NCBI GenBank assembly: GCA_902519235.1
Contig: CABYJE010000010.1
Location: 1-33,732 of the forward strand
DNA from: an uncultured Prochlorococcus sp.
Lineage (GTDB): Bacteria > Cyanobacteriota > Cyanobacteriia > PCC-6307 > Cyanobiaceae
DNA: 33,732 nt
Reading direction: 5' to 3'
A program made the translations under genes and the position numbers. Below are positions 1 to 33,732 of the stretch, piece after piece; position 1 is the first letter of the stretch; each line of letters starts with the position of its first letter. Under the pieces are notes generated by a model. That model did no database searches and was not told the origin of the DNA. It was given only the letters and a program-made list of their open reading frames with translations.

Positions 1-40
1 CTATTTTGAAAGAGACTTGGGAAACAGCATGCATAAAAGA

Positions 41-1003
41 ATGAAACGCTTACTAATAACACTACTAGTTGCACTTTTATCCCCCTTTGAAGTCTATGGT
101 TATGACGGTCCTCTTTTTGATGCAATGGCTCAATTAAATCATAAATCAGAAGATGAAAGACCAGGATTTGAAAAATCTATTTCTAGAGTGAGAGATGCTG
201 GAATTTATAAGATTGCTCTTTTTGCTAGAAGTAAAAAATTAGGTGAAAATGAAAAAGCATTACTCAATTTGCATAGAGACAACAAAGATTTAATAGTGCT
301 TGGTGCACCAAAGTATTTTTTGCATGAAAATGACATTGGTAAATCCTTCACAAAGCGAACTTTGAAAAATATTGATAAATATAAATATTCTTTTGTAGGA
401 GAAATTTTATTCACTCATGCAGACAAGTGTAATACTAGTTCTAGAGGTGGTATTGGGCGCCAGCATGAATCAGGAGAAACATATTTAGACCCATCAGGAA
501 AAGGGGTTGCTGACTTTTTAGTGAAGGTTTCTTCAAAGAATATTCCTGTTATGACACATTGGGAGTTTTATGATTGGGAAAGGGATTGGCCTAAATTTTC
601 TAAACTTTTCCTTGATTTCCCAAATCAAAAATTCATAATACCTCATATGGGTTTTGGGAGTCCAAAACAGGCTAAATTAATCCTTTCAACACATGACAAT
701 GTATATATGACGATATCGAAAAAAAATAAAGATAAAAGAAACATCTGTGATCCTATTAAACAATCTAAATTTGGGTCTGGATTTTTAAATGATGAAAATC
801 AATTAAAAGATGAATGGAAAGAAATCTTAATCGAGTATCAAGATAAATTGTTATTTGCCACTGATGCGCATAAAAAGCACCGCTGGAAAGAATATTCAGA
901 AATAGTGAAGATTTATCGTGATATTTTAAATCAATTACCTGAAGAAGTTGCTAAAAAGATTGCTTACTTGAATGCTGAAAAGATTTATAACATAAAAAAT
1001 TAG
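41..1003 (+). CDS. Secreted amidohydrolase-2-like protein
   Basis: About 320 residues. It opens with a signal peptide (MKRLLITLLVALLSPFEVYG, then YDGP), so the mature protein should be periplasmic or exported. The rest resembles the amidohydrolase-2 (metal-dependent hydrolase, TIM barrel) family: a central PVMTHWEF with a histidine, then FIIPHMGFG, then FATDAHK near the end in the position of the family's metal-binding Asp, and a terminal NAEKIYNI like the usual NAxRLF ending. Substrate cannot be told. The frame is open to a TTG at 17 and also has an ATG at 29; I chose the ATG at 41 because the MKRLL leader recurs in other genes here. It is followed by a secreted lyase-like gene on the same strand, suggesting joint work on an extracellular substrate (inference). 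Confidence 0.7.
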   Translation: MKRLLITLLVALLSPFEVYGYDGPLFDAMAQLNHKSEDERPGFEKSISRVRDAGIYKIALFARSKKLGENEKALLNLHRDNKDLIVLGAPKYFLHENDIGKSFTKRTLKNIDKYKYSFVGEILFTHADKCNTSSRGGIGRQHESGETYLDPSGKGVADFLVKVSSKNIPVMTHWEFYDWERDWPKFSKLFLDFPNQKFIIPHMGFGSPKQAKLILSTHDNVYMTISKKNKDKRNICDPIKQSKFGSGFLNDENQLKDEWKEILIEYQDKLLFATDAHKKHRWKEYSEIVKIYRDILNQLPEEVAKKIAYLNAEKIYNIKN

Positions 1004-1024
1004 AGAATTAAAAAAAGATTTGAA

Positions 1025-1036
1025 TATTAGTAAGCG
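1025..1036. repeat. 12-bp inverted copy of the MKRLL leader sequence
   Basis: TATTAGTAAGCG here is the exact reverse complement of CGCTTACTAATA at 47-58, inside the signal-peptide codons of the amidohydrolase-like gene. The two copies bracket almost the whole gene. Function unknown; it may be chance or a trace of recombination. Confidence 0.5.
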
Positions 1037-1044
1037 CTTTTGAG

Positions 1045-1131
1045 ATGGCTAATAAGAAAAAGAAAAAGAAATGCAAAAAGAAAAAATGTTCAAACTGGAA
1101 AGGGGGTAAATGTATTTGTTATGGCCAATAG
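1045..1131 (+). CDS. Possible lysine- and cysteine-rich micropeptide (28 aa)
   Basis: A short ATG frame starting MANKKKKKKCKKKKC and ending with GGKCICYGQ. Four cysteines and about eleven lysines in 28 residues give an unusual composition. It overlaps the upstream part of the next gene's open frame in another reading frame. There is only a weak purine stretch before the start. I do not recognise it; the A-rich sequence could generate such a frame by chance. Confidence 0.25.
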   Translation: MANKKKKKKCKKKKCSNWKGGKCICYGQ

Positions 1132-1189
1132 ACTAGGTACGGTGATTGAAAGTCGATATAAAATTGGAGAGATAAAATCCTCTTTTTTT

Positions 1190-2239
1190 GTGAAAAAATT
1201 ATTATACATTTTTCTAGTGTTGATGTGTTTTGCTACTGGTAATTCATACTCATGGGAAAAGGTACTTGTTCCAGACTATGTAGATAAAAAAACAAAATCT
1301 CCTTGGAATTTTTCTGAGGACTTTGAAAATCAAGAAGAAGGAAAATTAAAAGTTGCTAATCCTAACCCTTCATCCTCAAATCCTCCTTCTGGTGGGGGTA
1401 TAGAAAAATCATTCAACCAAATATTTCGACTCTACGATAAGGGAGCAGGTTTAAAACCATATACAGTTAAAAAAGATCTTGATGGCAATAAGTATCTTGA
1501 AGTTACAGTGAAACATAGATGGAATAATGATCCTCTTAAAGAAGGGACAGGAAAAGAAACAGAAAGAGCAATATTTGAGACAAAGCAAAGAAGCACTTTA
1601 AATAAAGAAATATGGATTGGTTTTAAAACAAGACTTCCTGAAGATTTTAAACATACAGATGGCAGAGTAACATTTTTTGAATTTAAAAATCGACTTGTAT
1701 CTATTAGAACGCATCCTCTTGTAAGAATAAGTTTTGATGATGCTGGAAAAACATTAAAAATAACAGGTAATACTGCTGGTACTGGTTTCAATAGAAGGAG
1801 TAAAGAAGATAATATTAAGCATCGCATTAATATAAAATATAAAAAAAATGGTTCAAATTGGTTTGTGCGTAATGAAAAAACTAGAGGTGAAAAAAAAATA
1901 AAAAATAATTTTAAACTCACACCGAACAAAACATTTAGTGTGACTCAATTAGGTGAATGGAGCACGTATAAAATTGGAATCTATAATACAAATGATGATG
2001 ATGGTTTTGTAAAAGTCTTCAAAGATAATAAATTAATATTTGACTACAAAGGCATAACATCTGACTGGAAAGGAAAATACACTGGTACTAACGTAAGAAT
2101 AGGTGTTTATAGAGACTCGGGAAAACAAATTGGAATTGAATACCCCGATCAATCTATCCATTTTGATGATTTTATTGTTGTCTCAGATCAAAAAACTTTA
2201 GACCAACTGATCAGAAAGAATGAAAAACCCAATGATTGA
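1190..2239 (+). CDS. Secreted polysaccharide-lyase-like protein
   Basis: A protein of about 349 residues with a signal peptide (VKKLLYIFLVLMCFATGNSYS, mature start near WEKV). A low-complexity linker with PNPSSSNPPSGGG follows, then a jelly-roll-like domain of the heparinase I / alginate-type polysaccharide lyase superfamily (Pfam PF14099-like). Visible family features are RAIFETKQR, WIGFKTRLPEDF, GEWSTYKIGIY and a final SIHFDDFIV strand. These lyases cleave uronic-acid polysaccharides by beta-elimination, but the substrate here is unknown and catalytic residues are not assigned. The start is uncertain: the frame is open to a TTG at 1040 and has an ATG at 1121. I chose the GTG at 1190 because it puts the signal peptide at the N-terminus. 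An outer-surface or periplasmic role is inferred. Confidence 0.6.
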   Translation: MKKLLYIFLVLMCFATGNSYSWEKVLVPDYVDKKTKSPWNFSEDFENQEEGKLKVANPNPSSSNPPSGGGIEKSFNQIFRLYDKGAGLKPYTVKKDLDGNKYLEVTVKHRWNNDPLKEGTGKETERAIFETKQRSTLNKEIWIGFKTRLPEDFKHTDGRVTFFEFKNRLVSIRTHPLVRISFDDAGKTLKITGNTAGTGFNRRSKEDNIKHRINIKYKKNGSNWFVRNEKTRGEKKIKNNFKLTPNKTFSVTQLGEWSTYKIGIYNTNDDDGFVKVFKDNKLIFDYKGITSDWKGKYTGTNVRIGVYRDSGKQIGIEYPDQSIHFDDFIVVSDQKTLDQLIRKNEKPND

Positions 2240-2368
2240 TTAAATTAAATTGAAAGAGCGGTAACTATATTCTTAACGATATTATGTAGATAATTTAACC
2301 AGAATTTAAAGTGAGGGACTCGCATTTTGAAGAAAAGAAAGAGAATATAAAGATAAAAGGTAATTCCA

Positions 2369-2572
2369 ATGGAATCAACCAAAATCCCAAAAATGATTAT
2401 TAAAAAACAACTTAAAAAGGGAGTTATTAAGAAACAGCTTAAAAAGGTTGATAAAGCAATTGTTGAAATTGCAGAAATGAAATTTGAAAATTATGAAGAA
2501 AAAGAAGAAAAACTAGACGCGCTTGTTTTTTTAAAGAATCAAATATTGACAGAAGCTAGGGAATTACTATGA
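2369..2572 (+). CDS. Small basic helical protein, first of a four-gene run
   Basis: 67 residues, not recognised. The N-terminal half contains a near repeat (IIKKQLKKG then VIKKQLKKV), and the rest is charged and helical with an EEKEEK stretch, so it could form a coiled coil. No signal peptide or membrane segment. Its stop overlaps the next start (ATGA at 2569-2572), so the two are probably translated together. Confidence 0.6.
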   Translation: MESTKIPKMIIKKQLKKGVIKKQLKKVDKAIVEIAEMKFENYEEKEEKLDALVFLKNQILTEARELL

Positions 2573-2733
2573 ACGGAAGACTAGACAAGGTTGCTATGAC
2601 CAATAAACTAATGCAACTCAAGAGAGAACTGCACTACAAATGTGCGATTGGTGAAAAGGGGAAATGGGAATGTATAGGAGCAAACGATTATCTCAACAGA
2701 GTGTTTGATGCATTAGATGAATTTTGGCAGTAA
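2569..2733 (+). CDS. Small conserved-looking hypothetical protein (54 aa)
   Basis: A 54-residue frame beginning MNGRLDKVAMTNKL and ending VFDALDEFWQ. It has two cysteines (KCAIG, WECIG). The start overlaps the previous stop as ATGA and the end overlaps the next frame, which is the arrangement of a translationally coupled operon. The composition is ordinary for a soluble helical protein. Function unknown. Confidence 0.6.
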   Translation: MNGRLDKVAMTNKLMQLKRELHYKCAIGEKGKWECIGANDYLNRVFDALDEFWQ

Positions 2734-2954
2734 ATACTAAACAAAAAAAAAGAATTGATATAGCGACTTGTTGGGCGACTAAAAGAATTTCTTTTATGGA
2801 TAATCTAGAAAGATATGAAGACATTTATGCAATAGCAGAAGAATTTAGAGAGTGGATACTACATGTAGGAGAAAAGAATGAAAATTTAAGAGATTCTTTT
2901 TTAAACTTACCAAAGGAATTAAAAGAATTATTAGACCAAAAAGTCAACGATTAA
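2724..2954 (+). CDS. Small hypothetical acidic protein
   Basis: Up to 76 residues from a TTG at 2724 that overlaps the upstream gene by 10 bases; an ATG at 2796 would give a 52-residue form. The sequence contains DIATCWATKRISF, then an acidic helical part (YEDIYAIAEEFREWIL). No signal peptide or membrane segment. The next gene starts on the base after its stop, so they are very likely co-transcribed. Function not recognised. Confidence 0.6.
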   Translation: MAVNTKQKKRIDIATCWATKRISFMDNLERYEDIYAIAEEFREWILHVGEKNENLRDSFLNLPKELKELLDQKVND

Positions 2955-3449
2955 ATGAAACGCTTAGCTTTATTTATTGTTTTCCCACTTATATTTGGTT
3001 TTGGAAACGATAAAGCAAGATTATGCGAAGACCTTAAATTTGCAATAAATAAATCAAAAAATGATTATCAGCAAAAAATATCATTTGTAAAACAAAGCAA
3101 AGAATTTGCTAATGATAAAATTACCAAAATATATGCAATAGAGACAAAATGGGAGGATCTTTTTGATAGTCCTTATAAAATAGAAAGCTTATGTAATGAA
3201 TATTTCTTAATAAAAGAATTTGATATTGATTTATCTAGTGAATGTTATTTGTTTGAAACTATCTTAAAAAGTGGAAATTATAGTGATGAAGATTTTGATT
3301 TTATGCCCGAAGAAAGAAGACAAAATGCTCAAGCTCTTATAGAAGAATTTAAAGCCAAATATGATCAAATTAATAAACAAGCAAAAGAAGATTATTTATC
3401 AGAACAAAAAGAAATGCAGAAAATATATCGAAAGAAAAAATGCGATTAA
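2955..3449 (+). CDS. Secreted helical protein with MKRL leader
   Basis: 164 residues with an N-terminal signal peptide MKRLALFIVFPLIFGFG. The first 12 bases, ATGAAACGCTTA, match the starts at 41 and 3468. The mature part is charged and helical with four cysteines (LCEDL, SLCNE, SECYLF and the C-terminal KKCD), which could form disulfides outside the cytoplasm. It abuts the preceding gene without a gap. No family recognised. Confidence 0.6.
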   Translation: MKRLALFIVFPLIFGFGNDKARLCEDLKFAINKSKNDYQQKISFVKQSKEFANDKITKIYAIETKWEDLFDSPYKIESLCNEYFLIKEFDIDLSSECYLFETILKSGNYSDEDFDFMPEERRQNAQALIEEFKAKYDQINKQAKEDYLSEQKEMQKIYRKKKCD

Positions 3450-3467
3450 GTCACTTATGGTTTTTAA

Positions 3468-3500
3468 ATGAAACGCTTACTACTTGCACCGCTATATTAA
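3468..3500 (+). pseudogene. Orphan MKRLL leader running into a stop
   Basis: The frame reads MKRLLLAPLY then TAA. Its first 15 bases (ATGAAACGCTTACTA) are identical to the signal-peptide start at 41, but no mature protein follows. It looks like a signal-sequence start left without its gene, or a leader peptide. Confidence 0.45.
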
Positions 3501-3610
3501 ATACTTTTGACAGTCGATCTAAAATAAGGGGCAATTATCTCCTTTTAATAAGCTATCTTTAAAAAGATATTCGAAATTTTAAAAGCAAATAAAAAAATAT
3601 TTCTATAAAG

Positions 3611-4288
3611 ATGGAATTACCAGAAGCAATTCTTTTTGATTTAGATGGGGTATTACTAGATACAGAACCATTACTAGCTAATGCCTGGTATGAAACCGCA
3701 AAAGAATATAATTACTATTTAACAAACGATAAATTACTAGAATTAAAAGGAAGAAGAAGAATAGATTGCGCAAAAAAAGTTTTCAAATGGATAAATGAAG
3801 AAATCACAATAGAAGAATTACTCATTACTCAAAAGTTAAAAGTAGATAAAGTACTTACTAAAGCAAAACCTTTTAAAGGAGCAATAGAATTAATCAAATT
3901 TTGTATAAATACAAAATTACCTATTGCACTAGTAACAAGTAGTAGTAGTGAAAGTTTTAAAATAAAAAGCTCTGCAAATCCCTGGTTAAATTTATTCAAT
4001 ACGAAGGTTCTTGGAGATGATAAATTCATTTCTGATGGCAAGCCTTCGCCTGATCCTTATTTGAGAGCATTAAAAATATTGGATGTAGATCCTAGGAAAT
4101 CATGGGTTATAGAAGACTCATATGCAGGATCTATCTCAGGACTTAAAGCGGAATGTAATTTAATGTTTTTTTCAAAAGATATTGAAATACTAAATAAATT
4201 AATAAATGAATTTAACCAAGAAAAGATTCAAAAAATTAATGATTTATCAGAAATTATTTATTATTTAAAGTTATATAAAGGATTTTAA
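3611..4288 (+). CDS. HAD-superfamily phosphatase, phosphoglucomutase-like
   Basis: 225 residues, typical length for a subfamily I HAD hydrolase with a helical cap. Motif I is FDLDGVLLDTEP (nucleophile D10, acid/base D12); motif II is LVTSSSS; motif III is the lysine of GKPSPDPY (K144); motif IV is VIEDSYAG (E168, D169). These enzymes hydrolyse or transfer phosphate on small sugars or other metabolites with Mg2+ in the cytoplasm. The closest relatives by motif are beta-phosphoglucomutase/phosphoglycolate-phosphatase-type proteins; the exact substrate is not evident. It stands alone, with small frames on both sides. Confidence 0.85.
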   Translation: MELPEAILFDLDGVLLDTEPLLANAWYETAKEYNYYLTNDKLLELKGRRRIDCAKKVFKWINEEITIEELLITQKLKVDKVLTKAKPFKGAIELIKFCINTKLPIALVTSSSSESFKIKSSANPWLNLFNTKVLGDDKFISDGKPSPDPYLRALKILDVDPRKSWVIEDSYAGSISGLKAECNLMFFSKDIEILNKLINEFNQEKIQKINDLSEIIYYLKLYKGF

Positions 4289-4358
4289 ATCAATCTAATA
4301 AATTTGCTAATTCTTCTAATATTTTTTCCTTAGGTAATTCTTCCAACAAGACAAATAA

Positions 4359-4394
4359 ATGAAACGCTTGATATTAACTCGACCCAAAGACTAA
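4359..4394 (+). pseudogene. Second orphan MKRL leader
   Basis: The frame reads MKRLILTRPKD then TAA. It shares ATGAAACGCTT with the other leaders in this region. It ends five bases before the next small gene and encodes no mature domain. Confidence 0.4.
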
Positions 4395-4398
4395 ATTA

Positions 4399-4518
4399 AT
4401 GGAATTTTTAAAGGAGCTTTGGCAGAATCATTATGACCCATACCATGCAATTCTTGGTATAGGTGTAGTAATAGTATTGTTGGTAATTTATAGTCGATTA
4501 CTCAATAAATATCATTAA
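4399..4518 (+). CDS. Single-helix membrane microprotein (39 aa)
   Basis: A 39-residue frame starting MEFLKELWQNHYDPYHAI, then one hydrophobic helix (LGIGVVIVLLVIYS) and a basic tail (RLLNKYH). The N-terminus is likely outside and the basic end in the cytoplasm. A purine-rich stretch precedes the start only weakly. Function unknown. Confidence 0.55.
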   Translation: MEFLKELWQNHYDPYHAILGIGVVIVLLVIYSRLLNKYH

Positions 4519-4535
4519 TCACAAACCATCGTGGA

Positions 4536-4688
4536 TTAAGCAGGATCAGATATATTGTTATTCGTATCTTCAATCTTTTCAATCTCTTTAATCATTTCCT
4601 CTAGCCATAAAGTATTATCTTCTGATCTCTTTTTAAAATAAGAAATCTTAGGTTGATTGATTTCTAATGTCTCATAATCTCCACTCAT
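4536..4688 (-). CDS. Small acidic soluble protein (50 aa)
   Basis: A 50-residue frame starting MSGDYETLEINQPKISYF, then KKRSEDNTLWLEEM and an acidic helix MIKEIEKIEDTNN. It has an ordinary composition and no membrane segment. The stop lies 17 bases past the end of the plus-strand microprotein, so the two are convergent. Not recognised. Confidence 0.5.
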   Translation of the reverse strand: MSGDYETLEINQPKISYFKKRSEDNTLWLEEMIKEIEKIEDTNNNISDPA

Positions 4689-4845
4689 AAAATTTTCCTA
4701 AATTTATAACCACTTAAACTTTAGTTAGTTTATTTATTAGTTTTACTAAGGGGAAAATAAGAAAAAATTAATTTATGGTTAATATGAACTAAGACAAGTT
4801 AAATATTATTTGTAAAAATATCGGAAACACTTAATTTACCTAATG

Positions 4846-4902
4846 CTAACCACCAGTACAGAAACGAACCGCATCAGCTGTTGGCGAACCAGTCGCGTTT
4901 AT
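4846..4902 (-). pseudogene. In-frame C-terminal tail beyond a premature stop
   Basis: Directly after the TAA of the 58-residue protein the same frame encodes INATGSPTADAVRFCTGG and then TAG. The codons are GC-richer than the surrounding noncoding DNA and the peptide has protein-like composition with a cysteine and a Gly-Gly end. I infer an original protein of 77 residues; changing one base (TAA to GAA, for instance) would restore it. Confidence 0.5.
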
Positions 4903-5079
4903 TTATTCAACACATTCATTAAAGAACTTTGATTCTTTTTTTAATGAGCAAAAGCTTAGTGCAATAGCTACTAAGGCAACAGCTGATACAACTGCTGATC
5001 CTAGTTGTATCACTCCGTAAGCAAGCATAGCTTTATTCTTTTTAAAATCTTTTTTTGTATCTTTCTTTTTATCAGACAT
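4903..5079 (-). CDS. Small single-helix membrane protein, probably truncated
   Basis: 58 residues: a very basic N-terminus (MSDKKKDTKKDFKKNK), one hydrophobic helix (QLGSAVVSAVALVAIALSF) and a short polar end with two cysteines (SFCSLK, NECVE). It probably sits in the membrane with the lysine-rich end in the cytoplasm. The TAA at 4903-4905 is followed in the same frame by 18 more sense codons that look like a natural protein end (see the next entry), so the stop is likely a recent nonsense mutation, or a site of readthrough. Confidence 0.6.
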   Translation of the reverse strand: MSDKKKDTKKDFKKNKAMLAYGVIQLGSAVVSAVALVAIALSFCSLKKESKFFNECVE

Positions 5080-5375
5080 TTTTTTTAAATTCCGAGCTTA
5101 TTATATTCAACTAAATGACTAAACTCCACATAAAGAAAAGGTAAGTTATAAAGTTAAATGTTAAATGTATATTGTTATTCCAATAACCAAATTCTGAAGA
5201 GGAAAAGCTCAAACTAAAAAGTAGAAAAAGTGATGAGAAAATTAATTAAAAATTTATTTGAAATTAATTATTTTGTGATTGGTTTTTGAAAATAATTTAA
5301 TTTCTTAAAAATAACGTTTTCTTAAATTATTTTTAAATTTCATATGACACAAATATAGATAATTGAATAATCTTA
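5080..5375. other. AT-rich intergenic stretch
   Basis: Only very short frames occur here (for example an 18-residue frame at 5233 starting MRKLIKNLFEIN). I see no RNA gene or convincing terminator. The end of the stretch should hold the promoter of the HNH gene. Confidence 0.4.
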
Positions 5376-5777
5376 ATGCATATTGATGATGCAGTGTTTT
5401 TAGAGGATTTATGCCCTAAGCTCAAATTAAGATTTTGGAGAAAGTCTATTCATACATTTACGAGCAAAAGATGCATATATTGCGGAAAACCTTCAGAATC
5501 TATTGATCATATATTGCCACGAAGTCAAGGAGGATTAAACATAACAGAAAATTGCGTTCCAGCTTGTCTTTCATGCAATGGAAACAAATCAGACGAGAAT
5601 GTTTTTTCTTGGTACAGAAAGAAAAATTTTTATGACCCTCGAAGAGCAATGGCTATTAGAGCATGGTTAGAGGGAGATTTAAGATTATCTATAAGATTAT
5701 TAGAATGGGCTAATAAAGAAATTAAGGAAAATAAAGAAAATTTTGAACAAGAAGAATTAAATCTAGATGCTGCTTAA
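5376..5777 (+). CDS. HNH endonuclease
   Basis: 133 residues with a complete HNH domain in the middle: CIYCGK (C33, C36), SIDHILPRSQGG (D44-H45), ENCVPAC and CLSCNGNKSD (C64, C67, N68). This is the zinc-ribbon type of HNH nuclease common in cyanobacteria; it binds a catalytic metal through the His and a later His/Asn and cuts DNA. The C-terminal part (FYDPRRAMAIRAWLEG) is a helical extension. No methyltransferase or intron is next to it, so it is not clearly part of a restriction system or homing element. A housekeeping role cannot be excluded. Confidence 0.85.
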   Translation: MHIDDAVFLEDLCPKLKLRFWRKSIHTFTSKRCIYCGKPSESIDHILPRSQGGLNITENCVPACLSCNGNKSDENVFSWYRKKNFYDPRRAMAIRAWLEGDLRLSIRLLEWANKEIKENKENFEQEELNLDAA

Positions 5778-5797
5778 CTAGAAAATTTGAGGGAAAT

Positions 5798-5992
5798 TTG
5801 AGGGGACGCTTATTAAAAACAATACTTTTGTTAGGTTCAATTTTTGTTTTTATTTGTTTTAATCCAATTTCAAGAATTTATATTGCTGATTACCTGGAGA
5901 AGATATCGTTATTTTTATTCAAAACAATAAGTGAAAAAGATTTAAATGATTGGTATGAAAAAGAGATAAATATGAATTACTTGATAAATTAA
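5798..5992 (+). CDS. Small membrane protein (64 aa)
   Basis: Reads from a TTG preceded by a GAGGG stretch at 5789-5793. The protein begins MRGRLLKTILLLGSIFVFIC, one clear membrane helix, then a second weaker hydrophobic part and an acidic end (SEKDLNDWYEKE). It starts 20 bases after the HNH stop on the same strand, so the two may be co-transcribed. Function unknown. Confidence 0.45.
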   Translation: MRGRLLKTILLLGSIFVFICFNPISRIYIADYLEKISLFLFKTISEKDLNDWYEKEINMNYLIN

Positions 5993-6165
5993 GCGGGCCT
6001 TCTTATTGATAAATAAACAAATCAATATAATTTATTAGTTGAAAATATTAAGATTTCTCGATTCGAACGACTTATCAAAATGAGTAAATTTACTAACTGA
6101 CAAATTAATTTTTTTTGCTTATTATTAAAATTAACTTAAGAAAAATTTAAGTAAAAGTTAAGATT

Positions 6166-6405
6166 ATGGCAAAATCAAAAGCAAAGAGAAAAAAAGCTAT
6201 TTTATCTCTAAAAACTCCAACTATTCTGGCAGATGGAGTTATCCAGTTCAGTACAATAGTAACTTCTATAACACTTGTTTTTTTAACAGTTGGATTTTAT
6301 TCAGCTTCTAATCAAGCTAATAATTTAAATAAAAACTTAGAAAGAATTACTTCACAAAATTCAGTAAATAAGAGTGCTGGAAATTATTGCGATTTAGCTC
6401 TTTGA
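6166..6405 (+). CDS. Small single-helix membrane protein (79 aa)
   Basis: A basic N-terminus (MAKSKAKRKKAILSLK), one membrane helix (IVTSITLVFLTVGFYSA) and a polar Asn-rich C-terminal part containing ASNQANNLNKNLERIT, likely helical. The positive-inside rule puts the N-terminus in the cytoplasm. No family recognised. Confidence 0.6.
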   Translation: MAKSKAKRKKAILSLKTPTILADGVIQFSTIVTSITLVFLTVGFYSASNQANNLNKNLERITSQNSVNKSAGNYCDLAL

Positions 6406-6518
6406 TAATTAAACTTTAGTGCTTAATGCCTTAAAAATTTATATCAAAAAATTTACTTTTGCTATGCCAGAATCAGAGAGATAAAACAATAAAGAAATGC
6501 ATTAACTCTGCAAGGAAA

Positions 6519-6710
6519 TTAAAAAATCATCATTTGTTTATATTTTGAGGAACCAATAACTAAATTTAAACTTGATATCTTATGGAATTTTTTATGCGTA
6601 AAATTACAAAATTCATTTTCATCTGAATAGTTAATTAAATCAACTGAATTAATATTTGAATCAAACCACAGTTCATATTCTATGTAATTTGGCTCTGCAA
6701 AATAAGTCAT
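6519..6710 (-). CDS. Small conserved protein, paralogue of the 11.1-kb gene
   Basis: 63 residues starting MTYFAEPNYIEYELWFD. It is clearly related to the plus-strand gene at 11109-11291 (MSYFAEPNHIEYDAWFD): both continue with a DLxNYxDExEF segment, a KFHK motif and a xGSS end. The family is therefore conserved within this genome, although its function is unknown. No membrane segment. A hairpin with a Yfr1-like loop lies just upstream of its start on the same strand. Confidence 0.65.
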   Translation of the reverse strand: MTYFAEPNYIEYELWFDSNINSVDLINYSDENEFCNFTHKKFHKISSLNLVIGSSKYKQMMIF

Positions 6711-6722
6711 ACCAAATTTATT

Positions 6723-6770
6723 TCAAAAAGAAAAAGCTTCTCTATTTCGTGTGAGGAGAATATAGAAGCT
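6723..6770 (-). ncRNA. Hairpin with Yfr1-like loop and U-run
   Basis: On the minus strand AGCTTCT (6770-6764) pairs with AGAAGCT (6741-6735), followed by TTTTTCTTTTT, the layout of an intrinsic terminator. The 22-base loop contains CTCCTCACAC (6758-6749), which matches ten of the eleven bases of ACUCCUCACAC, the conserved unpaired motif of the cyanobacterial small RNA Yfr1. It is either the 3' end of a small RNA or a leader element of the gene starting at 6710. It is not Yfr1 in its usual arrangement, where the motif lies between two stems. Confidence 0.4.
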
Positions 6771-6861
6771 AATTTCAGTTTAAAAGATTTAATGAACTCT
6801 TCTTTAAGAATTAAATAAGATACGAATAAGAAAAAATAAAATATTTTTTTAATTTAAAAAA

Positions 6862-6957
6862 ATGATTAGTTTACTTTTTGCATACTATAAAAAATTGCAT
6901 CCAAGGCCACTGCTTTGCTTTAGAAGAATTGAATGCATAATTAGAATCACATTTTAA
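6862..6957 (+). CDS. Possible microprotein (31 aa)
   Basis: A short ATG frame starting MISLLFAYYKKLHPRPLL and continuing CFRRIECIIRITF, with two cysteines and several arginines. The composition is protein-like, but there is no clear ribosome binding site and no context. Low confidence. Confidence 0.25.
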   Translation: MISLLFAYYKKLHPRPLLCFRRIECIIRITF

Positions 6958-7042
6958 AGTTATAAGCAAGTTATGAATTGTTTAAAAGAAAAAAAACAAA
7001 AAGAAAGGAATTTTTGAAAGTTATATTTTTAATAAAAAGTAA

Positions 7043-7387
7043 TTATCTATTTTGTGTTTTTGCTTCTAAACCTATTAATTTCATAAGGACTTTTGCATTA
7101 CTTGCAACTGCAGAATATTGTTTTTCTTGCATTGCTTTATGCATAGCAGTTTCTAGAGTACATACTAATTTCGCTGTCATTTCAGGGCGATTTAAGTCCC
7201 CTTCCTCAATATCATCTTTCAGCAAAAGATAAGCATTAGAAGTGATCTGCCTGGCTCTTCTTCTTGAGATTCCATATTTTGCGGCAACAAAGGAATTAAT
7301 AGATGAATAGGCTTGTCCTTCAGCAACTAATTCAGCAGCATGTGCAACTCTTAATTCGGTTTCTTGTTTAGTTGCTCTTTTAGTCAT
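7043..7387 (-). CDS. Hypothetical helix-turn-helix-like protein (114 aa)
   Basis: The protein begins MTKRATKQETELRVAHAAEL. A segment around residues 30-50 (SINSFVAAKYGISRRRARQI) looks like a helix-turn-helix, with an arginine cluster in the probable recognition helix. The C-terminal half is helical (RPEMTAKLVCTLETAMHKAM). Small phage terminase subunits and some regulators have a similar layout, so DNA binding is a fair inference, but I cannot name the family. It stands alone, reading leftward away from the 7.4-7.8 kb noncoding region. Confidence 0.6.
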   Translation of the reverse strand: MTKRATKQETELRVAHAAELVAEGQAYSSINSFVAAKYGISRRRARQITSNAYLLLKDDIEEGDLNRPEMTAKLVCTLETAMHKAMQEKQYSAVASNAKVLMKLIGLEAKTQNR

Positions 7388-7527
7388 TACTACTTGGTTT
7401 GCCTATCCTTGCATCTAGCTCTTGCTCAAAAACAAACATAAAGTAGGTTTAACTATTGTATTTATAGCATTAAATATTATAGATTTGTAGAATAAATTCA
7501 GTTCTAACAAGGGGTTATAGCTTAGCT

Positions 7528-7584
7528 TACCCTAATCTTAATTAACATTTTATGTTCGTCTGAATGTAATTAAAGATTAGGGTA
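7528..7584. repeat. 12-bp perfect inverted repeat (large hairpin)
   Basis: TACCCTAATCTT at 7528-7539 and AAGATTAGGGTA at 7573-7584 are perfect reverse complements. The adjoining AATTA/TAATT can pair further with one bulge, leaving a loop of about 21 bases. No T-run follows on either strand, so it is not a simple terminator. A structured RNA or protein-binding site is possible. Confidence 0.6.
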
Positions 7585-7680
7585 GAACTATTTATACAAC
7601 TAGAAACTAGCCCTTCCCTTGAGGGGATTATTCTCTTCGCACTAGTTATCGCACTAATTAGTTAACGCTTAGTAATATTT

Positions 7681-7771
7681 ACCCCTAAACTTCAGTTATG
7701 CCAACAGTTTTGAAATACTTTTGATTCCCTTGGTAAGGGAGAGGTCCTGAGTTCTGGTCTCGGCGAGGGTA
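7681..7771 (+). pseudogene. Degenerate tRNA-Thr(GGT) remnant, possible old att site
   Basis: The stretch ATTCCCTTGGTAAGGGAGAG, then GTC, is a tRNA anticodon arm: stem 7725-7729 with 7737-7741, loop TTGGTAA with anticodon GGT at 7732-7734, then a variable loop and a T-arm-like CTGAG-TTCTGGT-CTCGG. The T-loop lacks the invariant A58. The sequence that should be the acceptor and D-arm is unrecognisable and about 18 bases too long. Partial tRNA copies of this kind are left where elements integrate at tRNA genes; no integrase is in the window. Confidence 0.55.
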
Positions 7772-7845
7772 TATAGCCCAATAAAACTAATTAATCTTAA
7801 ATAACTTAAACATATTTTAAAATTTAAAAAATATTTTTTTAAGAA

Positions 7846-8037
7846 ATGCCATTATCGTCATACAGGATGCGTAGAATATATCTTTCGGCGACCATGAATT
7901 ATGGTCTTGGTTCTGATGATTCAGAAGAGTTGGCATACTACAATAAAATCAGAAAAGAGATGAATGATATGAAAAAAGACCCAATTAAAAAAGGGATAAC
8001 TTTCAATTGGAATATTCCTGAAGAAATAGAAAAATGA
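7846..8037 (+). CDS. Small hypothetical protein (63 aa)
   Basis: Starts MPLSSYRMRRIYLSATMNYG and continues with an acidic stretch (GSDDSEELAYYNK) and a charged helix (IRKEMNDMKKDPIKK). No membrane segment. Its stop overlaps the next start as ATGA. It is the first gene to the right of the tRNA remnant. Not recognised. Confidence 0.5.
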   Translation: MPLSSYRMRRIYLSATMNYGLGSDDSEELAYYNKIRKEMNDMKKDPIKKGITFNWNIPEEIEK

Positions 8038-8120
8038 ATCTAATTACTTTCTTATTAATCGATGGGGCTCTGATGTTTATTGGCCTGCCAATGCTGATAA
8101 TTCTTAAAGGGAAAAATTGA
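8034..8120 (+). CDS. Single-helix membrane microprotein (28 aa)
   Basis: Almost the whole frame is one membrane helix (MNLITFLLIDGALMFIGLPM, then LIILKGKN). The ATGA overlap with the preceding gene suggests coupled translation, which raises my confidence in so short a frame. The basic C-terminus is probably cytoplasmic. Confidence 0.45.
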   Translation: MNLITFLLIDGALMFIGLPMLIILKGKN

Positions 8121-8137
8121 TCCAAATTCTTAACATC

Positions 8138-8266
8138 TTAACCATATTCAAATTCAATTGTTGATCCTTTATCCGTATATGGGAGTACCTCAAACCGTAC
8201 ATATTTATAAGTCGGATGGCCTGTCTGACTAGTTAGAACATAGTTGTAGTCGTCATGAGCAAATGT
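8138..8266 (-). pseudogene. C-terminal fragment of an unidentified gene
   Basis: The frame is open for 42 codons with no start codon and reads like a real protein: FAHDDYNYVLTSQTGHPTYK, then YVRFEVLPYTDKGS and IEFEYG before the stop. Upstream the frame is closed by TAG at 8267-8269. It overlaps the next plus-strand gene's start. I take it as the tail of a gene lost by deletion. Confidence 0.45.
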
Positions 8267-8400
8267 CTACCAAATCCAAACTAAAAGAAAATTATAAATC
8301 TGAGCTTGAAGAAAGATCAGAGGAAGAACTTCTTGAGGAAGAAATCAGAAATCAACAAACATTGGATAGCTTTGTTGAGTCTGACAAAAACTGGAGCTAA
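8263..8400 (+). CDS. Small acidic coiled-coil-like protein (45 aa)
   Basis: Starts MSTKSKLKENYKSELEE and continues with RSEEELLEEEIRNQQ, a strongly charged helical stretch, ending DKNWS. Likely soluble and helical. It is followed 26 bases later by another small gene on the same strand. Confidence 0.5.
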   Translation: MSTKSKLKENYKSELEERSEEELLEEEIRNQQTLDSFVESDKNWS

Positions 8401-8426
8401 TCAAAACTTATTTTTAGGAGATTTTT

Positions 8427-8612
8427 ATGAACTTAAAAAGATCACCATTTTCAATACTAAATAAAGAAAGAAGAGAAATTGACTATATCAAGGGAGTTTA
8501 TAAGAGAAAAATTCAAGCTGAAATTGAATCTTATAAAGATTCCGAAGATGAAGATAAGAGAGATACAATTCAAGCTCAAGATGTATTGATGCTTGATAGA
8601 ATCTCAATTTAA
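8427..8612 (+). CDS. Small charged hypothetical protein (61 aa)
   Basis: Preceded by a good ribosome binding site (AGGAG) seven bases before the ATG. The protein starts MNLKRSPFSILNKERREIDY and is highly charged, with alternating basic and acidic stretches (YKDSEDEDKRD). No membrane segment. Not recognised. Confidence 0.55.
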   Translation: MNLKRSPFSILNKERREIDYIKGVYKRKIQAEIESYKDSEDEDKRDTIQAQDVLMLDRISI

Positions 8613-8676
8613 TTTTCATTTACTGATCCGTAGATCAATAATCTTGCTATTAATAAGGTAGAGACTTTTTTATTAA

Positions 8677-8766
8677 ATGCCATTAGACGTATTTCTAATG
8701 AACATGTGTGTTGTAGTTATAGCTCTGCTTATCAGAAGAGAAATCAAACTTAAGAAAGCAAGATAA
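8677..8766 (+). CDS. Single-helix membrane microprotein (29 aa)
   Basis: One hydrophobic helix (VFLMNMCVVVIALLI) followed by a basic tail (RREIKLKKAR), a clear membrane-anchor layout with the C-terminus in the cytoplasm. It is three bases upstream of another small membrane frame. Confidence 0.45.
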   Translation: MPLDVFLMNMCVVVIALLIRREIKLKKAR

Positions 8767-8769
8767 ATC

Positions 8770-8889
8770 ATGAAGACGCAAATTTTTAAAAAGCAATACA
8801 TCCCAAATGTTCATGCTATTACTCTTTTACTAATGCTTCTTCTATGTCTGTGGTTACCTCTTGCACTCAGATTCTTATTAATAATTTAG
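8770..8889 (+). CDS. Single-helix membrane microprotein (39 aa)
   Basis: A basic start (MKTQIFKKQYIPNVHA) and one long Leu-rich helix (ITLLLMLLLCLWLPLALRFL). It follows the previous microprotein by only three bases, suggesting a two-gene unit. Function unknown. Confidence 0.45.
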   Translation: MKTQIFKKQYIPNVHAITLLLMLLLCLWLPLALRFLLII

Positions 8890-8917
8890 TCGAACTAATT
8901 AGCTAATACTCTCATCT

Positions 8918-9307
8918 TTAAAATCTGCTATAACCTAATTTTGTTTTAAAGATCTTATATGGAACTCCTGTTCCGTTCATTGCTTCAATTACTTTATCTC
9001 CAACAGTTCCATAGAATTCAACAGAAAGATCAGTTCCTAGTGCAGCATGAGCCTCAAGATAAACACCTAAAGCTGGATTAGCTAAATGAGCTAGTAAAGC
9101 ATCATCGTTTTTATAAACTTCTGACCATACGAAACGAAGAGGCTCATCAGGATCTTGATCAAAAGTATGATGGAGCATTCCTGGTTCGTCAGCTTCAACA
9201 GCTTTATCTGTCCTATCCGCAATTTCTAAGTATTCTGCAACCTTATCTTCCTTTACTTTAATTTTTGCAAGAAGCATAAATGGAGTGTCTGATCCAAAAC
9301 TCGTCAT
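8918..9307 (-). CDS. ABM-domain (putative quinol monooxygenase-like) protein
   Basis: 129 residues starting MTSFGSDTPFMLLAKIKV. The central part (EYLEIADRTDKAVEADEPGM, then LHHTFDQDP and RFVWSEVYKNDDALLAHL) fits the antibiotic biosynthesis monooxygenase domain, a dimeric ferredoxin-like barrel seen in YgiN-type enzymes and other small oxygenases. The substrate is unknown. The frame extends to an ATG at 9352, but the start at 9307 fits the family and directly follows eight T, as in two neighbouring genes. Codons are GC-richer than nearby genes, suggesting strong expression. Its leader contains a 15-base sequence complementary to a small RNA encoded just upstream. Confidence 0.7.
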   Translation of the reverse strand: MTSFGSDTPFMLLAKIKVKEDKVAEYLEIADRTDKAVEADEPGMLHHTFDQDPDEPLRFVWSEVYKNDDALLAHLANPALGVYLEAHAALGTDLSVEFYGTVGDKVIEAMNGTGVPYKIFKTKLGYSRF

Positions 9308-9329
9308 AAAAAAAAGACTCTTGCGAGCC

Positions 9330-9344
9330 TGGGTGATGGGGATT
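9330..9344. repeat. 15-bp repeat, copy 1 (ABM gene leader)
   Basis: TGGGTGATGGGGATT on the plus strand, identical to 9443-9457. On the minus strand it lies 23-37 bases before the ABM start codon, so the mRNA leader would carry AAUCCCCAUCACCCA, complementary to the second copy. Confidence 0.75.
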
Positions 9345-9402
9345 CCTATCATGACAAATTAATTAGAAACAAACAACTCCATCAATAGTTAATTTTTATT
9401 AC

Positions 9403-9430
9403 TTACAAACACCATATGTAGTGCTATGAT
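9403..9430 (+). promoter_or_regulatory. Promoter-like sequence for the small RNA
   Basis: TTACAA at 9403-9408, a 16-base spacer, and TATGAT at 9425-9430 form a good sigma-70-type promoter. Transcription would start near 9437, with no gene following before a terminator at 9475-9498. Confidence 0.5.
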
Positions 9431-9436
9431 TTTTAA

Positions 9437-9498
9437 AAAGGTTGGGTGATGGGGATTATCCCGCTTTTTGACTGGGGCGAAGCTAACGCCCTTTTTTT
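9437..9498 (+). ncRNA. Candidate small RNA (about 62 nt)
   Basis: A promoter-like sequence (9403-9430), no reading frame and a strong intrinsic terminator (9475-9498) together define a short plus-strand transcript. All genes around it are on the minus strand, so the terminator has no other obvious use. Its 5' part holds UGGGUGAUGGGGAUU (9443-9457), an exact complement of the leader of the ABM gene 100 bases away. I do not recognise it as a named Yfr RNA; the exact ends are inferred. Confidence 0.5.
9475..9498 (+). terminator. Intrinsic terminator of the small RNA
   Basis: GGGCG (9475-9479) pairs with CGCCC (9487-9491) around an AAGCTAA loop and is followed by seven T (9492-9498). The T-run is only on the plus strand. 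It ends over the stop codon of the minus-strand gene at 9497. Confidence 0.75.
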
Positions 9499-9646
9499 AT
9501 GGATATAACTTTTTAATAGCTTCTTTTTGTTCTTGTTTTTTTATTTCTTCAGCATCATAAACAGGACAAATATTCTGATTAAGTGATGTTAAAAAAGCTC
9601 TTTTTTTAAAAAGTTTGAATATAGGAGTCAATAGTAAACGTTTCAT
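9497..9646 (-). CDS. Small basic protein with MKRLL start (49 aa)
   Basis: Begins MKRLLLTPIFKLFKKRAFLT and continues SLNQNICPVYDAEEIKKQEQ, ending KKLYP. The first bases (ATGAAACGTTTACTA) match the leaders at 41 and 3468 except for one base, but here the stretch after the leader is basic rather than a clear signal peptide. One cysteine. It is on the minus strand with the DUF1651/DUF3303/DUF3764 group. Confidence 0.5.
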   Translation of the reverse strand: MKRLLLTPIFKLFKKRAFLTSLNQNICPVYDAEEIKKQEQKEAIKKLYP

Positions 9647-9677
9647 TTTTTATATATGCTTTATGGCTCAAACATAC

Positions 9678-9935
9678 TTATCTCCCTTTTTTATTCCAAA
9701 CTTCCTCAGTTTTACTCCATCCATGAGCGATTAACCTTTCATAAATTTCTCTAGCTAAATCTATATCTACAGAAATTGTTGTTGTCATTACAGGTGGTTC
9801 TTTTCCAAACACACCAACTATTTTTCCAGTATCTACAAACATATACTCAAAAACACCATCTACACTCTTATCGTTTTTGATAAATCTTTTTACTTCTGTT
9901 CTTTTTGAGTTAATCAACCAATAAGATTTATTCAT
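9678..9935 (-). CDS. DUF1651 family protein
   Basis: 85 residues starting MNKSYWLINSKRTEVKRFI. The family signs are the opening xWLI/VxS...RF, the middle YMFVDTGKIVG with KEPPVM, and the closing LAREIYERLIAHGWSKTEEV. DUF1651 is a small protein family largely confined to marine Synechococcus and Prochlorococcus, with no established function. A second member lies at 19700-19948. Soluble, no membrane segment. Confidence 0.75.
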   Translation of the reverse strand: MNKSYWLINSKRTEVKRFIKNDKSVDGVFEYMFVDTGKIVGVFGKEPPVMTTTISVDIDLAREIYERLIAHGWSKTEEVWNKKGR

Positions 9936-9967
9936 TAATTAAAAAGGTATCAGTAATAAGCCTTTCA

Positions 9968-10249
9968 TTAACAATATAGAGCTACTGTTTGATCTAAATC
10001 TGCACAAGGTTCAATAGTAAATTCCAATAATTCTCTCCAAGGACTCCACTGTTTCCAAATAGTTTCTAAAGAATCAGCATCTACAACAGAGAAACCATTG
10101 CCATGTTGAGGTAAGAAAATCCAAGATTTAACGTCGTAACCCTCCGGTCTATTTTGTGGCCCTCCTTTGTAGTACCATTCTTTTAACATTTTTGATCCCT
10201 TGTCTTGGGCATTTGCATCATTAAATTTATAAGAAATTAAAAAAAGCAT
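9968..10249 (-). CDS. DUF3303-like protein (first copy)
   Basis: 93 residues starting MLFLISYKFNDANAQDKGSK, then PEGYDVKSWIFLPQHGNGFS and VVDADSLETIWKQWSPW, ending with EFTIEPCADLDQTVAL. This follows the DUF3303 pattern: a short strand, a helix, GxKxxxxW, a xGF strand, a helix with W..W and a final strand, probably a ferredoxin-like fold. Function of the family is unknown. A second, divergent copy lies at 10620-10940, with the DUF3764 gene between them. Confidence 0.7.
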   Translation of the reverse strand: MLFLISYKFNDANAQDKGSKMLKEWYYKGGPQNRPEGYDVKSWIFLPQHGNGFSVVDADSLETIWKQWSPWRELLEFTIEPCADLDQTVALYC

Positions 10250-10288
10250 AGATAAATAGTTTTTTAAAGTAATTTTATGAGTCTAAAT

Positions 10289-10567
10289 TTAAAAATAACT
10301 TGATATGACAGTCGAATCATAAATATGACCTGCACTCTCAATTAATGGCTTCACTGCTGGATCTTGAAACATAGCTATTGATTTACCTTCTTCACCCTGT
10401 TCAATAAGAATTACACTGGTTGGATCATCTTTCTTTACTCCTTTATATAAGCAAACAATTCCCCGTTCTTTATTCATTTGTATATTTTCTTGGCTGTCAT
10501 AAACTGCAGCCCATTCCTCATAAGGCACGCTTATTTTGAATGTAAAAACAGTAGTTTCAAGAGTCAT
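10289..10567 (-). CDS. DUF3764 family protein
   Basis: 92 residues starting MTLETTVFTFKISVPYEEWA. The sequence AVYDSQENIQMNKERGI, the strand CLYKGVKKDDP, and the end AMFQDPAVKPLIESAGHIYD with STVISSYF are typical of DUF3764, a small family of marine cyanobacteria and some others with a probable dimeric alpha-beta-barrel fold. The start codon directly follows seven T that also form the U-run of an upstream terminator (10568-10591), and no ribosome binding site lies between. Confidence 0.75.
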   Translation of the reverse strand: MTLETTVFTFKISVPYEEWAAVYDSQENIQMNKERGIVCLYKGVKKDDPTSVILIEQGEEGKSIAMFQDPAVKPLIESAGHIYDSTVISSYF

Positions 10568-10591
10568 AAAAAAAGGAGCTAGTTGCTCCTT
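10568..10591 (-). terminator. Intrinsic terminator between DUF3303 and DUF3764 genes
   Basis: On the minus strand AAGGAGC (10591-10585), loop AACTA, GCTCCTT (10579-10573) and a run of T ending at 10568. The U-run touches the ATG of the DUF3764 gene at 10567. It should end the transcript of the 10620-10940 gene, and any readthrough would carry the hairpin in the DUF3764 leader. Confidence 0.75.
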
Positions 10592-10619
10592 ATTCTAGAT
10601 CGACTGTCAATCAATCTAA

Positions 10620-10940
10620 TTATCCCATTGCAGCAACAGCATCGGCAACTTGTTTGTTTCTTTGAATAACCTCATCATCATTTAAAACAGCGGTAATATT
10701 CCAATCAAGACCAAATTTCGCTCTCCACACTCCAAAATGTTGAGATATTGCTATGTGATTATCAGCCTTGAAAGTCACAAAAACCTCTCCTGTTTCAGGC
10801 GCATGGAATCTACTTACCAATTCAAATCCATCAAAATTATCCATAGGTGCACCGGAAGCAATATACTGCTCAAACATCTTGTAACCTTCGGACTGAGAAA
10901 TTCCGTCTGGAATAAGTCCATGAACGTGATAGTAAGCCAT
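10620..10940 (-). CDS. DUF3303-like protein (second copy)
   Basis: 106 residues starting MAYYHVHGLIPDGISQSEGY, then QYIASGAPMDNFDGFELVSR, FHAPETGEVFVTFKADNHIA and a final WRAKFGLDWNITAVLNDDE. The layout matches DUF3303. A further ATG at 10952 is in frame, but the ATG at 10940 directly follows eight T, as in the ABM and DUF3764 genes. Codons are GC-richer than the surroundings, which suggests strong expression. Function unknown. Confidence 0.65.
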   Translation of the reverse strand: MAYYHVHGLIPDGISQSEGYKMFEQYIASGAPMDNFDGFELVSRFHAPETGEVFVTFKADNHIAISQHFGVWRAKFGLDWNITAVLNDDEVIQRNKQVADAVAAMG

Positions 10941-11108
10941 AAAAAAAATCATGAATGTAATTTCAATTTAAAAACCATATTTTAAAAAGCATTTAAATTA
11001 TCTTTAAATTTAGATTTTTAAGACTTTTTCAATACAAATTCTCAAAAAATATCTTTTTTTGGTATCGCTTGTACCGTTTATAAATTTTTTGGTGGCTATT
11101 AATTGGTT

Positions 11109-11291
11109 ATGAGTTATTTTGCAGAACCTAACCATATTGAATATGATGCATGGTTCGATGAAAACATCGACCCAATAGATCTTGTGAATTACGCAGATGA
11201 AAAGGAGTTCAGTGATTCGGTACACTTTAAGTTCCATAAGATGTCCACAAGAAATTTAACGATTGGATCTTCTGATAATTTTCACTGGTAA
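11109..11291 (+). CDS. Small conserved protein, paralogue of the 6.5-kb gene
   Basis: 60 residues starting MSYFAEPNHIEYDAWFDENI. It is homologous to the minus-strand gene at 6519-6710 over nearly the full length (shared FAEPNxIEYxxWFD, DLxNYxDExEF, KFHK, xIGSS). The ATG at 11109 aligns with the start of the paralogue; a TTG six bases earlier is also in frame. No membrane segment or known domain. It is the only plus-strand gene among the leftward small genes here. Confidence 0.65.
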   Translation: MSYFAEPNHIEYDAWFDENIDPIDLVNYADEKEFSDSVHFKFHKMSTRNLTIGSSDNFHW

Positions 11292-11327
11292 TTAAAAGAT
11301 TTTTCACTCCATAAATATTTATGAATC

Positions 11328-11705
11328 TTACGCAGAATATGTTCCATCACTTTCTCTTCTTACCTTAGCTAATACAATTTCATCTACAACTTTTTCAATC
11401 ATGTAAGCACTTTTTTTACCAAAGCATTTTTCTTTTTTAATACTCTCAAAATGATTTGGGATTAAATCATTACGTTCACAACAATCGCATTTAATATCAA
11501 TTTTCTTACCTCTGAAAACCTCCAAAGCTCTTGAAAAAATCCATTGCTGGACTGAAATACTTTCCCAACTATCAAAATTCGACCATTCATCAAAATGCTT
11601 ATTAAGAATTTCTTTTAATCCATCAACCTGGTTTACATATACTAAGTATGAATCTTTTCTTGGTTCATCATTAATACCAATTGTTTTGACAGAATTTTGA
11701 TTCAT
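11328..11705 (-). CDS. Hypothetical protein with a CxCC motif (125 aa)
   Basis: Starts MNQNSVKTIGINDEPRKDSY. The middle has WSNFDSWESISVQQWIFSRA and then KIDIKCDCCERND, whose three close cysteines might bind a metal, with one more cysteine later (KEKCFGKK). The end is helical (MIEKVVDEIVLAKVRRES). No family recognised. The next leftward gene to its right is the cupin. Confidence 0.55.
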   Translation of the reverse strand: MNQNSVKTIGINDEPRKDSYLVYVNQVDGLKEILNKHFDEWSNFDSWESISVQQWIFSRALEVFRGKKIDIKCDCCERNDLIPNHFESIKKEKCFGKKSAYMIEKVVDEIVLAKVRRESDGTYSA

Positions 11706-11775
11706 TAAATATAGATTGATTGAGTAGCCTTATAAATCTAGAGGATAATTTCAAAAATATAAACACAAAAATGTC

Positions 11776-12243
11776 TCAAATAAGATCATTTATTGCTTTA
11801 TCTAATCTAGAAGTATGATTTGTATTTCTGAGTAACTCAAAATCATTAAAATCAAAGCCAGGGCCAACACAACAACTCACTAAAGTATATTCGCCTGTAC
11901 TTTTTGCAGCTTGCCAATATCCAGATGGGATCATTTCTACTGGATTATTGGAATCTAAAATTAAATTTCTTATTAAATTATTATCATCATCTAGGCACCA
12001 TAAATTAAGAGGATCGCCCCTTAGATAAATCCAAATTTCATCAGCATTTTTTACTCTATGCCAAGCACTTTTTGCATCTCTCTCCAAAAGATAATAAATT
12101 CCCGTAATAAAGTTTCTACTTTGGCCATCTTCCCTTATTAGAGAATTCTCACTCCTTACTATCTCTCTAAACCATCCACCCTCAGGATGAGGAGATAAAT
12201 TGAATTGTTTAATTATTTCTATGTTTTTTTTATTAGGATTCAC
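11776..12243 (-). CDS. Cupin-family protein, DUF985
   Basis: 155 residues, the usual length of this family. Recognisable parts are LSPHPEGGWFREIVRS near the start, TGIYYLLERDAKSAWHRVKN, then DEIWIYLRGDPL in the first cupin motif, and IPSGYWQAAKS with LVSCCVGPGFDFNDFEL near the end. DUF985 (Cupin_5) proteins are beta-barrels often said to resemble sugar epimerases or isomerases; no reaction is firmly known. Soluble. The start is at an ATG followed by Asn-Pro-Asn-Lys. Confidence 0.85.
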   Translation of the reverse strand: MNPNKKNIEIIKQFNLSPHPEGGWFREIVRSENSLIREDGQSRNFITGIYYLLERDAKSAWHRVKNADEIWIYLRGDPLNLWCLDDDNNLIRNLILDSNNPVEMIPSGYWQAAKSTGEYTLVSCCVGPGFDFNDFELLRNTNHTSRLDKAINDLI

Positions 12244-12320
12244 ATCACAAAAATATCTTTTAAATTTCTCTTATAGTTAAGCGCTACATGAAAATAAAGC
12301 AAAATATATTTTCTAAAAAA

Positions 12321-12464
12321 TTAAGCACAAATAACTGACAAATCTACGAAATTTTTATTTTCATCTGCTAGTTCAGTAATGATTCTATTGAGCCATTCAG
12401 AGGTCGTTTCACAATAGCCTACATTTAAAATAGTTTTTTGCTTTGCTGTTTCTTCTTTATTCAT
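12321..12464 (-). CDS. Small hypothetical protein (47 aa)
   Basis: Starts MNKEETAKQKTILNVGYCE and continues TTSEWLNRIITELADENKN, ending DLSVICA. Two cysteines, no membrane segment. The composition is protein-like and the frame fills most of the gap between the cupin gene and the next plus-strand gene. Not recognised. Confidence 0.45.
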   Translation of the reverse strand: MNKEETAKQKTILNVGYCETTSEWLNRIITELADENKNFVDLSVICA

Positions 12465-12646
12465 AGTTAGAGTATTTTTATATAAATTAGTCTTTAATTA
12501 AATCTATGTGAATAAGTCTTAATTACTATCTATTTTAAAAAGTTGTATTTAATACATATTTAAGAACTGCTAGTAAACAAATAAAATTAAATCGTTGACA
12601 AGAAAATGTATACAAGTAAGAGTAGAAAAAATTTATTATTTAACCT

Positions 12647-12832
12647 ATGAATAACATCAAGATTGAGGAATTGATGAAAGTAAGGTTCGATGGTATTGCT
12701 AATAGAATTGGGCAATTAAGCAAAAGGGAAAGTGAGTCTTTATTACTTGAGCATCTTGAATGGTTAGAGGGAGGATGGGAGACTGAAGAAATCTTATTTT
12801 TAAAAAAGCCCTACAGAAAATGGTGGTTCTAA
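12647..12832 (+). CDS. Small hypothetical protein (61 aa)
   Basis: Starts MNNIKIEELMKVRFDGIANR, then QLSKRESESLLLEHLEWLEG and an aromatic end (KKPYRKWWF). Helical and soluble. A TTGACA at 12595-12600 upstream may be part of its promoter, but the -10 box is weak. It converges on thiD, which ends 18 bases beyond its stop. Confidence 0.5.
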   Translation: MNNIKIEELMKVRFDGIANRIGQLSKRESESLLLEHLEWLEGGWETEEILFLKKPYRKWWF

Positions 12833-12850
12833 CTCCACTTCTATAAATAA

Positions 12851-13630
12851 TTAATAATGACCTAAGGGACCAGGGCCAGATCCTATTTTGTAAGAATTTT
12901 CTAAAGATTTCTCAACAAATAATTTTGCTTTTTGGATGGAATCAAATAGATCAAAACCTAAAGCCGTGTAACCACAAATAGCAGCACTCAAAGTACAGCC
13001 GCTGCCATGGGTATTTTCTGTATTTATAAAATTATTAAATAGCCACTCTTTTCTACCATTTTTGTCAAGAAAAAAATCCTTCCCTTTCATATCTGTTAAA
13101 CCGCCACCTTTTATAAGTACCGCTTTAGCTCCAAGACCAATAATTTTTCTTGCGGAATTTTCGATATCTTCTTCACTCGTTATTTCTAAACCAGAAAGTA
13201 GATTTGCTTCATAAATATTTGGAGTTACCAAATCTGCAATTGGTAATAAGAGTTTTTTATAAGCATCAATCGCAGAATCTTCCAGTAATTTAGAACCAGT
13301 TCTTGTAACCATTACTGGGTCAATAATTTTGGTTATTTTGTATGTATTTAATTTTGAAGCAGTATCATTAATTATCCTTTCATTTAGTAACATTCCAGTT
13401 TTTAAGGCATCAATACCAAAATCAGCGAATAAAGTATCTAACTGACTTAATAAAGTATTCTGCTCTACTGGTTCAACGCATGTAACTTCTATACTATTTT
13501 GTGCGGTAATACATGTAATAACAGAACATCCATGTACTTTAAGGGACATAAAAGTTCTCAAGTCAGCCTGTATACCTGCCCCACCACCGGAATCACTACC
13601 GCCTATGGAAAGTGCAATTTTAGAATACAT
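12851..13630 (-). CDS. thiD: Hydroxymethylpyrimidine/phosphomethylpyrimidine kinase
   Basis: 259 residues, the normal ThiD length. It phosphorylates 4-amino-5-hydroxymethyl-2-methylpyrimidine and then its monophosphate with ATP, giving HMP-PP for thiamine synthesis in the cytoplasm. Visible signs are the N-terminal IGGSDSGGGAGIQADL substrate-binding segment, DALKTGMLL, DPVMVTRTGSKLL, LVTPNIYEANLLSG, VLIKGGG and the anion hole/catalytic cysteine region NTHGSGCTLSAAI. The tenA gene lies 52 bases upstream on the same strand, so the pair probably forms a thiamine pyrimidine salvage operon. Confidence 0.95.
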   Translation of the reverse strand: MYSKIALSIGGSDSGGGAGIQADLRTFMSLKVHGCSVITCITAQNSIEVTCVEPVEQNTLLSQLDTLFADFGIDALKTGMLLNERIINDTASKLNTYKITKIIDPVMVTRTGSKLLEDSAIDAYKKLLLPIADLVTPNIYEANLLSGLEITSEEDIENSARKIIGLGAKAVLIKGGGLTDMKGKDFFLDKNGRKEWLFNNFINTENTHGSGCTLSAAICGYTALGFDLFDSIQKAKLFVEKSLENSYKIGSGPGPLGHY

Positions 13631-13682
13631 AGTTTAACAAACTAGAATTTATAAATACCATAAAAATATTCTAAATTTAAAT

Positions 13683-14306
13683 TTAAAAATCTGAATATGC
13701 ATTAAAAAAATCTAACTCCAATTCCATAGCTCTCCTGTATAAATATTTGGCCTGAATAATATCATATGTTTCTTTATTGGTCTCAATGAGATTTTCAAGT
13801 GAATCTGCCAGCTTTTCAAAGCTCTCATCAGAGTAAGTAATTATCCATTCTTGATATTTAATGTCAAAATCCTCATTATACAGACTTTTACCTATCCAAG
13901 AATAAAGTCTCATACATGGAGTCATTGCAAACATTATTTCAACGGAGCTAAGTCTTTTGGAAGTATCATCAAGGAAATCTGTATAATTTTTTGTAGTTTT
14001 TTTTATATAGTTATTAGATAAATCAATATCCCATTTTTTTGCATAAGTTTCATGAAGTATTAACTCCTCTGAAACGCCCATTAAAAGTTCACTCAACTTC
14101 CTTATTGAATATTTATCTTTTGATTTAGAAACTGCAAGACCATATGCCTTAGCAAAAGTCTCTAAAAAGAAATAATCTTGAGCTAAATATTCTTGAAATA
14201 TTTTTTTAGGGAGACTTCCATTCTTTAAACCTTGAACAAATTTTGTATTTAAACTTAGTAAAGCAATCTCATAATTATCCTCCCAAAGTTTTTTTGTTAT
14301 TTTCAT
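13683..14306 (-). CDS. tenA: TenA-family thiaminase II / aminopyrimidine aminohydrolase
   Basis: 207 residues. TenA enzymes hydrolyse aminopyrimidine breakdown products of thiamine (and thiamine itself) to hydroxymethylpyrimidine, which ThiD can reuse. Key positions are visible: LAQDYFFLE with Asp44, FAMTPCMRLYSWIG with the nucleophilic Cys131 (so the cysteine-type TenA), the HETYAKKW helix, WIITYSDESFEKL, and the C-terminal AMELELDFF with the likely catalytic glutamate at 197. It is upstream of thiD on the same strand. The 90-base gap to the photolyase gene should hold divergent promoters. Confidence 0.9.
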   Translation of the reverse strand: MKITKKLWEDNYEIALLSLNTKFVQGLKNGSLPKKIFQEYLAQDYFFLETFAKAYGLAVSKSKDKYSIRKLSELLMGVSEELILHETYAKKWDIDLSNNYIKKTTKNYTDFLDDTSKRLSSVEIMFAMTPCMRLYSWIGKSLYNEDFDIKYQEWIITYSDESFEKLADSLENLIETNKETYDIIQAKYLYRRAMELELDFFNAYSDF

Positions 14307-14396
14307 TTTTTTTTTTAATTTTTTGTTATTCTAAAATTTTTATATTTTTTTACCTACAAACTTAATCTTATTTTTCTAGGATTGAAAGAAAGAATT

Positions 14397-15887
14397 ATGA
14401 AAGAAATAAATATCTTATGGTTTAAGAAAGATTTAAGAATTTTTGATAATGAAGCCCTTTGCGAGGCTATAAAAGATAATGATATTTTACCTATTTACAT
14501 TATTGAGTTAGATATTTGGAGCCAAAATACACATTCCAACAGGCAGTGGCAATTTTGCAAAGAAAGTCTAATAGATTTAAGAAATGAACTTTCTGAGATT
14601 GGACAACCATTAATTATTAGGACTGGAAATGTTATTAATATTTTTAATGAAATTAGTGCAAAATTTAAAATCAAGGGGATATATAGCCACCAAGAAACTG
14701 GAGATTGGCTTTCTTATAAAAGAGATCAAAAAGTAAGAGAATGGGCTCTAAGTAAAAATATTATTTGGAAGGAATTTCTACAATTTTCAGTTTTTAGAGG
14801 GAAATTAGATAGGAATAATTGGTCTAAAATGTGGCAAAAAAATTCCGAAAAAAATTTACTTAAATCTCCATTAAGAATTAATTCTATTAACTTTGGTATT
14901 GGAGAAATACCCTCAGAAGAAATTTTTCACTTTAAAAAAGAAACTTGTCCAGGAAGAATGGAAGGTGGAAGAAAAAAAGGTTTAGAGAGAATGCAATACT
15001 TCTTTAGTAATAAATTAGATTCTTATTCAAAAGATATTTCTAGCCCAGAAAAATCATTTGATAGTTGTTCAAGACTATCCCCATATATTTGTTGGGGATG
15101 CATTTCATTAAAAGAGATTTTTAATAAGGCAAATATATCAAAAAACAATAATTCCAGAATGTTAAAAAGTAGATTAACTTGGCATTGTCATTTCATTCAG
15201 AAACTTGAGAGTGAACCAGAATTAGAGTTTAAAGAATACCATCCTTTTTTTAAAAATATTAGAGAAAAAAATAATGAATTACTCTATTTATGGAGTTCAG
15301 GTAATACAGGCTTTCCCTTTATAGATGCATGTATGCGCTCATTAAATTTCAATGGATGGATTAACTTCAGGATGCGAGCTATGTTAATGTCTTTTGCTAG
15401 CTATAATTTATGGCTGCCATGGCAAGATTCGGGTTCTGAATTAGCAAATAAATTTATAGATTATGAGCCTGGAATACATTGGAATCAATGCCAAATGCAG
15501 TCTGGAACTACATCTATAAATACCAATAGAATTTATAACCCTATTAAGCAAGGTATAGATCATGATCCCCAAGGAAAATTTATAAAAAAATGGATACCAG
15601 AATTAAAAGATATATCATTTAATTACATTCATGAACCATGGCTATTATCTAGATTTAATAAAGAAGAATATGAACAAATTAATTATGCAAAGCCAATAAT
15701 TGATATCCCAAATAGCACTAAAAATGCTAGGAAGAAAATTCAGGAAATAACTAAAAAGGCTGGATATTGGGATATCTCAAAAGAAATTTATTTAAAACAT
15801 GGCTCTAGAAAAAGGAATAGAAAAAATATAAGTAATAAAAAAATTGTGTCTAATGAAATACAATATGAACTAAAATTAGATATCTAA
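14397..15887 (+). CDS. Photolyase/cryptochrome family protein
   Basis: 496 residues. The N-terminal domain opens with INILWFKKDLRIFDNEAL, the photolyase antenna-binding fold. The C-terminal FAD domain has SRLSPYICWGCISL, GNTGFPFIDACMRSLNFNGW, NFRMRAMLMSF and YEPGIHWNQCQMQSG. These proteins use blue light and FADH to split pyrimidine dimers, or act as photoreceptors. The EPGIHWNQxQMQSG segment replaces the usual DGDLAxNNGGWQW and marks a distinct subfamily, so repair specificity is uncertain. The C-terminus is lysine- and arginine-rich (GSRKRNRKN). A TTG at 14382 is also in frame; I chose the ATG, preceded by GAAAGA. Divergent from tenA. Confidence 0.85.
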   Translation: MKEINILWFKKDLRIFDNEALCEAIKDNDILPIYIIELDIWSQNTHSNRQWQFCKESLIDLRNELSEIGQPLIIRTGNVINIFNEISAKFKIKGIYSHQETGDWLSYKRDQKVREWALSKNIIWKEFLQFSVFRGKLDRNNWSKMWQKNSEKNLLKSPLRINSINFGIGEIPSEEIFHFKKETCPGRMEGGRKKGLERMQYFFSNKLDSYSKDISSPEKSFDSCSRLSPYICWGCISLKEIFNKANISKNNNSRMLKSRLTWHCHFIQKLESEPELEFKEYHPFFKNIREKNNELLYLWSSGNTGFPFIDACMRSLNFNGWINFRMRAMLMSFASYNLWLPWQDSGSELANKFIDYEPGIHWNQCQMQSGTTSINTNRIYNPIKQGIDHDPQGKFIKKWIPELKDISFNYIHEPWLLSRFNKEEYEQINYAKPIIDIPNSTKNARKKIQEITKKAGYWDISKEIYLKHGSRKRNRKNISNKKIVSNEIQYELKLDI

Positions 15888-16011
15888 ATTTGGTTATCAA
15901 AAATTCCTATATCTTTTATTGGATAATAAAATTTTTAATTTTAGAATTTACTTTATAAATCCACGATTTAGTAATACAAAGCTTTAACGTATCGTTTAGA
16001 TTTTAATAATT

Positions 16012-16185
16012 ATGTCTGAAAGATTTGAATGGGATGACACCAACAGTTCGGGTATATGGTGGAGTACTAATGTAAGTATTAGAGACGAATGTATACTCCT
16101 TAAGGAAGATACTCAATGCGAAGATTCTGATATCGTCGAACTACTTAGGAGTATTGCACAAAATATTGAAGATAATGGCCTTTAA
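16012..16185 (+). CDS. Small acidic protein (57 aa)
   Basis: Starts MSERFEWDDTNSSGIWWSTN, continues with VSIRDECILLKEDTQCED and an acidic helix (IVELLRSIAQNIEDNGL). Two cysteines, no membrane segment. It stands alone between the photolyase gene and the convergent iminopeptidase gene. Not recognised. Confidence 0.55.
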   Translation: MSERFEWDDTNSSGIWWSTNVSIRDECILLKEDTQCEDSDIVELLRSIAQNIEDNGL

Positions 16186-16208
16186 TTTTTTAAGGAATAG
16201 CCACTCTT

Positions 16209-17159
16209 TTACAGATTTTCAATTCCTTTTACAGCTTTTATTAATCCGATACTAATGCCTTTTTCACTCATTGAATGACCAGCATCATTAACAATAATTA
16301 ATTCAGAATTCTTTAATTTCTTATTTAGATCCCAAGCACTCCTGACAGGGCATACAACGTCATATCTTCCTTGAACTATTTTTGTTGGTATCGATTCTAT
16401 TGATTTTATATTTTTCAAAATAAAATCATCCTCTAAGAAAATATTATTAATAAAATAATGACATTCGATCCTAGCAAAGGCATCTGAAAAAGAATTAACT
16501 TTGGACTCATTAAAATCAAATTTTTTATTTATTAAATGACTAGTTGAAAGTTCCCATTTAGTCCAAGCTGCTGCTGCTCTTGATCTAAGCTTCTCATCTG
16601 AAGATGTTAGATATTTATAAAAAGAACTTATCAAATTATTTCTTTCTTCTTTTGGTATTACAGAAATATATTCTTCAAATTCATCGGGGAATATCTCACT
16701 TGCACCATATTGATAGAACCATAATAATTCAAACTTTCTACATAAAAATATTCCTCGCAAAGTTAAGCTTATTACTCTTGAGGGGTTTTTAATTGCATAT
16801 ACAAGTGAAAGTGTTGAGCCCCATGACCCTCCAAACAAATGCCACCTATCAATTTTTAATAGATCCCTTAATTTCTCAATATCATCAATTAAATGATTAG
16901 TAGTATTTTCTCTTAATTCTGAGAAAGGAGTTGAGGAACCGCAACCTCTTTGGTCAAATTGAATAATATCGAATTTATCTGGATCAAAGTATCTTCGGTA
17001 TCTTGGTTGACTTCCTCCTCCTGGACCTCCATGAATAACCAGTATTTTTTTTCCATTTGGATTACCGGATCTCTCCCAATAAATAGTATGAATATCACTA
17101 ACTTGTAAAAAACCCTTTTCACGTACTTCAATTTTCGGAAACAAAACTTGATCTTTCAT
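16209..17159 (-). CDS. pip: Proline iminopeptidase
   Basis: 316 residues, the normal length for this alpha/beta-hydrolase (peptidase family S33), which removes N-terminal proline from peptides in the cytoplasm. Motifs: the oxyanion-hole HGGPGGGS (43-50), FDQRGCGSSTP, nucleophile elbow GGSWGS with Ser112, the cap-domain RAAAAWTKWE segment typical of the enzyme, Asp267 in GRYDVVCP, and His295 in DAGHS. All three catalytic residues are present. Start at the ATG of MKDQVLFPKIEVREKG. Confidence 0.93.
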   Translation of the reverse strand: MKDQVLFPKIEVREKGFLQVSDIHTIYWERSGNPNGKKILVIHGGPGGGSQPRYRRYFDPDKFDIIQFDQRGCGSSTPFSELRENTTNHLIDDIEKLRDLLKIDRWHLFGGSWGSTLSLVYAIKNPSRVISLTLRGIFLCRKFELLWFYQYGASEIFPDEFEEYISVIPKEERNNLISSFYKYLTSSDEKLRSRAAAAWTKWELSTSHLINKKFDFNESKVNSFSDAFARIECHYFINNIFLEDDFILKNIKSIESIPTKIVQGRYDVVCPVRSAWDLNKKLKNSELIIVNDAGHSMSEKGISIGLIKAVKGIENL

Positions 17160-17234
17160 TTTGAAATATTTTTAATCACTTTATTAATCCATATTATCGA
17201 AAAAGAAGTCTGGTTTAGAAGAAATTTGTTAAAA

Positions 17235-17261
17235 AAAAGGACTGCTTGTACAGTCCTTTTT
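17235..17261 (-). terminator. Strong intrinsic terminator upstream of pip
   Basis: AAAAGGACTG (17235-17244) and CAGTCCTTTT (17251-17260) pair perfectly around CTTGTA. On the minus strand the stem runs into eight T (17238-17231); on the plus strand into five T. It lies upstream of pip, so it must end a leftward transcript from the 17.3-17.6 kb region, or a rightward one. Confidence 0.75.
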
Positions 17262-17403
17262 GATATTTGATTTCCTTCTTACAGGACATAAGATTACATA
17301 TTTTAAAGTCTATTTACTCATAAACCTAGAATACGTGAATTCGGGGATTTATCTCGATAATTTCAGTTCCTATTGTCGCTAGTAATTATAAAGCGAAGTC
17401 TTA

Positions 17404-17505
17404 TCAGACTAATTGATTGAACTTTATTTTTCGAATAATCCCATTCTCAGGAATACGCTTCCTATATTTTGGAATTTGCTAAATTTCAGGCGGACTTTCA
17501 ATCAT
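17404..17505 (-). pseudogene. Interrupted small frame with good ribosome binding site
   Basis: GGAGG at 17519-17515 precedes an ATG at 17505. The frame reads MIESPPEI, a TAG (17481-17479), then 24 more codons (QIPKYRKRIPENGIIRKIKF, NQLV) to TGA. The second part looks protein-like, but a chance open stretch of this length is possible in AT-rich DNA. Confidence 0.3.
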
Positions 17506-17608
17506 TTAGATTGCCTCCGAACTCAACATTTATAAATTACTCCTTTTTATATTTTCAGTAAATCCGTAAATATGCTGATTTACTTTTTTCTTTAATTGTA
17601 GGAGGATT

Positions 17609-17791
17609 TTAATGAACCTTTGTTTTTTTAGATAAATATAAAAATTTAAGTCTTTGATTCTTCCTTATTCTGATTAGGAGAGCAAAAATAGGTTCTAATA
17701 TTCTTTTATCACTATCAGAAAGTTTATAATCTTCCAATTTTCACTGAACAAATTTCACAAAATCATTAATATTAGGATTCTTATCCCCGCT
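17609..17791 (-). pseudogene. Remnant of a small gene with an in-frame TGA
   Basis: A frame without a start codon reads DKNPNINDFVKFVQ, then TGA (17743-17741), then KLEDYKLSDSDKRILEPIFA, LLIRIRKNQRLK and a basic end to TAA. The 43 codons after the stop have clear protein character. TGG to TGA would explain the break. Upstream the frame closes at 17794-17792, so the N-terminus is lost. Confidence 0.45.
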
Positions 17792-17854
17792 CTAAAGCTC
17801 TCTACTCTCTAATCCAATATTCAAAGGCAAAAGTTATTTTTGTCGTAAAAATAT

Positions 17855-17995
17855 TTACCAATCAGGGTAATTGAAATCTTCGCCAAGAGGTTCATTATAA
17901 AATTCGCCTTCTTTTATACCTTTATCATATTTTTCAATAACCTTTTTATAAGAAGCTATTGACGGAACTAAATCTCCTACATATATAGGTTCCAT
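17855..17995 (-). CDS. Small hypothetical protein (46 aa)
   Basis: Starts MEPIYVGDLVPSIASYKKVI and ends EFYNEPLGEDFNYPDW. The mixed composition and aromatic acidic C-terminus look like a real, folded small protein. No membrane segment. It is to the right of the remnant at 17609-17791 on the same strand. Function unknown. Confidence 0.55.
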   Translation of the reverse strand: MEPIYVGDLVPSIASYKKVIEKYDKGIKEGEFYNEPLGEDFNYPDW

Positions 17996-18069
17996 AGTAA
18001 TTGTTATAATTATTTTAATTATTTATTAATTTATATGAGAATTTAATAAATAGATTATTAATATACATT

Positions 18070-18165
18070 ATGGATTTCATCAAAAAGAACAAGATTTTAA
18101 CTCTAATGGCGATAATTGCAGTTTTATCATTTGCGTTAGAAAAAGCAGGCATAATACACCCTTAA
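18070..18165 (+). CDS. Single-helix membrane microprotein (31 aa)
   Basis: A short basic start (MDFIKKNK), one hydrophobic helix (ILTLMAIIAVLSFAL) and a short end (EKAGIIHP). Typical of the many membrane microproteins of this genus. No strong ribosome binding site. Confidence 0.45.
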   Translation: MDFIKKNKILTLMAIIAVLSFALEKAGIIHP

Positions 18166-18192
18166 ATTAGGAAATTATTTGATAAATCCTTC

Positions 18193-18282
18193 TTAATGCA
18201 ATAAGTAAACATAAACTATTACTGCAAAAATAAGTAATGGAGATATTAACGTAAAAATTAAAGTGGAAAGATTAATAAGCAT
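18193..18282 (-). CDS. Single-helix membrane microprotein (29 aa)
   Basis: Nearly all hydrophobic: MLINLSTLIFTLISPLLIFA, then VIVYVYLLH. It resembles small photosystem or cytochrome b6f subunits in size and layout, but I cannot match it to one. Confidence 0.4.
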   Translation of the reverse strand: MLINLSTLIFTLISPLLIFAVIVYVYLLH

Positions 18283-18372
18283 AAATTTTTAAATTAATAT
18301 ACAATCTTAATAAACATCACTTTTAAGCATTTGCAATAAGTAAAATTTAAATTATTAAGATATAAAAAAAAT

Positions 18373-18570
18373 TTGAATAAAGAAAGATATAAAGAAGAAT
18401 ATGAAGAGGGCTCAGACTTACTTTGGCCTAGTGATAAAGAAGACAAAATAACTCGTCAATTTTATAAAAATTTATCTCATTTCTCGAAAAACATAAATTA
18501 CAGTAAAAAGAAAAAATTAAATCTTTTTGAACAAGTAGTTAGAATAATAAAAGGTAAAGGCTGGGGTTAA
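18373..18570 (+). CDS. Small charged protein upstream of CPBP protease gene
   Basis: 65 residues from a TTG; no ATG is available in frame. The sequence MNKERYKEEYEEGSDLLWPS, then DKEDKITRQFYKNLSHF, and a basic end (SKKKKLNLFEQVVRIIKGKG) suggests a soluble helical protein. It ends 15 bases before the CPBP protease gene on the same strand, so they are likely co-transcribed. Confidence 0.5.
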   Translation: MNKERYKEEYEEGSDLLWPSDKEDKITRQFYKNLSHFSKNINYSKKKKLNLFEQVVRIIKGKGWG

Positions 18571-18585
18571 TATATTCAAACCAAA

Positions 18586-19446
18586 ATGAGAAATGTAATG
18601 ATATTAATTAAAAGTTTTTTTCTTTTAAGACCAAGATTTTTATCTACTATATTTTTTATTCCAATTCTTTATGGCATTGGCTGGGTTTTATCTCAGCCAC
18701 TTTTATTGTTTAATTTTGAAAAAGAAAATTTATCCTTAATTGGGACTATTATTACCTTTTTAATTTTTATCTTTTTACTCCCTTATTGGTTTTATATTAA
18801 ACGAAATAAATCTAGTGCTTGGGTACTTCTTGGGATAACTAAAGACAAATTCTTAAAAAACTTTGTCAATTTTTCTCAAGGTATTTTATTTGCTTTATTT
18901 TTAATAGTTCTAATTCTGGTACCACTATTTCAAAAAAATTATATTTCTTGGATAGGTTTTTTCTCGCCAATAATATTGTTAAATTCTATTTTACTGGGAT
19001 TAGGTGTTGGATTTGCAGAGGAAATAATTTTTAGAGGCTGGTTACTAGAAGAATTAAAATTTGAATATGGTACAAAAATATCAATAGCTTTACAAGCTAT
19101 AGTTTTTAGCTTCGTTCATAATTTATCAAACGAGATCTTTTGGAATATATTAGGATTACGTTTAGGTTTTATTTTACTTGGTATATTTCTATCATTAATA
19201 AGAATTAGAGATAAAGGTTCTTTATGGAATTGCATAGGAATTCATGGAGGACTTGTGGGTATTTGGTTTTTTATAAATAATGGATTAATAGAATTCAAAG
19301 AAAATACACCTTCTTTTTTAGCAGGGACTTTTACACAAAATATTCCCAACCCAATCGGAAGCTTTAGTGCAATTTTAATATTACTTTTGTTATGTATTTT
19401 TTATGCAGTAAAATTAAAAAAGATTTCTCCAAGAGGTATTAATTAG
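18586..19446 (+). CDS. CPBP-family intramembrane metalloprotease
   Basis: 286 residues and about eight hydrophobic helices. The CPBP (CaaX protease / Rce1-like, ABI) motifs are all visible: EEIIFRGWLLEEL (E145, E146, R150), FSFVHN (H178) and IGIHGGLVGIWFF (H220). These integral membrane proteases bind zinc through the Glu and His residues; in bacteria many act in peptide processing or immunity, with unknown substrate here. The start is the ATG followed by RNVMILIKSFFLLRPRF; a second ATG 12 bases later is possible. It follows a small charged protein at a spacing of 15 bases. Confidence 0.88.
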   Translation: MRNVMILIKSFFLLRPRFLSTIFFIPILYGIGWVLSQPLLLFNFEKENLSLIGTIITFLIFIFLLPYWFYIKRNKSSAWVLLGITKDKFLKNFVNFSQGILFALFLIVLILVPLFQKNYISWIGFFSPIILLNSILLGLGVGFAEEIIFRGWLLEELKFEYGTKISIALQAIVFSFVHNLSNEIFWNILGLRLGFILLGIFLSLIRIRDKGSLWNCIGIHGGLVGIWFFINNGLIEFKENTPSFLAGTFTQNIPNPIGSFSAILILLLLCIFYAVKLKKISPRGIN

Positions 19447-19508
19447 ATATAAATACTGATTGATTGTTGATTAATAATTGTCAGATTAGAATAAAGCTTA
19501 ATACTCAT

Positions 19509-19652
19509 ATGAACTTTGAGGCAGGAATAAGATTTATTATCTTTTTAGTAATTTTTGGAGTTTCAAACTATCTAATAATGTTGAGAAGATATGAAAACGA
19601 CATCAAAAAAAGAAATTTTTACAGCATAAAAAAATTTCAGGCTATATCCTAA
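19509..19652 (+). CDS. Small membrane protein (47 aa)
   Basis: Starts MNFEAGIRFIIFLVIFGVSN, one membrane helix, then a basic polar end (RRYENDIKKRNFYSIKKF). The frame is open to a TTG at 19464, but the ATG at 19509 gives a sensible N-terminus. Function unknown. Confidence 0.45.
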   Translation: MNFEAGIRFIIFLVIFGVSNYLIMLRRYENDIKKRNFYSIKKFQAIS

Positions 19653-19699
19653 AGGTTCATTTATTTTCTTAAATTAAAAAAATTTATTTTTGAATTTCT

Positions 19700-19948
19700 T
19701 CACCATTTTTTATTAGTTTTTTGCCAACCTTCATTTAACAATTTTTGCCACAATAATCTTGCTTCTTCAATAACAATTCTTTTTCTAGTTTTCATTAATG
19801 GAGGATTTTCCCCATGAATTCCCATAATGATCCCTTCTTCAATAAACATATAAGAAATAGATTTATCAGAATGCTCTTTATCTTTATAAAAACGCATAAC
19901 CCCTACAAAATTAGAGTCAATTAACCAAAAATCATTATTTGAATTCAA
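19700..19948 (-). CDS. DUF1651 family protein (second copy)
   Basis: 82 residues starting MNSNNDFWLIDSNFVGVMRF, with YMFIEEGIIMGIHGENPPLM in the middle and EEARLLWQKLLNEGWQKT at the end. It shares the family layout with the gene at 9678-9935 but is clearly diverged; this copy has the more standard EARxLWxxLLxxGWxxT ending. Soluble; family function unknown. Confidence 0.8.
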   Translation of the reverse strand: MNSNNDFWLIDSNFVGVMRFYKDKEHSDKSISYMFIEEGIIMGIHGENPPLMKTRKRIVIEEARLLWQKLLNEGWQKTNKKW

Positions 19949-20019
19949 TAAACCAAAATAAAATTAAACTTATCATATGTTTGATTGTAATCTGCGAGGA
20001 AAATATTTATTTAGTTTAT

Positions 20020-20448
20020 TCATATTTCATATGATTTTTCTTTTTGTCTGCTTTTTTTCAATTCGCCACGTTTTTTCTTAACCTCAACTCTTTTCTTTTG
20101 TGATGCTTTAGTGGGTTGTGTAGATTTTCTTAATTTAAATGTTTTATTTAAAGAATTTTTTATGATTGAACTTAATTTCATTAAAGCTAGCTGCCTATTT
20201 AATAATTGATTTCTGTGTTCTTGAACCGCTAAACGCAAGCTATTATTCACTAATTTGTTTTTCAAGTTTCTCTTAAGAATTTCTTTCTGATAATCATTTA
20301 ATACTTTGGAATCTTCTAAATTAAAAATAATCTCTACTCTGCTTTCAATTTTATTTAAATTTTGTCCTCCAGAACCAGAGGATCTGGAAAATCGCCACTT
20401 AATTTCGTTGGATGGGATTACTAATGTTTTAGTAATTTTTAAATCCAT
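20020..20448 (-). CDS. arfB: Alternative ribosome rescue factor (peptidyl-tRNA hydrolase)
   Basis: 142 residues, the normal length of ArfB (YaeJ, mitochondrial ICT1 family). It enters the empty A site of stalled ribosomes and releases the nascent chain. The catalytic GGQ is at 27-29 within RSSGSGGQNLNKIESRVEI, which separates it from full-length release factors. The C-terminal tail is basic (KASQKKRVEVKKKRGELKKS), as required for binding in the mRNA channel. The start ATG is followed by DLKITKTLVIPS. It is divergent from the gene at 20652. Confidence 0.92.
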   Translation of the reverse strand: MDLKITKTLVIPSNEIKWRFSRSSGSGGQNLNKIESRVEIIFNLEDSKVLNDYQKEILKRNLKNKLVNNSLRLAVQEHRNQLLNRQLALMKLSSIIKNSLNKTFKLRKSTQPTKASQKKRVEVKKKRGELKKSRQKEKSYEI

Positions 20449-20651
20449 TTTAAGTTCTTTTTGGTTTAGATCTTAAGAATAATCTCCTTAATATTTTAAA
20501 CATACCTAAAAATTCGATCGGTAAATACTGGGCGGTTAAGTTAGGTAAACCGAAATTCGGTGTATTTGCCGTATCAATATCTTCGGTATTTATCCTTTCA
20601 TATTTAAAAGAATTATCAGATATTGAATTTGTACTAATTCAAAGGTCACTT

Positions 20652-20888
20652 ATGTATTCAATGTTTGATCTTCTTTTTGAAACACCTTCATATCGCCCAG
20701 TATATGTTATTTCTGATAGTGAAATGAAGGAGTTAAAGAAAAACCAACATCAAGAAGAGCTTGATGAAATTTCAAAACAAAAAGTAAGACTTGAAGATGC
20801 TTTTAAAGCGCAACTAAAACATCTTGAAGAGAGAGAAAAAGAAGTAAAAAAAGAACTTAAAGTACTCTCAGCCTCAAAAGATAAATAA
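20652..20888 (+). CDS. Conserved-looking protein with possible missing start
   Basis: From the ATG at 20652 it reads MYSMFDLLFETPSYRPVYVI, then SDSEMKELKKNQHQEELDEI and a charged coiled-coil-like helix to the end (78 residues). The same frame is open for 66 more codons back to 20454 and looks coding there too (SIGKYWAVKLGKPKFGVFAV, a membrane helix SISSVFILSYL, then KELSDIEFVLIQRSL), yet it contains no ATG, GTG or TTG. Either translation begins at a rare codon such as ATT (20493), or the original start was lost. Confidence 0.6.
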   Translation: MYSMFDLLFETPSYRPVYVISDSEMKELKKNQHQEELDEISKQKVRLEDAFKAQLKHLEEREKEVKKELKVLSASKDK

Positions 20889-20915
20889 TTTATTTTTAGA
20901 GAAATTACTTTTTTC

Positions 20916-20940
20916 AAAGACGGTTAAAACCGTCTTTTTT
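20916..20940 (+). terminator. Intrinsic terminator
   Basis: AAAGACGG (20916-20923) and CCGTCTTT (20930-20937) pair around TTAAAA, and the T-run continues to 20940. It follows the stop of the 20652 gene by 27 bases. Confidence 0.75.
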
Positions 20941-21006
20941 AATTCTTCTAGTTTTAAGGTATCTATTAAATCCACAGATTTTAAAAATATTTTCCATAAT
21001 TAAAAA

Positions 21007-21111
21007 ATGAACAATAATAAAGAAAAAATAAGAATGTTCTTACCCTTTAGTTGGGTAATTTGTGCAGCAATATCTTTTGCTTATATAAATTCACATTTAA
21101 TAAATACCTAA
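21007..21111 (+). CDS. Membrane microprotein upstream of the 21117 gene (34 aa)
   Basis: Starts MNNNKEKIRMFLPFSWVICA and continues AISFAYINSHLINT: a basic start and one membrane helix. It ends five bases before the next start on the same strand, suggesting an operon of two small membrane proteins. Confidence 0.5.
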   Translation: MNNNKEKIRMFLPFSWVICAAISFAYINSHLINT

Positions 21112-21116
21112 TAAAG

Positions 21117-21461
21117 ATGTCTTATTCCTCAAGAGACGAAATACTTGCATCTTCAAAAGGATGGGTAGCATCTTTTTTAAATTTTCTTCCTGGGTTAGGA
21201 TCGGGGTACTTATATCAAAGAAGATGGAAACCATATTTTTTTACCATAATTACTATTACTGCATGGTTCGCTTTAGGGTTTTTTTTACAAGGAGATTCAG
21301 AACCTTCTCAAAGTGAACAAATAATTGGGATTTCTGGTCTTTTTTTTATATCAATAGTTACAGTTATAGAAGCCAACTTGGCTTTCAAAAAAGCAAGTAA
21401 TAAAACAAAAGCTGAAAAAGAGAAAATAATTTCCTCTAAAAAAAAAGGATGGTTTAAATAA
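21117..21461 (+). CDS. Small two-helix membrane protein (114 aa)
   Basis: Starts MSYSSRDEILASSKGWVASF. The first part (FLNFLPGLGSGYLYQRRWKP) recalls TM2-domain-like membrane proteins with a Gly-rich G..YxG turn and a basic loop. Two or three helices follow (YFFTIITITAWFALGFFL, IIGISGLFFISIVTVI), and the tail is lysine-rich and cytoplasmic. The frame is open to 21051, but the ATG at 21117 is the natural start after the preceding microprotein. Confidence 0.65.
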   Translation: MSYSSRDEILASSKGWVASFLNFLPGLGSGYLYQRRWKPYFFTIITITAWFALGFFLQGDSEPSQSEQIIGISGLFFISIVTVIEANLAFKKASNKTKAEKEKIISSKKKGWFK

Positions 21462-21563
21462 TTCAATAAATTAGGTCTAAAAAAATTTTTAATTAGTTCA
21501 CAGTTTCTCAATTTAAATAAATAATTACCATAAATGATTTTTAAGATAATTTAAAATTTTTTT

Positions 21564-21836
21564 TTAGTTATAAAAAAATAAAATTTCCTTTTCTTTAAGA
21601 CCTTCCCATCCCGAGTCTATTAATAATTGATTCAATGTTTCTTTATCAAAATGCTTAGAACCCGTTTTGACGCATCTATTTCTCATTGATTTTTTAACAC
21701 CACTCCTTTGTCTTTTATTCTCCTTATCTATAATTCTATTGTATAGATCTAGCATTTTTTGAGGGATTGGAGTACCGTCAAGATCAACTCCATTTTCAAT
21801 AGCAAGATCAACAGCCTGCATTCCAATTTTCTTCAT
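21564..21836 (-). CDS. Hypothetical soluble protein (90 aa)
   Basis: Starts MKKIGMQAVDLAIENGVDLD, then GTPIPQKMLDLYNRIIDKEN, a basic stretch (KRQRSGVKKSMRNRCVKTGS) and KETLNQLLIDSGWEGLKEKE. It looks like a well-folded small helical protein; the basic middle could bind nucleic acid. It lies 66 bases to the left of the peroxiredoxin gene's stop, on the same strand. No family recognised. Confidence 0.6.
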   Translation of the reverse strand: MKKIGMQAVDLAIENGVDLDGTPIPQKMLDLYNRIIDKENKRQRSGVKKSMRNRCVKTGSKHFDKETLNQLLIDSGWEGLKEKEILFFYN

Positions 21837-21902
21837 ATATTAAAAAAAGCTGAAACCATAATAAAACAAAAGTTATTAATCTAAAATTCTTTGAATAATA
21901 AT

Positions 21903-22352
21903 TTATTGATTTTGAATTTCCTTAAGTACTCTAATAGCCTCTTTAATGTGTTCAGGACCATTCAATAAATCTCTAAAAATATGCCTAACTGTCCCTTTGC
22001 GATCAATAACATAAGTTACCCTACCATCCATAAAACCTAATACTTTAGGAACTTTAAAAGTTTTCCTAAGAGAGTCATTTGCGTCGCAAAGTAGTGGATA
22101 TTGTAATTTATTTTTATTAGCAAATGCCAAATGACTTGAGGTACTTCCATTACTTACTCCCCAAACTTGCGCCCCTAATACTTTAAATAAGTCATATTTA
22201 TCTCTAAATCCACAAACTTCTATAGTGCAACCAGGCGTATCGTCTTTTGGATAAAAAAACAAAACGAGGGGACTTTTTAATCCCTTATTTGATCTCTTAA
22301 ATCCATTTTGATCCAGTAAAGAAAATTCTGGAATTTTATCTCCAATCTGCAC
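21903..22352 (-). CDS. bcp: Peroxiredoxin Q / bacterioferritin comigratory protein
   Basis: 149 residues, the usual length. It reduces hydrogen and organic peroxides using thioredoxin-type electron donors. The catalytic segment is FFYPKDDTPGCTIEVCGFRD: peroxidatic Cys42 and a resolving Cys47 five residues later, the hallmark of the PrxQ class. Also visible are VWGVSNGSTSSHLAFANKNK, YPLLCD and FMDGRVTYVIDRKGTVRHIF. No signal peptide, so it is cytoplasmic. Confidence 0.93.
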   Translation of the reverse strand: MQIGDKIPEFSLLDQNGFKRSNKGLKSPLVLFFYPKDDTPGCTIEVCGFRDKYDLFKVLGAQVWGVSNGSTSSHLAFANKNKLQYPLLCDANDSLRKTFKVPKVLGFMDGRVTYVIDRKGTVRHIFRDLLNGPEHIKEAIRVLKEIQNQ

Positions 22353-22514
22353 AACAGTTCTTATAAAATCCTATATTAGAGGTTAATATTTTTTTTGTGG
22401 CCTTTAAAGAAAATAACTAATATTAAAGTCAGTTTTTTTGTTTTAAAAGATACTAAAAAATTATTGAAATAAACTAGAGTGAATCAAATAGGGTTAATTT
22501 ATTAATTCAATAAT

Positions 22515-22649
22515 ATGGAATTAATAATTTATATTTCTTTATTTCTTATTCTTTTTTTGGGAGTTATTTTTAATTTAAAAATAACTAATCTTAAAAAAGT
22601 TAAAGAAATACGAAACAAAACTAAAGATTATTCAAAAAAGAATAATTAA
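22515..22649 (+). CDS. Single-helix membrane microprotein (44 aa)
   Basis: One long helix at the start (MELIIYISLFLILFLGVIFN) and a basic tail (KKVKEIRNKTKDYSKKNN), so anchored with its C-terminus in the cytoplasm. It reads between two leftward genes. Function unknown. Confidence 0.5.
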   Translation: MELIIYISLFLILFLGVIFNLKITNLKKVKEIRNKTKDYSKKNN

Positions 22650-22665
22650 ATATGTATTGCTAAGG

Positions 22666-22905
22666 TTAAAATTCAATTTTTTCATTTGGAGTAAATACCG
22701 AGCAATATTTTTTTACTAGATCCTTTGGCTGACTAGTGGAAGAATTAGTTAATTTTAATTTTAGCTTTTCTATAGCCTCATTAGCATTAATCTCAGTGAG
22801 TCGATATCTTGCACACGTATCCAATACTTTAAACATTTTTGTAGTAACGGCTTCAGCTGGATAAATTAGAAAAAAAAGGTAAAAAACAAAAAATAAGTAC
22901 TTCAT
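22666..22905 (-). CDS. Small secreted protein (79 aa)
   Basis: A signal peptide (MKYLFFVFYLFFLIYPAEAV) with a likely cut after AEA, then a short mature part with two cysteines (DTCARYRL and KKYCSVFT) and a helical middle (EINANEAIEKLKLKLT). An upstream in-frame ATG at 22941 would add 12 residues; the ATG at 22905 gives a normal signal peptide. A periplasmic location is inferred; function unknown. Confidence 0.6.
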   Translation of the reverse strand: MKYLFFVFYLFFLIYPAEAVTTKMFKVLDTCARYRLTEINANEAIEKLKLKLTNSSTSQPKDLVKKYCSVFTPNEKIEF

Positions 22906-23081
22906 TTTTTTAAATAGTAAATATTTAGCTAATAGTTTCAATAATTTAGAAAAAATTAATTTAGAAAAAGATTAAAATTTAATAGAATTACCTATTAAGG
23001 GTTGTATCTAGGATTTCTATAAAATAATAATAAAAGAAATTAAGATAAAATAAGTGATAGTAATAAATAATCTCGGTGAAA

Positions 23082-23219
23082 ATGAGAAAATTAATAGACA
23101 AACATAAAACTCTTATAAATTGGTACCAAAAAAAATTCAAATTAAGTGATTATCAATTACTTTGGCTAGTTTTCTTTAAAGGAGTATTAATAACAATAAT
23201 ATTTTTCAAAATTTTCTAA
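23082..23219 (+). CDS. Small membrane protein (45 aa)
   Basis: Starts MRKLIDKHKTLINWYQKKFK, a basic amphipathic part, then LSDYQLLWLVFFKGVLITII and FFKIF, one membrane helix. GGTGA lies just upstream as a possible ribosome binding site. It precedes tatA on the same strand by 90 bases. Function unknown. Confidence 0.5.
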   Translation: MRKLIDKHKTLINWYQKKFKLSDYQLLWLVFFKGVLITIIFFKIF

Positions 23220-23309
23220 TATTAAAAAAGCTGATCCGAGAATGAAATTTTCACATGATTTGACTATATTTAATAGTAGATTTCCTAATTAGTTAAATAG
23301 TTATCAGTT

Positions 23310-23576
23310 ATGAATATTTTTGGTGTAGGTTTGCCTGAAGTTACTGTAATACTTATCTTAGCTCTTTTAATTTTTGGTCCAAAAAAGCTTCCAGAATTAG
23401 GCAAACAGCTTGGTAAAACTTTGAAAAGTCTTAAAAAAGCGTCGAATGAATTTCAAAATGAAATCGACCAAGTTATGAACGATGAAGATAAAGATGAATC
23501 TCCTAAATCTATAGAAAGCAATCAAACCAATGAAATTAATCAAGAAAAAATAGATTCAGAAAACAGCAAAAAATAA
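23310..23576 (+). CDS. tatA: Twin-arginine translocase subunit TatA/E
   Basis: 88 residues. TatA forms the membrane pore of the system that exports folded proteins with twin-arginine signals. The N-terminus (MNIFGVGLPEVTVILILALL) is the short membrane helix, followed by IFGPKKLPELGKQLGKTLKS, the conserved FGPKxLPxLGxxxG hinge and amphipathic helix. The end is acidic and unstructured, as usual. The next gene starts four bases after its stop, so the two likely share a transcript. Confidence 0.93.
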   Translation: MNIFGVGLPEVTVILILALLIFGPKKLPELGKQLGKTLKSLKKASNEFQNEIDQVMNDEDKDESPKSIESNQTNEINQEKIDSENSKK

Positions 23577-23580
23577 TATC

Positions 23581-23973
23581 TTGGACAGGCCCATAACCCC
23601 CATAGACGAATTTGAAAGAGCATTAGATAAAGCTGCTCTTACGAAAGAAGAATATGAATTGATAGACTACATCCGCTATACAAGTGTTTTTACACAACCT
23701 AGTCTTATTAAAGATTTAAAAAGGCCATCAAAACCTCCTCTTTTTTCAGTTCTATGTCAAATTTGCAGAAAAATTGGTTCGGAGATGCCAGATCATTTCA
23801 AAAAAGTAATTGAGTGGTCAAGTGAAATAAGTGATCACAATACAAAATGGGATGCTCATTTAATTTGCGCAGAAGCATTGAATATAGACAAAATCCCATT
23901 AAGTCCTATTCATGGAACAACTTTATTTGATGTTCTGGTTGTACACAAAGAATTATTTCTTGGATTTGATTAA
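23581..23973 (+). CDS. Hypothetical protein downstream of tatA (130 aa)
   Basis: Reads from a TTG four bases after the tatA stop. It starts MDRPITPIDEFERALDKAAL, then TKEEYELIDYIRYTSVFTQP, LFSVLCQICRKIGSEMPDHF and HLICAEALNIDKIPLSPIHG. Soluble, helical, with three cysteines (LCQICRK and LICAE). No domain recognised; the close spacing implies co-expression with tatA but not necessarily a role in export. Confidence 0.65.
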   Translation: MDRPITPIDEFERALDKAALTKEEYELIDYIRYTSVFTQPSLIKDLKRPSKPPLFSVLCQICRKIGSEMPDHFKKVIEWSSEISDHNTKWDAHLICAEALNIDKIPLSPIHGTTLFDVLVVHKELFLGFD

Positions 23974-23974
23974 A

Positions 23975-24292
23975 TTAATCATCTAAAGGCACAGAATCAG
24001 TATCTATAACTTGCGAATCATCATACTTATTTATTTTATTTTCAATCCAGTTATTTATATAACTAACTAAAGGCAACGAACCTCTAAAAATAAAAATAGA
24101 GGTAGGCAAAGCGCTCAATAAACCAACTACAGGACTTTTAAAAAGTAATCTTCCGGCTTTTATGTTAAATAAAATAATAAGTGCGGAGGGAACTATAACT
24201 TTAACTACTGTTTTGAGCGCCTCAAGCCAACCGACACGATATATCCACCATATTAAAATTATGCCAACTACATAGAGGAATAAGTAAGTCAT
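23975..24292 (-). CDS. Small integral membrane protein (105 aa)
   Basis: Starts MTYLFLYVVGIILIWWIYRV, then a second hydrophobic region (TVVKVIVPSALIILFNIKAG) and a third (SPVVGLLSALPTSIFIF), ending in an acidic cytoplasmic or luminal tail (DDSQVIDTDSVPLDD). It converges on the preceding gene with a single base between the stop codons. Not recognised. Confidence 0.6.
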   Translation of the reverse strand: MTYLFLYVVGIILIWWIYRVGWLEALKTVVKVIVPSALIILFNIKAGRLLFKSPVVGLLSALPTSIFIFRGSLPLVSYINNWIENKINKYDDSQVIDTDSVPLDD

Positions 24293-24383
24293 AAAAATAG
24301 TATAATAATTATCTATTTATCTTGTTCTTGCTAAGAAAAAGATTTTATAAATTTCTTTAACATCAATCAATCAAATTCTAGTA

Positions 24384-24599
24384 ATGAGTTTTTCTGAAAT
24401 AAGAAAATTTTTAATTAAGATGCAATCTAATGAAGAATTAAAAAAGCAGGTTACGACATCCTCTACAGCAGATGATGTAGCCCTAATAGGTCAACGCTTA
24501 GGTTATGACTTTTCAGGAGATGATCTCTTAAGATTTAACGGACAAAAAGTTGATAAAGTTACTGTAAGAAAGGTAGATCATCCAGGAGAATACCACTAA
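24384..24599 (+). CDS. Nif11-like leader-peptide domain protein, no core
   Basis: 71 residues starting MSFSEIRKFLIKMQSNEELK, then KQVTTSSTADDVALIGQRLG and YDFSGDDLLRFNG. This is the Nif11/N11P domain used as a leader by many cyanobacterial peptide precursors, including prochlorosins. The tail (QKVDKVTVRKVDHPGEYH) has no cysteine, no Gly-Gly cleavage site and no Thr/Ser-rich core, so it is probably not a lanthipeptide precursor. No LanM-type enzyme is in the window. Role unknown. Confidence 0.75.
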   Translation: MSFSEIRKFLIKMQSNEELKKQVTTSSTADDVALIGQRLGYDFSGDDLLRFNGQKVDKVTVRKVDHPGEYH

Positions 24600-24600
24600 G

Positions 24601-25086
24601 TTAAGACTTAACCCATATTGCAAGCCCTCCGCCCCTGCCTCGAGCACATAACCAATTATCTTTAGTGCTAATTCCTACAAGTGAGAAAAAAGGCATTTTT
24701 TTATCTTCTGGTTTTTCTAATGCCTTATTAAATATATGAAAACTACTAATACTAATTTTCAATTCTTCAAAATAGAAAGCCAATAAAGGTCTAATCCCTT
24801 TTAATTCTGCGCTGCCTGTAAAAGTAATATTTAATAATCCGAAATTAATTGAATTTTTTATTTCATAATTTATTTGATCCTCTTTATTTTTACTTTTCAA
24901 TTCGAGTCTTGCCGACAATACTTGGAGAATCGAACTGGGTATATTTTTGATTTCATCTGACCCCTTTCCCCATACATACTTAAACTTCCATATTCCTAAC
25001 AATTCCTCAAATACAATTCCGCTACCATTTTTTTGGGAATTTTTTTCCAATAGTTTTATCTCATTAATATCAGGAAAGTGTTCCAT
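24601..25086 (-). CDS. Conserved-looking protein, possibly fibrillin-like (161 aa)
   Basis: Starts MEHFPDINEIKLLEKNSQKN. It has ELLGIWKFKYVWGKGSDE near the start, NFGLLNITFTGSAELKGIRP in the middle, and an unusual end, NWLCARGRGGGLAIWVKS. The opening LLGxW and the beta-rich remainder recall the plastid lipid-associated (fibrillin) proteins of cyanobacteria, but the match is weak. An in-frame ATG at 25110 would add eight residues. It converges on the Nif11-like gene. Confidence 0.55.
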   Translation of the reverse strand: MEHFPDINEIKLLEKNSQKNGSGIVFEELLGIWKFKYVWGKGSDEIKNIPSSILQVLSARLELKSKNKEDQINYEIKNSINFGLLNITFTGSAELKGIRPLLAFYFEELKISISSFHIFNKALEKPEDKKMPFFSLVGISTKDNWLCARGRGGGLAIWVKS

Positions 25087-25258
25087 AATAGATTTTAATC
25101 TAAGAATCAAATACTAAGATAACTACATAAAAAATGTTCTTGGTTAAAAATCTCTCCAAAAAGATTTCTTTGTTTCAATATATTTCCAAAACAATAAGTT
25201 TTTGGCACACATAAGGAACAAGATCTCGTTATTATATTTACAAAAAGTAACTAAATTA

Positions 25259-25369
25259 ATGGATTTCATCTCTAAAAGCCAAGGATACATACCTCTGAAA
25301 GCTGTCCCTTACATATTTTTCCTTGCTGTTGTTCTAAGTATTACAACTTCAACTAACACATTTGTTTAA
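25259..25369 (+). CDS. Single-helix membrane microprotein (36 aa)
   Basis: Starts MDFISKSQGYIPLKAVPYIF and continues FLAVVLSITTSTNTFV, one membrane helix. It lies 39 bases before the oxidoreductase gene on the same strand. Function unknown. Confidence 0.5.
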   Translation: MDFISKSQGYIPLKAVPYIFFLAVVLSITTSTNTFV

Positions 25370-25408
25370 AACGCATTATTTTTACGAGAAGAGTTAAGTA
25401 AATATTTA

Positions 25409-26938
25409 ATGGAAAAGTACGATGTTGTAATAATTGGTAGTGGAATAGGTGGATTATGCTGCGGCGCAATTCTAGCTTTATCAGGCAAAACAGTACTTAT
25501 ATGTGAAGCACATACCCAGCCTGGAGGTGTTGCTCACAGTTTTAAAAGGAAAGGTTACACTTTCGAATCAGGTCCTTCATTGTGGAGTGGAATAGGTAAA
25601 TGGCCGACAACTAATCCCCTAGGGCAAATTCTTAAGTTACTTGATGAAGAAGTTGAACTATTTCAATACAAAGGTTGGCAAGTAATTGTCCCAGAAGGCA
25701 ATTTTAATCTTGATGTGGGGGAACAACCTTTTAAACAAACAATTAAAACTTTAAGAGGTGAGAAATCAGTTAAAGAATGGGAATCATTTATTTCCGGAAT
25801 AAAACCTCTTAGCAAGATAATAAATGAAATACCTTTACTCTCATTTTCTCCCGAATCAATAAATTTCTTAGATCTAATAAATTTAACCTCAAAATTTTTA
25901 CCTAATATTAATCAAATACCAAAAATTAATAAAGGCTTTGGGAATTTAGTTAATAATCATCTAGAGGATCCTTTTCTCAGAAATTGGGTTGATTTATTGA
26001 GCTTTTTGATAAGTGGTATGTCAATGCATGATACAAATACAGCTGCGATGGCTACTTTATTTAACGAATGGTTTGAACCGAATTCATACCTTGAATACCC
26101 CAAAGGAGGTAGTGAATCTATCGTAAGAGCCTTAATTAATGGATTTAAAAAAAATGGAGGAGAATTAATTCTTTCTTCGAGAGTAAAGACAATTAACTTC
26201 AATAAAAATTTAGCCACAGGTATAACTCTTAATAATGGTTCTAGTTATAGTTGTGAATCTGTTGTCACGAATACTGATGTTTGGAATTTAAAAAAGTTAA
26301 TTCCAAATGAAATTTCAAAAAAATGGAATACAAAAGTTTTGAACCCTGATAAATGTGATTCTTTCCTTCATATACATCTAGGTTTTGATGCTGGTGGTCT
26401 TGAAAATTTGCCAATACATGCGATACATGTCGATCAGTGGGAAAAAGGTATAACCGCAGAGAGAAATATAGCTGTATTTTCAATCCCATCTGTTTTAGAT
26501 AAAAATATGGCCCCTGCAGGGAAACATGTTCTTCATGGATATACTCCAGCAAATGAACCTTGGGAAATTTGGGAAAGCCTAAATCCAAAGAAACTAGAAT
26601 ATAGAAATTTGAAAGAAGAAAGATGTTCAATATTCCTTAATGCAGTGCGAAAATTCATCCCTGATATAGATGAAAGGATTGATTTAAAGATGCTAGGAAC
26701 CCCAATCACTCATAAAAAATTCACCAATACCTATTGCGGTAGTTACGGCCCTGCATTATCTGCAGCAAAAGGTCTTTTCCCAGGCTGCAAAACTCCAGTG
26801 AAAAATTTATTTACTTGCGGTGCAAGTACATTTCCAGGTATTGGAATTCCTGCTGTTTCAGCAAGTGGCGCTTACGCAGCTGAAAAAATTATTGGTAAAA
26901 AAGAATTTAAAACTCTTCTTAAGAAAATAAATTTATGA
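25409..26938 (+). CDS. Carotenoid isomerase-like FAD oxidoreductase
   Basis: 509 residues, matching the CrtISO/CrtH and phytoene-desaturase-related family. The N-terminal dinucleotide fold is DVVIIGSGIGGLCCGAILAL (G10, G12, G15) with the acidic end of the second strand at CEAHTQPGGVAHSF and the family-typical YTFESGPSLWSG. The C-terminal FAD-binding segment is LFTCGASTFPGIGIPAVSAS. Enzymes of this group isomerise or desaturate carotenoids at the membrane, although some act on other polyenes; it may not be the main CrtH of the organism. A 36-residue microprotein precedes it. Confidence 0.82.
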   Translation: MEKYDVVIIGSGIGGLCCGAILALSGKTVLICEAHTQPGGVAHSFKRKGYTFESGPSLWSGIGKWPTTNPLGQILKLLDEEVELFQYKGWQVIVPEGNFNLDVGEQPFKQTIKTLRGEKSVKEWESFISGIKPLSKIINEIPLLSFSPESINFLDLINLTSKFLPNINQIPKINKGFGNLVNNHLEDPFLRNWVDLLSFLISGMSMHDTNTAAMATLFNEWFEPNSYLEYPKGGSESIVRALINGFKKNGGELILSSRVKTINFNKNLATGITLNNGSSYSCESVVTNTDVWNLKKLIPNEISKKWNTKVLNPDKCDSFLHIHLGFDAGGLENLPIHAIHVDQWEKGITAERNIAVFSIPSVLDKNMAPAGKHVLHGYTPANEPWEIWESLNPKKLEYRNLKEERCSIFLNAVRKFIPDIDERIDLKMLGTPITHKKFTNTYCGSYGPALSAAKGLFPGCKTPVKNLFTCGASTFPGIGIPAVSASGAYAAEKIIGKKEFKTLLKKINL

Positions 26939-27055
26939 ATCAAGTTCTTTTTTATAACTCTACAAATACTTAGTTAAGAAATAAGAATAAAGAAAGCAAA
27001 AACGTTCAATAATGATAATCTTTATCTGAACATAAACTTAACTTATAACTCTTAT

Positions 27056-27259
27056 ATGTTTTTCTTATCAATTCCTCAAGCCTGGCATTTAGTTGGCACT
27101 TGGTCAGAACAACTTCCAAACGAGTCAAATCTTATAGGAATGGGTCAAACAGAATTAATGATGACTTTACATTCAATATTCGTTCCTCTCTTACTTGTAA
27201 TTTCATATTACTTATTCAATAGACTTAATAAAAACCAATCAAAGAAAATTAAAGGATGA
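27056..27259 (+). CDS. Small membrane protein (67 aa)
   Basis: Starts MFFLSIPQAWHLVGTWSEQL, then LIGMGQTELMMTLHSIFVPL and LLVISYYLFNRL, a membrane helix near the end followed by a basic tail (NKNQSKKIKG). It converges on the next gene, 11 bases away. Not recognised. Confidence 0.55.
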   Translation: MFFLSIPQAWHLVGTWSEQLPNESNLIGMGQTELMMTLHSIFVPLLLVISYYLFNRLNKNQSKKIKG

Positions 27260-27270
27260 TAGTTTAAGGT

Positions 27271-27561
27271 TTATTTAGCTGAACTTCTTCTAACTACTTT
27301 TCTGCCTCTAGAAGTATCAACTCCGCTTGAATCTTTATTTTGTGAATTAGTTTCAACATTATCAACATCACTTTTATCCATTTCTGCGCAAACACCTACT
27401 ACCATGGCAGCTTGCATTTGATCTGGTAAATCTCCAATAGTTAATAAGGCCTTTAAAACTAATTGAAGTCGAGTTTGCCGATCTATTTCAGGTCTTAGTT
27501 TTTTTACGGTATTCCAAAGTTCTTGGGTAACTTCTTTTAAAAGTTCTCGATCAACAGCCAA
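27271..27561 (-). CDS. Hypothetical protein with basic tail (96 aa)
   Basis: Starts MAVDRELLKEVTQELWNTVK, then LRPEIDRQTRLQLVLKALLT and GDLPDQMQAAMVVGVCAEMD, a well-ordered helical domain of about 60 residues. The tail is polar and ends in a basic stretch (SRGRKVVRRSSAK) that could bind nucleic acid. It looks conserved in cyanobacteria, but I cannot assign a function. Confidence 0.65.
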   Translation of the reverse strand: MAVDRELLKEVTQELWNTVKKLRPEIDRQTRLQLVLKALLTIGDLPDQMQAAMVVGVCAEMDKSDVDNVETNSQNKDSSGVDTSRGRKVVRRSSAK

Positions 27562-27651
27562 ATTAAATCCTTCTTGTATTTCTACTAATCTAACAAAAAA
27601 TTGGATCTCGTAAAATAATATTCAATAAAAAGATTGTTAGTTAATATTTTT

Positions 27652-27858
27652 TTATCCGAATACAAGTTGCATTTGTTGGTGCAATTCAATCTTCTCTTGC
27701 AAAAGTTTATCATTTTCAATCTTTTTTAGAGTAGAAGTTCTATAAATTTTTTTTTGAATCTTTATTGGAGTATTTTCAAACTTTACATTTTTGCTTATTA
27801 GAAAATTCCACTCTTTTGAATTAAAAGGGGCATAAGGAGAAGATGAAATCACTTTCAT
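27652..27858 (-). CDS. Small basic hypothetical protein (68 aa)
   Basis: Starts MKVISSSPYAPFNSKEWNFL, then SKNVKFENTPIKIQKKIYRT and a charged helix (KIENDKLLQEKIELHQQMQL). Soluble. A perfect 8-bp inverted repeat at 27874-27893 lies 16-35 bases upstream of its start codon, in the promoter position, so regulation at that site is plausible. Confidence 0.55.
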   Translation of the reverse strand: MKVISSSPYAPFNSKEWNFLISKNVKFENTPIKIQKKIYRTSTLKKIENDKLLQEKIELHQQMQLVFG

Positions 27859-27873
27859 GTCTTAATAATACAT

Positions 27874-27893
27874 CTGTACTAATAATAGTACAG
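27874..27893. promoter_or_regulatory. Operator-like inverted repeat
   Basis: CTGTACTA (27874-27881) and TAGTACAG (27886-27893) are perfect reverse complements around ATAA. It lies just upstream of the gene starting at 27858. The spacing does not fit the cyanobacterial LexA box, so the regulator is unknown. Confidence 0.5.
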
Positions 27894-27998
27894 GTTTACT
27901 AATATGCAACAATTGAATCTACTTTTTTTAATTATAAAGTCTCTTTGAGAATGGATTGTTTTTTTTTATCTATTTTGTAGAAATCATAAGTTTGATAA

Positions 27999-28082
27999 AT
28001 GAATAAAAGTATCATGGGTAACTTATTGATCCCTTTTTTTAGTGTCTTAAGACTTTTATTGCTTAAAAACCTCTTAAAATAG
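27999..28082 (+). CDS. Possible membrane microprotein (27 aa)
   Basis: Starts MNKSIMGNLLIPFFSVLRLL and continues LLKNLLK, one amphipathic to hydrophobic helix. There is no clear ribosome binding site. It could be a real microprotein or chance. Confidence 0.35.
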   Translation: MNKSIMGNLLIPFFSVLRLLLLKNLLK

Positions 28083-28158
28083 TCAATTTGTTGAAATTAA
28101 CATTGACAAGATATATTTAGTAATCCTTCCTATAAAAAGAATAATGAATTGATCAAAA

Positions 28159-28467
28159 ATGCTTCTTAGTAATGCAAAAAGACTAAAAATCCAAGGAATA
28201 ATTAAAAGAATTGCTCAAGATAAATCAATTACATTAGAAGAAAGGATATTTGTTGAGAAATTTGCACACCATAATCCGACAATTTCTCTTTGGCTGAAAA
28301 AAGCTAACAGCTTTAGAAGGAATGGTACAAAAAATGATGGAGGGATTGATAACCTCTTACAATCATTTGGGATAGATGGACTAGATAAAGAAAATCATTT
28401 CAACCCTAATGAAGATGATATATCGGATTGGTTTGGCGGTGCTCCTGGTTGGCTAAGGAGAAGCTAG
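28159..28467 (+). CDS. Conserved-looking hypothetical protein (102 aa)
   Basis: Starts MLLSNAKRLKIQGIIKRIAQ, then ITLEERIFVEKFAHHNPTIS and LWLKKANSFRRN, followed by NLLQSFGIDGLDKENHFNP and a distinctive end DDISDWFGGAPGWLRRS. Soluble. The well-formed C-terminal motif suggests selection on the whole frame. A TTGACA at 28105-28110 upstream may belong to its promoter. Not recognised. Confidence 0.65.
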   Translation: MLLSNAKRLKIQGIIKRIAQDKSITLEERIFVEKFAHHNPTISLWLKKANSFRRNGTKNDGGIDNLLQSFGIDGLDKENHFNPNEDDISDWFGGAPGWLRRS

Positions 28468-28740
28468 ATTCATTAATTATTCATTTTGCCCAGGCTATCT
28501 TACACAAATATATACTGATAAAAGATATAAATACCCAAAAAAACCAAGGTATAAATTTAATCGGTACTAAATATTTTTTTGAAAAGGTTTTCATATTTAT
28601 TTTTCTTTTAGAATATTTCTTCATTACCTTTTTTGAAAATAGGTTTAATTGCTCTATTTATAAATTAAACAATATTCGAAACCTCAAAGATATTAAATCA
28701 CTTTAAGTAGATAAACTTAATTAGCCTTAATAATCACAAT

Positions 28741-28881
28741 CTAAGCAACTTTATTTTCAATGTTCCTTGAAAAATTTACTATTTTCGCCTCATCATGATC
28801 TGAATCATTCCAAAATTTTATAAGTCTTTCTAATTCATCAATCCTCTTTTTGGCATTTGCAATTTTTTCAGTAGTTGTCAT
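28741..28881 (-). CDS. Small helical protein (46 aa)
   Basis: Starts MTTTEKIANAKKRIDELERL, then IKFWNDSDHDEAKIVNFSRN. A short coiled-coil-like helix followed by a polar end. No membrane segment. Function unknown. Confidence 0.5.
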   Translation of the reverse strand: MTTTEKIANAKKRIDELERLIKFWNDSDHDEAKIVNFSRNIENKVA

Positions 28882-29035
28882 ATAAAATTTTTATCTATCC
28901 AATTAATGCATGAAAAAAAAATAATTCAATGGTAGTAATAATTTTTAGACTATAAATATTAATTTTTGGTTAATTACTTCAATACATTATAGTTTTCTAG
29001 CGGCTGGGTAATTATACTTAAAGAAAACGAAACTT

Positions 29036-29545
29036 ATGAAGAAATTAAATTCTTTGATTTTGAATAGTACAGTTAACTTCTTAGACTTCATATACTCTGG
29101 TAGATCTTTACAAAGATTTTGGGTTTTAGAAGTTATAGCTAGATCACCTTATTTTGCATTTCTTTCAGTTCTTCACTTTAAAGAATCCTTAGGAATTAAA
29201 AATGAGAAAACAATGATTTTAATGAAAGAACATTTTTATCAAGCTATTAACGAAACTGAGCATCTTAAAGAAATGGAGAAAAGAGGAGGAGATAGGTTCT
29301 GGATTGATAGATTTTTTGCCAGACACCTTGTGCTTGTCTATTACTGGATCATGGTTTTTTATTATTTCCTCTCTCCAGCAAATGCTTATGATGTCAACAT
29401 AAAAATCGAAGAACATGCATTTGAAACTTATTCCAAATATTTAATAAATAATCCAAATGATCAAAAAATAAAAGAAATTGCTCAAGATGAATTAAATCAT
29501 GTCCAAGAACTTAACGAAGCTTTGTCCATGCTTACAAAAGTTTAG
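29036..29545 (+). CDS. ptox: Plastoquinol terminal oxidase (alternative oxidase family)
   Basis: 169 residues, short like other picocyanobacterial forms. It oxidises plastoquinol and reduces oxygen to water at the thylakoid membrane, relieving over-reduction in high light. All six di-iron ligands of the family are visible: E32 (FWVLEVIARSPYF), E73 and H76 (INETEHLKEM), E126 (IEEHAFETYSKYL), and E152 with H155 (DELNHV). Hydrophobic helices YFAFLSVLHF and HLVLVYYWIMVFYYF insert in one leaflet. It converges on, and overlaps by four bases, a short NdhF-like gene. Confidence 0.93.
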   Translation: MKKLNSLILNSTVNFLDFIYSGRSLQRFWVLEVIARSPYFAFLSVLHFKESLGIKNEKTMILMKEHFYQAINETEHLKEMEKRGGDRFWIDRFFARHLVLVYYWIMVFYYFLSPANAYDVNIKIEEHAFETYSKYLINNPNDQKIKEIAQDELNHVQELNEALSMLTKV

Positions 29546-29976
29546 ATTAGTGTTGAGAAATCTATTAGCAATATTGAGAGTATCACCGAAGAAGAAATTA
29601 ATCCTAGGCTAATCATTAATGAGACATAACCTTTTTTTCTAGGCAATTTATAAAAAGATATTCCAATAATTAATATCATTATTAATGAGAAAAAAATTAT
29701 GATTTTTTCATTTACTAAGTTGAGATTTAAAACTAAATTTTTTTCTTGAAAAAATTTGAGAAATTCAGATAAAACTAATTCTTCTTCTATTTTCTTAAAA
29801 TAGTCAAATGAGCTTATAAAAGCAGAACTTAATAAAGATAATGCAACCATTGCTGTAACTGGTTTTGTTAACCTGTTTAGTGTTCTGTTAAAACTTGCCA
29901 ATAAAATAAGAATAAATAAAGAGGTTACAAAAGGTATTAAAGGTATAAGAGTTGTTGAATTTATGAAATTTCCCAC
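29542..29976 (-). CDS. Short NdhF-like membrane protein (N-terminal part only)
   Basis: 144 residues. It aligns by eye with only the first part of NdhF, the proton-pumping subunit of NDH-1: TTLIPLIPFVTSLFILILLA, then SFNRTLNRLTKPVTAMVALS, a helix IIIFFSLIMILIIGISFY, and KGYVSLMISLGLISSSV where NdhF has GYVRFYAYLSLFSSS. The rest of NdhF (antiporter helices) is missing. It has a clean start and four or five helices, so it may be a functional short paralogue rather than a fresh truncation. It faces the terminal oxidase gene. Confidence 0.6.
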   Translation of the reverse strand: MGNFINSTTLIPLIPFVTSLFILILLASFNRTLNRLTKPVTAMVALSLLSSAFISSFDYFKKIEEELVLSEFLKFFQEKNLVLNLNLVNEKIIIFFSLIMILIIGISFYKLPRKKGYVSLMISLGLISSSVILSILLIDFSTLI

Positions 29977-30123
29977 GAAAATAATATGTATCTAACTTAA
30001 AATTTTATATTATTTCGACGCGTTATTTTATTAAATAAGATTTTTTAAAATCTAAAATGTAATTAGTACCTATTGCATTCTGTGTAAATTGATACCAAAA
30101 TTAAATTAGTATTGGAAAATAAA

Positions 30124-30225
30124 ATGTTAGCCATTTCTGAAATTATTATTGCAAGTGCTATATTCCTAGGAATTGTATATTGGGAAGTTAAATTTTTATA
30201 TACCAAAACTAATGTAGCGAAATAA
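30124..30225 (+). CDS. Single-helix membrane microprotein (33 aa)
   Basis: Starts MLAISEIIIASAIFLGIVYW and ends EVKFLYTKTNVAK, one membrane helix with a basic end. Typical of the genus; function unknown. Confidence 0.45.
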   Translation: MLAISEIIIASAIFLGIVYWEVKFLYTKTNVAK

Positions 30226-30341
30226 CTTCACTCAAAGCAGGAAAATTAAAAACGTAGAAAATTTAAATAAAATTTAAGAATTTAAGTTGACAAAAAAAGC
30301 TCTAAATATGAGAAAATAAACACAAATATTTAGACCTTATA

Positions 30342-30479
30342 ATGAGCGAAGTCCAAAACCCTAATACTAACTCAACTCAGCAGCAACAACAGCAACAACA
30401 GCAATCCTATTCAGACAGCAAAATTAATTCTGCTGAGAGCGAGAGACTTTATCTTGAGATGAAAGAAGCTTGGCTTTAA
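30342..30479 (+). CDS. Small protein with a nine-glutamine run (45 aa)
   Basis: Starts MSEVQNPNTNST, then nine glutamines, then SYSDSKINSAESERLYLEMK and EAWL. The glutamine tract is made of mixed CAG and CAA codons, a common way to avoid slippage, so the tract may be under selection. A TTGACA at 30288-30293 lies upstream. Acidic, soluble; function unknown. Confidence 0.55.
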   Translation: MSEVQNPNTNSTQQQQQQQQQSYSDSKINSAESERLYLEMKEAWL

Positions 30480-30603
30480 ATTTAATTCGTGTTTGAAATA
30501 ATATTTCTATAAATTCTTTAAAAATTTTTTTTAATTTTGAATTAATCAATACTTTTTTATTTTCTATACCCTTTAAATTTTTGTTTAACCGCATGAGGTA
30601 TCT

Positions 30604-30735
30604 TTGAGAAAATTAAAGCAGCTAGAAAAAATTAATGGAAGATTCGCAATGGGAGGGTTGATATATTTAGTTTTTACGAAATTAGTTTCCAACCGTGCCG
30701 ACATATTAGACCAGCTTAAATCTTATTTAATTTAA
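30604..30735 (+). CDS. High-light-inducible (Hli) one-helix protein
   Basis: 43 residues from a TTG with a GAGG ribosome binding site five bases upstream; the frame has no ATG before its core. It has the chlorophyll-binding motif ExxNGRxAMxG as LEKINGRFAMGG (E8, N11, R13), then the membrane helix LIYLVFTKLV and a short luminal end. Hli proteins bind chlorophyll and carotenoid at photosystem assembly sites and dissipate excess light. It is shorter than most Hli proteins, with almost no N-terminal arm, so it is a minimal form. Confidence 0.7.
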   Translation: MRKLKQLEKINGRFAMGGLIYLVFTKLVSNRADILDQLKSYLI

Positions 30736-30752
30736 GAAATGAATTGGGAATA

Positions 30753-30845
30753 TTATCCAGGAATATTTCTTTCTATATAAGCGTCAGTTAAAGCTAGAAT
30801 TAAACCCAATAATGTTGAAAATATAGCAATTTCAGTTGATTCCAT
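30753..30845 (-). CDS. Single-helix membrane microprotein (30 aa)
   Basis: Starts MESTEIAIFSTLLGLILALT and ends DAYIERNIPG, one helix with a short hydrophilic end. It is antisense to a meaningless 12-residue plus-strand frame, which I rejected. Confidence 0.45.
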   Translation of the reverse strand: MESTEIAIFSTLLGLILALTDAYIERNIPG

Positions 30846-30912
30846 TTTATTTTTGAATTAACCCTATTTTGCTAAATAATTCAAAGTTCAGCAACAAAAC
30901 TAATAACTTGCT

Positions 30913-30930
30913 ATAGTACGTATATACTAT
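30913..30930. promoter_or_regulatory. Palindromic site before the DUF3104 gene
   Basis: ATAGTA (30913-30918) and TACTAT (30925-30930) are inverted around CGTATA, 12 bases before the GTG start. The TATACT inside it resembles a -10 box. An operator or promoter is likely; it is one base short of the cyanobacterial LexA consensus. Confidence 0.4.
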
Positions 30931-30942
30931 TAGTTATTTATT

Positions 30943-31191
30943 GTGAGCTCGGCAACTCCTGAGTTTCTTTTCGTTAGGCCTGGTGATTATGTCGCAATTA
31001 AAAAAGAAAATTGCGAAGATACTAAGGAAAAGAATGAAAATTATTGGGTTGGTCAAGTTATCGACTGTATTGGAGGAGCTAGAAATCCAAATTCATGGAC
31101 CTTGTTTCAAGTTGCCAATATTGACAATGGAGAAATCACTATAATCAACGCCGATATTGTAGGAAAAATTTTGAAACCTTCTGGAAGTTAA
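30943..31191 (+). CDS. DUF3104 family protein
   Basis: 82 residues from a GTG start. The core FLFVRPGDYVAIKKENCEDT, then NYWVGQVIDCIGGARNPNSW, TLFQVANIDNGEITIINADI and VGKIL matches DUF3104, a small SH3-like-looking family found mainly in marine Synechococcus and Prochlorococcus. The function of the family is not established. Soluble. A palindromic site precedes the gene. Confidence 0.75.
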   Translation: MSSATPEFLFVRPGDYVAIKKENCEDTKEKNENYWVGQVIDCIGGARNPNSWTLFQVANIDNGEITIINADIVGKILKPSGS

Positions 31192-31256
31192 TCTTAATCA
31201 AAAAACTTCTTTCAGTATTATAGAAACAAAAGGGGAAATGAACGCATTCAAGGAAA

Positions 31257-32147
31257 TTACCCCAGTTCCAAGCAGGCAAGTCCGTATACTTGATTCATAG
31301 GGCAGGGCGGTTGAATGCCTTTATACATTCTGTAAGTTTTTGATATTTCCTCAAATCCCAAACTTGATAAAAGATAATTTGCATAAGGGTTCAGATTAGA
31401 ACAATCCAATAAGATTTGAGCATCTAAATCACCAACTAACTCCCTTATTAATAATTCAGCAAGTGGTGGAGTATCCGCTAAAAGGGGGCCAATTCTCCAG
31501 CCTTGCCCATTATCCTCCAATACACAAGGTCTTATCCTGCCAAATCCATGGCACATTCCATTATTATCGACAATTGCACTGACATTACCATGAGAATTTT
31601 TCAACCAGTCATTTAGAAAATGTGGTCTGGGACTAGGTTCTCTTTGATCATCATAAATTAAGACTGCTTCAGAGGAAATTTTATTACCCGGGACAACTTT
31701 AAAAGAATGAAATTGATCTTTATAGAAATTTCTCAATGGCAAATCTTGAGAACCATTTAATTTCCATCGATTTGTAATGGAAGATTTTCTAAACCCCCAC
31801 TTTGCATAATCATTTAATCTATCTGGGGCAGCCTCAAGACCAATACAATCAACATTTTTCAAATATTCGAGGGCATGTTTCCATAATCTCACTCCATATC
31901 CATTATTTCGGAATTCTTTTTTAACGATAAATAAACCTATAAAACCATATGAGGAATTATATTTTATACACGCAATAGAGCCTACAGGATTATTGTCTAG
32001 ACAAGCTACCCATACCCCTTGTTTATCTGTATTTCTATAAATTGATACATCATCCATTCCAGGAGAAAATCCTTCTAACCTTGCCCAGTTTGTAACTTCT
32101 GGTATTTCATTTATAGATATCAATCTAATTGAAAAATTTTCCCTCAT
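31257..32147 (-). CDS. GNAT acetyltransferase, probably two-domain
   Basis: 296 residues. The N-terminal half is a GNAT fold: RLISINEIPEVTNWARLEGF, GVWVACLDNNPVGSIACIKY, then FIVKKEFRNNGYGVRLWKHA, where RNNGYG fits the acetyl-CoA-binding R/QxxGxG/A loop, and CIGLEAAPDRLNDYAKWGFR. The C-terminal half resembles the second domain found in tandem GNAT proteins (GPLLADTPPLAELLIRELVG, NPYANYLLSSLGFEE). The substrate is unknown. An ATG at 32189 is in frame; the one at 32147 (MRENFSIRLIS) gives the usual domain start. Confidence 0.82.
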   Translation of the reverse strand: MRENFSIRLISINEIPEVTNWARLEGFSPGMDDVSIYRNTDKQGVWVACLDNNPVGSIACIKYNSSYGFIGLFIVKKEFRNNGYGVRLWKHALEYLKNVDCIGLEAAPDRLNDYAKWGFRKSSITNRWKLNGSQDLPLRNFYKDQFHSFKVVPGNKISSEAVLIYDDQREPSPRPHFLNDWLKNSHGNVSAIVDNNGMCHGFGRIRPCVLEDNGQGWRIGPLLADTPPLAELLIRELVGDLDAQILLDCSNLNPYANYLLSSLGFEEISKTYRMYKGIQPPCPMNQVYGLACLELG

Positions 32148-32303
32148 AAAAATATGATAACCAAGAAAAATTTGAATTTTTAAAGGCAATATTAATAAAT
32201 TTGATTATTTCTCATAAATCACCCGCTTTGATTTAGTTGGCTAAAAACCTTAGTTATTTACAATTTATCCTCTGATATATTTAATACTATTCAAAGGTAA
32301 AAA

Positions 32304-33695
32304 ATGAAAATTTCTGATAAATTTCATTTAGAAGACATTTATAAATTAAAAAATACAGTTCTCACTGGAAGAACTGAAGATATAAAATGGCGGATCCAAC
32401 ATATCAATATAGTTTCTAAACTTTTGGATGAAAATAAAAAAGAGATAATTAAATCACTTTTTGTTGATCTCGGTAAATCTGAAATTGAAGGGCTTTCAGA
32501 AATCCTTTTGGTGAAAGAGGAAATTTCACTCATAAAAAAGAAACTAAATTCTTGGATGCGACCAAAAAAGATTGATACACCTTTTTATCTATTTCCTTCA
32601 TCTTCCCAAGTTATTTATGAACCTCTTGGATGTGTCTTAATTCTTGGTCCTTATAATTATCCATTACTTTATGTTTTAAAGCCATTGGTAAATATTTTCT
32701 CAGCAGGAAATACTGCAGTTATAAAACCATCAGAGAAATGTCCCGCGACCTCAAAACTTATTAAAAAGCTTACTTCCAAATATTTCCATAAAGATGTCCT
32801 AATGACAGTAGAGGGTGATAATAAACAATCCATAAAATTAATTGAACAAAATTTTGACCACATTTTTTTTACAGGAAGTACTGAAACTGGAAAATCTATA
32901 ATGAAATTAGCTTCAAAAAACTTAACTCCATTAACTCTTGAGTTAAGCGGAACAAATCCTGTAATTGTTTTCAAGAATGCAAATTTAGAAGTTGCTGCAA
33001 AAAGAATTGTTTGGGGCAAATTTTTTAATTCTGGTCAATCCTGCGTGGCTCCGAATCATATCTTTGTAGATAAAGAAATTGAAAATTTTTTTATAGAAAA
33101 ATTAAAGAAATACATAGTAAGTTTTTACGGAGATAATCCAATTGTTTCCGAAAACTTATCAAAACTAGAGAAAAAGCAATTTACATCAACTTTAGAAATT
33201 CTCAAACAATATAAAAAAGAAAAAAGAATTTTATTTGGGGGGACTTTTAGTAAAAAAAAGTTGAAAATATCTCCTACAATCTTGAGAACTAAATTAAATG
33301 AAACAGATATTTTGCAGAAGGAACTATTCAGTTCACTGCTTCCAGTAATTGGGATCAATGATAAGGAATCAGCTTTAAAGCAGATTAGTCAAACATCAAA
33401 ACCCTTAGCAATCTACTTATTTGGAGGTAATAAAAAAATCCATAATCATATTTCAAAAGTAACCAGCTCAGGAACAATTTGTATAAATGATGTGATGTTA
33501 CCAGTCCTTATTCCAAATTTACCCTTTGGAGGCGTTGGACAAAGTGGTATTGGTAAATTTCATGGTGAAGAGGGGTTTCGCAATTTTTCAAATCAAAAAT
33601 CTATTACTTTTAAAGGTTTTTTATTTGATTTAAATCTGCGATATCCTCCCTACGAAAGAGTAAAGAAATTTTTAAAGTTTATTTTTAAGGTTTAA
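32304..33695 (+). CDS. Aldehyde dehydrogenase, class 3 / fatty aldehyde type
   Basis: 463 residues, the length of the class 3 family, which oxidises medium- and long-chain aldehydes to acids with NAD(P)+. Motifs: PLGCVLILGPYNYPLLYVLK, the cofactor fold FFTGSTETGKSIM, Glu213 in LELSGTNP, catalytic Cys247 in GQSCVAPNH, and the late PFGGVGQSGIGKFHGEEGF. The C-terminus is hydrophobic and basic (YERVKKFLKFIFKV), as in membrane-associated fatty aldehyde dehydrogenases. A role in recycling fatty aldehydes from lipid turnover or alkane synthesis is inferred. The ATG at 32304 follows an AAAGGT stretch. Confidence 0.9.
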   Translation: MKISDKFHLEDIYKLKNTVLTGRTEDIKWRIQHINIVSKLLDENKKEIIKSLFVDLGKSEIEGLSEILLVKEEISLIKKKLNSWMRPKKIDTPFYLFPSSSQVIYEPLGCVLILGPYNYPLLYVLKPLVNIFSAGNTAVIKPSEKCPATSKLIKKLTSKYFHKDVLMTVEGDNKQSIKLIEQNFDHIFFTGSTETGKSIMKLASKNLTPLTLELSGTNPVIVFKNANLEVAAKRIVWGKFFNSGQSCVAPNHIFVDKEIENFFIEKLKKYIVSFYGDNPIVSENLSKLEKKQFTSTLEILKQYKKEKRILFGGTFSKKKLKISPTILRTKLNETDILQKELFSSLLPVIGINDKESALKQISQTSKPLAIYLFGGNKKIHNHISKVTSSGTICINDVMLPVLIPNLPFGGVGQSGIGKFHGEEGFRNFSNQKSITFKGFLFDLNLRYPPYERVKKFLKFIFKV

Positions 33696-33732
33696 ATTAC
33701 TTAAATTGTTTTCAAAAACCTAGCGATTTTAA

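Follow-up and report, generated by a model that had tools for sequence, protein, structure and literature searches.

A stretch of 33,732 nucleotides from an uncultured Prochlorococcus sp. (positions 1 to 33,732 of contig CABYJE010000010.1; this whole stretch is referred to as the window) carries the same 15 bases twice next to a gene for an ABM-domain protein. This raises the question of whether the repeat marks a small RNA that regulates its neighbour, as proposed in a sequence-only reading of the locus, or whether the target has to be sought elsewhere.

Two 15-mers within a conserved cassette

The motif TGGGTGATGGGGATT is present on the plus strand of the window in two exact copies, at 9330-9344 (copy 1) and at 9443-9457 (copy 2), just as had been claimed. 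When up to three mismatches are allowed, three occurrences are found in the window against 0.51 expected, a number that was reached in none of 100 shuffles. The promoter-like sequence and the terminator proposed around copy 2 were both recovered. Sequence scanning and alignment place the former, CTTACA-17-TATGAT with an extended -10 element, at 9402-9430 on the plus strand, and the latter at 9474-9492, followed by a T-run up to 9498. The promoter match by itself lies within chance (two sites versus 5.6 expected in 8800-10300). The TAGTGCT ahead of the -10 element is the same in all 50 aligned copies of the surrounding cassette, and a copy from MIT0604 (L088), which lies outside that alignment, reads TAGTTCT instead. 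Terminator-like sites number three in 8800-10300, versus 0.6 expected. Promoter-like site, terminator, predicted hairpin and conservation together point to a plus-strand RNA of about 62 nt (9436-9498, with an estimated 5' end), in which copy 2 would reside in a long hairpin exposing GGGG at 9451-9454. That this RNA encodes a peptide was considered and dismissed since the frame after GUG AUG GGG, judged by eye, is unconserved among genera.

On the minus strand, the complement of copy 1 lies 23-37 bases 5' of the ABM start codon when the gene is taken to start at 9307, in agreement with the earlier description. What had been missed is a minus-strand terminator-like hairpin between the 15-mer and this start codon. 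The sequence AGGCUC-GCAA-GAGUCU (9330-9315) is followed by eight U that reach the ABM start codon, the complete element occupying 9308-9330. This terminator-like end, the motif complement just 5' of it and an internal stem suggest a second RNA, termed minus RNA or antisense RNA, with an approximate length of 80-95 nt (9308-9398, minus strand, the 5' end again being an estimate). Copy 1 (9330-9344) would read AAUCCCCAUCACCCA in this RNA, which is complementary to copy 2 and largely so to the start of a sigma factor gene, rpoD4, discussed below. Folding and alignment identify a further element, GAUGGAG at 9378-9384 on the minus strand, which can pair inside the minus RNA with CCCCAUC and reads GAUGGGG in the aligned copies that do not adjoin ABM. 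A convincing -35/-10 pair for a minus RNA promoter was not found. Between the two RNAs, at 9410-9423, the sequence CACCATATGTAGTG forms a dyad that may serve as an operator and has relatives elsewhere in forms such as CACTA-N4-TAGTG. Dyads like CACTATAAATAGTG and CACTACAGATAGTG are recurrent in the cassettes and, by their sequence, seem to resemble sites for some regulator.

Judged by sequence conservation, both 15-mers are parts of one cassette of about 195 bp (9308-9503). In the alignment of 50 copies, identity begins with the A-run (9308), extends to the T-run (9498) and ceases where the neighbours differ. A 221-base query matched 168 of the 200 genus genomes, with one to four matches in each and at most four candidates scored per genome; of the 66 with a completeness of 90% or more and a contamination of 5% or less, 63 matched. 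The genome from which the window stems contains a second cassette (G000:C7:520-713) with a near-identical motif pair at C7:542 and C7:654, 112 bases apart, and the two cassettes share 91% identity over 196 bases. The second cassette has other neighbours, namely a DUF3303 gene and, on the opposite side, a small frame matching DUF1651 below threshold. A DUF3303 gene is also found in the window at 9968-10249, within a run of small minus-strand frames.

Beyond the genus, a family pattern was applied that consists of GTGATGGGG, 128-156 bases and GTGATGGGGAT, using genomes at least 80% complete plus the window's own at 71%. This longer-spaced two-copy cassette occurs in 57 of 393 family genomes and 14 of 40 genera, at most four times in any one genome. 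The home genus does not enter this figure, as its spacing is shorter. The reversed pattern, which served as a control, gave no matches in the 393 family genomes. The loci inspected from other genera share a common plan: an A-run, a minus-strand hairpin, copy 1, dyad-like sequences, copy 2 and a plus-strand terminator-like end. The hairpin stems beside copy 1 vary in sequence, with pairing kept in most predicted folds. Thirteen distinct loci with the plus motif were read outside the genus set (L227-L236, L246, L207 and L201; L212 repeats L228). At six of them copy 1 is present in divergent orientation, at two (L232, L234) the antisense and the plus RNA share a strand, and next to five (L229, L231, L246, L207, L201) no antisense copy was recognized by eye. 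G281 and G201 appear to possess an antisense RNA that has a terminator-like end of its own and is encoded in the direction of the plus RNA (e.g., L232:1370-1435). Antisense genes that have no second copy within 600 bases are found in G249, G281 and G201 (L355, L350 and L340, around position 1500). A pattern scan of genome contigs matched at least 119 stretches, of which those without a cassette model were read individually, and the non-cyanobacterial stretches among the matches listed resemble chance matches. A phage origin of the cassette is unsupported, as six matches in phages of other hosts are weak (E 0.2) and four pattern matches in IMG/VR do not resemble the cassette.

ABM is unlikely to be the main target

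The ABM-domain gene (8918-9307, minus strand; PF03992, E 1.9e-12) has its start codon directly after the minus terminator. The A-run varies in length between copies, which makes an in-frame upstream ATG at 9352 an improbable start. Among 70 matches to a CAT/A-run pattern, which include overlapping records and a few places unrelated to ABM, the run after CAT is eight bases long in 57 and six, seven, nine or ten bases long in 13.

According to the sequence-only reading, the plus RNA regulates ABM by pairing with its leader, an effect that could consist in repression or in relief of the leader terminator. Indeed, the complementarity is exact, the ABM start codon follows right after the minus T-run, and ABM directly adjoins the A-run side in 47 of the 130 distinct full cassette copies that were gathered for variation and neighbour counts. 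However, 80 of these copies have no ABM match in the available flank (the remaining three have less than 300 bases of flank), and such matches are likewise absent from all 43 loci from other genera or records, whether cassettes or single plus-RNA motifs. In addition, the terminator lies between the 15-mer and the start of ABM, and leader pairing does not account for the conserved start of rpoD4. We consider regulation of ABM by leader pairing quite unlikely, and the RNA probably has its main target elsewhere. What is supported of the proposal is a gene for a short plus-strand RNA that has a terminator and a conserved promoter block and whose complementarity to a minus-strand RNA is conserved, while ABM as its essential target is not supported. 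Equally, a recent local duplication as the source of the two 15-mers is unsupported because no more than about 15 bases are common to the copies and the arrangement with two of them persists across genera.

Read-through of the minus terminator may couple ABM, or another adjoining gene, to the cassette. In each synteny class, an ATG frame directly follows a T-run of the cassette; in the window this is ABM, on the minus side, and at C7 it is the small frame with the weak DUF1651 similarity, on the plus side (L008:709-966).

The motif recurs at the start of rpoD4

In the window's own genome, the motif has a third bearer, the start of a sigma gene (C1:135932) whose product contains Sigma70 domains. 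Of the bearers beyond the cassette it is the best conserved. The sense motif forms the beginning of the group 2 sigma gene rpoD4, GGAGGCCAGGGTG-ATG-GGG-ATC-CCT, and is strongly conserved at the nucleotide level. A start reading AGGAGGCCAGGGTG-ATG-GGG-ATC-CCT-CTG-GAA-TCT is near-constant across many genera. The sequence GGTGATGGGGATC was found in all eight genus genomes searched, and in all six that were also searched with the sigma protein it is located at the sigma gene. When GGTGATGGGGATT was searched in eight genomes with at most one mismatch, the variants common to all eight were solely the ones in the cassette copies and the rpoD4 sequence GGTGATGGGGATC; the variant GGTGATGGTGATT is present in four of the eight. 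This result bears on the possibility that the plus RNA is a trans-acting regulator of other C-rich targets with the minus RNA as its sponge, the likeness to rpoD4 being incidental. Such a function would be in line with copy 2 varying less than copy 1 among the 130 distinct copies of the genus, but it is very unlikely given the outcome of the search and the fact that rpoD4 carries the sense sequence, to which the plus RNA could not bind as an antisense.

The degree of conservation was assessed for 36 distinct rpoD4 orthologues, which were chosen by the presence of GTGATGGGG followed by ATC or ATT, so that positions -3 to +6 (codons 1 and 2) are invariant by construction and codon 3 is nearly so. 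Codon 5 is CTG in 35 of the orthologues, codon 6 is GAA in 30 and codon 7 is TCT in 31. Upstream of the start codon, AG at -11, CC at -8 and GG at -5 are fixed. Of 183 degenerate codons that occur later in the gene at positions with an invariant amino acid, none is fixed, and the mean share of the majority codon is 0.50.

In a set of 52 sigma loci, seven lack GTGATGGGG at the start and nine more lack ATC/ATT at codon 3. All of these 16 non-canonical loci belong to genera without a two-copy cassette by the strict family pattern. One of these genera, g51, has antisense genes in another arrangement. Two genera, g54 and g39, possess the canonical rpoD4 start, yet have no two-copy cassette by the strict pattern. 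The rpoD4 gene of g51 reads GACA, and so do its three antisense loci, which were located by that very pattern. Covariation between antisense and rpoD4 in g51 was set aside because one antisense locus of G201 does not follow, reading GACA while rpoD4 of G201 has GATC. The minus RNA appears to have retained the complementarity to the rpoD4 start that would be demanded of an antisense regulator.

Genome G015, which we take to be MED4, contains a cassette at 348775-348967 on the minus strand. A diverged MED4 copy reads GGCCAGGTGATGGGGA, compared with GGCCAGGGTGATGGGGA in rpoD4. MED4 carries five sigma genes, by position PMM0496, 0577, 1289, 1629 and 1697, and from the gene order we infer that the motif-bearing one is PMM1697. 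In the text available from the respective sources, PMM1697 is named RpoD4 (PMC2921402) and described as cycling daily (PMC2663038), rising on nitrogen depletion (PMC2758279) and being lower under UV at one time point, with significance only before correction (PMC2921402). It is also given among the predicted targets of Yfr1 that were found to be pseudo targets (PMC3142192).

A conserved AGTGCTA or a near form of it is located about 40-50 bases before the start of rpoD4 (L250-L273). An identical AGTGCTA is present in the plus RNA promoter of high-light genomes, at its -10 (9420-9426 in the window).

Variation preserves pairing between the two proposed RNAs

The earlier note had named independent drift of the paired 15-mers in relatives as an argument against its reading. 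Across the 130 copies the 15-mers do not drift independently, because variants at positions 2-14 of copy 1 never break pairing. When copy 1 and copy 2 of the same element are compared, no mismatch is present at positions 2-14, a single one, resulting from a change in copy 2, is found at position 15, and 26 are found at position 1. Seven variants occur at positions 2-15 of copy 1, all seven are transitions and all keep a Watson-Crick or G-U pair with the usual base of copy 2. In the other 179 columns of the element, 99 transitions stand against 153 transversions. At this background rate the chance of seven successive transitions is about 0.0014, a value that counts each variant once and ignores shared descent as well as the internal stem of the minus RNA. 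The copy-1 variants at positions 2-4, 10 and 11 also keep pairing with rpoD4. The plus RNA in turn appears to have conserved the complementarity to a small RNA that a decoy, or sponge, would need.

The hairpin beside copy 1 is informative about the transcribed strand, since one of its pairs is G-U when read on the minus strand and would turn into an A-C mismatch on the plus strand. It folds better on the minus strand in all 16 distinct strings of the genus, which derive from 126 of the 130 elements. Of 31 strings from outside the genus, 22 favour the minus strand and seven the plus strand. These observations also bear on the view that the cassette is a mobile repeat which is maintained by copying and has no regulatory function, as might be suspected from genomes that contain multiple, scattered copies. 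Pair-preserving variation of copy 1, the strand preference of its hairpin in the genus and the retention of the plan across genera despite diverged sequence all speak against such an element, and we regard it as highly improbable.

Predicted structures and a model for control of rpoD4

The rpoD4 start is predicted to fold as CCAGGG-U-GAU(GGGG)AUC-C-CUCUGG and the plus RNA to form a longer hairpin with UGAU(GGGG)AUUA, such that the two have a GAU-GGGG-AUY tip in common. The predicted interaction energy of the minus RNA is -52.7 kcal/mol with the rpoD4 start and -46.6 kcal/mol with the plus RNA; net of each RNA's own fold, the values are -17.6 and -15.4, respectively. None of 500 shuffled targets is as low as either pairing energy. 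The z-scores for the folds themselves are weak (-1.96 for the plus RNA, -1.09 for the minus RNA and -0.46 for the rpoD4 start). Covariation in the plus RNA hairpin is modest, with nine two-sided cells, as many as occur in five of 500 shuffles; pairs with two-sided change and further pair types in this hairpin are not above shuffles, and RNAalifold reports just two pairs for its alignment. In other genera, at most four of the nine seed bases CCCCAUCAC are unpaired in 21 of 33 predicted folds of the minus RNA, and all are free in five of 33. Some of these minus RNAs are predicted to pair CCCCAU with GGGG at their own 5' end and could be self-limiting in this way.

The main rival to an antisense function is a protein that reads the GGGG hairpin. 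An RNA-binding protein would recognize the GAU-GGGG-AUY hairpin of rpoD4, the plus RNA would titrate this protein, and the minus RNA would control the plus RNA only. The hairpin tip is indeed the shared, invariant part of the plus RNA and the rpoD4 start, and the motif itself is folded in both predicted structures, which suits a protein better than antisense pairing. In that case, however, pairing between plus and minus RNA alone would have to account for the G-U-preserving changes in copy 1 and for the conservation of the minus terminator, and the additional GGCC complement that the minus RNA has to rpoD4 would be left unexplained. We consider the titration of a protein rather unlikely.

The reading that we prefer, with a chance that we put only slightly above even, is that rpoD4 translation is regulated by the minus RNA as an antisense, for which the plus RNA serves as a decoy. 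This model is derived from sequence anatomy, conservation, complementarity and predicted energies, and both transcripts, their 5' ends and the direction and sign of regulation are deduced from these. Each strand of the cassette would encode one small RNA. Of these, the minus RNA, bearing (A)AUCCCCAUCACC right before its terminator, would pair with GGGUGAUGGGGAU at the start codon of the rpoD4 mRNA and thereby block ribosome entry or lead to decay. The plus RNA would display the same GGGUGAUGGGGAU in a hairpin with the rpoD4-like GAU-GGGG-AUY tip, titrate the minus RNA and so release rpoD4. For the MED4 cassette (348775-348967), the 5' end of the plus RNA would be expected near the A-run before GGCTGGGTGATGGGG and the 3' end of the minus RNA at the U-run.

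Prochlorococcus has few regulatory proteins. If the model is correct, the paired antisense RNA and start mimic would represent post-transcriptional control of a global regulator that is kept across genera and is often present in multiple copies. It would also account for the strong conservation of silent positions at the rpoD4 start, and it provides direct predictions for cultured strains. We advance more tentatively, at somewhat less than an even chance, the broader proposition that this is a widespread and often multi-copy RpoD4 RNA switch of marine picocyanobacteria, in which an antisense over the start codon and a separate start-hairpin decoy are transcribed in opposite directions from a shared operator-like region. 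The decoy may even be derived from the promoter and start region of rpoD4, because in high-light genomes both have AGTGCTA followed by a T/A-rich stretch.

Relation to known small RNAs

The proposed pair has partial parallels in other systems. SroC, which acts on GcvB, and the chb spacer, which acts on ChiX, are pieces of mRNA with target-like sequence that titrate a small RNA. The proposed plus RNA would likewise carry target-like sequence and titrate a small RNA; in contrast to SroC and the chb spacer, it would be a separate gene that shares the tip of a start-codon hairpin and is linked in one cassette to the RNA it would titrate. CsrB titrates CsrA as a decoy RNA whose hairpin imitates that of a translation start. 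Imitation of a translation start by a hairpin is also what we propose for the plus RNA, but a complementary RNA partner, the minus RNA, sets it apart from decoys of the CsrA/CsrB type.

No Rfam 15 family matched at gathering score over the cassette when the whole window was searched, or over the cassettes in 11 relative loci. Eight sub-threshold matches fall in 9200-9700, none of them cyanobacterial. Within cyanobacteria, a close counterpart is the pair Yfr1/Yfr2 (with the Yfr10 group) of Prochlorococcus, RNAs with near-complementary conserved motifs, some of them side by side, for which mutual neutralisation is proposed in the accessible text of PMC6778093 and PMC2518516. The two small RNAs proposed here resemble them in having complementary conserved motifs and differ in motif and loci, in being encoded on opposite strands of one cassette and in the likeness of the decoy to an mRNA start. 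In the portion of PMC2518516 at hand, no Yfr8-Yfr21 entry of Table 1 covers the MED4 cassette at 348775-348967. Identity with Yfr11/Yfr16 or with others of Yfr2-5 and Yfr8-21 was rejected, as neither GATGGGG nor GTGATGG is found in the 13 MED4 regions retrieved around these genes (Yfr3 being presumed to fall within its region). Yfr103 of LL Prochlorococcus and marine Synechococcus is, as far as the available text of PMC5069720 goes, a multi-copy ncRNA with an imperfect palindrome upstream and paralogues of 290-328 nt. It is similar in being a multi-copy picocyanobacterial RNA preceded by palindrome-like sequence; its identity with the RNAs studied here was rejected by length only, the plus RNA having about 62 nt and the minus RNA less than about 100 nt. 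In the accessible portions of the open-licence literature, no description of this RNA pair or of small-RNA control of rpoD4 was found. One or both RNAs may already bear a Yfr number in the primary transcriptome of MED4/MIT9313.

The sole Rfam match in the window is Yfr8 at 17302-17527 (RF02360, 257.7 bits). In MED4, Yfr8 shares an island region with the cassette, and a Glutamine-II riboswitch is situated about 1.5 kb from the MED4 cassette (L083:3247-3309).
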